Below, in pieces: positions 1 through 51,316 of a DNA stretch of 51,316 nucleotides; the first letter of the stretch is position 1; every line of letters begins with the position of its first letter. The stretch is from contig CAIMWH010000300.1 in the NCBI GenBank assembly GCA_903845065.1, forward strand, positions 1-51,316. Direction: 5' to 3'. Source of the stretch: an uncultured Rhodospirillales bacterium. GTDB taxonomy: Bacteria > Pseudomonadota > Alphaproteobacteria > Acetobacterales > Acetobacteraceae. The position numbers and the translations under genes are program-made. The notes under the pieces are model-generated. The model was given only the letters and a program-made list of their open reading frames with translations, was not told where the DNA came from and did no database searches.

Positions 1-1
1 G

Positions 2-448
2 CCGTTCGTGGTGAAGATGAAGGAATTCCTCGCCCCCGAGATCAAGAACGGCTCGGTCGAGGTCTTCAACGATGCCCAGACCATCACCGTGCGCTTGATC
101 AACCGCAACATGTTCGGCTCCGGCGAGGCCACGCTGGCCTCGTCCTACACCCAGTTGCTCACCCGCCTGGGTGACGCGCTGAACGATGAACCCGGAGATA
201 TCATGGTCAACGGCTACACCGACGACCAGCCGATCCATACGGCCCGCTTCCCGTCCAACTTCGAGTTGTCGCAGTCCCGCGCGGATGCGGTGGCGAACCA
301 GTTGCGCGCCCGCCTGAAGGACCCCAAGCGCATGCGCGCCCAGGGCAAGGCGCAGGCCGACCCGATCGGCCCGAACACCACTGCCGAAGGCCGAGCCCAA
401 AACCGGCGGACCGAGGTTGTCCTCATCCGCGCCTCGGACGCGATGTGA
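2..448 (+). CDS. TssL-type OmpA C-terminal domain (5'-truncated by window edge)
   Basis: This is the C-terminal part of a type VI secretion protein carrying an OmpA/MotB peptidoglycan-binding domain, most likely an evolved TssL (DotU-OmpA) or a TagL-like anchor that ties the membrane complex to the cell wall. The frame is open to the left edge, so the N-terminus and any membrane helix lie outside the window. Seen directly: an FGSGEA strand, the NGYTDD segment and the SNFELSQSRADAV helix, which are the typical core of OmpA_C, then QNRRTEVVL near the end. The stop lies 10 bases before tssM, as expected for one operon. Family assignment is firm; the exact subunit name is inferred from the neighbouring TssM. 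Confidence 0.85.
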   Translation, partial: PFVVKMKEFLAPEIKNGSVEVFNDAQTITVRLINRNMFGSGEATLASSYTQLLTRLGDALNDEPGDIMVNGYTDDQPIHTARFPSNFELSQSRADAVANQLRARLKDPKRMRAQGKAQADPIGPNTTAEGRAQNRRTEVVLIRASDAM

Positions 449-458
449 GGCACCCGAC

Positions 459-3400
459 ATGAGCTCATTTTTCGCCTTCCTGCGTTCGCGCTGGGTCACC
501 ACCTTCCTCGGCGCCATTGTCCTGGCGCTGCTGATCTGGTTCGTCGGCCCGCTGCTTGGCCTTGGGTCCCTGCATCCGTTCGAAACCGAGATCGCCCGCT
601 ACATCGCCATCGCGGTGATCTTCGTGCTGTGGCTGGTGACCAACCTGATGCGGGAGCTGAGTGCCAGCCGCAAGGAAAAGCAACTCACCACCGAAATCGC
701 TGCCCCGGACCCGAGCGCCACCGCCTCGGCCGAGGAAGTGGCGCTGCTGTCGGAACGGCTGACCGAGGCGCTCAAGACGCTGAAGAAGGCCAAGGGCAAA
801 GGCGCCGGCCAGAAGCGGCTGTCCTCGCTGCCGTGGTACATGTTCATCGGCCCGCCGGGCTCGGGCAAGACCACCGCGCTGCTGAACTGCGGCCTGAATT
901 TCCCGCTGTCCGATACTCCCAACACCGCCAAGGCATTGGCCGGCGTCGGCGGCACCCGCAATTGCGACTGGTGGTTCACCGATGATGCGGTGATGATCGA
1001 TACCGCCGGCCGCTACACTACCCAGGACAGCCAGGCCACCGTCGACAATGCCGCCTGGCTCGGCTTCCTCCGCCTGCTCAAGAAGCACCGCAAGCGCCAG
1101 CCCATCAACGGCGTTCTGGTGGCGATCAGCCTGTCCGACCTCGCCGTGCTCGGTGAGGATGAGCGCCTGACCCACGCCCGCGCCATCCGCCGCCGCGTGC
1201 GCGAATTGCAGGACGAGCTTGGCGTGCGCATGCCGGTGTATGTGCTGTTCACCAAGGCCGACCTCATCGCCGGGTTTGTCGAATTCTTCGACACCATCGG
1301 CCGCGAGGAGCGCGAGCAGGTCTGGGGTGTCACCTTCCCGATGGACAACGGCAAGGGCGATGACGGCGCGGTGGCGAATTTCGCCCCCGAGTTTGACCTG
1401 CTGCTGAACCGCCTGAACGATCGTATGCTGGAGAACGTGCAGAAGGAGTCCGACCTTCAGCGCCGGCGCCTGATCTACGGCTTCCCCCAGCAACTCGGCT
1501 CGATGCGCGATATCGCCAACGAGTTCCTCACCGAGTGCTTCCGCCCCAGCCGCCTCGAGGCCCGGGCTCTGCTGCGCGGCATCTACTTCACCAGCGGCAC
1601 CCAGTATGGCAACCCGATCGACCGCCTGATGGGCACCATGGCCAATGAGTTCGGCCTGCCGCGCCAGTCCGTCACCGCCTTCAGCGGCAGTGGCCGCAGC
1701 TACTTCCTCACACGCCTCATCAAGGAAGTGGTGTTCGGCGAAGCCGCCCTCGTCGGGCTCGACCCGAAGGTGGAACGCCGCGCCAAGTTCATCAGCTACG
1801 GCGCCTACGCCACCTGCGCGCTGATCATCCTCGGCTTGCTCGGGATCTGGACGGCGAGCTATTTCGGCAACCGGGACCTCATCGCCCAGGTCCATTCCAG
1901 TTCGGCGGTCTACAACACGCAGTTCGCCGAGGTGGCTAAGCGTGGCCCGATGGATGCCGACCTGTCCGCCGTGGTGGCACCGCTCAACACGCTGCGGGAT
2001 ATCCGTGGCGGCTATGGTGAGCGTGACGCCTCGCCGCCGATCAGCCTCACCTTCGGGCTCTACCAGGGCGAGAAGCTCGGCACGGCGGCAACCGACTCCT
2101 ACGTTCGTGCGCTCAACGGCCTCCTGCTGCCGCGCATGATCGCCCGCGCCGAAGCCCAGATGGTGGCCAAGCTCGACAATCCGGATTTCCTCTACCAGAT
2201 CCTCAAGGTCTACCTGATCCTCGGCCGCGCCGGCCCGCTTGACCGCGAATTGGTGATGCAGTGGTTCAGCGCCGACCTGCTCGCCACCTTCCCGGGCGAG
2301 GACGAAACTCCGGTTCGCGAGGCCCTCGCCGGCCACGCCGACGCCATGCTGCACCAGCCGCTGGCCCAGCTTGGCCTCAACGATGCCCTGGTGGCCCGTG
2401 CCCGCGCCGTGCTCAACCGCGAGCCGCTGGCCGAGTACAGCTATAACCGCATCATGCGCAGCAAGCGCGTGCTGGCCATCCCGCCCTGGACGGTGGCTGA
2501 AAACGGCGGCCCCGGTGCCGGCCGCGTGTTCCAGTTGCGCTCGCGCAAGCCGCTCGATAGTGGCGTGAACGGTATCTACACCTGGGCCGGCTACCACAAC
2601 GTGTTCCTCACCGTGCTGCCCACCGTCACCCTCGATCTGGCGGAAGACAGTTGGGTGCTCGGCCGCCCGAAGCGGGACGTCACCACCACGCTGCGCGACA
2701 CCACCAAGCTGCGTCGCGATGTGATGGGCCTGTACCTCGATGACTACACCCGGGTGTGGGACGCGATGTTGCAGGACATCACGGTGAAGCCCTTCGCCAA
2801 CCTGCAGGAAGCGCTCGACCAACTCAGCCTGCTGTCGGCCCCGGCTTCGCCGCTGCGCGATGTGCTGCTCTCGGCGGACGCCCAGACCCAGCTCAGCCGC
2901 GCCGCCGCCACTGACCAGGCGCTCGCCGCGGCTGAAGCCAAGGGCGCCAAGATCGGCCAGCGTGCCGCTGGTTTCGCGGCATGGGAAGCCCGCTCCGGCC
3001 TGTCGATCAAGCAGAACGAACTGCTCAACATCATGGGCGAGGCGTTCGGCAACGATGCCAGCGGCAAGCCGGTCGATCCCGCTCGCCGGGTCGATGAGCA
3101 CTTCAAGACCCTGCATGACTTCGTCACCGGCACCGAGGCACGCCCGGCGCCGCTGGAACTGGCGCTGACCAAGATCAACCAGATGTACCAGGGCATGAAC
3201 CAGGTCGCCAACGCCCCCAACCAGGGGCAGGCGGTGCTGAACCAGGTGCAGGGCGGCGGTGGTGCCAATGCCGGCGCCGCGCAGCAGTTGCAGGAAATGA
3301 CCCGCGACATGCCCAAGCCGGTGGCGGCCATCATGTCCACGGTGGCCACCAACAGCAATCAGGTGGTGAACCAGGGTGCCGGGCAGGAACTGGCCAACGC

Positions 3401-4088
3401 CTGGCGCTCCCAGGTGGTGCCGCTGTGCGAGGCCGCCTTCAACCGCTACCCGCTGGTCGCCGGCAGTTCGTCCGACGTGCCGGTGGATGACTTCGCCAGC
3501 CTGCTCGCCCCTGGCGGGATGATGGACCAGTTCTTCGACAAGTACCTGAAAACCTTCGTCGACAAATCGAGCCGTCCGTGGAAATGGGCCTCGGCCGATC
3601 GCGTGCCGGGCGGCCTGTCGCCCAGTTCGCTGGCGGAATTCGAGCGTGCGGCGCAAATCCGTGACGCCCTGTTCACCAACGGCAAGGAAATCCAGGTCCG
3701 CTTCCAACTGGTGCCGATCGCGCTCGACCCGCAGGTTGCGCAGATCACCATCGACATCGCCGGCCAGACCCTTACCTGGAACCACGGCCCGCCCGAACCA
3801 GGCGCCTTCACCTGGCCCGGCTCCGGCGGCAAGACGCTGATCCGCGTGACGATGACACCGGCCGGTGGCGCCGGCGGTCAGGGCCAGGTCATGGAGCGGG
3901 ACGGCTCCTGGGCGCTGCTCCGCCTGCTCGACGCGGCCAAGATCACGCCCTCCGGCCAGCCCGACAAGTTCCGCATCGCTTTCACCGGCGGCGGCGGCAC
4001 GGCGACGTTCGAGCTGAACGCCAGGAGCGTGAACAACCCGTTCACCATGACGGCGCTGCGCAGCTTCCGCTGCCCGCCGAAGCTGTAA
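459..4088 (+). CDS. tssM: Type VI secretion membrane subunit TssM (IcmF family)
   Basis: TssM is the large inner-membrane subunit that, with TssJ and TssL, forms the channel complex on which the T6SS baseplate docks. The 1209-residue product has the family's usual length. Two hydrophobic helices lie at about residues 12-32 and 47-65. A Walker A motif GPPGSGKTT is at 131-139 and a Walker B-like MIDTAGR follows about 50 residues later. A third helix sits near residue 455, followed by a long periplasmic IcmF_C region ending in a beta-rich domain. I chose the ATG at 459 because it starts a clean membrane helix 10 bases after the preceding stop; an in-frame GTG at 417 would overlap that gene. Frames are intact throughout. 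Confidence 0.95.
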   Translation: MSSFFAFLRSRWVTTFLGAIVLALLIWFVGPLLGLGSLHPFETEIARYIAIAVIFVLWLVTNLMRELSASRKEKQLTTEIAAPDPSATASAEEVALLSERLTEALKTLKKAKGKGAGQKRLSSLPWYMFIGPPGSGKTTALLNCGLNFPLSDTPNTAKALAGVGGTRNCDWWFTDDAVMIDTAGRYTTQDSQATVDNAAWLGFLRLLKKHRKRQPINGVLVAISLSDLAVLGEDERLTHARAIRRRVRELQDELGVRMPVYVLFTKADLIAGFVEFFDTIGREEREQVWGVTFPMDNGKGDDGAVANFAPEFDLLLNRLNDRMLENVQKESDLQRRRLIYGFPQQLGSMRDIANEFLTECFRPSRLEARALLRGIYFTSGTQYGNPIDRLMGTMANEFGLPRQSVTAFSGSGRSYFLTRLIKEVVFGEAALVGLDPKVERRAKFISYGAYATCALIILGLLGIWTASYFGNRDLIAQVHSSSAVYNTQFAEVAKRGPMDADLSAVVAPLNTLRDIRGGYGERDASPPISLTFGLYQGEKLGTAATDSYVRALNGLLLPRMIARAEAQMVAKLDNPDFLYQILKVYLILGRAGPLDRELVMQWFSADLLATFPGEDETPVREALAGHADAMLHQPLAQLGLNDALVARARAVLNREPLAEYSYNRIMRSKRVLAIPPWTVAENGGPGAGRVFQLRSRKPLDSGVNGIYTWAGYHNVFLTVLPTVTLDLAEDSWVLGRPKRDVTTTLRDTTKLRRDVMGLYLDDYTRVWDAMLQDITVKPFANLQEALDQLSLLSAPASPLRDVLLSADAQTQLSRAAATDQALAAAEAKGAKIGQRAAGFAAWEARSGLSIKQNELLNIMGEAFGNDASGKPVDPARRVDEHFKTLHDFVTGTEARPAPLELALTKINQMYQGMNQVANAPNQGQAVLNQVQGGGGANAGAAQQLQEMTRDMPKPVAAIMSTVATNSNQVVNQGAGQELANAWRSQVVPLCEAAFNRYPLVAGSSSDVPVDDFASLLAPGGMMDQFFDKYLKTFVDKSSRPWKWASADRVPGGLSPSSLAEFERAAQIRDALFTNGKEIQVRFQLVPIALDPQVAQITIDIAGQTLTWNHGPPEPGAFTWPGSGGKTLIRVTMTPAGGAGGQGQVMERDGSWALLRLLDAAKITPSGQPDKFRIAFTGGGGTATFELNARSVNNPFTMTALRSFRCPPKL

Positions 4089-4107
4089 GCAGGGGAGCGC
4101 GCGTTCG

Positions 4108-6126
4108 ATGGGCGATGCCACGCAACAAGCCGCCTCGAAATCCTGGGTCGAGGTAAAGTTCAGCCCCAAGCCCTCATACACGCTGCTGTTCGACGGCATG
4201 CGTGGCCATGAGGAACTGGGCCGGCCTTTCCTCTATGACCTGGATTTGTCGAGCGGCGAGTTGCGCGCCGGCATCGTCGAACTGGTGGGCCGCTCGTGCA
4301 CCATCTGGCTCTCCCAATCCAAGGAGGGCACTGAGGACCGCTACTTCAACGGCATCGTCACCCGGGTGGTGGCGGCCGGCCTTATCGCCGGTGCCTACCG
4401 CTACCGGCTGGAAATCCGCCCGTGGTTCTGGCTGCTCACCCGGCAGATGGACAATCGGATCTTCCAGAAGAAGTCTGCCTTCAAGATCATCACCGAACTG
4501 TTCAGCGCCGAGGGCCTTCAGTACGAAGACAAGCGCCAGGCCAGTGCCGGCGATACCGAACTCGAATACTGCGTGCAGTACCATGAGTCGACGTATGACT
4601 TCATCATGCGCCTGATGGAGGAGTACGGCCTCTACTACTACTTCAAGCACTCGGATGGTGAGCACAAGCTCATGATTTCCGACGATCCAAATGCCCACGA
4701 AGCCCTTAGCGACGCCCTCCCGTTCGTCTACGAACAAACCGATTACCGCACCGTGGGTGACCACATCTGGACCTGGTCGACCGACCTGTCGCTGCAATCG
4801 GGCAAGGTGACCTTTCGCGATTACAACTTCACCACCCCCTCGGCGGACCTAACCGCCAAAACGGTGAAGGAAGAGAGCCACGAGCACGGCAAGTACGAGG
4901 TCTACGAATACCCCGGCCCGTATGACATCACTGCCACCGGCAACAAGCTGACGGACGTGCGGATGCAGGCCATCGCCATGAACCGCACGGTGATCGATGG
5001 CGAGAGCAACGCCCGCGGCCTGCACCCCGGCTGGCGCTTCACCCTGTCCAAGCACCCGCAGACCGCGGTGAACAAGGAATACCTCGTCATCAAGTCGGAC
5101 TTCGTGCTCGGCATGGGGGACGGCTCCACTGTCGATAACGAGTCGGACAATCAGAGCGAAACCATCGACACCTACCGCGTCGCCTTCGTCGCCATCCCAG
5201 GTGATGTGCCGTTCCGGCTTGACCGCGCCACCCCGCGCCCCTCCATCCGCGGCCTGCAAACCGCCAAGGTGGTGGGTGCCTCGGGCGAGGAGATCGACAC
5301 CGACGAGTACGGCCGCGTGAAGGTGAAGTTCCACTGGGACCGCGCCGAGGTGGATGACGACCAGCGCACCTGCTGGATCCGCGTGGCGCAGATGATGGCC
5401 GGCAACGCCTGGGGCACCATGTTCATCCCGCGCGTCGAACAGGAAGTCGTTGTCGAATTCCTCGAAGGCAATCCGGACCGCCCGCTGATCACCGGCGTGG
5501 TCTACAACGCCAACAACAAGGTTCCCTACGCGCTGCCGGACAACAAGACCCGCAGCACCGTCAAAACCAATTCGAGCAAGGGCGGCGGCGGCTTCAACGA
5601 GATCCGCTTCGAGGACAAGAAGGATTCCGAGGAGGTGTTCTTCCAGGCCCAGAAGGACTACAACAAGGTTGTCCTCAACAACGAGACGGTGAAGATCAAG
5701 AAAGACACCACCACCACCGTCGAGGAAGGCAACCGTAGCGTCACCGTTTCCAAGGGCAACGACGAGCACACCGTCTCCGAGGGCAACCAGAAAGTGACGG
5801 TGTCCAAGGGTGACGTGACCCACTCCGTGGACACCGGCAAGCGCACCACCAGCATCAACGGCAACGATGCCACCACGGTGAAAACCGGCGACCACACCGT
5901 CGATGTCTCGGCCGGCAAGGGCGCCGTCACGGCGGCCCAGTCCATCACCCACACCGTGGGCGGCAATTCGGCCAAGATCGATACCTCGAGCCTCACCCTC
6001 ACCGTGGGGGCGAACTCCATCAAGATCGACATGATGCAGATCGTGATTACCTGTGGCGCCAACTCGGTCAAGCTGGACCCGTCCGGCATCACGCTCACCG
6101 GCGCCCCTTTGGTCCAGATCAACTAG
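4108..6126 (+). CDS. vgrG: Type VI secretion tip protein VgrG (TssI)
   Basis: VgrG trimerises into the needle tip that sits on the Hcp tube and carries effectors. The 672 residues hold a gp27-like N-terminal module (about 1-370), the OB-fold gp5 segment with the family-typical RVKVKFHWDR and CWIRVAQ stretches (about 400-430), then a repetitive spike. From about residue 530 the sequence becomes short beta repeats (TVSEGNQKVTVSKG and similar), consistent with a gp5-type beta-helix, and it ends GAPLVQIN as many VgrGs do. There is no C-terminal toxin extension, so cargo must be non-covalent or carried by another tip protein. The start has a GGGGAG Shine-Dalgarno at about 4092. It lies 19 bases after tssM and 4 bases before tssC. 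Confidence 0.95.
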   Translation: MGDATQQAASKSWVEVKFSPKPSYTLLFDGMRGHEELGRPFLYDLDLSSGELRAGIVELVGRSCTIWLSQSKEGTEDRYFNGIVTRVVAAGLIAGAYRYRLEIRPWFWLLTRQMDNRIFQKKSAFKIITELFSAEGLQYEDKRQASAGDTELEYCVQYHESTYDFIMRLMEEYGLYYYFKHSDGEHKLMISDDPNAHEALSDALPFVYEQTDYRTVGDHIWTWSTDLSLQSGKVTFRDYNFTTPSADLTAKTVKEESHEHGKYEVYEYPGPYDITATGNKLTDVRMQAIAMNRTVIDGESNARGLHPGWRFTLSKHPQTAVNKEYLVIKSDFVLGMGDGSTVDNESDNQSETIDTYRVAFVAIPGDVPFRLDRATPRPSIRGLQTAKVVGASGEEIDTDEYGRVKVKFHWDRAEVDDDQRTCWIRVAQMMAGNAWGTMFIPRVEQEVVVEFLEGNPDRPLITGVVYNANNKVPYALPDNKTRSTVKTNSSKGGGGFNEIRFEDKKDSEEVFFQAQKDYNKVVLNNETVKIKKDTTTTVEEGNRSVTVSKGNDEHTVSEGNQKVTVSKGDVTHSVDTGKRTTSINGNDATTVKTGDHTVDVSAGKGAVTAAQSITHTVGGNSAKIDTSSLTLTVGANSIKIDMMQIVITCGANSVKLDPSGITLTGAPLVQIN

Positions 6127-6130
6127 CGCC

Positions 6131-7591
6131 ATGGCCAACGGCAACGCCGATCCGGGTTTTATCGACCTGCTGGAGCGGGACTATATGCCGCAGGTGGCGG
6201 CGCCGCTCGAACGCGAACCGCCGCCGCTCGCCTGGATCCAGACCCTGGCCACCCTGCTCGCGGCCGATCCGCACCGGCCCAAGGACCGCCTGCAACGCAT
6301 GATCGAGGCGCTGGTGGGCGAGATCGACCTCGTCGTCAGCCACCAGATCAACGCCATCCTGCATGCGCCCGAGTTCCAGGAGCTTGAAGCCACCTGGCGC
6401 GGCCTGTTCATGCTGGTGCGCGCGAGCGATCCCGATCTGGGCGCCAAGGTGAAGGTGTTCAACATCAGCAAGCGCGAGCTGCTGCGCACCACGCGCAAGT
6501 TCCGCGGCGATGCCTGGGATCGCAGCCCGCTGTTCCTGCGCATCTATGAGGAAGAGTACGGGCAGTTCGGCGGCCAGCCCTACGGCATGCTGCTGGGGGA
6601 CTATTATTTCGACCACCGGCCGGATGACGTGGCGCTCATCAACGACATGGCCAAGATCGCCGCCGCCGCCCACGCCCCCTTCATCGCTGGCGCCGCCGCC
6701 TCCCTGATGCAGATGGACACCTGGGCCGAGGTCGCCAATCCGCGTGATCTCGGGCGCATCCTGCAAACCCCGGAATACGTCGCCTGGCGCGCCATGCGGG
6801 ACCAGGAGGACGTGCGCTACATCGGCTTGTGCATGCCGCGCTACCTCGGCCGCCTGCCCTACGGCCAACAGACTGACCCGCTGGACGCCTTCGCCTTCGA
6901 GGAAGACACCGAGAGCCTCGATTGCAGCAAGCTGCTGTGGTGCAACGCCGCCTACGCCTTCGGCACCAACGTGATGCGCGCCTTCGTCAACTACGGCTGG
7001 TGCGTCCGCATCCGCGGCATCGATCGCGGCGGCGTGGTGGACGATCTGCCGATGCTCCACCACCCCACCGCCGACGGCAACACCGATCGCCGCACCATCA
7101 CCGAGATCTGCATCAGCGAGCGGCGCGAGGCGGAACTGGCCTCGTGTGGCCTCATCCCCCTGGTCCACCGCAAGAACAGCGAGGTTGCCGCCTTCATCAG
7201 CGCGCAGTCCCTCCAGAAGCCGCATGTCGATGCGGACCCGGATGCCACCGCCAACGCCAATTTGTCCGCCCGGCTGCCCTATTTGTTCGCCTGCAGCCGC
7301 TTCGCGCACTACCTGAAATGCATGGTGCGCGACAAGGTCGGCTCCACCATGACCGGCACCCAGCTCGAAGCCTGGCTCTCGGCCTGGCTGACCGACTACT
7401 GCGACGGTTCGCCCGATACCTCGTCCGAGGAGTTCAAGGCCGCCCACCCCCTCGCGGACGGCAAGGTGACGCTGGTGGCCCGTGGCGACACGCCCGGCAT
7501 GTACGAAGCCAAGTTCTTCCTCCGCCCGCACTACCAGCTCGAGGGCATGAGCGTTGCCCTCCGCCTCGTCTCCCGCCTGCCCACCCAATGA
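6131..7591 (+). CDS. tssC: Type VI secretion contractile sheath large subunit TssC
   Basis: TssC (VipB) forms the contractile sheath with TssB. The 486-residue product has the normal family length. Recognisable features are the N-terminal LIDxLVSHQINAILH-like helix, the LEATWRGL segment near residue 80 (a hallmark of the family), the FKVFNISK-type strand and a C-terminal end with FFLRPHYQLEGM. I chose the ATG at 6131, four bases after the vgrG stop; the frame is open further upstream but only inside vgrG. TssB, which is usually adjacent and upstream, is not present here, so it must lie outside the window. Finding tssC between vgrG and hcp is a less common order. Confidence 0.93.
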   Translation: MANGNADPGFIDLLERDYMPQVAAPLEREPPPLAWIQTLATLLAADPHRPKDRLQRMIEALVGEIDLVVSHQINAILHAPEFQELEATWRGLFMLVRASDPDLGAKVKVFNISKRELLRTTRKFRGDAWDRSPLFLRIYEEEYGQFGGQPYGMLLGDYYFDHRPDDVALINDMAKIAAAAHAPFIAGAAASLMQMDTWAEVANPRDLGRILQTPEYVAWRAMRDQEDVRYIGLCMPRYLGRLPYGQQTDPLDAFAFEEDTESLDCSKLLWCNAAYAFGTNVMRAFVNYGWCVRIRGIDRGGVVDDLPMLHHPTADGNTDRRTITEICISERREAELASCGLIPLVHRKNSEVAAFISAQSLQKPHVDADPDATANANLSARLPYLFACSRFAHYLKCMVRDKVGSTMTGTQLEAWLSAWLTDYCDGSPDTSSEEFKAAHPLADGKVTLVARGDTPGMYEAKFFLRPHYQLEGMSVALRLVSRLPTQ

Positions 7592-7638
7592 TCGCGCGCC
7601 GTGCCAACTCCGAGCCGATGAACCCCATGTGCAATCGT

Positions 7639-7661
7639 ACACCGGCCGCCCGCGGCGGTGT
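7639..7661 (+). other. Intergenic hairpin between tssC and hcp
   Basis: The 98-base gap between tssC and the first hcp gene contains an imperfect inverted repeat with ACACCG at 7639-7644 and CGGTGT at 7656-7661, with G/C-rich bases between. It has no following T-run, so a strong terminator is unlikely. It could stabilise the 3' end of the upstream message or mark a processing site that allows higher hcp expression. The role is inferred only. Confidence 0.35.
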
Positions 7662-7689
7662 GCCGTCATTTCCGTCCTAGGAGACCGCA

Positions 7690-8523
7690 ATGGATCAGAA
7701 TGACACCGACCTGCTGATGCGCTTCGTCCTCAAGGACGGTGGTGACGTATGGGGCGAGTGCTCGATCGATATCGACGACAAGGACACCCTGGCCAAGGGT
7801 TTCACCAAGAACGCCACCTACGACACCTACACCAATTTCTTCGAAATCAATGACTTCGACTTCGGCCTGTCGCTGAAGGACGAGCAGCCCGGTGGCGGCA
7901 AGGGCGGCGCGGCCGGTGGTGCCGGGGGCGGCGCCGGGGGCGGCGCGCGCGGGCCGATCGTGGGCGGCTATGGTGGCTCGGTGGGTGGCTACCGTGGCGG
8001 TTCGACGCCGCAGAACCAGCTCAGTGGTGGCCGTCCGGGCGGCCCGGCCGGGGTGGCCGGTGCCGCGGGCGGCAACAGCGGCGCGGGCCGGGGTGCCTTC
8101 GCCAGTTGGCGAAGCGCCACCGATGCCGCCGCCAAGTTGCTGAAGTTCCCGCTTGAATTCGACAAGTTCAGCTTCTCCAAGGTGATCGACGCCGCTTCGC
8201 CCATCCTGTTCCAGAACTGCGTGAACTCGATCCCCTTCCTGAGCGCCACCCTGGTGAAGCGCATCTCCCAGGGCGGCGAGGATGCCAAGGGCATGCGCCC
8301 CACCGTCAGCTACCTGAGTTTCGAGTTCAAGTCGGTCTACATCACCAGCATCAACTGGGACGATGGCGAGGTGGTGAAGGAGAAGATCCAGTTCACCGCC
8401 GATTACCTGATGCTCCGCTACCGCCCGCAGCTCGAGGATGGCACCGTCAGCACCAAGGGCGAGCAGATGGTGGAATGGAACGGTGCGGACGGTCGCGGCG
8501 AAAACATTCGCAAGATCAGCTGA
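7690..8523 (+). CDS. hcp: Hcp-family T6SS tube protein with a glycine-rich insertion
   Basis: Hcp (TssD) hexamers stack into the inner tube of the T6SS. This product is 277 residues, against about 160-175 for ordinary Hcp. Hcp-like sequence forms residues 1-65 (including FFEINDFDFGLSL) and about 145-277 (KFSFSKVIDAASPILFQNC, then a strand SVYITSINW). Between them is an insertion of roughly 75 residues, almost all Gly, Ala and Ser, with GGAGGG-type runs, at the place where other Hcps have a short variable Gly/Ser loop. The ATG has an AGGAG site 7 bases upstream. The gene is 12 bases before a second Hcp-like gene. Family call is by motif recognition; the function of the insertion is unknown. 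Confidence 0.85.
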   Translation: MDQNDTDLLMRFVLKDGGDVWGECSIDIDDKDTLAKGFTKNATYDTYTNFFEINDFDFGLSLKDEQPGGGKGGAAGGAGGGAGGGARGPIVGGYGGSVGGYRGGSTPQNQLSGGRPGGPAGVAGAAGGNSGAGRGAFASWRSATDAAAKLLKFPLEFDKFSFSKVIDAASPILFQNCVNSIPFLSATLVKRISQGGEDAKGMRPTVSYLSFEFKSVYITSINWDDGEVVKEKIQFTADYLMLRYRPQLEDGTVSTKGEQMVEWNGADGRGENIRKIS

Positions 8524-8535
8524 GGAGCTGCACAG

Positions 8536-9243
8536 ATGGCCAAAGGCGAAAGCAGCGACCTGTTCATGAAGCTCGTCCAGAGCGGTTCGCCCACCGGCAC
8601 CACCGCGATCAAGGCCGAGGCGACCACCTCGCCGGTGGCGGCGGGGCAGAAGCCGAACAAGCTGTTGAACGGCTTCGTGCAGGGGCAGTTGTTCGAAATC
8701 GAGTCGTTCACCTTCCGCGCCGGCGTTGCCATCCCGAGCAAAGTAGCGCCCGGACGTGAGGGCCAGGGTGTCGCCGCCGGCAGCAGCGGGGCGCCGGATG
8801 CCAACGCTGCCCGCCTGCGCGAGCTGACCGAGCGCATGAACGAGATGATGAAGCGGGCCAACAAGGCCGCCGAAGAGGACAAGGACGGCAAGCACGTTGA
8901 CGTGCAGCCCATCACCTTCAAGCGCAACATCGATACCGCGTCCAAGACGATGATCAAGTTCTGCATCGACTGCACGCCGATCGACAGCATCACCCTCATC
9001 AAGCGCAAGGCCGCCGGCGGCAAGGCCTCGGGCGAAACCTACCTGCGGATGGATTTCCAGGGCTGCCTGATCACCAAGGTGGACTGGAGCAATGACGCCC
9101 AGGTGGCCGAAACCGTCGAGTTCATCTATCGCAGCGTCACCGTGCACTACAAACCGCAGTTGCCCGACGGCAGCCTCGGCGCGGTGAAATCCGCCTTCTG
9201 GAAAACCCTGTCCTCCGAACTCAAGGAGGTCGACCTGCGGTGA
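8536..9243 (+). CDS. Second Hcp-family T6SS protein with a charged helical insertion
   Basis: This 235-residue protein is a divergent paralogue of the preceding Hcp. It begins SSDLFMKL as Hcps do. It shares the second-half pattern: ITFKRNIDTASK aligns with FSFSKVIDAASP, and ITKVDW with ITSINW, followed by HYKPQLPDGS against RYRPQLEDGT. Its central insertion (about residues 70-118) differs from the neighbour's: a Gly/Ala stretch, then a highly charged amphipathic helix (LRELTERMNEMMKRANKAAE). A GAGGAG site precedes the ATG by 8 bases. Two adjacent, strongly diverged Hcps suggest a mixed tube, a cap or adaptor ring, or a cargo carrier rather than simple duplication. It could also be an Hcp-like effector adaptor. 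Confidence 0.75.
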   Translation: MAKGESSDLFMKLVQSGSPTGTTAIKAEATTSPVAAGQKPNKLLNGFVQGQLFEIESFTFRAGVAIPSKVAPGREGQGVAAGSSGAPDANAARLRELTERMNEMMKRANKAAEEDKDGKHVDVQPITFKRNIDTASKTMIKFCIDCTPIDSITLIKRKAAGGKASGETYLRMDFQGCLITKVDWSNDAQVAETVEFIYRSVTVHYKPQLPDGSLGAVKSAFWKTLSSELKEVDLR

Positions 9244-9287
9244 GCCCGCTCGCCGCATTGTCCCTGGTCTAGAAAGGAGCCCACGCC

Positions 9288-9677
9288 ATGCCCGTACAGG
9301 TCGTTATGGGTGCCGCCATGATGTGCACCTTCGGCGCCGCCCCCTCCAGCCTCGTCGTGCTGCCCGTCAACCGGACGATGTGCGCCAAGGTGCCGGCGGC
9401 GAACATCATGGACCATATCCCCATGGTCAACATCATGCCGTTCGCGATGTGCATGAGTCCGTCGAACCCCATGGTCGCGGCCGCCACCGCGGCGGCGCTT
9501 GGCGTGCTGACGCCGATGCCCTGCATCCCCGCCACCGCCGCGCCCTGGGCGCCCGGGGCGGCCACGGTGATGATCGCCAAGATGCCGGCGCTCGATAACG
9601 TCTCGATGTGCAACTGCACCTGGGGCGGCGTCATCAGCATCACCTATCCGGGCCAGACCCAGACAATGATCCCCTGA
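9288..9677 (+). CDS. DUF4280 PAAR-like spike-tip protein
   Basis: The 129-residue protein is rich in Met, Ala and Pro and shows the DUF4280 pattern: an N-terminal MMCTFGAAPSSLVVLP, a central stretch with SPSNPM and MPCIPATAAPW, and a C-terminal CNCTWGG. DUF4280 is a PAAR-like family found with contractile injection systems, where it is thought to cap the spike. It is the last gene of the T6SS run, with a strong AAAGGAG site 8 bases ahead of the ATG. It has no effector domain attached, so it looks like a plain tip. The next gene converges from the other strand, with 6 bases between the stops. Confidence 0.85.
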   Translation: MPVQVVMGAAMMCTFGAAPSSLVVLPVNRTMCAKVPAANIMDHIPMVNIMPFAMCMSPSNPMVAAATAAALGVLTPMPCIPATAAPWAPGAATVMIAKMPALDNVSMCNCTWGGVISITYPGQTQTMIP

Positions 9678-9683
9678 ACCCGG

Positions 9684-11453
9684 CTATGGCGCCGGGGTCA
9701 GCCCCAGGCGTCTGGCGCGGTCTTTCAGTGTGGCGAAGCTCAGCGCCGGCAACGGCCACGGCGTGTGCAGCCGGATCCAGCCCGAGCGCCACGGTGAATT
9801 CGCCGCCCGCCGCAGCGCCTCGCGCGGCCGCAGCACCATGCCGCGCAGCCCCATCGGATTGATCGGCGGCACGATGGCCGCCGCACTCGGCGCGTTGATG
9901 AAGCGGATGCGGTTGATCCGGTCCACCTCGGCGCGGGTCGGGCGGGTGAGCAGCCCCACCAGGTCATGCAGCGCCGAGGTGGCATCGATGGCCTGCCACG
10001 CCCCGCCGATCAAACCGTCGATCGCGTCGAACTCCGCCAGCACGCCATTGGCCACCGCCTGCATCACCGCGGACCGTATCGCGCCGTCCGGCGCCGGCTC
10101 CTCGGCATGAACCGACACAACCCCGCCGTCATCGCCCCGCCGATACCCGCGCACCGAGCCGTGCGGGGCCGAAAACAGCAGTTCGAGCAGCGCGTAGCCC
10201 TCCATCACCGTTTCCAGATGGCCGCGCGGATGGCCGAAGCCGAACAGCAGCCCTTGCGCGGTTTGTGGCGTCAACCCTGGCCGCAATGCCTCGGCGCGCA
10301 GCCCGAGATAGCAGCCGAACACCTCGTCATCCGCCAGCCCGGCCACCGCCGCCAGCGCCGTCTGGGTGGAGCCGAGCCAGCCGACATCCACCACCACGCG
10401 CGGTCCCGGCACGCTGAAGCCGGTCTGCGCGAGATATTCGCGCGCTGCCCCCGCATCGCCCCGCTGCTGCGGCACCACCACCGCGGCCCGCGAGACCTCG
10501 AGATATGTCATCTCGAACGCCTCGCCCCGCCGCGCGGCCAGACGCTGCACGATCTGCATCGGCAGCCAGCCGTCCCGTGCCAGGAAGTAGATGCGCCCAA
10601 TGCCCCGCCGCCGTGCCGTCTCCAGCACGTCGAGGGACCAGGCGATCGACAGCGCGGTGACATGGCGGTGCAGCCATTCGTAGCCGCCAGGTGTGCCGGC
10701 GGGCCGCGCCAGGGCGGATCGGCGATGGCTGTGCAGCAACCGCACCACCGGATGCAACGCCGCGATCTCCGCCTGCTCCGGCGGCCGTCGCGGCGGCGGC
10801 AGTGCCACGGTGGCAAGGCCGGCCTCGCGCGCCCGCTGCCCGTCGGCGAACGGATTGTCGCCGACATGCACGATCTCCCGCGCCGGCCGCCCGAGCCGTC
10901 GCACCGCATGGCCGAATAGCCGCCCGCTGTGCTTGCTCGCCCCAAAATCGGCCGAACTGATCACCGCCACATCGGCCGGATACCCACACGCCACCAGCAA
11001 CTCGGCGATCCAGGACCCGGGCAGGATGGAGTCCGACACGAACAGCACCGACCGCCCGGCCAGCGCCGCCCGTACATCCTCTACCGCCACGCAGGCGGCG
11101 ATTTCGGCGGCCAGTTCAACCCGCGCCGCCGCCGCCGGATCGATCACCACCGAGCAGGACGCGAGGTAGTCGTACACCTCGGCGATGCGCGGCTCATCCT
11201 CCCCGCGCTCCGCTGCCACCCGCCGCACAACGGCCTCGGCGGCAATGCGGTATTCGCGGAATGCATCCGCCGGCAGGGTGGTGAGCCCCGCCGCCGCCAG
11301 CCGCAGCCCGGTGGCCAGATGCACATCCTCGGGCCGCGCCAGCCGCCGCACCACCGCGGTATCGAACACATCGCAACTGATCGCGGCAAACCCGTGCAGC
11401 CCCGCGGCCAGTTCACCCGGTGCCGTCACGTCACGCCGGGACGCCTGTGCCAT
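9684..11453 (-). CDS. HAD-superfamily hydrolase-like protein, two-part
   Basis: This is a predicted HAD hydrolase of the type often found among polysaccharide and glycosyltransferase genes. The 589-residue product has an N-terminal HAD fold. The nucleophile motif is CDVFDT at about residues 27-32. Motif II follows at FVSDS, a Lys at GASKHSG, and a late acidic motif HVGDNPFADG. The C-terminal half (about 260-589) contains FLARDGW and VDVGWLGSTQ and is of unknown function. I chose the ATG at 11453, just ahead of the HAD domain; the frame stays open upstream, but that region overlaps the permease gene. It lies 98 bases downstream of the sugar-transporter permeases on the same strand and may be the last gene of that operon. 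Substrate is not evident. Confidence 0.8.
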   Translation of the reverse strand: MAQASRRDVTAPGELAAGLHGFAAISCDVFDTAVVRRLARPEDVHLATGLRLAAAGLTTLPADAFREYRIAAEAVVRRVAAERGEDEPRIAEVYDYLASCSVVIDPAAAARVELAAEIAACVAVEDVRAALAGRSVLFVSDSILPGSWIAELLVACGYPADVAVISSADFGASKHSGRLFGHAVRRLGRPAREIVHVGDNPFADGQRAREAGLATVALPPPRRPPEQAEIAALHPVVRLLHSHRRSALARPAGTPGGYEWLHRHVTALSIAWSLDVLETARRRGIGRIYFLARDGWLPMQIVQRLAARRGEAFEMTYLEVSRAAVVVPQQRGDAGAAREYLAQTGFSVPGPRVVVDVGWLGSTQTALAAVAGLADDEVFGCYLGLRAEALRPGLTPQTAQGLLFGFGHPRGHLETVMEGYALLELLFSAPHGSVRGYRRGDDGGVVSVHAEEPAPDGAIRSAVMQAVANGVLAEFDAIDGLIGGAWQAIDATSALHDLVGLLTRPTRAEVDRINRIRFINAPSAAAIVPPINPMGLRGMVLRPREALRRAANSPWRSGWIRLHTPWPLPALSFATLKDRARRLGLTPAP

Positions 11454-11551
11454 CGTGGTCCCTTCCAGCCCGTCCGGGATTCGGCCCCAGTGCCCCGCGC
11501 AGCGTATATCTGCGCGCTCGCCGTGTCGATCTCGCCGCGCAACGCAGGCGG

Positions 11552-12385
11552 CTACTTGAGCCCGGTAGTCGCAATCCCCTGGATCAGCGTGCGTTGGAAA
11601 AACACGAAGAATCCCAGCACCGGCAACAGCGTCAACACCGCCATGGCGAACATCGCCCCCCAGTCGGATGTGCCGCTTGAATCGAGGAAACCGCGCAACC
11701 CCAATTGCACCGTGAAGTTCTCGATGTCGGTCAAATACACCAGGGGCCCAAAGAAATCGTCCCAGGTGAAGATGAAGGTGAAAATCGCCGCCGTCCCCAA
11801 GGCGGGCAGCGACAGCGGCAGCATGATGTTCCAGTAGATCCGCCACGGGCTGCATCCGTCCATCACCGCGGCCTCATCCAGTTCGCGCGGGATGCCGCGG
11901 AAGAATTGTGCCAGCAGGAAAATGAAGAACGCATCCACCGCCAGGAACTTCGGCACCACCAGCGGCAATATCGTGTTCACCCAGTCCAGATGCAGGAACA
12001 GGATATACTGCGGGATCAGCGTCACCTGGTACGGTATCATCATCGTCCCCAGCATCAGTGCAAAACACACATCCCGCCCGGGAAACCGCAACCGCGTGAC
12101 CGCATAGGCCGCCAGCGAGCACGACAGCACATTGCCAATCACCGCCAGCACCGAAATCACCAGCGAATTGACAAAAAACGTGCCGAACCCCACCTGCAAC
12201 CCGTGCCAGCCCCGCCCATACGCCCCCATCACCGGATGGGACGGCCACAGCGAGATATTGGTGAAGATGTCCCCATTCGCCCGGAACGAACTCGCCAGCA
12301 TCCACAGCAACGGATACAGCATCACCACCGAAGCCGCGCACAACACCCCATGCGCCACCACCGACCGCGCCGCACTATGCTTCAT
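11552..12385 (-). CDS. Carbohydrate ABC transporter permease (MalG type)
   Basis: Inner-membrane permease of a CUT1-type sugar importer. The 277 residues give six predicted membrane helices, and the EAA loop that contacts the ATPase is clear (DEAAVMDGCSPWRIYWNIMLP, split here as DEAAVMDG then CSPWRIYWN). It overlaps the upstream permease gene by 11 bases, indicating translational coupling. The C-terminus ends with QRTLIQGIATTGLK, a normal MalG-type tail. No ATPase gene is found in the cluster, so a shared MsmK/UgpC-type ATPase encoded elsewhere is probably used. Confidence 0.93.
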   Translation of the reverse strand: MKHSAARSVVAHGVLCAASVVMLYPLLWMLASSFRANGDIFTNISLWPSHPVMGAYGRGWHGLQVGFGTFFVNSLVISVLAVIGNVLSCSLAAYAVTRLRFPGRDVCFALMLGTMMIPYQVTLIPQYILFLHLDWVNTILPLVVPKFLAVDAFFIFLLAQFFRGIPRELDEAAVMDGCSPWRIYWNIMLPLSLPALGTAAIFTFIFTWDDFFGPLVYLTDIENFTVQLGLRGFLDSSGTSDWGAMFAMAVLTLLPVLGFFVFFQRTLIQGIATTGLK

Positions 12386-13244
12386 AATGCACCCACCGCT
12401 TCGCCGTCAGGAACGCCAGCGCCGTCACCGCCCCGATCGCCAGCACCAGCAGCCAGGCCAACGCCGCCGCATACCCCATGCGCAGATAGCCGAACGCCTC
12501 CTGATACAAATACAGCGTGTAGAACAACGTCGCGTCGATCGGCCCGCCCGTTCCGCCGCTGATAATAAAGGCCGGGGTGAACGCCTTGAACGCCTCGATG
12601 GTCTGCACCACCAGGTTGAAGAAAATCACCGGAGTCAGCAGCGGCACCGTAATCCGCCAGAACTGGTACCACGGCGTCGCCCCGTCCAGGCTCGCCGCCT
12701 CGTACACATCGCGCGGCAACTGCCGCAGCCCGGCCAGGAAAATGATCATCGGCGAACCGAACTGCCACACGCTCAACGCCACCAGCGTATAAATCGCCGT
12801 GTCCGGGTCCGACACCCAACTCGGCCCGTGCACCCCCACCAGCGCCAGCACCCGGTTCAACAACCCGTCCCCGGAAAACACCTGCCGCCACAACGTGGCG
12901 ATCGCCACGCTCGCCCCCAGCAATGACGGCAAGTAGAACAGCGCCCGATACAGCGGCAAACCCCGCATGCCCCGGTTCAGCAACATCGCAATCGCCAGCG
13001 CAAACCCCAGCTTGAACGGCACCGACAACGCCACGTACAACAGCGTCACCCGAACCGACTCCGCCACCTTTGCGTCGGCCGTCAAAATCCGCACGTAATT
13101 CGCCAACCCAACCCAGCCAGGCGCCTGGATCAAGTCATAGTTGGTAAACGACAAATACAACGAAGCCAGCGCCGGCCCCAACGTCAGCCCCACAAACCCC
13201 ACCAACCACGGCGCCAAAAAAAACCACCCCGCATGCCAGCGCAT
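12375..13244 (-). CDS. Carbohydrate ABC transporter permease (MalF type)
   Basis: Partner permease of the sugar importer. The 289-residue product begins WHAGWFFLAPWLVGF, the usual first helix of short MalF-like proteins, and has an EAA loop (YEAASLDGATPWYQFWRI) in its last third. Six helices are apparent. It is followed by the MalG-type permease with an 11-base overlap. It is preceded, across a 275-base palindromic region, by the solute-binding protein gene. Substrate cannot be told from sequence; a sugar, sugar acid or polyol is likely given the nearby Gfo/Idh/MocA oxidoreductase. Confidence 0.93.
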   Translation of the reverse strand: MRWHAGWFFLAPWLVGFVGLTLGPALASLYLSFTNYDLIQAPGWVGLANYVRILTADAKVAESVRVTLLYVALSVPFKLGFALAIAMLLNRGMRGLPLYRALFYLPSLLGASVAIATLWRQVFSGDGLLNRVLALVGVHGPSWVSDPDTAIYTLVALSVWQFGSPMIIFLAGLRQLPRDVYEAASLDGATPWYQFWRITVPLLTPVIFFNLVVQTIEAFKAFTPAFIISGGTGGPIDATLFYTLYLYQEAFGYLRMGYAAALAWLLVLAIGAVTALAFLTAKRWVHYEA

Positions 13245-13265
13245 GTCCTATGGCGCCGGATCGGA

Positions 13266-13518
13266 GGGGAGAAGGAAGGCGAGGGCTCTGCCCTCGACCC
13301 GCCAAGGGGCAGGGGCCCCTTGGATCCCGCTACTTAAGAGAGAATTCCTGGCGGGCGGGAGGGGGGCCATCTCGATGTTGCCAACTGCACGGTCGGCCCC
13401 CCTCCCGCCCACCAGGAACCTCTTAGGCATCGAGGTCCAGGGGCTCGGCCCGTCGCGCGAAGGCGCGCAACGGTCCTGGTGGGGTCGAGGGGCAAAGCCC
13501 CCGCCTTCCTTCCTCCCC
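13266..13518. repeat. Long imperfect palindrome between binding protein and permeases
   Basis: Almost the whole 275-base gap is an interrupted inverted repeat. The outer arms are 13266-13304 and 13477-13518 (GGGGAGAAGGAAGGCG at the left; CGCCTTCCTTCCTCCCC at the right). The inner arms are about 13342-13368 and 13395-13424 (GGCGGGCGGGAGGGGGGCC against GGCCCCCCTCCCGCCC). Each outer arm also contains its own small hairpin (GAGGGCTCTGCCCTC at left). Elements of this look are common between genes in Acetobacteraceae. In an operon it would form a very stable RNA stem and could protect the binding-protein message and lower permease expression. That role is inferred. Confidence 0.75.
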
Positions 13519-13519
13519 A

Positions 13520-14797
13520 TCAGCCCCGCGCCAGGATATCCGCCGCGTCGCGGACGAACTGGGGGCCGGCGGCGGTGGCGGTGGTGCGTTTGAAGCCGAC
13601 GCTTTCGTTGGTGCGGACCAGCAGGGCCAGCACTTCGCCGGCGCCACGGGGCGGGGGCGGGGGCAGGGCGGTCACCTTGTCGGAGATTTCCGCGATATAG
13701 CTCGACATCCGGGTGGCCATGGCATCGAGCGAGGGGGCGATGACGTCACGGACCTTTTTGGAGGCTGGGATGCCGCGCTCCACGCCGAGGAGTTTGCCGG
13801 CCTCGGTATCGGCGATGAAGAAGCTCATCAGCTTCACCGCTTCTTCCTTGTTCTTGGTGGTGGAGGCGATGCTGAGCATTTGCGAGGGCTTGAGGTATTG
13901 GCCGGATTTCGCGGTGGCACCGGCGGCGGGGTACATCGCGAGGTCGAGCTTGCTTTTGTTGACCGCCTGGTAGCCCACCAGCTGGTTGGAATTGGCGAAG
14001 GACACCAGGGCCTTGCCGAGCGTCAGCAGGCTGGTGTCGACGTCGGACTTATCGAGCGCCTGCACTTCCGGGGGCGCGCAGCCGCCTTTTTCGCGCATGT
14101 CCTGCCAATAGGCGAACCAGTCCGACATGTCGGACGCGGTGGCGCCGAGCTTGCCGTCGGGGGTGTACATCTCGCGCCCACGCCCGCGCAGCCACACTTC
14201 GAGCGCCGGGCCGGAGTTGCCGGCGTTGGAGGAGGCCCACACGCCGTCCCGCTTGATAGCCTTGGTCGCCTCCACCATGCGGCGGGAGTAGTCCTCCCAG
14301 GTGACGGGCCAGTTGAGTGCCGGCAGCCCCGCCGCGTCAAAGGCGGCCTTGTCATACACGATGGAGGTGGAGTTCAGCCCGAGGCTCACCCCGTAGATTT
14401 TGCCGTCCACCTTGCCGCCATCCACCGAGGCGGCATCAAAGCCGGAGAGATCGAGTTCCTTGCCGACGAACCCGTCGAGCGGCAGCAGCGCGCCGCGGCG
14501 GGCGTATTCGAAGATGTAGCCGTAATCCATCTGCACCACATCGGGCATGTTGCGCCCGGCGGCCTGGGTGGCGAGGCGGGTCCAGTAATCGCCCCAGCCG
14601 ACGGTCTCGCCGGCCACTGCCACGGCGGGGTGCATCTGGGAGTAGAGGGCCGAGGTCTTGTTGGTGCGTTCGGCGCGTTCCACCCCGCCCCACCAGTACA
14701 GCCGCAGCCGCGTCGCCGCCTGGGCGCGCGCCTGGGCCACGGTCATCGCCGCCGCCGCCGTGCCGAGCAACGCCCGCCGCCCGAAAATGCCGCCCAT
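13520..14797 (-). CDS. Carbohydrate ABC transporter solute-binding protein
   Basis: Periplasmic binding protein that delivers substrate to the two permeases downstream. The 425-residue product starts with a signal sequence with twin arginine (GRRALLGTAAAAMTVAQARA), so Tat export is possible. The mature part begins with LRLYWWGGVERAERTN, typical of extracellular solute-binding family 1, and includes DVVQMDYGYIFEYARRGALLPLD. The ATG at 14797 has a GGGGAG-like site upstream. It is divergent from the Gfo/Idh/MocA oxidoreductase gene with a 150-base shared promoter region. Codon use on this gene is more C-ended than in the permeases, opposite to its neighbours. Confidence 0.93.
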   Translation of the reverse strand: MGGIFGRRALLGTAAAAMTVAQARAQAATRLRLYWWGGVERAERTNKTSALYSQMHPAVAVAGETVGWGDYWTRLATQAAGRNMPDVVQMDYGYIFEYARRGALLPLDGFVGKELDLSGFDAASVDGGKVDGKIYGVSLGLNSTSIVYDKAAFDAAGLPALNWPVTWEDYSRRMVEATKAIKRDGVWASSNAGNSGPALEVWLRGRGREMYTPDGKLGATASDMSDWFAYWQDMREKGGCAPPEVQALDKSDVDTSLLTLGKALVSFANSNQLVGYQAVNKSKLDLAMYPAAGATAKSGQYLKPSQMLSIASTTKNKEEAVKLMSFFIADTEAGKLLGVERGIPASKKVRDVIAPSLDAMATRMSSYIAEISDKVTALPPPPPRGAGEVLALLVRTNESVGFKRTTATAAGPQFVRDAADILARG

Positions 14798-14854
14798 GGA
14801 AGTTCTCCCCGAACTCGTTCGTGTTCACGCCATACCGCTTGCCGCGGCCGGCCT

Positions 14855-14883
14855 TTGTGATGCGCCGATCCTAGGGATACCAT
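14855..14883 (+). promoter_or_regulatory. Candidate promoter/operator for the oxidoreductase gene
   Basis: In the 150-base divergent region a -35-like TTGTGA (14855-14860) and a -10-like TACCAT (14878-14883) are separated by 17 bases. An 11-base palindrome ATCC-TAG-GGAT (14868-14878) sits in the spacer next to the -10 box and could bind a repressor. If this is right, the in-frame ATG at 14882 lies inside the -10 box and cannot be the start, which supports the ATG at 14948. Prediction only. Confidence 0.35.
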
Positions 14884-14947
14884 GGCGCCCGTCAACGCGA
14901 ATCCCAATCCCGCCGGGGCAAGGGAGCATGACCAGGTGGAACATCCC

Positions 14948-16318
14948 ATGAAGACCTATGCCATCGTCGGCCTCGGCCATCGCTCCCACATGTACCTCGG
15001 CGCCCTCACCGGCGCCCATGCCAGCGATGGCCGCCTAATCGCGCTGTGCGACATCAATCCTGGCCGCCGGGCCTACGCCGAGGGCCTGGCCAAAGCCGCC
15101 GGACTCGCCCCGGCCACCTTCGCCGACCTCGATGACCTGCTCGCCGCCACCAGGCCCGATCGCCTGATCGTCACCGTGCCGGACCACCTGCACGCGTCCT
15201 GCATCGTGCGCGCCATGCACGCCGGCTGCGACGTCATCACCGAGAAACCCCTTACGACGGACCCCACCGGCGCCGCCGCCATTCTCGCCGCCCGCCGGGA
15301 AACCGGCCGCTCCCTCATCGTCGGCTTCAACTACCGCTATTCGCCCATCCGCACCCTGTTCAAGCAGGTGCTGATGAGCGGCATCATCGGCCACGTGCAA
15401 TCCGCCACCTTCGAATGGCTGCTCGATACCCATCACGGCGCCGACTACTTCCGCCGCTGGCACCGCAACAAGGCCAACTCCGGCGGCCTTTTCGTCCATA
15501 AGGCGACCCATCATTTCGATCTGCTGAATTGGTGGCTCGGCACGGTGCCCCGCCGCGTCACCGCGCATGGCCGCCGGGTGTTCTATCGGCCCGAAACCGG
15601 CGACGCCCTCGGCCTCACCGATCGTGGCCCACGCTGCACCGGCTGCCCCGCCTTCGCCCGCTGCGGCTTCCGCCTCGATGTCGCCGGCTCCGACCACCTC
15701 ACACATCTCTACGCCGCTACCGAACACCACGACGGCTACCTGCGTGACGCCTGCGTGTTCAGCCCGGGCATTGATATCGAAGACTCAATGAACGCCCTCA
15801 TCGAGTACGAGAACGGCATCGTCGCCAACTACACCCTCACCGCCTACAACCCCTGCGAAGGCTACCGCGTGGTGTTTGACGGCACCCGCGGCCGCGCCGA
15901 ACTCCTCAACATCGAGCGCCAGGCGGTGAACCCGGACGGCAGCCTGGTCCGCCCGGTTCCTCCCGAGCAGGACCGCATCACCATCCAGCCCCATTTCGCC
16001 CGCCCCTACGTGCTCGATATCCCGCCCACAACCGGCCTCCACGGTGGTGGGGACGCGGTGATGCTCAAGCGCCTCTTCGCCGCCCCCTCCAATGACGAAT
16101 ACGGCCACCTCGCCGATGAACGCGCCGGCGCCTGGTCCGCCATGGTGGGCATGGCCGCCAATGCCTCCCTCGCCACAAAACTCCCGGTCGATCTCGCCAG
16201 CCTGGTCCCCGACGTGCCCCACCCCGACCATGCCCCCAACCCCTTCGGCCCGGCGAAAATCTGGCAAACCTTCGACCCGGCGAACTATCCGTTCCTTCGC
16301 GGCGCGACGGTGCTGTAG
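14948..16318 (+). CDS. Gfo/Idh/MocA family NAD(P)-dependent oxidoreductase
   Basis: A sugar or inositol dehydrogenase-type enzyme. The 456-residue product has the N-terminal nucleotide-binding strand AIVGLGHRSHMYLGAL, then the family's EKPLTT motif (CDVITEKPLTTD at about residues 98-109) and the C-terminal alpha/beta domain. A segment of about 60 residues rich in Cys (GPRCTGCPAFARCGF) interrupts the middle and may bind a metal. It is divergent from the sugar ABC importer, so it probably acts on the imported compound. I chose ATG 14948 because the protein then begins KTYAIVGLG directly and an AGGTGG site lies 9 bases upstream. Confidence 0.88.
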   Translation: MKTYAIVGLGHRSHMYLGALTGAHASDGRLIALCDINPGRRAYAEGLAKAAGLAPATFADLDDLLAATRPDRLIVTVPDHLHASCIVRAMHAGCDVITEKPLTTDPTGAAAILAARRETGRSLIVGFNYRYSPIRTLFKQVLMSGIIGHVQSATFEWLLDTHHGADYFRRWHRNKANSGGLFVHKATHHFDLLNWWLGTVPRRVTAHGRRVFYRPETGDALGLTDRGPRCTGCPAFARCGFRLDVAGSDHLTHLYAATEHHDGYLRDACVFSPGIDIEDSMNALIEYENGIVANYTLTAYNPCEGYRVVFDGTRGRAELLNIERQAVNPDGSLVRPVPPEQDRITIQPHFARPYVLDIPPTTGLHGGGDAVMLKRLFAAPSNDEYGHLADERAGAWSAMVGMAANASLATKLPVDLASLVPDVPHPDHAPNPFGPAKIWQTFDPANYPFLRGATVL

Positions 16319-16327
16319 CGTCGCGCC

Positions 16328-17536
16328 ATGCCTGACCTTTCCGCCGCCGCCGCCCGCCGCATCGCGCTTGTTGCCCAGGGCCTCGCCACCGCGCGTCCAG
16401 CGGCCGCCAGCGCCCGGCATCTTCGGGCCACGATCGATCGCCTCGGCGCCTACCAGATCGATTCGGTGAATGTGCTGGCCCGTGCCCACACCATGCCAGC
16501 CTTCTCGCGGCTTGGCCCCTATGCCGCCGCCGATTTCGATGCCGCCGCCTGGGGCAAGCGGCGGGCCTGGTTCGAATACTGGGGGCATGAGGCGTGCCTG
16601 CTGCCGCTGTCGGCCTGGCCGCTGCTGCAATGGCGGATGCGCGAGGCGGCCGAGGGGAAGTGGGTCTACAACGCCCTCACCCGCTTCGCCGCCGAACGGC
16701 CGGACTATCTGGCCCGGGTGCGCGCCGAACTGCGCGATCGCGGGGCGCTCGCCGCGGCCGATCTTTCGGAGTCAGGCGCGGCCAGCGGCAAGTGGTGGGG
16801 CTGGAGCGACGGCAAGCAGGCGATGGAATATCTGTTCTGGGCCGGCGAAATCACCGTCAGCCATCGTCGCGGCGCGTTCGAGCGGGTGTATGACTTCCCC
16901 GAGCGCGTGCTGCCCGCCGCCGTCCTGGCATCCCCGGTGCCGGCGCCCGAGGAGGCCCAGCGCGCCCTCATTCGCATCGCCGCCGCGGCCATGGGCGTCG
17001 CCACCGAGGGCGACCTGCGGGCCTACTGGCGCCTCAAGCCCACCCTGAAGCCGCGCATCGCCGAACTGGTGGAGGAGGGCAGCCTGGTCCCCGTCACCGT
17101 CGAGGGCTGGAAGCAGCCGGCCTATTTGTGGCACGCGGCCAAAACCCCCCGCCGCGTTGCCGCCGCCGCCCTGGTGTCCCCGTTCGACCCGCTGCTATGG
17201 GAGCGGGACCGGGCGCTGCGCCTGCTCGATTTCCACTACCGCATCGGCCTCTACACACCCAAGGAGAAGCGCACCGACGGCTACTACGTGTTGCCCTTCC
17301 TCCATGGGGACCGCGTCGCCGCACGTGTTGACCTCAAGGCCGACCGCGCCACCCGCACCCTGCACGTTCACGCTACCCACCGCGAACCCCCGGCCGACCC
17401 GGAGGCCACCGCCGCCGCCCTGGCGCATGAACTCGACGAACTCGCCCGCTGGCTCGGCCTCGACCATATCGCCGTGGCCCGCCGCGGTGACCTGGCCGCA
17501 GCCCTGCACGCCGCCTCACACCTTCGGCGAGCCTGA
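16328..17536 (+). CDS. YcaQ/AlkX-type winged-helix DNA glycosylase
   Basis: Member of the HTH_42 family (COG3214). E. coli YcaQ in this family unhooks DNA interstrand crosslinks and excises bulky alkylated bases. The 402-residue product shows the N-terminal LGAYQIDSVNV at about residues 39-49. Q43-I-D45 matches the Q-x-D catalytic motif described for YcaQ-type enzymes (the AlkZ group has Q-x-Q). RAHTMPAFSRLG follows, then WFEYWGHEACLLP, and later SPFDPLLWERDRALRLLDFHYRIGLY. It starts 9 bases after the oxidoreductase stop and overlaps the convergent gene at its 3' end by 21 bases. Function is inferred from family. Confidence 0.88.
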   Translation: MPDLSAAAARRIALVAQGLATARPAAASARHLRATIDRLGAYQIDSVNVLARAHTMPAFSRLGPYAAADFDAAAWGKRRAWFEYWGHEACLLPLSAWPLLQWRMREAAEGKWVYNALTRFAAERPDYLARVRAELRDRGALAAADLSESGAASGKWWGWSDGKQAMEYLFWAGEITVSHRRGAFERVYDFPERVLPAAVLASPVPAPEEAQRALIRIAAAAMGVATEGDLRAYWRLKPTLKPRIAELVEEGSLVPVTVEGWKQPAYLWHAAKTPRRVAAAALVSPFDPLLWERDRALRLLDFHYRIGLYTPKEKRTDGYYVLPFLHGDRVAARVDLKADRATRTLHVHATHREPPADPEATAAALAHELDELARWLGLDHIAVARRGDLAAALHAASHLRRA

Positions 17537-18529
17537 CCAGCCATCCCCGCCCGGCGAGATATCGATCTTGGCGGTGATCTTGAACCGGTCCACCGGCAAG
17601 GGCTTGGCGCCGTTGCCATAGATGGCGCCGAAAGTGTCGATCTTGGTTTCGTACAACGTCTTGCCGTCGCTCGCGCCGACATAGCTCGGCCCGCCAACCA
17701 GCACCCGCACCGATGACACCCCTCCATCGGGTGCCGCGATGTCCACGTTGAGATATTCGGAATCAATCCGCAGCCCGCCGGTTGCCTCGATGAAGAACAC
17801 CAACTGGTCCGCCCGCGCGCTGTAGAAGCAGGTGCCGCGATCGATGAGGAACTTGGCCGAACCGGTGGTTTCCGCCGGCGGAGGGGGTGGCGTGGCCGGG
17901 GTGTCGGACTTGGTGGGGGGAGCGGTATCGCTGGTGGCTGGCGATGGTGTGCCGCCGGCGGCCGGTGGGGCAGGGGGCGCCGGCGCGGGTTCCGCCGGCG
18001 CCGCGGCGGGTTTGTCCAGCGCGGCCCAGGTCAGCGGCCCCACCATGCCATCGGCCTTGAGGCCGGCGCCGGTCTGGAACTTCACCACGGCCTCATGCGT
18101 GCCCTTGCGGAAAATCCCGTCCGGCTTCAGCCCGGCATGCGCCACCTTGTTGAGCATCTCCTGCAGATGGGCCACCCAGCCATGCTCGCCATGCGATCCG
18201 GTGCTCAGCAGCGGCGGCTTGCCTTTCGGTTTCTCGCCCGGCTTGCCGCCCTGCGCCGCACCCCCGCCATGCCCGGTGTGGGGCGGCGGCGCGGTCACCG
18301 CCTGCGCAACGGTCGTCGCGACATTGTGGACCGCCGAGCCTATGGGCGCGAGCATCCCGCCATCCGGTTCATCGGCGGGGGAATGGCCGCCGATATTGAT
18401 CACATCGTTGCCTTCGGCATCCGTGGTGTGCTCCACCTCGGTGCGCGCCGGGGTGCTGGATGTCGATGCAGGAGGGCCGAGCGCGGTGACGCCGAGCTTG
18501 CGCAGCCAGTCAGCTTTCGCCACTTCCAT
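17516..18529 (-). CDS. Peptidoglycan-binding-domain protein of unknown function
   Basis: A 337-residue protein without an obvious signal peptide. It opens MEVAKADWLRKLGVTALG, followed by a low-complexity Gly/Pro/His region (about 50-110). A PG_binding_1-like domain covers 117-171 (HLQEMLNKVAHAGLKPDG, then VVKFQTGAGLKADGMVGPLT). A Pro/Ala/Thr-rich linker (173-230) leads to a C-terminal domain of about 105 residues that I do not recognise. The lack of a leader combined with a wall-binding domain, in a genome with a T6SS, makes an exported toxin or needle-associated protein possible. There is no direct evidence for that. Its 3' end overlaps the glycosylase gene by 21 bases. Confidence 0.75.
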   Translation of the reverse strand: MEVAKADWLRKLGVTALGPPASTSSTPARTEVEHTTDAEGNDVINIGGHSPADEPDGGMLAPIGSAVHNVATTVAQAVTAPPPHTGHGGGAAQGGKPGEKPKGKPPLLSTGSHGEHGWVAHLQEMLNKVAHAGLKPDGIFRKGTHEAVVKFQTGAGLKADGMVGPLTWAALDKPAAAPAEPAPAPPAPPAAGGTPSPATSDTAPPTKSDTPATPPPPPAETTGSAKFLIDRGTCFYSARADQLVFFIEATGGLRIDSEYLNVDIAAPDGGVSSVRVLVGGPSYVGASDGKTLYETKIDTFGAIYGNGAKPLPVDRFKITAKIDISPGGDGWSGSPKV

Positions 18530-18616
18530 CGCCGTTCCTCCGAACCGCAGCCCCGCCCAATTGTGGCTTAGCCTGCGATCGGAGACCGGCCGGATACAAG
18601 CAAATTCCCCGTTACG

Positions 18617-20410
18617 TCAGGCCGCCGTCAGCGCCTCGTCGAGATCGCGGATCAAATCTTCCGCCGCCTCCAGCCCGATCGACAGCCGCACCACGTCATC
18701 CCCCGCCCCGGCCGCCACGCGCTGGGCGTCGCTCAACTGCCGATGCGTGGTGGAGGCCGGATGTAGCACCAGGCTGCGCGTATCGCCCACATTGGCGAGA
18801 TGGGAGAACAGCTTCACGCTCTCCACCAGCTTGATCCCCGCCGCATAGCCGCCCTTCACCCCGAATGTGAACACCGCCCCGGCCCCCTTCGGCAGATACT
18901 TCTTGGCCAGCGCGCCATACGGGCTGCCGGGCAACCCGGCATAGGACACCCAGGCCACCCGCTCATGGGCCGCGAGGAACTCCGCCACCTTCTGCGCGTT
19001 GGCCACGTGGCGATCCATCCGCACATGCAGGGTTTCGATGCCGGTGATGGTGTAGAACGCGTTCTGCGGCGACAGCGTGGGCCCGAAATCGCGCAGCGCC
19101 ACCGCGCGCGCCTTGGTGGTGAAGGCGAAATCGCCGAAATTCTCGTAGAACTTCAGCCCGTGATACGCCGGCTCCGGCTCGGTCATCGAGGGGAACTTGC
19201 CCGACGCCGCCCAGTCGAACTTGCCGGACTCCACCACCGCGCCGCCGAGCGAATTGCCGTGCCCGGCGAGGAACTTGGTGGTGGAATGGGTGATGATATC
19301 GGCCCCCCACTTGAACGGCTGGCACAGGTACGGGGTCGCCAGGGTGTTGTCCACGATCAGCGGAATGCCGTTCTCATGCGCGATATCGGCGATGGCCTGA
19401 AGGTCCACCACGATGCCGCCCGGATTGGCCAGGCTCTCGACGAAAATCGCCTTCATCCCCGGTGTCATCGCGCGGCGGAAATTCTCCGGGTCGGTCGGAT
19501 CGACGAACACGCAGTTCCAGCCCAGCCGCTTGAACGACAGCGAGAACTGGGTCAGCGATCCGCCATACAGGTTGCGCGAGGCGAGGAACGTGTCGCCCGG
19601 TTCCATCAGGGTGAAGAACGTCAGGAACTGCGCCGCGTGGCCAGAGGCCGCCGCCACCGCCGCCCGCCCGCCTTCCAGCGTCGCGATCCGTTCCTCCAAC
19701 ACCGACACCGTCGGGTTGGTCAGCCGCGAGTAGATGTAGCCGAAATTGTGCAGGTTGAAGAGGGAGGCCGCGTGGTCCACATCGTTGAAAACGTAGGAGG
19801 TGGTCTGGTAGATCGGGGTTGACCGCGCGCCCGTCACCGGGTCCGGCGAGGCGCCGGCATGCACCGCCAGCGTCTCGATGCCATAGGTGCGGTTTCCCGC
19901 CGGCGTGGTGGTGCGGCTTTTCGGCGCGATCGGTGCTTCGGGGGCGCGGTTGCGGATGATGCCCGAATTCACCCCGCTCCATGACAACTCGCCGCCCAGC
20001 CGCCCGAACTCGATCTTCGGGCAGCGATCCATGATCACCTCGATCCCCGCCGCCTGCGCCACCGCCGCCGCTTCGTCATTGCGCACACCAAGCTGGCACC
20101 ACAGCACCTTGGCGCCGATGGCAATCGCGTCCTCGGCAATCGGCCCGATGGCATTGGAGGCGCGAAACACGTCCACCATATCCACCGGCACCGGAATATC
20201 GCGCAGCGAGGCATAGGCCATCTCGCCCAGCAGCTCCTGCCCGGCGAGGCCTGGATTGACCGGGATCACCTTGTATCCCTTGCCCTGCAGATACTTCATC
20301 ACGAAGTAGCTGGGCCGGTTCCAGTTGGACGAAACGCCCACGATCGCGATCGTCTTGACCCGCTGCAAAATCGAGCGGATCTGCGCATCCGGATAAACCA
20401 GCGCGTTCAT
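18617..20410 (-). CDS. CoA-binding domain fused to O-acetylhomoserine sulfhydrylase
   Basis: The 597-residue product joins two normally separate proteins. Residues 1 to about 150 are a YccU-like CoA_binding domain (IAIVGVSSNWNRPSYFVMKY). After a linker (about 152-175) comes a complete PLP-dependent O-acetylhomoserine aminocarboxypropyltransferase (MetY) starting YGIETLAVHAGASPDPVTG. It includes SGHAAQ for PLP contacts and the Schiff-base lysine K379 in THSTTKFLAGHGN. MetY makes homocysteine from O-acetylhomoserine and sulfide. The frame is unbroken across the junction. ATG 20410 begins MNALVYPDAQIRSIL, a normal start of the CoA-binding family. In other genomes the two genes are often neighbours, so fusion is plausible. 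Confidence 0.9.
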   Translation of the reverse strand: MNALVYPDAQIRSILQRVKTIAIVGVSSNWNRPSYFVMKYLQGKGYKVIPVNPGLAGQELLGEMAYASLRDIPVPVDMVDVFRASNAIGPIAEDAIAIGAKVLWCQLGVRNDEAAAVAQAAGIEVIMDRCPKIEFGRLGGELSWSGVNSGIIRNRAPEAPIAPKSRTTTPAGNRTYGIETLAVHAGASPDPVTGARSTPIYQTTSYVFNDVDHAASLFNLHNFGYIYSRLTNPTVSVLEERIATLEGGRAAVAAASGHAAQFLTFFTLMEPGDTFLASRNLYGGSLTQFSLSFKRLGWNCVFVDPTDPENFRRAMTPGMKAIFVESLANPGGIVVDLQAIADIAHENGIPLIVDNTLATPYLCQPFKWGADIITHSTTKFLAGHGNSLGGAVVESGKFDWAASGKFPSMTEPEPAYHGLKFYENFGDFAFTTKARAVALRDFGPTLSPQNAFYTITGIETLHVRMDRHVANAQKVAEFLAAHERVAWVSYAGLPGSPYGALAKKYLPKGAGAVFTFGVKGGYAAGIKLVESVKLFSHLANVGDTRSLVLHPASTTHRQLSDAQRVAAGAGDDVVRLSIGLEAAEDLIRDLDEALTAA

Positions 20411-20468
20411 AGCAGTCTCCAATATCCGAAAATCGTCAACGCCAGACCCGTCGCGCGAACAAGTAGGA

Positions 20469-20547
20469 TTCACCACAGAGACGCAGAGGAAGATGAGAAG
20501 ACAAGAATACTGCTTTCTTCTCCGTGTCTCTGTGCCTCTGTGGTGAA
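20469..20547. repeat. Intergenic inverted repeat of the TTCACCACAGAG type
   Basis: Arms TTCACCACAGAG (20469-20480) and CTCTGTGGTGAA (20536-20547) are perfect reverse complements. The inner sequence continues the symmetry roughly (ACGCAGAGGAAG against CTTCTCCGTGTCTC). I recognise this as a dispersed repeat that occurs between genes in many unrelated bacteria. It lies between the thiolase and the MetY fusion, both on the - strand, and is distinctly less G+C-rich than its surroundings. Confidence 0.75.
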
Positions 20548-20568
20548 CCTTCCTGCTTCTTTACGGTG

Positions 20569-21741
20569 CTACCGCTCCACGCACATCGCAACGCCCATGC
20601 CGCCGCCGATGCACAATGTCGCCAGGCCCTTCTTGGCATCGCGCTTGCCCATCTCGGCTAGCAGCGTGATCAGCACGCGGGCTCCCGAGGCGCCGATCGG
20701 GTGGCCGATGGCGATGGCGCCGCCATTGACGTTCACCTTGCCGGTATCCCAGCCCATGTCCTTGTTCACCGCGCAGGCCTGCGCCGCGAAGGCCTCGTTG
20801 GCCTCGATCAGGTCAAGGTCCTCGTGCTTCCAGCCCGCCCGCGCCAGCGCCTTGCGGCTCGATGGGATCGGCCCGGTGCCCATCACGGAGGGATCGACGC
20901 CGGCCGTGGCGAAGGAGGCGATCCGCGCCAGCGGGGTCAGCCCGCGGCGTGCCGCTTCGGCGCCCGACATCACCACCAGCGCGCAGGCGCCATCATTGAT
21001 GCCGGATGCATTGCCCGCCGTCACCGTGCCGTCCTTGGAGAAGGCCGGGCGCAGCTTGGTCATCGTCTCCATCGAGGCGTCATGGCGGATGTATTCGTCC
21101 TGGTCCACCACCGTATCGCCCTTGCGGCCCTTGATGGTCACGGCGACGATCTCCGAGGCGAACTTGCCAGCCTTCTGCGCCGCCGCCGCCTTGGTCTGCG
21201 AGGCCAGGGCGAACTCGTCCTGCTGCTCGCGGGTGATCTGGTAGGCCTTGGCGACGTTCTCCGCCGTGGTGCCCATGTGATAGCCGTGGAACGCATCCCA
21301 CAGCCCGTCCTTGATCATGGTGTCGATGAAGGCCATGTCGCCCATTTTCTGCCCGGCCCGCAGATACGCCGCGTGGCTGGACTGGCTCATGCTCTCCTGG
21401 CCGCCGGCGATCACGATGGCGCTCTCCCCGGTGCGCACCTGCTGCGCCGCCAAGGCCACCGCGCGCAGGCCCGAGCCGCACACCTGGTTGATGCCGAACG
21501 CCGTCGCGCTGTCGGCAATCCCCGCCGCGCGCGCCGCCTGCCGCGCCGGGTTCTGCCCCTGCGCCGCGGTCAGCACCTGGCCGAGGATCACCTCGTTGAC
21601 TTCGCTCGCCTCGATCCCCGCCCGCGCGATGGCACCCTGGATGGCCGCGGCGCCGAGCACATGGGCGGCGACCCCCCCGAAAGCCCCGTTGAAACTGCCA
21701 ACCGGCGTGCGTGCCGCGGCGACAATGACGATATCGTCCAT
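20569..21741 (-). CDS. Acetyl-CoA C-acetyltransferase (thiolase, PhaA/AtoB type)
   Basis: Condenses two acetyl-CoA into acetoacetyl-CoA, the first step toward 3-hydroxybutyrate polymers, or works in reverse in degradation. The 390-residue length is standard. The active-site Cys lies in [13 protein letters not shown] near residue 90. The family signatures [19 protein letters not shown] and [10 protein letters not shown] are near the C-terminus, with the second catalytic Cys in CIGG and the His in GHPIG. A GGAG site precedes the ATG. It lies about 4 kb from the PHA genes phaR and phaC, which suggests a role in PHA supply, but no phaB is seen here. Confidence 0.95.
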
Positions 21742-21831
21742 GATCTGCGTCTCCTTGCGGGTGGGCCCGCGTTTGAGTGTCGGCTATCCCCCGAGGGCTT
21801 CATACCGCAATGCAGCGCCCCCGTCAGCGCC

Positions 21832-21846
21832 CCCCGAACTTCGGGG
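21832..21846. terminator. Hairpin between exporter and thiolase genes
   Basis: CCCCGAA-C-TTCGGGG is a perfect 15-base palindrome located 19 bases past the stop of the exporter gene (- strand) and upstream of the thiolase. No T-run follows, so if it ends transcription it is not a canonical intrinsic terminator. Confidence 0.35.
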
Positions 21847-21864
21847 CGAACGGGCGGAGGGCTT

Positions 21865-23586
21865 TCAGACCGCGGTGCTGTACTGGGCCTCGTGCAACCG
21901 CCGATAGACGCCGTCCACCGCGAGCAGTTCGGCATGGCGGCCTTGTTCGGCGATACCGTCCTCCGTCACCACCACAATCCTGTCGGCGCCCTGGATGGTG
22001 GCCAGGCGATGCGCGATCACCAGCGTGGTGCGGCCCCGTGAGAGTGCCGCCAGCGAGGCCTGGATGGCCCGCTCGGTCTCGGTATCCAGCGCCGATGTCG
22101 CCTCGTCCAGGATCAGGATGGGCGGGTTCTTGAGGAACATCCGGGCGATCGCCACCCGCTGCTTCTGCCCGCCCGACAGCTTCACGCCCCGCTCGCCGAT
22201 CACCGTGTCCAGCCCCTCCGGCAGCCTGGCGATCATTTCCTCAAGCTGTGCCCGCCGCACGGCTTCCTCGACATCCGCCGCCGAGGCGGCCAGCCGACCA
22301 TAGGCGATGTTCTCGCGCAACGTGCCGCTGAACAGGAACACGTCCTGCTGCACGATGCCGATCTGGCTGCGCAGGCTCGCCAGCGTCATGTCCCGGATGT
22401 CGATCCCGTCGATACTGATCGCCCCGTCGGACACCTCGTAGAACCTGGGCAACAGCGCGCACAACGTGGTTTTCCCCGCGCCGGACGGCCCGACGAAGGC
22501 CACCGTCTCGCCCGCGCGGATGTTGAGATCGATGCCGTCCAGCACCTTTGCCCCGGTCTTGTAGCGGAACCCCACCGCGCGATAGGCGATGTCACCCTTC
22601 AGACCGCTCACCGCCCGCGCACCTGGCCGGTCCGCGATGTCGGGGCTGATGTCCATCAGGTCCACGAAGCGGCTGAACCCGGCGATGCCCTTGGGATAGG
22701 TCTCCAGCACATTGGTGATCTTCTCGACCGGGCGGAAGAACACGCCGACCAGCAACAGGAAGCCGACGAAATCGCCGTTGCTGAGCTTGCCGTTGAGCAC
22801 GAAATAACTGCCCGCGATCATCACCACGATCTGGGTCAGCCGCATGCTGAGGTAGTTGAGCGAAATACTGGCCGCCATGATGCGGTAGGCATCGAGCTTG
22901 GTGCGGCGATAGCGCGCGTTGTCCGCGGCGAACAGGGCCCGCTCATGCGCCTCGTTGGCGAAGGCCTGAACCACGCGGATGCCCTGCACGTTCTCGCCGA
23001 TCCGCGCGTTGAACGCGCCGACGCGGGTGAAGGTGTCCTGCCACGTCCGCGTCATCCGCCCGCCGTAGCGCGCCGTCAGCCACGCCACCACCGGCACCAC
23101 GCAGGTGGCGACCAGGGCGAGTTGCACGTTGACGGCGAACATCAGCGCGAAGGCACCGATGAAGGTCATCACCGCGATGAACAAATCCTCCGGCCCGTGA
23201 TGCGCGACTTCGCCGACTTCTTCGAGGTCCTTGGTGAGGCGCCCGACCAGGTGGCCGCTTTTCTGCTCGTCATAGAAGGCGAAGGAGAGTTTCTGCAGGT
23301 GTTCGAACGCCTGGCGGCGCATCTCGGTCTCGATGTTGATGCCCAGCGCGTGGCCCCAATACGTCACCACCACCATCAGTCCGGCATTGGTGAGGTAGAT
23401 CGCCAGTAGCCCCAGGGCGGCGAGCAGCACCAGCCCCCAGTCATGGCTCGGTAGCAGGCGATCGACGAACACGCTGACCGCCATGGGGAAGCCCAGTTCG
23501 AGCAGGCCGGAAATCACCGCGCAGGAGAAATCCAGTAGGAACAACCCGCGATGCGGGCGGTAGTAGGCGAAAAATCGTTTGAGCAT
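21865..23586 (-). CDS. ABC exporter half-transporter (MsbA-like permease/ATPase)
   Basis: A fused membrane and ATP-binding half-transporter that would act as a homodimer in the inner membrane. The 573-residue product has six membrane helices in residues 15-290. The nucleotide-binding domain follows: Walker A GPSGAGKTT at 366-374, signature LSGGQKQR at 470-477, Walker B LILDEATSALD ending at 501. Its substrate is not determinable; lipid, lipid-linked glycan or drug are typical. The ATG at 23586 gives the usual start MLKRFFAYYRPHR; the frame upstream is open but lacks features and overlaps the divergent region. Confidence 0.93.
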   Translation of the reverse strand: MLKRFFAYYRPHRGLFLLDFSCAVISGLLELGFPMAVSVFVDRLLPSHDWGLVLLAALGLLAIYLTNAGLMVVVTYWGHALGINIETEMRRQAFEHLQKLSFAFYDEQKSGHLVGRLTKDLEEVGEVAHHGPEDLFIAVMTFIGAFALMFAVNVQLALVATCVVPVVAWLTARYGGRMTRTWQDTFTRVGAFNARIGENVQGIRVVQAFANEAHERALFAADNARYRRTKLDAYRIMAASISLNYLSMRLTQIVVMIAGSYFVLNGKLSNGDFVGFLLLVGVFFRPVEKITNVLETYPKGIAGFSRFVDLMDISPDIADRPGARAVSGLKGDIAYRAVGFRYKTGAKVLDGIDLNIRAGETVAFVGPSGAGKTTLCALLPRFYEVSDGAISIDGIDIRDMTLASLRSQIGIVQQDVFLFSGTLRENIAYGRLAASAADVEEAVRRAQLEEMIARLPEGLDTVIGERGVKLSGGQKQRVAIARMFLKNPPILILDEATSALDTETERAIQASLAALSRGRTTLVIAHRLATIQGADRIVVVTEDGIAEQGRHAELLAVDGVYRRLHEAQYSTAV

Positions 23587-23700
23587 GAAGCATCCTACGC
23601 CATCGCGTGGGGTTGCGGGAGAGGGGGATGCCGCCCCCGGCCACCTTGACCGCGCCCCGCCAAAGGCGAAACTCCGCCGCAACACACGAGGAAGCCCGCA

Positions 23701-24948
23701 ATGGCCTGGCCGACCACCGACGCGTTCGCCTCCACCTGGCACGCCGCCTGCGCCACCGACGCGGTGCTGGCCGCGCTTGCCGGCCCCTGGTCGGTCAGTT
23801 TCGCCATCGCCCAGGACGGTGATGCGGTGAGGTTCAGTTTCGAGAACGGCCGCATCGCCGCGATCACCGCGCCGGCTTTCACGATTGGCGCGCCCGCCAC
23901 GGTGTGGGCGAAGTTCCTGCTGCCCACGCCGCCGCGCCACCACCACGTGGTGCTGGCGATGATCGCGCGCGTGGCGGAGGTGAGCTTTGCCGGGGACTTC
24001 AAGACCTTCGCCCAGCACTGCCACCTCGTGCGCCGAGTGCTGGAGATCGGCAAATGGCTCGCCCTTGGCAACGCCCTGCCGGCGCCAGCCGCCCTGCGCC
24101 CCTCATTGCCGCCGCCTCCGCCCGGCGGCCGCATCGCCCACACCATCGCCGTGCGCATCAACGGCATCCCGCACAGCATCGCCTACGAGGAAGCCGGCAC
24201 CGGGCGGGACGTGCTGTGCCTGCACACCGCCGGGGCTGATCTGCGGCAGTTCCACCGTCTGATGGCCGATCCGCGCATCATCGCCGGTCACCGCCTGATC
24301 GCCTTCGACCTGCCGTGGCACGGCCGCAGCGCGCCGACGCCGGGTGCCGTGCCGGGCTCATGGCGGCTGAACACCGATCTCTACGTCGAGATCATCATGC
24401 AGTTCGTCAAAGCCGCCGGGCTCGACAACCCCATCGTGCTCGGCGCCTCGATGTCGGGCGAGATCTGCCTCGAACTGGCGCTGCGCCACCCCGAGGCGTT
24501 CCGCGGCATCATCGCCTGCGAATCAACCGACAACGTGCCGAACCGGCAGACCCCGTGGGCATTCCACCCCGAGATCAACCAGTCCCTGTTCGTCCCCGAA
24601 TGGATCCACGGCTTGATGGCGCCGCAGAGCCCGGCCGAATGCGCCGCCGAAGTGCTGTGGCACTACGCCCAGGGCGGCCCCGGGGTGTTCTGGGGCGACA
24701 TCCACTTCTACTCCGGCGAATGGAACGCCACCGATCGCGTCCACCGGATCGACACCAATCGCTGCCCGCTGGTCATGATGACCGGCGAGTACGACTACTC
24801 CTGCACGGCGGAAATGTCCGAAGCCACCGCCGCCAAAATCCCCGGCGTGCGGTTCCGCCGCATGGAGGGCATCGGACATTTCCCGTTCGCCGAGAACCCG
24901 CCGCTGTTCGCCGGGTACCTGCTGCCGGAACTCGAACGACTCAGGTGA
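23701..24948 (+). CDS. Alpha/beta hydrolase with an SCP2-like N-terminal domain
   Basis: The 415-residue product has two parts. Residues 1 to about 130 look like a small lipid-binding SCP2-type or similar domain (WSVSFAIAQDGDAVRFSFENG). Residues 150-415 are an alpha/beta hydrolase with nucleophile S250 in LGASMSGE and a likely catalytic His in GIGHFPFAENP. A Pro-rich linker (135-142) joins them. It is divergent from the exporter and its stop codon directly abuts the stop of the next, convergent gene with no bases between. Substrate is unknown; ester hydrolysis of a hydrophobic compound would fit. Confidence 0.8.
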   Translation: MAWPTTDAFASTWHAACATDAVLAALAGPWSVSFAIAQDGDAVRFSFENGRIAAITAPAFTIGAPATVWAKFLLPTPPRHHHVVLAMIARVAEVSFAGDFKTFAQHCHLVRRVLEIGKWLALGNALPAPAALRPSLPPPPPGGRIAHTIAVRINGIPHSIAYEEAGTGRDVLCLHTAGADLRQFHRLMADPRIIAGHRLIAFDLPWHGRSAPTPGAVPGSWRLNTDLYVEIIMQFVKAAGLDNPIVLGASMSGEICLELALRHPEAFRGIIACESTDNVPNRQTPWAFHPEINQSLFVPEWIHGLMAPQSPAECAAEVLWHYAQGGPGVFWGDIHFYSGEWNATDRVHRIDTNRCPLVMMTGEYDYSCTAEMSEATAAKIPGVRFRRMEGIGHFPFAENPPLFAGYLLPELERLR

Positions 24949-25962
24949 TCAGCGATCCAGCCAGTCGCGCACGGCGCCCTTGAGAAACGCGAAATCCTCG
25001 GCGCTGACATTGGGGTTGCCGGCGCGGTGGCCCCATACCGACGGGATCGGGCGCAGTTCGCCCACCCGGAGGTGCGGGATTTCGGCCGCGTTGTCGGCGG
25101 GCGGGAAGTAGAGGTCGGTGCGGCCGGGCATCAGCAGCATGCGGGCCTTGATGCTGTTGAGGGCCTTCACCAGGTCCCCGCCGTAGAGCGCGTTGTCGCT
25201 GATGTCGCCGTTGTACCAGGTGACAAGCTGCGCATAGAGGTTGGCGGCACGGCGGACGAAGTAGCGCTCCTCCCAGTCCGTGCGCAGGAAGGTATCGAGG
25301 TCGGGGGCCTTGAGCGCAGTGATGTGAAGGTTGGCGCGGTAGAAATCCTGGCTCAGCGCCCAGCCGGCATAGATATGGCCGAAAGCCTTCAGCGAGGCGC
25401 GCGGTTCGGCCGAGAAATGCCCGCCGCCGAGATGCTCGGCGGCGGCTTCCAGGGTGCGCAGCAGGCTGGAGAGGAAAACCTTGTTGTGCACCGCGGTGCG
25501 CGCGGTGCCGCAGACCACGATGGCGCGGTCCACCTTGTCAGGGAACAAAGCGGCCCAGTGATAGGCCTGCTGGGCGCCCATGGAGAAGCCGTACACGGCG
25601 GCGAGGCGCTCGATGCCGAACACCTCGCGCAGCAGGCGCTCCTGGGCCAGCACATTGTCCCGCGAGGTGACGATGGCCGGATAATCGCGATTGTCCGCCG
25701 CACTGGAGGACAGGCCGTTGGAGAACATGTTGGGGATGACGATGAACCAGCGCGTCGGGTCCAGGATGCCGTCCGGGCCGATCAGCCACGCCATGTCGGG
25801 GTGCTGGGCGGTGTAGGAGCACGGATAGAGAATGACATTGTCGCGCGCCGCGTTCAGGGTGCCGTGGGTCTGCCAGACGATCTTGGCATCGCGGATGATG
25901 CCGCCTTTTTCGGCCGCGAAGTCACCGAGGCTGAAGGTGTCGCCTTGCTGGGGCCAGGTCAT
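24949..25962 (-). CDS. Alpha/beta hydrolase related to homoserine O-acetyltransferase
   Basis: The 337-residue product belongs to the MetX-like branch of alpha/beta hydrolases. It opens with the MetX-style segments FSLGDFAAEKGGII and KIVWQTHGTLNAARDNVIL, then the nucleophile S127 in YGFSMGAQQAYHWA. Bona fide MetX has GGSMGGMQ at this site; the change to GFSMGAQQ argues for another acyl substrate. A MetY fusion lies 4.5 kb away, so methionine synthesis cannot be excluded. Three bases separate its start from the stop of phaR, both on the - strand, so it probably forms an operon with phaR. Confidence 0.82.
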   Translation of the reverse strand: MTWPQQGDTFSLGDFAAEKGGIIRDAKIVWQTHGTLNAARDNVILYPCSYTAQHPDMAWLIGPDGILDPTRWFIVIPNMFSNGLSSSAADNRDYPAIVTSRDNVLAQERLLREVFGIERLAAVYGFSMGAQQAYHWAALFPDKVDRAIVVCGTARTAVHNKVFLSSLLRTLEAAAEHLGGGHFSAEPRASLKAFGHIYAGWALSQDFYRANLHITALKAPDLDTFLRTDWEERYFVRRAANLYAQLVTWYNGDISDNALYGGDLVKALNSIKARMLLMPGRTDLYFPPADNAAEIPHLRVGELRPIPSVWGHRAGNPNVSAEDFAFLKGAVRDWLDR

Positions 25963-25965
25963 CGC

Positions 25966-26538
25966 TCAGCCGCCCTTCTTGCTGGCGGCGAGTTCGTTTT
26001 TCAGACGCTCGACTTCGGCACGCAGGGTTTCCACTTCGTCCTCGGGCTTCTTGGCCGGCTCGGTGCCGGGGATGAAGGGGGTGAACAGGCTCATCGCGCG
26101 TTCCATCATGGCCGCGTTCTGGCGGCCGACTTCCTCCATGCCGAAGGGAAAGAAGGTTCCCATGGTCTGCTGCACCGCCTTGCGCATCTGGTCCTGCTGG
26201 GTGGCGAAACTGGTCAGCGCGTCCTCGAGGTATTTCGGCACCAGGTTCTGCATGGAATCGCCGTAGTAGCCGATGAGCTGGCGCAGGAACCCGGTGGGGA
26301 GCAGCGCGCGGCCCTTGGCCTCTTCCTCGACGATGATCTGGGTGAGCACGCTGCGGGTGATGTCCTCGCCGGTTTTCGCGTCATAGACCACGAAGTCCCG
26401 TCCGGCGCGCACCATCTCGGCGAGCGAATCCAATGTGATGTAGCTCGAACTTTCGGTATTGTACAAACGGCGGTTGGCGTATTTCTTGACGACGACAGGG
26501 GGCTTGTCGCCCGCAGCGGTGTCTTTTGTCTGCGACAT
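25966..26538 (-). CDS. phaR: Polyhydroxyalkanoate synthesis regulator PhaR
   Basis: DNA- and PHA-binding repressor that controls phasin and PHA genes. The 190-residue product has the PHB/PHA accumulation DNA-binding domain (VVVKKYANRRLYNTESSSYITL at residues 15-36, given here as KKYANRRLYNTE and SSYITL). The PHB_acc domain follows (LPTGFLRQLIGYYGDSM), then an acidic and coiled-coil tail. ATG 26538 is preferred because the DNA-binding motif begins right after it. It is divergent from the PhaE-like/PhaC pair, and the MetX-like hydrolase follows 3 bases later. Confidence 0.95.
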   Translation of the reverse strand: MSQTKDTAAGDKPPVVVKKYANRRLYNTESSSYITLDSLAEMVRAGRDFVVYDAKTGEDITRSVLTQIIVEEEAKGRALLPTGFLRQLIGYYGDSMQNLVPKYLEDALTSFATQQDQMRKAVQQTMGTFFPFGMEEVGRQNAAMMERAMSLFTPFIPGTEPAKKPEDEVETLRAEVERLKNELAASKKGG

Positions 26539-26560
26539 GGCTAACCCTTTGAGGAACGGT

Positions 26561-26612
26561 ATGCTGAACCTAGCATGATGCGGCGCAACATCCAAAATCT
26601 TCGTGCTATAAC
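26561..26612. promoter_or_regulatory. Candidate PhaR-type operators in the phaR-phaC divergent region
   Basis: ATGCT-N6-AGCAT (26561-26576) and TGC-GGC-GCA (26579-26587) lie between the divergent genes. Paracoccus PhaR is reported to recognise TGC-rich sites of the CTGC-N3-GCAG kind, and the second site has that core. On the + strand a -10-like TATAAC is at 26607-26612. On the - strand TTGGAT, 17 bases and TAGGTT could form the phaR promoter across these sites. Autoregulation would follow; this is an inference. Confidence 0.4.
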
Positions 26613-26639
26613 GCCGCGCGTCAGGAGGGCGGATGGGCG

Positions 26640-26990
26640 ATGAACGATGGCGCGGTACCGGACCTGACGGCGATCGACCCGCAGGAACTGGCGCGCGACT
26701 GGATCACGCTGTGGCAGAGCGAATTGGCGGCCCTGGCCACCGATCGCGAGGCGCAGGAGGCGTGGCAGACGTGTCTGGCGGTGTGGGCCGGCATGGCGAT
26801 GTCCATGGCGGCGATGCTGCCGCGCGGGGGGCATAGTGGCGCTGCAGGGGGAGGTCGGTCCGCTGATGCGGCGCGGCCCGCGGCCGCTGCTGCTGCACCT
26901 GATGCTCGCGACGCTGAAATCGAGCGCCTCGCCCGCCACATTGCCGAGCTTGAACGCCGCCTGGCCCGGCTTGAGCGGGGAGTGGAGTGA
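26640..26990 (+). CDS. Small coiled-coil protein, candidate PhaE-like subunit
   Basis: The 116-residue product has a Trp-rich helical N-terminus (ARDWITLWQSELAALATD, then EAWQTCLAVWAGMAMSM), an Ala/Gly linker and a heptad-patterned C-terminus (IERLARHIAELERRLARLE). Class III PHA synthases need a PhaE partner that has Trp-containing helices and a similar terminal coiled coil, but PhaE is about three times longer. The last 125 bases overlap the start of the synthase gene in another frame. I did not find a close named family; the PhaE idea rests on layout and pattern only. Confidence 0.6.
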   Translation: MNDGAVPDLTAIDPQELARDWITLWQSELAALATDREAQEAWQTCLAVWAGMAMSMAAMLPRGGHSGAAGGGRSADAARPAAAAAAPDARDAEIERLARHIAELERRLARLERGVE

Positions 26991-28029
26991 TGCGGCCACG
27001 GTGCCACCCGAGGCGCGGCTGCGCGAAAATGCCGGGCTGATCGCGGGAGTCGCCGCCTACCGCCGGCACCCCTATCGGCGCGATCTGCCCGATCCCACCG
27101 CGATATGGCACGAAGGCGAAACCCGGGTGATCGACTATGCGCGGCCGGATGCCACCGGGCCGGTGGTGCTGTTCGTTCCCAGTCTGGTGAACCGCGCCTA
27201 CGTGCTCGATCTCGCCGAGGGCCGTTCGATGATGCGGTTTCTTGCCGCCCAGGGGCTGCGGGTGCGGCTGCTCGATTGGGGCTGGCCGGGGGAGGCCGAG
27301 CGGAAGTTTGGCCTCACCGACTACATCGCCGGGCGGCTGGAGCGCGCGGTGATGGCGTGTGGCGGGCCGGTGGTGCTGGCCGGGTATTGCATGGGCGGGC
27401 TGTTGACGCTGGCGCTGGCGCAGCGGCGGCCAGACCTGGTTTCGGCCTTGGCGCTGCTGGCGACGCCGTGGGATTTCCATGCCGGGGATGACGGCCAGGG
27501 CCGCGCGCTGGCGGCGCAGTTGTCGTTGCTGGAGCCGATGCTGGGCCTCGCCGGCACGCTGCCGGTGGACCTGCTGCAATCGCTGTTCGCGCTGCTCGAT
27601 CCGTGGGGGATCGCCAGCAAGTATCGCGGCTTCGCGAGGATCGACCCCAATGGCGAGCGGGCGAAGCTGTTCGTGGCGCTGGAGGACTGGCTGAATGACG
27701 GCATTCCGCTGGCCGCCCCGGTGGCGCGGGAGTGCATCGGGCAGTGGTATGGCGAGAATGCTCCGGCGCGGGGGGCGTGGCGGGTGGCCGGGCAGGTGGT
27801 GAACCCGGCGGCGCTGGACATGCCGTCATTCGTGGCGGTGCCGGCGAAGGATCGCATCGTGCCGCCGGAAAGCGCGCTGCCGTTGGCGGCCATGCTGCGG
27901 GGTGCCGTGCTGCACCAGCCGCGCGCCGGCCATATCGGCATGGCCGCCGGAGGCACCGCCGAAGCCGCTTTGTGGCAACCCTTGCTGACCTGGTTCCGAA
28001 GCCTCTCAGCCGCCCCCAGGCACGGATAA
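26866..28029 (+). CDS. Short polyhydroxyalkanoate synthase-like protein (PhaC)
   Basis: The 387-residue product has the PHA synthase lipase-like box GYCMGG with nucleophile C175, plus the Asp of VPAKDRIVPP and the His of RAGHIGM. It lacks the long N-terminal domain of class I enzymes; its length resembles class III PhaC. The chosen ATG follows a GGGGGAGG site 11 bases upstream and gives the start MRRGPRPLLLHL. A GTG at 26836 or a GTG at 27001 are alternatives. It is divergent from phaR. The TAA stop coincides with the edge of a T-rich dispersed element. Confidence 0.85.
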   Translation: MRRGPRPLLLHLMLATLKSSASPATLPSLNAAWPGLSGEWSDAATVPPEARLRENAGLIAGVAAYRRHPYRRDLPDPTAIWHEGETRVIDYARPDATGPVVLFVPSLVNRAYVLDLAEGRSMMRFLAAQGLRVRLLDWGWPGEAERKFGLTDYIAGRLERAVMACGGPVVLAGYCMGGLLTLALAQRRPDLVSALALLATPWDFHAGDDGQGRALAAQLSLLEPMLGLAGTLPVDLLQSLFALLDPWGIASKYRGFARIDPNGERAKLFVALEDWLNDGIPLAAPVARECIGQWYGENAPARGAWRVAGQVVNPAALDMPSFVAVPAKDRIVPPESALPLAAMLRGAVLHQPRAGHIGMAAGGTAEAALWQPLLTWFRSLSAAPRHG

Positions 28030-28066
28030 AAGTTTTTTGTTTCTTTTTTTCAAAAAAGAAAGCGCT
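28030..28066. repeat. T-rich 37-base element, half-palindrome copy 1
   Basis: Starts directly after the phaC stop with AAGTTTTTTGTTTC and ends in AGCGCT. It contains an internal hairpin TTTCTTTTTT / AAAAAAGAAA. It is identical over 37 bases to 40669-40705. It sits between the convergent phaC and GT4 genes and could act as a terminator in either direction. Confidence 0.8.
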
Positions 28067-28068
28067 CG

Positions 28069-29085
28069 CTACTTGCCAACCTTGTCCAGAAAAGCCCGCC
28101 ACTGCTCCACCACCGCCGGCTCGGCAAACGCCGCCTCATAGCGCGCCCGCCCGTTCACGGCGAAGCGCGCCGCCAGCGTCGGGTCATCACGCAACCGCCC
28201 GATCGCATCGGCCAATGCAGTCGGGTCCTCATGCGGCACCAGCAGCCCATCCCGCCCGTCCAGCAATAGTTCGGCCGGCCCGTCGGCCGCCACCGCCACC
28301 AGGGGGCGGCGGGCGGACCAGGCTTCGATCACCATGTTGCCGAGCGGTTCGACGCGCGACGAGCAGACGAAGATATCGGCCGCGCGGAGCAGGGCGCCGG
28401 CATCGGTGCGCCAGCCGAGGAAGCGCACCCGGTCGGCCACCCCTTCGCGCCGGGCGAGGGCTTCGAGGTTGGCCCGTTCGGGGCCTTCGCCGGCGATGGC
28501 GAAGATGGCGCCGGGCAGGCGGGGCAGGGCGCGGATGGCGGTGTCAAACCCCTTGTCGGGGTGCAGGCGGCCGAGGCCGAGGAGCAGGGGGGCGGCCTTC
28601 GGCAGATCCGCGGCGGGCGGAGTGTCGGCGAAGTCGGCGACGAAGTTGGGGAGGTAGTGGGCGCGTTCGGCGGCCCAGCCCTGGCTGCGCAGCCAGGTGG
28701 TGATGCCTATGGTGTTGCCGACGAGGTGGTCGCAGGCGCGGTAGTAGCGCAGGTCATAGTAGCCACCGAGGCGGCCGACGTTGACCCAGTCGCCGCGGGG
28801 GAGATGCATGTTGGCGCGGCTCATCCAGGCCACCGCGACGCGGGGCGCGAAGGCGCGCAGGGCGCGGGCGAGGCGGGGGCGGGTGAGGATGTCGAGCCGG
28901 GTGCCGAAGCGCAGTTCCACCGGGTTCATCCCGGCATCACGCAGGAGGGTGGCGCGGGCCGGGTTGGTGCGGATGACGGGCAGCACCGCATCGCCGGCTC
29001 GTTGCTGGGCGAGGCAGAGGCGTTCGTAGAAGAGTTCGGCGCCGCCATGCACGGCCCCGGCCATGATGTGGGCGACGCGGGTCAT
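28069..29085 (-). CDS. Glycosyltransferase family 4
   Basis: A retaining GT-B glycosyltransferase likely to act in lipopolysaccharide or capsule assembly at the inner face of the membrane. The 338-residue product opens RVAHIMAGAVHGGAELFYE, has the GT4 domain GLGRLHPDKGFDTAI, and shows the EPLGNMVIEA motif (E-x7-E) typical of the donor site. The ATG at 29085 overlaps the end of the GT9 gene by four bases (ATGA), so the two are coupled. The frame extends further upstream but that part is antisense shadow over GT9. Confidence 0.92.
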   Translation of the reverse strand: MTRVAHIMAGAVHGGAELFYERLCLAQQRAGDAVLPVIRTNPARATLLRDAGMNPVELRFGTRLDILTRPRLARALRAFAPRVAVAWMSRANMHLPRGDWVNVGRLGGYYDLRYYRACDHLVGNTIGITTWLRSQGWAAERAHYLPNFVADFADTPPAADLPKAAPLLLGLGRLHPDKGFDTAIRALPRLPGAIFAIAGEGPERANLEALARREGVADRVRFLGWRTDAGALLRAADIFVCSSRVEPLGNMVIEAWSARRPLVAVAADGPAELLLDGRDGLLVPHEDPTALADAIGRLRDDPTLAARFAVNGRARYEAAFAEPAVVEQWRAFLDKVGK

Positions 29086-29963
29086 GGGATCAGCAGCCCC
29101 TTCGCCATGGCGTGCGCGGCATCGACGGATATTCCGGCCATGGCATCTCCGGTGGTCAGCACGGCGGCGGTGCGGCGGCCGGCGGGGGAATACTCGGCGG
29201 CATTGGAGGCGCCGAACAGGCCAAGGGTGGGGCAGCCGGCCGCGGCGGCGAGGTGCATCAGCCCCGAGTCGTTGCCGATGAACACGGCGCAGCGGGCGAG
29301 GCAGGCGGCGGCCTCGGGCAGGGCGAGGCGGCCGGTGAGGTCGATCGCGTCGGGCAGGGCGGCCAGCACCGGGGCGGCCAAAGTGGCCTCCTGCGCGCCG
29401 GGGCCGGCGAACACCGCGACACGGGCGCCGGGCAGGTCCTGGGCTGCGAGGCGCTGGGCGAGGGCGACGAAGCGTTCGGGTGCCCAGACCTTGCCGGTCC
29501 AGTTTGCGGTGGGGCCGATGGCGATGATGGGAGGGCCGTCGGGGAGCAGCTTTGCGGCCAGCGCGCGGTCCTCGGGGCCTGTCCAGGCCACCGGCAACGG
29601 CGGCGGGGCGATGCCGAGAATGGCGGCCAACTGCGCGATCTTGTGGCCTGGGCGCTTGCGCATGATGGCGCGCCGGCGGGTGGGCAGCAGCCAGGAAATC
29701 GCCGAGGCGCGGATATCCACCACCAGGTCCCACATGGTGCCCACGGTGGCGGCCCATAGCGGCGGCCAGTGCATGCCGCGCGGCCGCTTGTCGAAGCTGA
29801 TGAGGCGTTCGAGATGGGGCATGCGCAGGAACACCCCCTCCGACACCGCGCCGCACGCCACGGTGAAGCGGGCATCGGGGTGGGTTCGGAGCAGGTGGTC
29901 GAGGAGGCCGGTGGAGAGCACGGCGTCGCCGATGCGGTTCGAGGTGACGAAGAGGATGCGCAT
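29082..29963 (-). CDS. Glycosyltransferase family 9 (heptosyltransferase-like)
   Basis: Member of the ADP-heptose:LPS heptosyltransferase family. The 293-residue product begins MRILFVTSNRIGDAVLSTGLL, the characteristic start of the family. It contains IGPTANWTGKVW and FIGNDSGLMHLAAAAGCPTLGLFG, the usual donor-site region. It is first of a two-gene unit with GT4 and divergent from the asparagine synthase gene (59-base gap). Heptose transfer is inferred from family only. Confidence 0.92.
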   Translation of the reverse strand: MRILFVTSNRIGDAVLSTGLLDHLLRTHPDARFTVACGAVSEGVFLRMPHLERLISFDKRPRGMHWPPLWAATVGTMWDLVVDIRASAISWLLPTRRRAIMRKRPGHKIAQLAAILGIAPPPLPVAWTGPEDRALAAKLLPDGPPIIAIGPTANWTGKVWAPERFVALAQRLAAQDLPGARVAVFAGPGAQEATLAAPVLAALPDAIDLTGRLALPEAAACLARCAVFIGNDSGLMHLAAAAGCPTLGLFGASNAAEYSPAGRRTAAVLTTGDAMAGISVDAAHAMAKGLLIP

Positions 29964-30022
29964 TGTGAGGTGGCGGATAGCACGATCTTGGCGCGGGCGC
30001 GCTAGACCGCTACAGGGTGCGT

Positions 30023-31780
30023 ATGTGCGGCATAGCGGGCGTCATCATGCGGGGCGGCGGCGCGCCCGATCCGGCCGTGCTGGACCGGCTGCTGAAGGCG
30101 CTCGCCCATCGCGGGCCGGATGGCCATGGCAGTCTGGTGCGCGGCGATACGGCGCTGCTGCATACGCGCCTCGCCATCGTCGATCTCGTCACCGGGGACC
30201 AGCCGCTGTTCGCGCCCTCGGGCACGGCGCTGGTGGCCAATGCCGAGATCTACAACAACCCCGAATTGCGGGTGGAGTTGGACGGCACGCCGTTCGTCAC
30301 CCGTTCGGACTGCGAGCCCGCGGTGTTCCTCTACGAGAGCATGGGGGACGGGTTCGCGGCACGGCTGCGGGGCATGTATGCCATCGCCATCCATGACCCG
30401 GCCCGGGGGCGGGTGGTGCTGGCGCGGGACCCGTTCGGGATCAAGCAGTTGTACTACGTGGAGACGGCAGCGGCGTTCGCCTTCGCCTCGGAGCCGCAGG
30501 CATTGGTGGCGGCCGGGTTCGCGCGCGCCGATGCCGATCCGGTGCGGCGGGCCGAGCTGCTGCAACTGAAGTTCACCACCGGGGCACAAACCATGTTCCC
30601 CGGCGTGATGCGGGTGCTGCCGGGCGAGACGCTGGTGGTGGAGGCCGGGCGGATCGTGGCGCGGCATCGCATCGACGCGCTGCCGGCCGGCAAGCCGCTG
30701 CCGATCCGCCATGGTGACGCTCTGGAGCGCCTGGAGGGGGTGCTCACCGACAGCGTCGCGGTGCATCTGCGCTCGGACGTGCCGTATGGGCTGTTCCTGT
30801 CGGGAGGTATCGACAGTTCGGCCCTGCTCGCCCTGATGACGCGGCTGACCGGCAATCGGATCAACGTGCTGACCATGGGGTGGCAGGGCGCCGGGGCGGC
30901 GGACGAGAGTCGCGAGGCGGAGCGGCTGGCGAAAATCCAGGGGGCGGAGTACCAGCGGCTGGAAATGGGGGAGGCCGACTTCTGGGCCTTCGCGCCACGG
31001 ATCGCCGCCGCCATCGATGACCCGACCGCCGATGCCGCGGTGTTGCCGACCTGGATGCTGGGGCGCGCGGCGCGGGCGGCGGGGCTGAAGGTGACGTTGT
31101 GCGGCGAGGGGGCGGACGAGATTTTCGGCGGCTACTCGCGCTATCGCAAGCGCCGGGCGCCGTTCTCGTGGTTCGCCCGGCCGCCGCGCACCAAGGGGGT
31201 GCTGGGGGGCGCGATCGCGGATTGGCGCGACGGGCTGGCTGTTGCCGAGGTTGCCTCGGCCGCCGGACGCACCCCGTTGCAGGCGGCCCAGGCGGTGGAT
31301 GTGGCGGAGTGGCTGCCCAATGACCTGCTGGTGAAGCTCGATCGCTGCCTGATGGTGCATGGGGTGGAGGGGCGCACGCCGTTCCTCGATCCGGTGGTGG
31401 CGCGGTTCGGCTTCCTGCTGCCGGATGCCGAGAAGGCCGGGCTGCGGTTCGGCAAGGTTCTGCTGCGGGACTGGCTGGCGAAGGCGTTCCCCGAGGCCGG
31501 GGCCTATGCGCGCAAAAAGGGCTTCAAGCCGCCGGTGGGGGCATGGATGGCCGCGCGCGGCACGGCGCTGGCGCGGCTGGTGGCGGAGCAGGCGGGGGTG
31601 GCCGCCGCGGTGCCGTCAGCGGTGGTGATGGCGGCCTTCGAGGGCGCGGCGGAGAATTCGCAGCGGGCGTGGAGCCTGTTGTTCTATGGGCTGTGGCACG
31701 CCCATCACGTGATGGGCGTCGATCCCTCCGGGGACATTGCCGCCGTGCTGTCGGCTGCCCGGGCCAGCGCCAGGCCGTAG
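30023..31780 (+). CDS. asnB: Asparagine synthase (glutamine-hydrolysing)
   Basis: Transfers the amide nitrogen of glutamine to an acyl-adenylate. The ATG at 30023 is chosen since it places Cys2 (MCGIAGV) as the N-terminal nucleophile; a GTG two codons earlier is not used. The 585-residue product has the class II glutaminase domain (residues 2-200) and the ATP-pyrophosphatase loop SGGIDSS at 260-266. GEGADEIFGGYSRY and GVEGRTPFLDP follow. Being placed among polysaccharide genes, it may amidate a sugar acid in LPS rather than make free asparagine, as is known for such homologues. Its 3' end overlaps the convergent O-antigen ligase gene by 76 bases. Confidence 0.93.
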   Translation: MCGIAGVIMRGGGAPDPAVLDRLLKALAHRGPDGHGSLVRGDTALLHTRLAIVDLVTGDQPLFAPSGTALVANAEIYNNPELRVELDGTPFVTRSDCEPAVFLYESMGDGFAARLRGMYAIAIHDPARGRVVLARDPFGIKQLYYVETAAAFAFASEPQALVAAGFARADADPVRRAELLQLKFTTGAQTMFPGVMRVLPGETLVVEAGRIVARHRIDALPAGKPLPIRHGDALERLEGVLTDSVAVHLRSDVPYGLFLSGGIDSSALLALMTRLTGNRINVLTMGWQGAGAADESREAERLAKIQGAEYQRLEMGEADFWAFAPRIAAAIDDPTADAAVLPTWMLGRAARAAGLKVTLCGEGADEIFGGYSRYRKRRAPFSWFARPPRTKGVLGGAIADWRDGLAVAEVASAAGRTPLQAAQAVDVAEWLPNDLLVKLDRCLMVHGVEGRTPFLDPVVARFGFLLPDAEKAGLRFGKVLLRDWLAKAFPEAGAYARKKGFKPPVGAWMAARGTALARLVAEQAGVAAAVPSAVVMAAFEGAAENSQRAWSLLFYGLWHAHHVMGVDPSGDIAAVLSAARASARP

Positions 31781-32970
31781 CCGAGCAGCAGGAAGAAGAA
31801 GCCGGCGATTTCCACCGCCGAGAATCCGCTGGCCGAGGCGAGCGGCCATTCCTGGATCAGCACCGCCACGAACAGGCCGACGCGCAGCGGGTCCGGCCGC
31901 GATCCGAGATTGCGGGCGAGGGCGCGCAGCCAGGTGACGATCATGGTGCAGAACAGCACGAGGCCGGGGATGCCCGCATTGGTGGCAGCCTCGGCGTAGT
32001 GGTTGTGCGGGTGGATGTTGCAGATGGCGGCACCCGCGCCGTCCGGATGGGCGGTGGACAGGCCGCGGAAATACCGCGGGTCCGGGCAGGCATTGCGGAA
32101 GCCGTCGAAGCCTTGGCCGAAGAACGGGTTGTCCGCCGTGATCACCGCGGCGCGGGTGTAGATCAGGCCATAGTCGCTGTCCGGGAAATGTTCCATCTGG
32201 GCGGTGAACTTGGTCACCAGGCGATAGAAGGTGGGTGGCGAGACCACCGGGGTGGCGGCCAGCAGCAGGGCGCCGGCCGCGAGGGCCTGCAGCATCAGGC
32301 GGCGCAGGCTGGGCAGCATGAGGGCGGTGACGACGAGGCCGAGAATGGTCAGCAGCAGCGGCATGCGCTGGCCGATCAGCACCACGGTGCCGATGCCGGC
32401 GATGGCGAGCCCGATGGCGCCGAAGCGCCGGCCGTGGCCGAGCAGGCGCTCGATCCAGGGCAGCATGGCGGGAAACAGCAGGCGGGACAGCGGGGCCGCG
32501 GCGCGCGGGGTGAGGAAGGGGCCGGTGAGTTCGCCATCCCCCCAGCGCGGGAAGCCCTGGATATTGCGGCCGATGGTGAATTGCAGCCAGGTCTGGCCCG
32601 CGATGTAGAGGGTGCTCGCGGTGATGACGTGTTGAAGCCAGCGCCGCGCCGGGGCGGTGGCCAGCACCTGATGTTCGAGGGCGGCGACGAACACCACGAA
32701 GCGCACCATCACCAGCGCCTGCACCAGGGAATGGGTGCCGCCGATGCCGATGAACGGCAGCGAGCACACCACCTGCCAGCCCCACCACAGCGCCGCGATC
32801 TTCAGCCAGGGCGTGCCGAGCCACGCCCAGTCACCCACCAGCGCGCTGCGCAGGAGGAACAGGACCGCCGCCAGCGCGATCAGCCCGTCCGCGATGCCGC
32901 GGCCATGCATGATGAAGGCGGGCAGGACGAGGGTGGCGGCGAGGCTGAGGCGGTCGAGCCAGGGGATCAC
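31705..32970 (-). CDS. O-antigen ligase-like membrane protein (Wzy_C / WaaL family)
   Basis: A 421-residue polytopic inner-membrane protein with about ten to twelve hydrophobic segments and the long periplasmic loop typical of WaaL and Wzy ligases. The loop contains HPHNHYAEAATNAGIPG, a His-rich motif usual for this family. It would attach O-antigen or another glycan to lipid A-core in the periplasm, or polymerise it. The last 76 bases overlap asnB on the other strand. A 60-base gap separates its start from the copD stop. Confidence 0.9.
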   Translation of the reverse strand: MIPWLDRLSLAATLVLPAFIMHGRGIADGLIALAAVLFLLRSALVGDWAWLGTPWLKIAALWWGWQVVCSLPFIGIGGTHSLVQALVMVRFVVFVAALEHQVLATAPARRWLQHVITASTLYIAGQTWLQFTIGRNIQGFPRWGDGELTGPFLTPRAAAPLSRLLFPAMLPWIERLLGHGRRFGAIGLAIAGIGTVVLIGQRMPLLLTILGLVVTALMLPSLRRLMLQALAAGALLLAATPVVSPPTFYRLVTKFTAQMEHFPDSDYGLIYTRAAVITADNPFFGQGFDGFRNACPDPRYFRGLSTAHPDGAGAAICNIHPHNHYAEAATNAGIPGLVLFCTMIVTWLRALARNLGSRPDPLRVGLFVAVLIQEWPLASASGFSAVEIAGFFFLLLGYGLALARAADSTAAMSPEGSTPIT

Positions 32971-33030
32971 GCGTGTGGCACTCCGGTGTTTGCCGGGAAA
33001 TCGGCCGGATCGGGTGGGCTTGGCAAGGGG

Positions 33031-34356
33031 TTAGTTGTGACGATGCCCGGCCGCGAGGTGGCCGTGCGGGTTGCGGGCGCGGATGTAGTCGATCACGGCC
33101 CAGCGGTCGGCTTCGCTGAGCGCGGCGGCGAAACCGGGCATCGCCAGGCTGCCGTCGGGCGCGCGCATGCCGGCGGTGAGCCACCAGAACAACTCGCCGT
33201 CCAGGTGTTCCCACAAATGCGGCTCGGTGAGGTCGGCCGGTGGGATGGGCAGGTTCGCGGCTTGCGGGCCGTCGCCGGTGCCGTTGGCGCCGTGGCAGGC
33301 GGTGCAGTGCTGGGCGTAGAGAACGGCGCCGCGGGCGCGGGAGGCGGGAGTGGGGTCGGACGGTTCGGTGCGGTAGCTGGTGGGGTAGGCCTCGACCAGC
33401 AGGGGGGAGAGGTGGGGCAGGCCGAGCCAGAGGGCGAACGGCACGGCGAGCAGGGCGATGCGCCAGCGCAGGGCGGTGGCGAGGGCGAGGATGGCGAGGG
33501 CGCACCAGGCGGTGCCGGTGATGATCTCGGCGCGCAGGTCCGGGTCATCCAGTGCCGCCGCGTCGGGGCGCCAGGGGAATGGCCAGGTGGGCTGCGCGTG
33601 CATGCCGGGTTCCATGTCGGCGAGCACGGCGGCCACGGCGAGGGCGGCGAGGCCGAGGGCGGCCTGGGTGGCGATGCTGCGGATCAAGGCCGGCCGGGTG
33701 GCTGGCAAAGCGGGCACGAGGCGCCAGCGGTGGCGGCTGGCGAAGGCGAGCAGGGCGGCCATGAGGGCCAGTTTCGCCCCGAGCATGCCGCCGTAGCCGG
33801 TGCCGAGCAGGCCGGGCAGTCCGCCGCCGAGGCGCCAGCCCTGCCACGCGGCACTGGCCGCGAGCAGGATCACCGCGATGGTGGCGAGCCGGCCGAAGCG
33901 GGCCGCCGCCGCATCGCGGCCCTCGGCCAAAGCACAGGCGAGGGGGACGAGGCCGCCCAGCCACGCGCCGGCGCCGAGCAGATGGAGCGCCTGGGCGATG
34001 ACGAGGTCCGGCGCATCGCCCATCGCCATGCCGTGGCCATGCAGCGCCCCGGCCGCCACCGCGAGACCGGCCATCGTGGCGCCGATGCGCCGGGGGAGAA
34101 GGGTCGCGATGGTCAGCAGGACCGCCTGGGCGGCGAGAACCTTGCCGAACAGCGTGGCGGCCATCACGTCCAGCACATCGCCGCCAAGGTCCATCGCCGC
34201 CGCCGCCAGCCAGGCCGCGATGCCGAGGAGGGTCGCGGCGAGGGCGGCGTGGCGGACGGGGCGCGGGGTCCGCCCGCCGATCGCCGCATCGAACAGGAGG
34301 GCGCCGAACAGCGCCATCATGCCGATGTCGGCGAGCAGGCGCGCGGGGAGCAGCAT
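33031..34356 (-). CDS. CopD-type copper membrane protein fused to cytochrome c
   Basis: The 441-residue product combines a CopD-like multi-helix membrane domain with a C-terminal c-type cytochrome. Eight or so hydrophobic helices span residues 1-320, with several His and Met (HGHGMAMGDA near 106-115; ALHLLGAGAWLGGL). The cytochrome part (about 340-441) has heme motif C351-T-A-C354-H355 and a likely axial Met at M406 (LAMPGF). The tail is His-rich (HGHLAAGHRHN). CopD is implicated in copper uptake with CopC. The attached cytochrome could receive electrons or deliver copper. The start overlaps the copC stop by one base (TGATG). Confidence 0.88.
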   Translation of the reverse strand: MLLPARLLADIGMMALFGALLFDAAIGGRTPRPVRHAALAATLLGIAAWLAAAAMDLGGDVLDVMAATLFGKVLAAQAVLLTIATLLPRRIGATMAGLAVAAGALHGHGMAMGDAPDLVIAQALHLLGAGAWLGGLVPLACALAEGRDAAAARFGRLATIAVILLAASAAWQGWRLGGGLPGLLGTGYGGMLGAKLALMAALLAFASRHRWRLVPALPATRPALIRSIATQAALGLAALAVAAVLADMEPGMHAQPTWPFPWRPDAAALDDPDLRAEIITGTAWCALAILALATALRWRIALLAVPFALWLGLPHLSPLLVEAYPTSYRTEPSDPTPASRARGAVLYAQHCTACHGANGTGDGPQAANLPIPPADLTEPHLWEHLDGELFWWLTAGMRAPDGSLAMPGFAAALSEADRWAVIDYIRARNPHGHLAAGHRHN

Positions 34357-34718
34357 CAAGCCCGCACCGTGAAGCGGTAGCTGCCCTCGGTGTGGTGGGT
34401 GTCCGTCGAGGTGGCGCGCCACGCCACCAGGTAGGTGCCGGGCGGCAGCGGGATGAGCGGCACCTGGAGGGTTTGCGGCTCGGCGCCCGCCACGGCGGGG
34501 CCCGCGGTGTGGCTGATGCCGACGGCATCGGTCACCGCGATGCCGCTGAAGCGGGGCTCGAGGGCTTCGGAGAAGGTGATCGAGATGAGCGCGGGGGCGC
34601 GGTCAAGCTCGGCGCCAGGGGGCGGGCTCGCGCTTTTCAGGCGGGCATGGGCCAAGGCGGGGCGGCTGGCGAGCAGCACCGCCAGGGTCAGCAGGGTGCG
34701 GCGCGGATAGGGTCTCAT
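34356..34718 (-). CDS. copC: Periplasmic copper-binding protein CopC
   Basis: The 120-residue product has a signal peptide (residues 1-23, ending ASRPALA). The mature protein would begin with H24, a known Cu(II) ligand of CopC. The other ligands D106 and H108 are present in STDTHHTEGSYRF. The ATG at 34718 overlaps the stop of the preceding gene by four bases (ATGA), which is why I prefer it over a GTG at 34727. It is coupled to the copD fusion. The protein would hold Cu(II) in the periplasm and pass it to CopD. Confidence 0.93.
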   Translation of the reverse strand: MRPYPRRTLLTLAVLLASRPALAHARLKSASPPPGAELDRAPALISITFSEALEPRFSGIAVTDAVGISHTAGPAVAGAEPQTLQVPLIPLPPGTYLVAWRATSTDTHHTEGSYRFTVRA

Positions 34719-35653
34719 TGGAACCACCGCGTGACCGGCGTGCCGAGACTGCGGGGCAGCAGGTCATCCAGGAAGATGTGGATTTGCGCCATCGCGCCGA
34801 GGTTGCGCCCGGTGTTGCGGTTGGCCGGGATCAGCACCTCGGCGGTGAGCTGATACCAGTCCCCGGACCAGGCGATGCCGGGGGCGACCAGCAACTGGAT
34901 GGCCTGGCCCGACGGGCGGGTGGCGGCAGCAGACCAGGCGATTTCGATCAGCGGGGTGAGGTTGGCGAGCCAGCCGGGCAGGCCGTAGTCCTTCACCTCG
35001 GATTGCAGGTAGGCGAGGCTGTATTGGAGGGCGAGGCCGCCGGCCCAGCGGTTTTCATGGCCGCCATTGTCGGTGCCGTCGCTGTGGATCTTGAGTGCGC
35101 GTTCGGACACCGCGTAGCCGAACTGGCCGGTGATGGCGAAGGGACGCAGCGGGCCGATCGGCAGGTCACCCAGGCCCTTGCCGAAGCTGATCGAGGGCGT
35201 GGTGGTGGAGACCGCCTCCGCGCCGATGGCGGCGGTGCCGGTACGGGCGAATTCGCGATCGACGCCGATGGACAGCATGAACTCGTGCTCCGGGTTCACG
35301 TAGGCCTGGTACTTGGCGCCGAGCTCGATGTTGTCCCAGCCGTTGCGGTGCTTGTCACCGGCGGTGGCGAGCCAGGTGTGGCCCAGGGAAACCGAGACCC
35401 CGAAGCGGTCGGTGATGCGCTTGGCGAAGCTGGCATTGAGGTTGAGGCTGGTGCTCGGCCCGGCAGTGTCGGTGGCGGGCGAACGGGACCAGGTTGCGGT
35501 GGGGAGGGTGGCTTCGTCGGCAACCGCGGGGTCATCGAATTGCAGGGTGCTGACGAAGAGGCGGGGGCCGGCGACGCCGTGGGCGTGGGCGGGCGGACAG
35601 GTGCAGGCGAGGATGGGCACGGCATAGCCGAGGACGCGCGAAAGGCGGGACAT
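34715..35653 (-). CDS. Probable outer-membrane beta-barrel protein
   Basis: The 312-residue product has a signal peptide ending CPPAHAHG, then alternating aromatic and small residues of beta strands (FGVSVSLGHTWLATAG, IELGAKYQAYV, GGLALQYSLAYLQ). It does not show the TonB-box or plug of a receptor. It is placed between a DUF2946 protein and CopC in one operon, so a role in metal passage or sensing at the outer membrane is inferred. It ends TRWFQ and couples to copC. Confidence 0.75.
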   Translation of the reverse strand: MSRLSRVLGYAVPILACTCPPAHAHGVAGPRLFVSTLQFDDPAVADEATLPTATWSRSPATDTAGPSTSLNLNASFAKRITDRFGVSVSLGHTWLATAGDKHRNGWDNIELGAKYQAYVNPEHEFMLSIGVDREFARTGTAAIGAEAVSTTTPSISFGKGLGDLPIGPLRPFAITGQFGYAVSERALKIHSDGTDNGGHENRWAGGLALQYSLAYLQSEVKDYGLPGWLANLTPLIEIAWSAAATRPSGQAIQLLVAPGIAWSGDWYQLTAEVLIPANRNTGRNLGAMAQIHIFLDDLLPRSLGTPVTRWFQ

Positions 35654-35707
35654 GTTGGATCACTCCTGATGATGGCGGGACGCCGGGGCGATGGCCCCGG
35701 GTGGGCA

Positions 35708-36055
35708 TCAGGCGTGGTGGGGCGGGGCGCGTGCGGCGTAGGCCGCCGGGGCTGGGGCGTGGATCGCGCGTTCGCGCACCGCGGGGGCATCGCGCAGGAC
35801 GAGGATGACGGCGGGGGGCGCGAGGCGTGGGGGGGTGTCGGCGAGGGCCGGGGTGGGCAGGTTGCAGAGCAGGCAGCACAGGTCATGCGTGGCGTGGTCG
35901 GCGGGCTGCTGGTCGGTCGATCCCGGATCGGCGTGACAAATGCCGTCCACCAGCATGGCGGTGCTGGGCATCGCCAGGCTCTGGACGAGCATGCCCACCG
36001 CCATGAGCAGGGCGATGAGGGCGGACAGTCCAGGTTTGTGCCGCAAGGCGTGCAT
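35708..36055 (-). CDS. DUF2946-type small secreted protein
   Basis: The 115-residue product has an N-terminal hydrophobic helix (LSALIALLMAVGMLVQSLAMP) and a Cys/His-rich patch (ATHDLCCLLCNLPTPA). It ends in the ARAPPH-type tail typical of DUF2946. Proteins of this kind are often first in copper-related operons, and CC/HC residues could bind copper. The ATG at 36055 is the only start before the helix. First gene of the copper unit; the gap to the next gene is 54 bases. Confidence 0.8.
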   Translation of the reverse strand: MHALRHKPGLSALIALLMAVGMLVQSLAMPSTAMLVDGICHADPGSTDQQPADHATHDLCCLLCNLPTPALADTPPRLAPPAVILVLRDAPAVRERAIHAPAPAAYAARAPPHHA

Positions 36056-36102
36056 GTCGGTGGGTGATAGCCGGGGGCGGGCCGGGCGGCAACCGAGGCG
36101 GG

Positions 36103-36134
36103 CGGTTCGTTGACCCCGTCGGTTCGTTGACCCC
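36103..36134. repeat. Tandem 15-base direct repeat upstream of oxidoreductase
   Basis: CGGTTCGTTGACCCC occurs at 36103-36117 and again at 36120-36134, a 17-base period. It lies in the 124-base gap between the divergent copper operon and the FAD dehydrogenase operon. Each copy has a TTGACC like a -35 box. A tandem regulator site is possible; the function is not known. Confidence 0.7.
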
Positions 36135-36179
36135 TGGGCGTGGGGGTGCGAGTCTCGCGGCAGGTGCGAGGGAGTGCTT

Positions 36180-37298
36180 ATGCGGGGGTTCGACCTGATA
36201 GTGATCGGCGGCGGGCTGGTAGGTGGCGCTGTGGCCTTCGGGGCGGCGCGGCTGGGGGCGCGGGTGGCGTTGCTCGACGAGGGGGACGTCGCGTTTCGCG
36301 CGGCACGGGGCAATTTCGGGTTGGTGTGGATCCAGAGCAAAGGGGCCGGGATGCCGCCTTATGCGCACTGGTCCCGCCAGTCGGCCGCGCTGTGGGCGGG
36401 GTTGTCGGACGCGCTTTCTGAGGTGACCGGGGTGGCGCCGGCTTTGCGGCAGAACGGCGGGTTCGCGTTCTGCCTCAGCGATGACGAGTTTGCGCGCCAG
36501 GCCGAGCGGGTGCAGCGGATGCACAACGAGAGCGGCGGGATCGGCACGCGGATGCTGGATCGGGCCGAGTTGCGCGCGATGTTGCCGCAGGTGGGGGACG
36601 AGGTGGTGGGGGCGGCGTTTTGTCCGATCGACGGGCATGCCAATCCGCTGCTGCTGTTGCGTGGGTTGCAGGCGGGGTTGCTGGCCAAGGGGGGCGAATA
36701 CCTGCCGGGGCGGCATGTCGATGCGATCGACTACGATGGCGGGTTTACCGTGCAGTGCGGGGCGGAGCGGTTCACCTGCGCCAAGGTGGTGATCGCCGCC
36801 GGACTGGGCAGCCGGGACCTCGCGCCGATGGTGGGGCTGGAGATGCCGGTCACGCCGCTCAAGGGGCAGATCCTGGTGACCGAGCGGGTGCGGCCGTTCC
36901 TCGACTACGCCACCCATGTGGTGCGCCAGACCGACGAGGGCAGCGTGATGATGGGGGACAGCCAGGAGGATGTGGGATTCGACATCCGCACCACCACGCC
37001 GGTGCTGAAGGATATTGCGGCGCGCAACATCAAGGTGTTCCCGCTGCTGCGCGAGGCCAATGTGGTACGCACCTGGGGGGCGCTGCGCGTGATGACGCCG
37101 GATGGGTGCCCGATCTACGAGGAGTCGGTCTCGCATCCCGGGGCGTTCTCGGCGACGTGTCACTCGGGGGTGACGCTGGCCGGGGCGCACGCGATGGCCT
37201 TGGCGCCGGCGATACTGGGAGCCGGGTTGCCGCCTGCGATGAAGGCGTTCGAGGCGGCGCGGTTCAAGAGTGGGAAGATCAATGTTCCGTCGTTTTGA
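36180..37298 (+). CDS. FAD-dependent amino acid/amine dehydrogenase, DAO family subunit
   Basis: Catalytic subunit of a membrane-linked dehydrogenase related to opine oxidase subunit B and HcnC. The 372-residue product has the dinucleotide motif DLIVIGGGLVGGAVAFG at its start and the DAO-type tail with GALRVMTPDG and SGVTLAGAHAMALA. The ATG at 36180 has GAGGGAG upstream; a GTG at 36174 also exists. It overlaps the next gene by 17 bases. With the two following genes it would oxidise an imino or amino compound (an opine, D-amino acid or similar) and pass electrons through the iron-sulfur subunit. Substrate is unknown. Confidence 0.88.
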   Translation: MRGFDLIVIGGGLVGGAVAFGAARLGARVALLDEGDVAFRAARGNFGLVWIQSKGAGMPPYAHWSRQSAALWAGLSDALSEVTGVAPALRQNGGFAFCLSDDEFARQAERVQRMHNESGGIGTRMLDRAELRAMLPQVGDEVVGAAFCPIDGHANPLLLLRGLQAGLLAKGGEYLPGRHVDAIDYDGGFTVQCGAERFTCAKVVIAAGLGSRDLAPMVGLEMPVTPLKGQILVTERVRPFLDYATHVVRQTDEGSVMMGDSQEDVGFDIRTTTPVLKDIAARNIKVFPLLREANVVRTWGALRVMTPDGCPIYEESVSHPGAFSATCHSGVTLAGAHAMALAPAILGAGLPPAMKAFEAARFKSGKINVPSF

Positions 37299-37566
37299 TG
37301 CCGCGAGCGTCGCCTTCACGTTCGAGGGGATGCCGGTGATGGCCGCGGCGGGGGAGACGGTGGCAGCGGCTTTGCTGGCCGCGGGGGTGCGGTCGGTTCG
37401 TACTACGGCGGTTTCGGGGAGTGCGCGGGCGCCGTGGTGCATGATGGGGGTGTGCTTCGATTGCCTGGTGGAGATCGACGGGGTGGCGAACCGGCAGGGC
37501 TGCATGGTGGTGGTTTCGCCGGGGATGGTGGTGCGTCGGCAAGTGGGCGCAAAGGATCTCGGATGA
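37282..37566 (+). CDS. Small [2Fe-2S] subunit (HcnA/opine oxidase type)
   Basis: The 94-residue product is a Fer2_4-type ferredoxin domain. The cluster ligands are seen as C-x4-C-x2-C in WCMMGVCFDCLVEID, and a fourth Cys in RQGCMVV. It overlaps the preceding gene by 17 bases and the following gene by four bases (ATGA). It would move electrons between the two flavoproteins. A GTG at 37270 is an alternative start but ATG 37282 gives a normal length. Confidence 0.9.
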   Translation: MFRRFDAASVAFTFEGMPVMAAAGETVAAALLAAGVRSVRTTAVSGSARAPWCMMGVCFDCLVEIDGVANRQGCMVVVSPGMVVRRQVGAKDLG

Positions 37567-38951
37567 GCGGCGTGTTCGATGCGGTGATCATTGGGGCCGG
37601 GCCGGCGGGGATGGCGGCGGGTGCCGTGATGGCGGAGCGGGGCGCTCGGGTGCTGGTGCTCGATGAGCAGGCGGCGCCGGGGGGGCAGATTTATCGCGGG
37701 ATCGAGGCGATGCCGGCCGCACGGGTGGCGGCGATGGGGGCGGACTATGCCGCGGGGGCGGCGCTGGTGGCGCGGTTCCGGGCTTCGGGGGCGGAGTATC
37801 GGCCGGGGGCGATGGTTTGGCAGGTGGTGCCGGGGGAGGAGGGGCACGAGGTGTGGTTCAGCATCGCGGGGAAGTCGCGGTGTGTGGTTGGGAAGTCAGT
37901 GCTGGTGGCTGCGGGGGCGATGGAGCGGCCGGTGCCGGTGCCGGGGTGGACGTTGCCGGGGGTGATGGGGGCGGGGGCCGTCCAGGTGTTGTTGAAGGCG
38001 GGGATCGGGGCGGAGCGGTTGGTGATCGCGGGGGCGGGGCCGCTGGTGCTGCTGCTGGCCGCGCAGTGCCTGGCGCTGGGGGTGCGGCCGCTGGCGGTGC
38101 TGGATACGACGCCAGCGGGGAATTTCGCCGCCGCGTTGCCGTTGCTGCCGGGGGCGGTGCGCGGGCGGGGGCTTGGGTATTTGTGGAAGGGGTTGCTGTT
38201 GCAGGCGCGGCTTCGCTTTGGCGGGGTTCGCGTGGTGCGGGTGACTGATGTTGTGCTGGAGGGGGCGGAGGCGGTTCGGGCGGTTTCGTTCCGCGCCGGC
38301 GGTCAGGTGCAGCGGATCGAGGCGGATATCGTGGCGCTGCATGAGGGGGTGATCCCGGCGCAGCAGATGACGCGGGCCTTGGGGTGCGCGCACAAGTGGG
38401 ATGAGGGGCAGCGGTGTTTTCGGCCGGTGCTGGATGGGTTCGGCAATACGAGTGTCCATGGTGTGCTGGTCGCTGGGGATGGTGGTGGGATCGGGGGGGC
38501 TCGGGCCGCGGCGCAGGCGGGGGTTGTGGCGGGGGCGGAGATGTTGCGCCGGGCTGGGCGGGTGGATGGGGTGGGGCGGGATGCGGTGGCGGGGCCGGCT
38601 TTGCGGGACCTTGCCGCCGAGGTGGCGGTGCGGCCGTTTCTCGATCGGTTGTTCCGGCCGGCCGGGTTGCCGGGTGATGAGGTGGTGGTGTGCCGTTGCG
38701 AGGAGGTGACCGCCGGGGATATCCGGGCCGCCGCCGCGCAGGGGGCGCAGGGGCCGAACCAGGCGAAGGCGTTCCTGCGTACCGGGATGGGGGCGTGCCA
38801 GGGGCGGATTTGCGGGCCGATGGTCAGCGAGATCATGGCCGGGGCGCGTGGGGTTTCGATGGATGAGATTGGCTATTACCGCATTCGGGCGCCGTTGAAG
38901 CCGATCACGGTGGGCGAGTTGGCTGCGGCGGGAGACGATGGCGATGATTGA
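37563..38951 (+). CDS. FAD-dependent dehydrogenase, HcnB/opine oxidase A type
   Basis: The 462-residue product is the second flavoprotein of the complex. It starts with FDAVIIGAGPAGMAAG (FAD), has a middle NAD-like segment (ERLVIAGAGPLVLLLAA) and a C-terminal BFD-like [2Fe-2S] region with C-x-C in VVCRCEEVTAGDI and C-x4-C in ACQGRICGP. This layout matches opine oxidase subunit A and HcnB. It is in tight overlap with neighbours (ATGA upstream; 14-base overlap downstream). The order here (C-, A-, B-like) differs from hcnABC, so cyanide production is not favoured. Confidence 0.88.
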   Translation: MSGVFDAVIIGAGPAGMAAGAVMAERGARVLVLDEQAAPGGQIYRGIEAMPAARVAAMGADYAAGAALVARFRASGAEYRPGAMVWQVVPGEEGHEVWFSIAGKSRCVVGKSVLVAAGAMERPVPVPGWTLPGVMGAGAVQVLLKAGIGAERLVIAGAGPLVLLLAAQCLALGVRPLAVLDTTPAGNFAAALPLLPGAVRGRGLGYLWKGLLLQARLRFGGVRVVRVTDVVLEGAEAVRAVSFRAGGQVQRIEADIVALHEGVIPAQQMTRALGCAHKWDEGQRCFRPVLDGFGNTSVHGVLVAGDGGGIGGARAAAQAGVVAGAEMLRRAGRVDGVGRDAVAGPALRDLAAEVAVRPFLDRLFRPAGLPGDEVVVCRCEEVTAGDIRAAAAQGAQGPNQAKAFLRTGMGACQGRICGPMVSEIMAGARGVSMDEIGYYRIRAPLKPITVGELAAAGDDGDD

Positions 38952-40668
38952 TGTTGGGCAGGCCGGTATCTGGGTCGCGGCATTCGGGGCCGCGCTGGAG
39001 CGGCGGGATGCCGGGGCGGTGGCGGGGCTGTTCGTGGCCGACGGGCATTGGCGCGACATCGTGGCGTTCAGTGGGGACATGACCTCGGTGCAGGGGCGCG
39101 CGGCGATCGCCGGGTTGTTCGGGCGGACGATGGCCGCGACGGAGCCGCGTGGGGTGCGGGTGGCGGCGGGGCGGACGGCGCCGCGGCGGGTGATGCGGGC
39201 CGGGCGGCAGGTGATCGAGGTGATTTTCGCGTTCGAGACGGCGCAGGGGCGGGGGCATGGGGTGGCGCGGTTGGTGCCGGATGGGGACGGGGTGCGGGCC
39301 TGGACGGTTTCGACTTCGCTCGAGGCGCTGCATGGCGATGCGCCGGAGGACAGCGCGCGCCATGCCGGGGAGTTGGATTATGCGCGGGATTTCGGGGGGG
39401 AGAACTGGCTCGACAAGCGGGAGCGTGCGCGGGCGTATGCCGATCGCGACCCCACTGTGCTGGTGGTGGGGGGCGGGCAGGCCGGGCTTGGCATTGCGGC
39501 GCGGTTGACGCGGTTGGGGGTGGATACGCTGATTGTCGATCGGGAAGCCCGGGTGGGGGACAATTGGCGGCGGCGCTATCATGCGTTGACGTTGCACAAC
39601 GAGGTGCATGTCAATCACCTGCCGTTCATGCCGTTTCCGCCGAGTTTTCCGGTGTTCATCCCGAAGGACAAATTGGCGAACTGGTTCGAGGCATATGTCG
39701 ATGCGCTCGATTTGAATTTCTGGACCGGCACGGCGCTGGAGCGTGGCCGGTGGGATGCGGCCGCCGGGTGCTGGGAGGTTTCGTTGCGGCGGGCGGATGG
39801 GTCCGCGCGGGTGATGCGGCCGAAGCACCTGGTGTTCGCCACCGGGGTGAGTGCGATCCCGAAGCGGCCGGAGATGCCGGGGTTGGCGGATTTCGGCGGG
39901 ACGGTGCTGCATTCGGGAGAATATTCCGAGGGGGCGGCGTGGCAGGGGCGGCGGGCCCTGGTGCTGGGGACCGGCAATAGCGGGCATGATGTGGCGCAGG
40001 ATTTGTACTGTGCGGGCGCGGACGTGACGATGATCCAGCGCAGCCCGACCTATGTGGTGAGTTTGCGCGAGGCGCAGTCGGTCTACGCGATCTATACCGA
40101 GGGGTTGCCGATCGCGGACTGTGATCTGTTGGCCACCGCGATGCCGTATCCGGTGTTGCGGGAGGCGTATCAGTTGTCCACCGCGGCTTCCCGGGTGGCG
40201 GATGGGGCGCTGCTGGAGGGGCTTGCGGCGCGGGGGTTCCGGCTGGATTTCGGCGAGGACGCGACGGGGTTCCAGATGAAATATCTGCGCCACGGCGGCG
40301 GGTATTACTTCAACGTGGGCTGTTCGGATCTGATTGTGGATGGCGCGATCGGGCTGTTGCAGTACGACGATATCGAGCGGGTGGTGCCCGAGGGGGTGCG
40401 GCTGCGCGATGGGCGGGTGGTGGAGGCGGAGTTGCTGGTGACGGCGACCGGGTATCTCAACCAGCAGGACACGGCGCGGGCTTTTCTCGGCGACGATGTG
40501 GCGGACAGGATCGGCCCAGTATGGGGTTTCGATGACGGCGGCGAACTGCGCAACATGTGGCGCCCGACGGCCCAGGAAGGCCTGTTGTTCACCGCCGGCA
40601 GCCTCGCCCAGTGCAGGATTTTCAGCCGGTTCCTGGCACTCCAGATCAAAGCCAGACTCAACGGATAG
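38938..40668 (+). CDS. Flavin monooxygenase with NTF2-like N-terminal domain
   Basis: The 576-residue product has a SnoaL/NTF2-like domain (about 1-130, beginning IWVAAFGAALERRDAGAV) followed by an FMO-type oxygenase. The FAD motif is VLVVGGGQAGLGIAARL (about 174-190), the NADPH motif LVLGTGNSGHDVAQDL (about 341-356), and TATGYLNQQ near the end. Such fusions are common in catabolic clusters. The 14-base overlap with the dehydrogenase suggests they act on one compound. Either ATG 38938 or ATG 38944 may be used. The TAG stop coincides with the edge of a T-rich palindrome. Confidence 0.85.
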   Translation: MAMIDVGQAGIWVAAFGAALERRDAGAVAGLFVADGHWRDIVAFSGDMTSVQGRAAIAGLFGRTMAATEPRGVRVAAGRTAPRRVMRAGRQVIEVIFAFETAQGRGHGVARLVPDGDGVRAWTVSTSLEALHGDAPEDSARHAGELDYARDFGGENWLDKRERARAYADRDPTVLVVGGGQAGLGIAARLTRLGVDTLIVDREARVGDNWRRRYHALTLHNEVHVNHLPFMPFPPSFPVFIPKDKLANWFEAYVDALDLNFWTGTALERGRWDAAAGCWEVSLRRADGSARVMRPKHLVFATGVSAIPKRPEMPGLADFGGTVLHSGEYSEGAAWQGRRALVLGTGNSGHDVAQDLYCAGADVTMIQRSPTYVVSLREAQSVYAIYTEGLPIADCDLLATAMPYPVLREAYQLSTAASRVADGALLEGLAARGFRLDFGEDATGFQMKYLRHGGGYYFNVGCSDLIVDGAIGLLQYDDIERVVPEGVRLRDGRVVEAELLVTATGYLNQQDTARAFLGDDVADRIGPVWGFDDGGELRNMWRPTAQEGLLFTAGSLAQCRIFSRFLALQIKARLNG

Positions 40669-40736
40669 AAGTTTTTTGTTTCTTTTTTTCAAAAAAGAAA
40701 GCGCTTTCTTTTCTGAAGAAAAGAAACAAAAGACTT
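40669..40736. repeat. 68-base near-perfect T/A-rich palindrome, full copy
   Basis: Left half AAGTTTTTTGTTTC to AGCGCT (40669-40705) is identical to 28030-28066. The right half mirrors it (AGCGCTTTCTTTTC ... GAAACAAAAGACTT), centred at 40702.5. It begins right after the stop codon of the monooxygenase gene and ends 9 bases before the stop of the convergent methyltransferase. A bidirectional terminator is likely. Confidence 0.85.
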
Positions 40737-40745
40737 TTGTCCGTT

Positions 40746-41604
40746 TTAGGGCTTTACGAATTTCAGGAAGAACTCGTCCTTGGGCTGCGGCGGGTCGGGC
40801 GTGTTCTTGTCGCGCGGGTCATTGGGATTGCGCAGGAAGTTGCCGACTTCGACGAGTTTGAAGCCGGCGGCTTCGACTTCCTGGCGCATGAAGGCTTCCT
40901 CGATGCGGTGCAGGGTGCCGGCTTCGGAGATGCCGGTGCCGGGGGCGGCCGGAGTGATCGCCGATGACGTAGAGGCCGCCGTGCTTGAGGGCGCGGAAGG
41001 TGGCCTGGTTCATCGCGTTGCGATCGACGCCCATGTGCCCGAGGTCATGATAGTTGAACATCAGGGTGACGAGATCGAGCTTCGCGTCGGCGAGTTCGGG
41101 GGGCATCGGGTCGGCGAAGGGGCGCGGTACGGCGACGATGGGGGCGGCCTGGACGCCGGCGGCGTGCATGCGGGCCTCGCGGTCGGCCAGCATGATGGGG
41201 GAGGTGCGGGGCGGGCCGGCGGGGGCCGCGGCGGCGGCCGGGGCAGGGGGGAGGTTGGGGTTCGAGTTGCCCTCGGGCGCGGCGGGGGCGGGGATGGGGC
41301 GGCTCGGGTCACGCGGCTGGCTTTGGCCATAGACGTGGCCGGTGGGGCCGATGGCGCGGGCGAGGAGTTCGGTGGTGTAGCCGCCGGCGGCGCTGAGATC
41401 CATCGCGGTGATGCCGGGGTGGATGGCGATGAAGGCGAGGATGCGTTCGGGCTTGCGGCGCAGATCGTTGGTGCGGTCGGCCGGCGTGCGATCGGGGGCC
41501 GCGATGATCTGGCTGATCTGGGCTTCGGTGATGGGTTGGGCGTGGGCCGTGGTGGCGCCGAGAAGGAGGCCGACGGCGGCGAGGAGGGAGGTTCGGCGGT
41601 GCAT
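40746..41604 (-). pseudogene. Exported class I SAM methyltransferase-like gene with a frameshift
   Basis: The product starts with a signal peptide (HRRTSLLAAVGLLLGATTAHA) and contains ITAMDLSAAGGYTTELLA, a SAM-binding motif, and MFNYHDLGHMGVDR. After YVIGDHSGRP the frame is lost. The other frame carries on with the expected end (GTGISEAGTLHRIEEAFM, then FLRNPNDPRDKN, ending FLKFVKP). The break is at a run of five G (40941-40945, C on the coding strand), consistent with one extra base. Total length 859 is one over a multiple of three. The intact protein would be 285 residues. A sequencing error is possible. Confidence 0.8.
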
Positions 41605-41641
41605 CGGAGTTCCCTTGCGGTGGGCGGTTTGCCGTTGCTCC

Positions 41642-41681
41642 ATCCTCACCCCGGCCTTCTCCCGCAAACGCGGGAGAGGGG
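41642..41681. repeat. Dispersed hairpin of the CCTCACCCCGGCC...GGGAGAGGG type
   Basis: TCTCCCGC-AAAC-GCGGGAGA (41658-41677) is a perfect hairpin, preceded by CCTCACCCCGGCC. This resembles a widely scattered intergenic repeat of many bacteria. It lies just downstream of the monooxygenase gene on the - strand, ahead of the methyltransferase. Confidence 0.65.
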
Positions 41682-41686
41682 GCGGG

Positions 41687-43287
41687 CTAGGATTTCGCCA
41701 TGACCAGGCCCTTGTATCCCTCGGTTGCGACTTCGGTGCAAATGTCACGGTAGTGGGCCATGCCGCCGGCATAGGGCATGAAGCGGCGGGGTTTGCCGGG
41801 GACGTTGGCGCCGAGGTACCAGGAGTGCCCGGCTTGGGGGAGCAGGGTGGCATTGGCGGCTGCGTCCACCTGGTTGGACCAGGCGGTGGCGGCTTCGGGT
41901 GTGGCCTCGATGGTGGCGATGTGGTTCGCGCGCAGATGGGCGATGCAGTCGGTGATCCACTCGACGTGCTGTTCGATGGCGACGGGCATGTTGGCGAGGA
42001 CGGAGGGGCTGCCGGGGCCGGTGATGGTGAACAGGTTGGGGAAGCCGGGGATGCCGAGGCCGAGATAGGTTTCGGGGCCGGCGCGCCAGGCATCGCGGAG
42101 GGCGAGGCCGTTGCGGCCGGTGAGGCCGAGGGCGAAGAGGGGGCCGGTCATGGCATCGAAGCCGGTGGCGAAGACGATGATGTCGAGCGGGTAGTCGGCT
42201 TCGGCGGTGCGGATGCCGGTGGCGGTGATGCGTTCGATGGGGGTGCGGCGGAGATCGACGAGGCTGACGTTGGGGCGGTTGAAGGTGTCGAAGTAGTTGT
42301 CGTCGATGGGGGGGCGCTTGGCCGCGTAGGGGTGGTCGATGTCGGCGAGGATGGCGGCGGTGGCGGGGTTGCGGACGATGCTGCGGATTTTCGCCTTGAG
42401 GAAATCGGCCGCGGTGTCGTTGGCTGCCTTGTTGGTCAGCAGGTCCTTGAAGGTGGCGCGGAATTGCAGGCCGCCCTTGGCCCAGGCGGCTTCGTAGAGG
42501 GCATCGCGTTCCGCGGGGGAGACGTCGGCCACGTTGCGTTCGGCGATGCGGAAGGGGTGGCCGTTGGTGGTGGATTTCATCACCGCGCGGATTTCGTCCT
42601 GGTGGGAATGGACCCAGGCGCGGAACTCGGGGGTGAGGGGGGCATTGTGGGCGGGGACGGAGTAGTTGGCGGTGCGCTGGAAGACGGTGAGGTGGGCGGC
42701 TTGGGCCGCGATGACCGGGGCGGCCTGGATGCCGGTGGAGCCGGTGCCGATCTGGCCGACGCGCTTGCCGGTGAAATCGACGCCGCCGTGGGGCCATTGG
42801 CCGGTGTGGTACCATTGGCCCTGGAAGTCGGGCAGGCCCGGGATGTTGGGGACGTTGGCCGAGGAGAGGCAGCCGACGGCGGTGATGAGGTAGGTGGCGG
42901 TGAGGGTTTCGCCTGATGTGGTGGTGACGTGCCAGAGGTTGGTTGCTTCGTCGTAGCGGGCCGCGGAGACACGGGTGTTGAAGCGGATGTCGGGGCGGAG
43001 GTTGAAGCGGTCCGCGACGTGGTTCAGGTAGCGCAGGATTTCGGGTTGCTGGGGGTAGCGTTCGGACCAGTCCCATTCGTCGAGCAGTTCGGGGGAGAAG
43101 CCGTAGCAGTAGGAGTGGCTTTCGGAATCGCAGCGCGCGCCGGGGTAGCGGTTCCAGTACCAGGTGCCGCCGACGCCGTCGGCGGCCTCCAGGACGGTGG
43201 TGGCCAGGCCGAGGCGGTCGCGCAGGCAGTGGAGTTGGTACATGCGGCGAAACCGGCGCCTACGATGATCGCGTCGAGCGCCGGCAT
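41687..43287 (-). pseudogene. Baeyer-Villiger-type flavin monooxygenase with an N-terminal frameshift
   Basis: An FMO/cyclohexanone monooxygenase-like gene. The start MPALDAIIVGAGFA is in one frame (ATG 43287). MYQLHCLRDRLGL and the remainder, with GGTWYWNRYPGARCDSESH, GQIGTGSTGIQ and FATGFDAMTG, are in another. One G is missing near 43244-43248: GCCGCATG on the coding strand where GCCGGCATG would give the usual GAGFAGMYQLH. Length 1601 is two over a multiple of three. Intact it would be 533 residues. If the break is real, the FAD motif is disconnected and the protein inactive. It follows mmsA by 3 bases, so it is the second gene of that operon. Confidence 0.85.
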
Positions 43288-43290
43288 GGG

Positions 43291-44784
43291 TTAGCGGCCG
43301 ATCTGGGGCATGGTGAATTCGGCGCCGGCACGGATGGAGTTGGGCCAGCGCTGGGTGATGGCCTTGTAGCGGGTGTAGAAGCGGAGGCCTTCGGTGCCGT
43401 GGATGTGGTGGTCGCCGAAGAGGGAGCCTTTCCAGCCGCCGAAGCTGTGGAAGGCGGCGGGGACGGGGATGGGGACGTTGACGCCGACCATGCCGATTTT
43501 CACCGAGGAGGCGAAACCGCGGGCTGCGCCGCCGTCGGCGGTGAAGATGGCGGTGCCGTTGCCGAACTTGCCCGCGTTGATGAGGTCGATGGCTTCGCCG
43601 AGGCTTTTTTTGCGGACGACGGAGAGGACGGGGCCGAAGATTTCGTCCTGGTAGATGGTCATGTCGGGGGTGACGTTGTCGAAGAGGGAGCCGCCGACGA
43701 AGTAGCCGCCTTCGTAGCCTTGCAGGCTGAGGCCGCGGCCGTCGACGACGAGTTTGGCGCCTTCGCGGACGCCGGCATCGACGTAGCCGGAGACTTTGGC
43801 CTTGTGCTCGGCGGTGACGAGGGGGCCCATTTCGGAGTCAGGATCGTTGCCCGGGCCGACCTTGAGGGCGCGGACGCGGGGGGCGAGTTTTTCGATCAGG
43901 CGATCGCCCGCGTCACCCACGGCGACGGCCACCGAAACGGCCATGCAGCGTTCGCCGGCGGAGCCGTAGGCGGCGCCCATGAGGGCATCGACGGTCTGGT
44001 CGAGATCGGCATCGGGCATGACGACGAGGTGGTTTTTGGCGCCGCCGAGGGCCTGGACGCGTTTTCCGACATGGGTGCCGCCGCGATAGACGGTTTCGGC
44101 GATGGGGGTGGAGCCGACGAAGCTGATGGCGTGGATGTCGGGGTGGGCGATGATGGTTTCGACGGCTTCGCGGCCGCCCTGGATGACCTGGAAGACGCCG
44201 GCGGGGAGGCCGGATTCGGCGAGGAGTTCGGCGAGGATGAGGCTGGCCGAGGGGTCCTTTTCCGAGGGCTTGAGGATGAAGCAGTTGCCGGTGGCGAGCG
44301 CCATGGGGATCATCCACAGCGGGACCATGGCGGGGAAATTGAACGGGGTGATGCCGGCCACGACGCCGAGGGGTTGGCGCATGGACCAGGAGTCGATCCC
44401 GGTGGCGACGGCTTCGGAGAATTCTCCCTTCATCAGATGGGGGATGCCGCAGGCGAATTCGACGACTTCGGTGCCGCGCTGCACTTCGCCCTCGGCATCG
44501 GCGAGGGTTTTGCCGTGTTCGGCGGTGATGGCGGCGGCGATGCGCTTGGTGTTGCGTTCGAGGGCTTCCTTGAACTTGAACATCACGCGGGCACGGCGGA
44601 GCGGGGGGGTGGCGGCCCAGGCGGGCCAGGCGGCGGTGGCGATGGCGACGGCGGCATCGACTTCGGCGGGGCTGGCGAGGGCGACGTGGCCGGAGATTTC
44701 GCCGGTGGCGGGGTTGAAGACCGGCTGTGTCTTGCCGGTTCCGGGGACGTGCTTGCCGCCGATGTGGTGCCCGATGGTGTTCAT
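43291..44784 (-). CDS. mmsA: Methylmalonate-semialdehyde dehydrogenase (CoA-acylating)
   Basis: Converts methylmalonate semialdehyde (from valine or thymine breakdown) or malonate semialdehyde to propionyl- or acetyl-CoA with NAD+. The 497-residue product has the ALDH fold with catalytic C280 (GSAGERCMA). It has the [13 protein letters not shown] stretch, where the usual general-base Glu is absent as in other MMSDHs. [15 protein letters not shown] and the C-terminal [21 protein letters not shown] are also typical. First gene of a three-gene unit with the two broken enzymes. Upstream lies an inverted repeat that could be its operator. Confidence 0.95.
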
Positions 44785-44870
44785 GGTGCCGGTCCTGTGC
44801 GCGAGTTGTCGTGGCGCAGGATTAGAGCGGACCGGGGCGGAGTGGAAGGGTGGGGGGTGGCTTTGGGGCT

Positions 44871-44894
44871 ATTTGTTAAATATACGGAACAAAT
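44871..44894. promoter_or_regulatory. AT-rich inverted repeat upstream of mmsA
   Basis: ATTTGTT (44871-44877) and AACAAAT (44888-44894) are perfect 7-base arms around AAATATACGG. The site is 87 bases upstream of mmsA on its strand and just past the stop of the next gene. It contains TATATT, a possible -10. It could be an operator for mmsA or a terminator for the upstream gene. Confidence 0.45.
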
Positions 44895-44903
44895 AGGATG
44901 TGT

Positions 44904-45425
44904 TCAGATGATGCGGGGGAAGGGGGAGAAAAGGCGGCGGACGGGGCGGGGCGGGGATGGGGTTGGCGGGAGTTGGGGCGGGGCGGGGGGGTGCGGCGCG
45001 GGTTGGGGCGCCGGGCGTGCGGGGTCGGTGGGAAAGGTGAGGCCAAGCATGGTGGCGAGGGGGCGCAGGAGGCGGGTGGCGTGGGGGCAGGCCGCGAGGA
45101 ATTCGGCCGCATCCGGGGTGGCGAGGAGGTGTTGGAGTTGGCTGGCGATGGCGGCGGCTTCGCGGCATTCGGCGATGAGCCAGGCGGGGCGGGTGGGGAG
45201 ATTGGGGTGCGGGGCGCGGGTGCGCGGGGCGGCGGGGCGGGGGGCGCGGATGGTGCCGGCGCGCCAGCGGGCGTAGAGGCGCTCGAAGCGGAGGGCCATG
45301 CGGGAAAGGCGGGTCCAGACGAGGACGAGCAAAGCGGTGCGGGCGCGGTTCCGCGCGGCGGCGGGGGCGATGGCGGCGCGCAGGGTGGCGAGGATGAGGG
45401 TGAAGAGGGCGGGGAGGGTGGACAT
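44904..45425 (-). CDS. Hypothetical protein, Pro/Ala/Arg-rich
   Basis: A 173-residue product with one N-terminal hydrophobic stretch (LPALFTLILATLRAAIA). A basic helical segment follows (TRLSRMALRFERLYARWRAG), then RPAWLIAECREAAAIASQLQHLLATPDAAEFLAACP, given here in part: AAAIASQLQHLLATP. It ends in a Pro-rich tail. The middle pattern recalls small uncharacterised proteins of Acetobacteraceae. It has no known domain that I can name. A good promoter sits so close to the ATG that the message may have no leader. Placed between the restriction enzyme and mmsA, same strand. Confidence 0.65.
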   Translation of the reverse strand: MSTLPALFTLILATLRAAIAPAAARNRARTALLVLVWTRLSRMALRFERLYARWRAGTIRAPRPAAPRTRAPHPNLPTRPAWLIAECREAAAIASQLQHLLATPDAAEFLAACPHATRLLRPLATMLGLTFPTDPARPAPQPAPHPPAPPQLPPTPSPPRPVRRLFSPFPRII

Positions 45426-45432
45426 TTGTGTT

Positions 45433-45463
45433 AGTTATAAAAAATAACTGATGGGCGCGTCAA
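45433..45463 (-). promoter_or_regulatory. Strong sigma70-like promoter with overlapping palindrome; likely leaderless
   Basis: On the - strand TTGACG (45463-45458), an 18-base spacer and TATAAC (45439-45434) precede the ATG at 45425 by 8 bases. Transcription would start at or next to the A of the ATG. No Shine-Dalgarno is seen. A perfect palindrome AGTTAT-AAAAA-ATAACT (45433-45449) covers the -10 region and part of the spacer, a natural repressor site. Confidence 0.5.
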
Positions 45464-45499
45464 GGGAGATGGGTCAGGCGGCACTGTCGGGGTGGGATG

Positions 45500-48484
45500 T
45501 CATGGTGCGTAGGGCGGGAGGAGTTGGGTGACGAGGGTTTCGATGCGGGCGGCGATGCCGTCGGCGATGAGGGCTTCGCGGATGGTGCGGCGGTTGATGG
45601 TGAAGTAGGCGGCGGGATCGAGCGGGACGCTGGCGGCGATTTTCTCGGCGTGGGCGGCGGCGGCGGCAAGGGCGAGATGAAGGGGGTCCTGGGAGGTGAA
45701 TTCGGGGATTTTCAGCTCGAAGGGCAAGAGGTCGAAGTCGCGGGCGCCGCCCTGGCCCTTGGACTGCATCGCGGCGATGCGGCGACGGACTTCCTCGGCG
45801 TTGAGGATGGCGACGAGGTAGTTGGCCTCATCGCGGCTGCGCGCAGATGCCCAGTACGCCTTATGCTCGACGATCTCGCCGGCGCCAAGGACGGCGGCGC
45901 AAAGCAATGTGCCGGATTGGGGGTACACAACACGTAGCTCCGACACCGGGAACTGGCCGGTCAACCCGCGCATGAAATCGAGGCGTTGGCGCAGTGATAT
46001 ACGAAGCGATCGGTCAAGTTTGCGTGCGGCGTGCTCTCCCCATTTTGTCTCGATATCTCGCAACCAACGGGCGAGGTGGCGATGACCTTTGGCGGTAGCG
46101 GTCGTACTGTCGAGCAGGATTTTGCCGTCAAACGGGATGACAGCCAACGGGGTGGCAATGACTCGGTAGGGGGCGATGGACTCGCCAAGAAGAACGTGAC
46201 GAAGAAATTGTTTCTCTATCGGACCGAGGGGGGGGGTAACAGTATTCCATGGCGCCTTGTCCTGGCCGCCGATGCGGCCGGTGACCATCGGGGCGGCGGC
46301 GCTGGCGCCAAGGCGGCCGGTCTCCAGGCGCTCCACGAGGAAAAAACGCCGGGGAACAATGGTCGCACCCTGCGAAAAGCGGGACCGGTAAGGCGACGCC
46401 CCGGCAAGAGTTGGAATCGGCGGCCAGGGTGAAGCGGCGACCGTCAAATACGGATTGGCTTCGTCTTCGGTCGCGTCGCGCCGGGGCAAATGGCCTGAAA
46501 AGCGGGTTACGGTCGCGGGCAGATGGGTCGGCGCCTGCCGGCGGCCGATGATGACGCAGGCGGGGACGGGGAAGAGGGGCTGGACGGTTTCGTCGAAGCT
46601 CCAGGCGGCGGTGATGCGGACGGCGGAGCCGTTGTAGTCACCGCGACGGAGGCCCTCGAAGGCCGGGCGGTTGAGGGCGGCGTAGGGCAGGACAAAGGCG
46701 ATGGTGCCGCCGGGCTTGAGGTAGCGTTCGGTGGCGCGGGAGAAGAAGAGGGCGGACAGGTCCTGCTGGGTGGCGAGTTTGCCGCCGATCCAGAGGTTGT
46801 CGCGAATGCAGGCTTCCTTGAGGCGGGTTTTGAGTTCGGCGCTGAGGTGGCGGTAGGCGACCCAGGGCGGATTGCCGATGACGACATCGGCGCGCTGATC
46901 GGCGCGGGAGAGCCACAAGGGGCGGACGAGGTTGCGCAGGACGAAGGGCCAGATGCCGTCACGCCCGGCACGGTAGAGGGCTTGCAGGTGGGCAAAGGTG
47001 GCGCCGAGGGCTTCGGCGTCGGTGACGGTGACACCGGCGATGCGTTGGAGGTTGCGGCTGACCTGGGCGGGGGTGGCGTCGTCGGCGAGGCCTTCGGTGA
47101 GGGTGCGCAGGCCGGGTTCGAAACGGTCCTGGTCTTCGGCGAAGCCGGCGGGGATACGCAAGGGGCGGTCATTGGGGACGCGCTGGACGACCTCGCGGGA
47201 GTCGCCGATGTGGTCGATGTTCCATTGCAGGGCGTCGCCGAGGAAGACGGGGACGTGGAGTTCGGCGGGGCGGTGGAGGATGGCGTCACGCAGCGCGAGG
47301 AGCCAGGTGGCGCGGGCGATAATGATGGCGACGGGGTGGATATCGAGGCCGCGCACGTTGCGGGCGCAGGCCTCGACGGCTTGCTGGTGGCTCAGGCCGG
47401 CCTCGGCGGCGGCGGCGAGGATGCGGCGGATGGCGTGGAAGAGGAAGGTGCCGGAGCCGCAGGACGGATCAAGCACGCGCTGGGTGAGGGGGTGTTCGAT
47501 GGCGGCGCGGGCAAGTTTCGCGGCGAGCCAATCGGGCGTGTAGTATTCGCCGAGGTCGTGGCGCTGGGTGGGGTCGATGAGGCTTTCGTAGAGGGCCTTG
47601 AGAACGTCCACCTTGGCGTCACGCAAGCGGAAGCGGGCGGTTTGGCGGGCGATGCGGCGGACGAGGTCGGCACCGTCAGGGTGTTCGAGAATCCAGTCGA
47701 AGAAGTCGCTTTCGACGGCGCCGTGGATGCCGATATCGGTGAGGGCGCGGCCGGAGAGGATGGCGGGGGCAGCGAGGTTGCCGATGTCGAGATCGAGGAC
47801 GCAGGCGGCGATGGTTTTGGCGACGATGGTGAGATAGGTGTGTTGCAGGAAGAGGCGGTCATCGCCGACTTCGGTGCCGTAGACCTCGCGCAGCAGGCCG
47901 TCCCAGAGTTGGCGCTTGAGGGCGACTTCGGGGTGGCTGGCGAGGGCGGGCCAGATGCGTTCGAGCAGGTTGCGGGCGCGGCCGTAGGTGAGGCTTTCGC
48001 GGCCGAGTTCACGCTGGATAACGTGGGGTTCGGGGGCGAGGTCGTCACGGTCGGAGAGGGCGGGTTCGAGCCAGGCGAGGAGTTCGTCGGGACGATCGGG
48101 GCGGGTGGTGTAGGTGGCGACTTCGACGAGGGCGCCGTCGCGCAGTTCGAAGGCGCGGAAGGTGGCGCCGTCGGTTGCGATGCCGAGGAAGCGGCGGGCG
48201 GTTTTGCGTTCGCGATCACCGAGGTAGTCGGGCAGTTTGGCCAGGACATCCGGGAGTTCCTGGCGGAGGTCTTTCTTGAATTCGAAGACGGTGGCGCCGA
48301 AGAGGGTATCGATGCGGCCGCGGACTTCGGGGAGGCGGACTTCCTGGTCGAGCGCGTGATAGGCGACGGCGAAGGCGTTGTGGAGGATTTCGGCGATTTG
48401 GGTGCGGACGTTCTCGTGGCCCGGGCGGGTGGCCAGGGTGGCGACGATCTGCGGAAGTTGGGTGCGGCGCCATTCCGTATTCAT
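45500..48484 (-). CDS. Single-chain restriction-modification enzyme (Type IIG-like, Eco57I-type methylase)
   Basis: The 994-residue product looks like a fused nuclease, N6-adenine methylase and specificity protein. N-terminal D59, then E68-F-K70 (DTLFGATVFEFKK) fit a PD-(D/E)xK nuclease. A helical part follows. The methylase domain has YYTP (314-317), the SAM-binding motif I VLDPSCGSGTFLF (337-349) and the catalytic NPPW (538-541). Residues about 660-890 would be the target-recognition region. Their DNA is less G-rich than the rest, suggesting exchange. No separate restriction or specificity gene is near. Divergent from a small hypothetical gene, 74 bases away. Confidence 0.88.
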   Translation of the reverse strand: MNTEWRRTQLPQIVATLATRPGHENVRTQIAEILHNAFAVAYHALDQEVRLPEVRGRIDTLFGATVFEFKKDLRQELPDVLAKLPDYLGDRERKTARRFLGIATDGATFRAFELRDGALVEVATYTTRPDRPDELLAWLEPALSDRDDLAPEPHVIQRELGRESLTYGRARNLLERIWPALASHPEVALKRQLWDGLLREVYGTEVGDDRLFLQHTYLTIVAKTIAACVLDLDIGNLAAPAILSGRALTDIGIHGAVESDFFDWILEHPDGADLVRRIARQTARFRLRDAKVDVLKALYESLIDPTQRHDLGEYYTPDWLAAKLARAAIEHPLTQRVLDPSCGSGTFLFHAIRRILAAAAEAGLSHQQAVEACARNVRGLDIHPVAIIIARATWLLALRDAILHRPAELHVPVFLGDALQWNIDHIGDSREVVQRVPNDRPLRIPAGFAEDQDRFEPGLRTLTEGLADDATPAQVSRNLQRIAGVTVTDAEALGATFAHLQALYRAGRDGIWPFVLRNLVRPLWLSRADQRADVVIGNPPWVAYRHLSAELKTRLKEACIRDNLWIGGKLATQQDLSALFFSRATERYLKPGGTIAFVLPYAALNRPAFEGLRRGDYNGSAVRITAAWSFDETVQPLFPVPACVIIGRRQAPTHLPATVTRFSGHLPRRDATEDEANPYLTVAASPWPPIPTLAGASPYRSRFSQGATIVPRRFFLVERLETGRLGASAAAPMVTGRIGGQDKAPWNTVTPPLGPIEKQFLRHVLLGESIAPYRVIATPLAVIPFDGKILLDSTTATAKGHRHLARWLRDIETKWGEHAARKLDRSLRISLRQRLDFMRGLTGQFPVSELRVVYPQSGTLLCAAVLGAGEIVEHKAYWASARSRDEANYLVAILNAEEVRRRIAAMQSKGQGGARDFDLLPFELKIPEFTSQDPLHLALAAAAAHAEKIAASVPLDPAAYFTINRRTIREALIADGIAARIETLVTQLLPPYAP

Positions 48485-48558
48485 TGGGCAAGGATGCGGG
48501 CGGGCGGGGTTTCGCGCAAGGGTGGCGGGAAGGGGGCGGAATTGGGTAGCCTGTGGCC

Positions 48559-48921
48559 ATGTCCATGACCCGACTCGGGCGTCAGCCTGACCTTTTCGCC
48601 GTTCAGACCGACCTGTTCGATGCTCCTGGCCGGGTTCCGGCTTGGGTGAAGCATCCGGAGGTGGTTGAGAAGGTGCGGGAGGAGTTGTCGGCCACGATGG
48701 CGAAGTTGCGGAACGCCGTGGATTTTCCGTTTGTCAATGCGACGGCGGCGATGTCGGCGGAAATCCGGTTCAACGATTTGGTGGAAATCTGGCTGCCGCC
48801 TGAGGAGGGCCATCCGCTGCAATTGGAATTTGCGGCGGAGATGGCGCGCTTGGGCGAAGCGGCGGACTATCCCATCTACGATTGGATCGGTCGCAATCGG
48901 CCGCCGCCCACGCATTCCTGA
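48559..48921 (+). CDS. Hypothetical protein
   Basis: The 120-residue product from ATG 48559 starts SMTRLGRQPDLFAVQTDLFD, with a repeated DLF, then a helical stretch (VVEKVREELSATMAKLRNAV) and an acidic end with YPIYDWIGRNRPPP. No domain recognised. It is divergent from the restriction enzyme, followed by two hairpins, and is likely monocistronic. A GTG at 48553 and an ATG at 48565 are alternative starts. Confidence 0.65.
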   Translation: MSMTRLGRQPDLFAVQTDLFDAPGRVPAWVKHPEVVEKVREELSATMAKLRNAVDFPFVNATAAMSAEIRFNDLVEIWLPPEEGHPLQLEFAAEMARLGEAADYPIYDWIGRNRPPPTHS

Positions 48922-48934
48922 ACGGATGGGGGTC

Positions 48935-48975
48935 TGGGGCCTCAGGCCCCAGCGGGTTTGGGCGGAGCCCGCTGG
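48935..48975. terminator. Two adjoining hairpins after the hypothetical gene
   Basis: TGGGGCCT-C-AGGCCCCA (48935-48951) is a perfect palindrome. CCAGCGGG (48949-48956) pairs with CCCGCTGG (48968-48975). The two stems share three bases, so they exclude each other in full length. They lie within the 242-base gap before the flavin oxygenase gene. No long T-run follows. Confidence 0.5.
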
Positions 48976-49039
48976 CTTATTCGGGCTGTGGAAATTGGTG
49001 GGCTTCGAGGGGGCAGTGGCAGGTTCCGGAGGGGACGCG

Positions 49040-49067
49040 CTGGATTGCCACGCTTTGCTCGCGATGA
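49040..49067. repeat. Fragment of a dispersed CTGGATTGCCACGC-type repeat
   Basis: CTGGATTGCCACGCTTTGCTCGCGATGA (given in parts: CTGGATTGCC, ACGCTTTGCTCGCGATGA) resembles a common intergenic repeat of many proteobacteria, whose reverse reads CATTGCGAGC...GCAATCC. Single partial copy between the hairpins and the next gene. Confidence 0.55.
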
Positions 49068-49163
49068 TGATGCGCGGGTTGGTTTGGCCTGTATTCGGCA
49101 TCCCTGCGGGTTGCGGCGTGACGCGGGGGGTGATGGTATGGTGCTTTCACGAGGAGATTTCGC

Positions 49164-50255
49164 GTGTCTCAGCATCCCATGCATGGCCCCAACAAGTTCA
49201 AACTCGGCGTGTTCAGCGCCAATGCCGATGGTGGGTTGACGCTCACGCGGGTGGCGGAGCGGTGGCCGGCTTCGTGGGCGGGGATTGTGAAGGCGGCGCG
49301 GATGGCGGATGCGGCGGGGTTCGAGTTCTTTTTGCCGATTGCGCGGTGGAAGGGGTTTGGCGGGGAGATGAACTCGCGCGAGCATAGTTTCGAGACGTTC
49401 ACGTTTGCGGCGGCGTTGTCGGGGGTGACGGAGCGGATTGCGCTGTTTTCGACGGTGCATGTGCCGATGGTGCATCCGGTCTATGCGGCCAAGGCGCTGG
49501 CGACGGTGGATCATGCGTCGGGCGGGCGGGCCGGGTTGAATATCGTTTGCGGGTGGAATCCGGAGGAGTTCGATGCGTTCGGGTTGAAGCTGATCGATGA
49601 TCGGTATGAGCAGGGGCTGGAGTGGTTCGAGATTTTGAGCCGGATTGCGGCGGATACCGGGCCGTTCGATTTCAACGGGAAGTATTATCAGTTGAAGGCG
49701 GTGTCGGGGCGGCCGGCGCCGATCCAGCGGCCGCGGCCGGTGACGTTGAATGCGGCGTTTTCGCCGCCGGGGCGGGATTTCGCGGCGCGGGCGGCGGATT
49801 TTCTGTTCACCACGTTCACCGATATCGACAAGGGGCGGGAGCAGATCGCGGATATTTCGAAGCGGTCGGCCGCGGTTGGGCGGGATGTCGGGGTTTATAC
49901 GACGTGCCATGTGGTGTGCCGGCCGACGCAGGCGGAGGCCGAGGCGTATTACGAGCATTATGCGGTGACGATGCAGGATAGTGCGAGCGTGGATCACTAT
50001 ATGGGGGCGAAGGAGAAGAATTCGGGCTCGCATGATGCGGAGGCGTATCGGCTGCATCGCAAGCGGTTCGCGGGCGGGGCGGGGACGTATCCGCTGGTGG
50101 GGACGCCGGCGCATATCGCGGAGGAGATGGTGCGGATGCACCAGGCGGGGTTTGCGGGGACGACGGTGAGTTTCGTGAACTATACCGATGAGTTGCCGTA
50201 TTTCATCGAGACGGTGCTGCCGCTGTTGCGGGATGCCGGGTTGCGGGAGGCTTGA
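49164..50255 (+). CDS. LLM-class flavin-dependent monooxygenase (RutA-like)
   Basis: A luciferase-like FMNH2-dependent oxygenase of the RutA/alkanesulfonate monooxygenase group. The 363-residue product shows FKLGVFSANADGG, TERIALFSTVHVPMVHP, then GRAGLNIVCGWNPEEFDAFG and NAAFSPPGRDFAARAADFLF, all family-typical. The start is GTG 49164, supported by GAGGAG 7 bases upstream; ATG 49179 is less likely. It is coupled with a D-2-hydroxyacid dehydrogenase downstream. Substrate is unknown; pyrimidine or sulfonate ring-opening would be family precedents. Confidence 0.9.
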   Translation: MSQHPMHGPNKFKLGVFSANADGGLTLTRVAERWPASWAGIVKAARMADAAGFEFFLPIARWKGFGGEMNSREHSFETFTFAAALSGVTERIALFSTVHVPMVHPVYAAKALATVDHASGGRAGLNIVCGWNPEEFDAFGLKLIDDRYEQGLEWFEILSRIAADTGPFDFNGKYYQLKAVSGRPAPIQRPRPVTLNAAFSPPGRDFAARAADFLFTTFTDIDKGREQIADISKRSAAVGRDVGVYTTCHVVCRPTQAEAEAYYEHYAVTMQDSASVDHYMGAKEKNSGSHDAEAYRLHRKRFAGGAGTYPLVGTPAHIAEEMVRMHQAGFAGTTVSFVNYTDELPYFIETVLPLLRDAGLREA

Positions 50256-50257
50256 TC

Positions 50258-51229
50258 GTGGCGTTTCCAGGGAATGACGGGCTGACGGTTTGTTTCGCGC
50301 ATGTGGCGTATCAGTTGCAGGAGCGGTTTGCGCTGCGGGGGACGGGGATACGGTCCATCCAGGTGCGCAATCGGGCGGATCTGGAGGCCGGGATTGGGGC
50401 CGCGGATGTGCTGGTGGTGTCCGGGTTGTGGCGGGATGAGGTGTTAGGGGTGGCGCCGCGGTTGAAGTTCATCCAGTCGATCGGGGCGGGGACGGATCAG
50501 TTCTCCCGCGCGGCGCTGGCGGGGCGGGGGATACGGCTGGCGAGTGCTTCGGGGGTGAATGCGCGGGCGGTTTCGGAGCATGCGATGGCGCTGGTGCTGG
50601 CGTTGGCGCGGCGGTTGGGGGAGGCGCGGGATAATCAAAGCCGGAAGCATTGGCGGGGGATGATCGGGGATTTGACCCAGCGGGAGGATGAGCTGGGGGG
50701 GAAGACGATGATCGTGGTGGGGATCGGGCGGATTGGCGGGCGGTTGGCGCGGTTGGCCAAGGCGTTCGACATGAAGGTGATCGCGTTCCGGCGGGATGCG
50801 GCGGCGGGGGCGAATGGGGCGGATGAAGTTTATGGGTTGGAGGCGTTGCCGGCGCATTTGCCGCGGGCGGATTTTGTGGTGCTGACGTGTCCGTTGACGG
50901 CGGAGACGGAGGGGTTGATCGGGGCGGCGGCGTTGGCGGCGATGAAGCCTTCGGCGTTCCTGGTGAATGTGGCGCGGGGGCGGTGCGTGGATGAGGCGGC
51001 GCTGGTGCGGGCGTTGGAGGAGAAGCGGATCGCGGGGGCGGGGATCGATGTGACGATCGAGGAGCCGTTGGCGGCGGGGTCGGCGCTGTGGGGGTTGGAG
51101 AATGCCATCATCACGCCGCATACGGCCGGGGAGACGCGGCGGTATGAGGATAACGTGTTGGATATCCTGATGGAAAATCTGGGGCGGTTGCAGGCGGGAC
51201 GGGCGGAGTTGTTCAACCAGGTGGTGTGA
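50258..51229 (+). CDS. D-2-hydroxyacid dehydrogenase (NAD-dependent)
   Basis: Reduces a 2-oxoacid or oxidises a D-2-hydroxyacid. The 323-residue product has FIQSIGAGTDQFS, the NAD motif VVGIGRIGGRLARLA, the catalytic Arg in NVARGRCVDEAAL, an IDVTIEEPL Glu and the catalytic His in TPHTAGETRRYE. Start GTG 50258 has GGGAGG 7 bases before it; a TTG at 50252 overlaps the preceding stop but has no room for a ribosome site. It is the second gene of a pair with the flavin oxygenase. Confidence 0.92.
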   Translation: MAFPGNDGLTVCFAHVAYQLQERFALRGTGIRSIQVRNRADLEAGIGAADVLVVSGLWRDEVLGVAPRLKFIQSIGAGTDQFSRAALAGRGIRLASASGVNARAVSEHAMALVLALARRLGEARDNQSRKHWRGMIGDLTQREDELGGKTMIVVGIGRIGGRLARLAKAFDMKVIAFRRDAAAGANGADEVYGLEALPAHLPRADFVVLTCPLTAETEGLIGAAALAAMKPSAFLVNVARGRCVDEAALVRALEEKRIAGAGIDVTIEEPLAAGSALWGLENAIITPHTAGETRRYEDNVLDILMENLGRLQAGRAELFNQVV

Positions 51230-51261
51230 TGCCCGTCATCCGAAAGGACGGCCGGGGAGCA

Positions 51262-51295
51262 AGCGCTTCTTTTTGAAAAAAGGAAGCAAAAACTT
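51262..51295. repeat. T-rich element, half-palindrome copy 3 (diverged, right half)
   Basis: AGCGCTTCTTTTTG to CAAAAACTT is a right-half copy of the palindrome at 40669-40736. It lies 32 bases after the hydroxyacid dehydrogenase stop and is followed by TTTTATCC, the mirrored GGATAA edge seen in the other copies. Likely a terminator. Confidence 0.75.
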
Positions 51296-51316
51296 TTTTA
51301 TCCAATGGCTTCGCCC

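Follow-up and report, generated by a model that had tools for sequence, protein, structure and literature searches.

A modular, AT-rich palindromic repeat at gene 3' ends in Acetobacteraceae, with stop codons inside its edge at a minority of gene ends

The window, that is, the whole stretch of 51,316 nucleotides analyzed here, is one entire contig of a draft genome (5.9 Mb in 380 contigs, hereafter the source genome), in which the GC content was 67% over the stretches fetched. It contains an 86-base palindrome (40660–40745) that occupies the whole space between two converging genes. The palindrome is centered on AGCGCT and consists of two T-rich arms (40660–40702 and 40703–40745, 88% complementary) placed head to head with inverted edges; based on a repeat search and arm sorting, it was classified as a type A element, without a strand of its own. 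A 68-base palindrome with the same center, which the original prediction placed at 40669–40736, is present as described and forms part of this larger structure. On the left, the TAG stop (40666–40668, plus strand, defined by the ORF and the tails of relatives) of an FMO-like monooxygenase gene (38938–40668) lies inside the edge of the element. On the right, the TAA stop (40746–40748, minus strand, found by ORF inspection) of a convergent tail ending in FFLKFVKP adjoins the opposite edge. Because the upstream frame of this tail is broken, the gene went undetected by the gene finder, and the distance of 81 nt given for this place in the gene table is false. The interruption concerns the minus strand at 40746–41100, with a C-terminal ORF of 47 residues (40746–40889) and an apparent upstream part located in another frame inside ORF 40819–42093; the break is either real or an assembly error. 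From the look of its sequence, the product may be methyltransferase-like; ORF 40819–42093 had no match in Pfam and NCBIfam.

Another copy (28022–28066, plus strand, repeat search and arm sorting) is a solo arm, which is composed of the edge CGGATAAAAG and one arm and ends at AGCGCT. The within-window repeat search aligned it with the type A element from 28022 and 40661 onward over 45 nt with one difference (98%), and 40669–40705 is identical to 28030–28066 base for base, as had been claimed. The edge of the solo arm includes the TAA stop (28027–28029, plus strand, defined by the ORF and the tails of relatives) of a PhaC-like alpha/beta hydrolase gene (26836–28029), for which the best protein family was TIGR01836, although its 143.8 bits fell short of the 365.3 required. 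The TAG stop (28069–28071, minus strand, gene finder) of a convergent glycosyltransferase-like gene is located 8 nt from the inner end of this arm. The third copy (about 51258–51316, minus strand, repeat search) matches at 86% over 29 nt; its arm is of a different kind, in which the T-run is shorter, and continues into GGCTTCGCCC, with which the GGCTTCGCC linker of a type B element begins. This copy and the solo arm were originally viewed as half elements ending at the core; the solo arm does end there, but the contig end (51316) truncates the third copy, and calling the latter a half is therefore unsupported. The repeat was also described as occurring at three gene ends and supplying stop codons; two stops are indeed inside the edge, whereas the gene preceding the third copy stops at a TGA (51229) outside the repeat. 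A core 25-mer had three matches in the window at up to 3 mismatches, compared to an average of 0.00 in 100 shuffles. No Rfam family was detected at gathering scores in 27500–51316. Two other inverted repeats lie between genes of the window. The first has 32-nt arms (20457–20488 and 20528–20559) that are 78% complementary and separated by 39 nt; the second is GC-rich, with 24-bp arms (13345–13368 and 13395–13418) that are 96% complementary and separated by 26 nt, and the genes on both sides of it are on the minus strand.

Both stop codons, TAA at 28027–28029 and TAG at 40666–40668, fall within CGGATA(A/G)AAG, and Gly is the last residue before the stop in each protein, in agreement with the original prediction. 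Since this edge recurs in many other copies, it belongs to the repeat. We compared the C-termini of the two proteins with those of their relatives. The monooxygenase set comprised 35 relatives with identities of 39–75%, derived from 23 of 80 loci of one search and 20 loci of another, two rows being one gene; among the closest were genome bins assigned to Rhodospirillales (best, 71%) and to Acetobacteraceae, which, along with the recurrence of the type B element in Pseudoroseomonas, points to Acetobacteraceae as the family of the source genome. The window protein ends in QIKARLNG and its tail is shorter than in all 35 relatives (which end in REAGLV, REEGLVT, TESGIAPR, etc.); it retains a conserved Gly and lacks the residues that follow this Gly in the relatives. 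The end of the PhaC-like protein, RSLSAAPRHG, also differs from that of each of the eight relatives compared (RGLETGR, RALDSRR, etc.). The repeat arm was absent from the 110 bases after the stop in all 35 monooxygenase relatives and in the eight PhaC-like ones. Thus, for both genes, relatives without the element end elsewhere, and an ending at the same residue, which would have spoken against the prediction, was not seen for these two genes. In two PhaC-like relatives (L202 in G002 and L203 in G008), the translated matches hold two TGA and one TAG codons in frame.

Searches of the source genome with a 74-mer gave 141 first-look candidates, 40 of which were scored and yielded 70 matches; a 25-mer at up to 3 mismatches had 72 matches, and the same pattern read backwards had none. 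The palindrome is a real member of a dispersed and modular repeat family, as predicted. Further analysis used 60 stretches fetched around copies plus the window (61 stretches, 670 kb), a sample selected for holding copies. When arms were sorted by orientation, 87 elements were obtained (31 type A, 29 type B and 27 solo); a faster scan, which was used for the placement counts, gave 86 (31, 28 and 27). The repeat unit is the arm, which consists of an edge (A)CGGATAAAAGTTTTTTG, a hairpin NTTCTTTTTT-TC-AAAAAAGAAN', then GCGC, CGCC or CCCC, and an outer end that is purine-rich on the other strand. This unit is found singly, as a head-to-head pair (type A) or as a back-to-back pair that flanks a second palindrome (type B). 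In type A, the edges CGGATAAAAG point outward and the arms are joined at GCGC, with a length of 65–72 bp (one copy is cut by a contig end). In type B, the same arms are reversed, face out and are joined by ATCCGATGGCTTCGCC...GGCGAAGCCATCGGAT, which makes an element of about 110–130 bp, with 108–116 bp between the outer ends of the arms (163 in one case). The linker is different in a congener (G004) and in Pseudoroseomonas, which keep the arms. Several type A copies (e.g., L124, L127, L128 and L143) carry an extra outer module similar to GGACACAACGGA or CACAGGCACGGA in their flanks, so the arrangement given above does not cover the whole mosaic. A reversed-sequence control of the fuzzy arm search gave 30 halves in 2.28 Mb versus 321 real ones; because reversing a pattern that is both AT-rich and palindromic does not give a clean control, some solo arms may be false. 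The reversed BLAST control was clean. A strict AT filter misses most type B elements (5 versus 28 in the source genome with the scan used). The repeat also breaks assemblies, with 16 of the 86 source-genome elements located within 100 nt of a contig end.

We then related the elements to genes called by a simple codon-usage gene finder, which places starts only approximately and overlooks broken genes. None of the 86 elements in the source genome had its middle in a called gene, and only 1 of 122 in the congener overlapped one. Among gaps of at least 60 nt in the source genome, an element was present in 27 of 37 convergent, 34 of 160 tandem and 4 of 81 divergent ones. In the congener, the corresponding values were 19/56, 28/270 and 4/115 in 72 stretches taken almost regardless of copies (contig C3 was known to hold one), and 33/76, 43/369 and 8/167 in all 99 stretches. 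The difference between convergent and divergent gaps was significant in both genomes (Fisher p 2e-14 in the source genome and 2e-7 in the 72 congener stretches). In absolute numbers, source-genome copies are more frequent in tandem (34) than in convergent (28) gaps. Median distances on the stop side were 15, 12 and 21.5 nt for A, B and solo elements in the source genome (7.5, 19 and 46.5 nt in the congener), and on the start side 67, 94 and 80 nt (44, 89 and 115 nt). Solo arms in tandem gaps had no significant orientation (6:2 and 11:7 in the two genomes, with 10 and 9 solo arms near ends left out). Copies lying away from gene ends had been named as evidence against a gene-end repeat; the counts favor gene-end placement, with a copy in few divergent gaps (4 of 81 in the source genome).

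The stop codon is inside the conserved edge at 9 of 34 edge-facing gene ends (within 45 nt) in the source genome and at 12 of 35 in the congener, one of the latter (L318) resting on a poor arm. At another 3 and 10 edge-facing ends, respectively, the stop is 5–8 nt ahead of the arm, directly against the edge. Inner-facing ends that run into the hairpin and stop at a TGA in the loop were also detected (4/54 and 2/58). Overall, 13 of 88 stop sides within 45 nt in the source genome and 14 of 93 in the congener have the stop inside the element; thus, the element can supply a stop codon, as had been proposed from the window, but this is a minority feature. Stop codon use near elements was shifted: TGA/TAG/TAA counts were 30/35/26 with an element versus 315/122/38 without one in the source genome (chi-square p 6e-11), and 56/23/23 versus 846/232/111 in the congener (p 5e-5), which is partly due to the edge itself. 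Inner-facing ends outside the element were rich in TAG in the source genome (26/50 versus 122/475 genes without an element; 13/56, a weaker signal, in the congener), which the edge does not explain. This excess (window and L120–L179) may be part of the purine-rich outer end.

To place these observations on orthologous genes, we used 140 reciprocal best pairs (at least 60% identity) between the fetched stretches of the source genome and the congener. The element was absent from both members in 108 pairs, present only in the source genome in 13, only in the congener in 11 and in both in 8. Tail lengths agreed within 2 residues in 93 of 108 pairs with neither, 7 of 13 source-only, 10 of 11 congener-only and 8 of 8 pairs with both (7 of these 8 had equal tail length). 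Compared with pairs having neither, agreement was reduced in the source-only group (p 0.010), and p was 0.13 when all one-sided pairs (17/24) were considered. Below 80% identity, tails agreed in 0 of 4 source-only pairs versus 27 of 37 with neither, and above 80% in 7 of 9 versus 66 of 71. The congener had TGA opposite a TAA or TAG of the source genome in 5 of 7 source-only pairs versus 18 of 80. The idea that the element sets protein ends is consistent with the two window genes, which end unlike their relatives, but not with several of these pairs: L152 (three ends) and L162 have the same final residue although the congener lacks the element, and L172 ends in GVEKG like its congener partner though only the latter was called an edge stop. 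At two gene ends, the two genomes contained different forms (type B versus A at L157, solo versus A at L150), which speaks for turnover at gene ends.

Among 310 arms from both genomes, 281 could be parsed by a simple pattern, and in these the base pair beside TTC/GAA in the arm hairpin was C-G in 140, T-A in 59 and G-C in 58; of the 24 others, 9 were G-T. The three states follow subfamilies and so represent few independent events, and template-switch correction of palindromes could be an alternative source of them. Folded as RNA, the type A element of the window reached −52.7 kcal/mol on the plus strand (shuffle mean −22.8) and −41.6 on the minus strand, and none of 200 shuffles was as stable on either. 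The solo arm and the third copy in the window folded no better than shuffles (z 0.42 and 0.95; third copy 0.34).

The original prediction also called the repeat a terminator. A scan detected no terminator-like site at two of the window copies. A strict test was passed by 4/86 and 10/91 element-bearing ends in the source genome and the congener, respectively, and by 12/466 and 19/1172 ends without an element; with a second code, the values were 7/86 and 8/91 versus 8/466 and 14/1172. Under loose rules (5 T in 8, gap 0–2, at least 3 G-C pairs), 17/86 and 19/91 ends with an element passed versus 31/466 and 55/1172 without one (p 5e-4 and 3e-7), so a terminator role is possible, though most element-bearing ends fail. 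The share of passes was highest in type A (10/32 and 8/21), in which the T-rich beginning of the second arm comes after the hairpin of the first; type B passed in 4/39 and 6/35 cases. By their sequence, some type A copies may terminate transcription, and most elements do not look terminator-like. Ordinary terminators with a GC-rich hairpin and a T-run occur elsewhere in both genomes.

It is possible, but in our view rather unlikely, that the repeat is mainly a family of (bidirectional) transcription terminators, whose overlap with stop codons is mere compactness. The position behind stops and between converging genes, the excess under loose rules, concentrated in type A, and the 8 of 140 orthologous pairs with an element in both genomes, 7 with equal tail length, fit such a role. 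However, 69/86 and 72/91 element-bearing ends fail the loose rules and 79/86 and 83/91 the strict ones; type B, which of the three forms is most strongly associated with converging genes, seldom passes; 24 of the 140 pairs have the element in one genome only; and the genomes have ordinary terminators elsewhere.

We further examined the occurrence of the repeat. At E 1e-6 or better, it was detected in 41 of 150 genomes, and 32 of 102 genera, of the family to which the source genome belongs, and a reversed query in 0 of 150. In a smaller survey at E 0.001, it was found in 11 of 36 genomes of the family and 2 of 24 from other families, both weak. One genome of the family (G107, 4.3 Mb) gave 1,248 first-look candidates for the 74-mer, compared to 141 in the source genome. 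In plasmids, the 74-mer had no match at E 0.01, and a 132-mer matched two Pseudoroseomonas records and one of Acidiphilium. On plasmid pL11-B of Pseudoroseomonas cervicalis, a match of 121 bp lies within 130 nt between two annotated converging oxidoreductase genes, with the architecture seen in the source genome; on pL11-A of the same species the match is between two same-direction genes. A 45-mer matched 28 plasmid records, from Bacteroides/Parabacteroides (22), Acinetobacter (3), Enterococcus (1) and Pseudoroseomonas (2); the first three groups were taken as AT-rich look-alikes. The 22 Bacteroides/Parabacteroides records match the arm at roughly 90% over 37–41 bases (e.g., NZ_CP072215.1, 29300–29338), possibly an unrelated AT-rich terminator.

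The repeat had been described as spreading or rearranging; the spreading can be deduced only indirectly. No clear target-site duplication was seen in 46 type A and 59 type B elements, the largest excess over mismatched flanks being 0.115 (A) and 0.113 (B), for 3-mers over many offsets. A search for Y1_Tnp (RAYT) transposases, the sole family searched, found none over the 23-bit cut-off in seven draft genomes, the one match of 22.5 bits being in G001. These two results argue against a neutral or selfish MITE-like repeat placed at 3' ends because insertions elsewhere were removed, a reading that we regard as doubtful. The presence of the element in one genome only in 24 of 140 pairs, the different forms found at L157 and L150, and the patchy range over genera are in its favor, and selection against insertion elsewhere could produce the 3'-end placement without any function. 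In the source genome, copies are nearer to the stop than to the next start, which is a point against it, though avoidance of promoters could explain this.

Several known repeats are similar in part. REP/BIME units, as presented in the available text of PMC3733652, are short palindromic sequences of high copy number, single or in inverted pairs, mostly in convergent or tandem gaps and near or overlapping gene ends. Our repeat resembles them as a high-copy, short palindromic intergenic unit that is single or in inverted pairs (31 A, 29 B and 27 solo of 87). It differs in being AT-rich, in having a T-run and a GGATAAAAG edge where those units carry a GTAG or CGTC tag, and in having a second palindrome as linker. 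According to the same available text, GTAG REP termini often provide a TAG stop codon, so the stop-supplying feature has precedent, and Acetobacteraceae are named among the families without CGTC repeats. An assignment to REP proper was considered and rejected: the copies have no GTAG or CGTC tag (the edge is GGATAAAAGTTTTTTG, and the other side is mostly GCGC, CGCC or CCCC, judged by eye in the copies viewed), and no Y1_Tnp match exceeded the cut-off in the seven genomes. Stem-loops of low-GC Firmicutes, as far as covered by the accessible part of PMC1590033, are likewise AT-rich, near stop codons, more frequent between converging genes and possibly bidirectional; their stems are flanked by A-runs on the 5' side and T-runs on the 3' side, in contrast to a dispersed repeat in a GC-rich host, and other bacteria are said there to lack such AT-rich structures. 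The MITEs NEMIS, ERIC, RUP and YPAL (PMC2229807, available portion) are also small palindromic repeats near genes, with RNA hairpins and fusions to reading frames; our repeat has no clear target-site duplication, a shorter type A and no copies inside genes in the source-genome sample. Finally, Lichenicola cladoniae, another member of Acetobacteraceae, has many predicted REP palindromes (6,569 in Table 3 and 1,369 in the text of PMC12306157, in its available portion), which come from a tool that counts palindromes broadly. In open-licence papers screened by title or abstract start, we found no description of this Acetobacteraceae repeat family. Compared with REP/BIME, the differences thus comprise the AT-rich arm that bears neither tag, the second palindrome, the absence of RAYT matches over the cut-off from the seven genomes searched, and the host.

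On balance, we lean toward the view that these are REP/BIME-like, AT-rich mosaic palindromes of GC-rich Acetobacteraceae that act as transcribed 3'-end barriers, with edge stop codons in a minority. The repeat is present in many copies and is modular, is located directly behind stop codons, and is rare in divergent gaps and in genes; one pair of the arm exists in three complementary states, and edge stops occur at a minority of ends. The elements would be transcribed at mRNA 3' ends, where types A and B would each fold into one long hairpin; such a barrier could protect the mRNA, separate converging transcripts and perhaps, in some type A copies, terminate transcription. As a role common to the elements, we consider a transcribed 3' hairpin the most probable. 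A copy arising in the last codons of a gene would place a TAA, TAG or TGA of the edge at the end of the protein, often as Gly-stop, and since the protein would end right there, the copy would do little harm and survive.

A bolder proposal, which seems improbable to us at present, is a family-wide mobile AT-rich module that supplies both a stop codon and a 3' RNA hairpin, has come to replace the usual terminators at many places where genes of Acetobacteraceae converge, and continues to move and re-form as A, B and solo copies, thereby resetting C-termini and mRNA ends together. A role at the DNA level is very unlikely. In this reading, AT-rich tracts that readily form cruciforms would, in a genome of 67% GC, take up supercoiling or serve as binding sites for a nucleoid protein where genes end. 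AT-rich palindromes in convergent gaps and the DNA roles proposed for REP/BIME in the available text of PMC3733652 and PMC12306157 are compatible with it, but source-genome copies are more numerous in tandem than in convergent gaps.

If the REP/BIME-like reading of transcribed 3'-end barriers is right, a large and apparently undescribed repeat family marks the 3' ends of genes in roughly one of every four Acetobacteraceae genomes sampled (41/150). It would also offer a natural test of REP-like protection or ending of mRNA, of the spread of palindromes without RAYT, and of repeats that reset protein C-termini.
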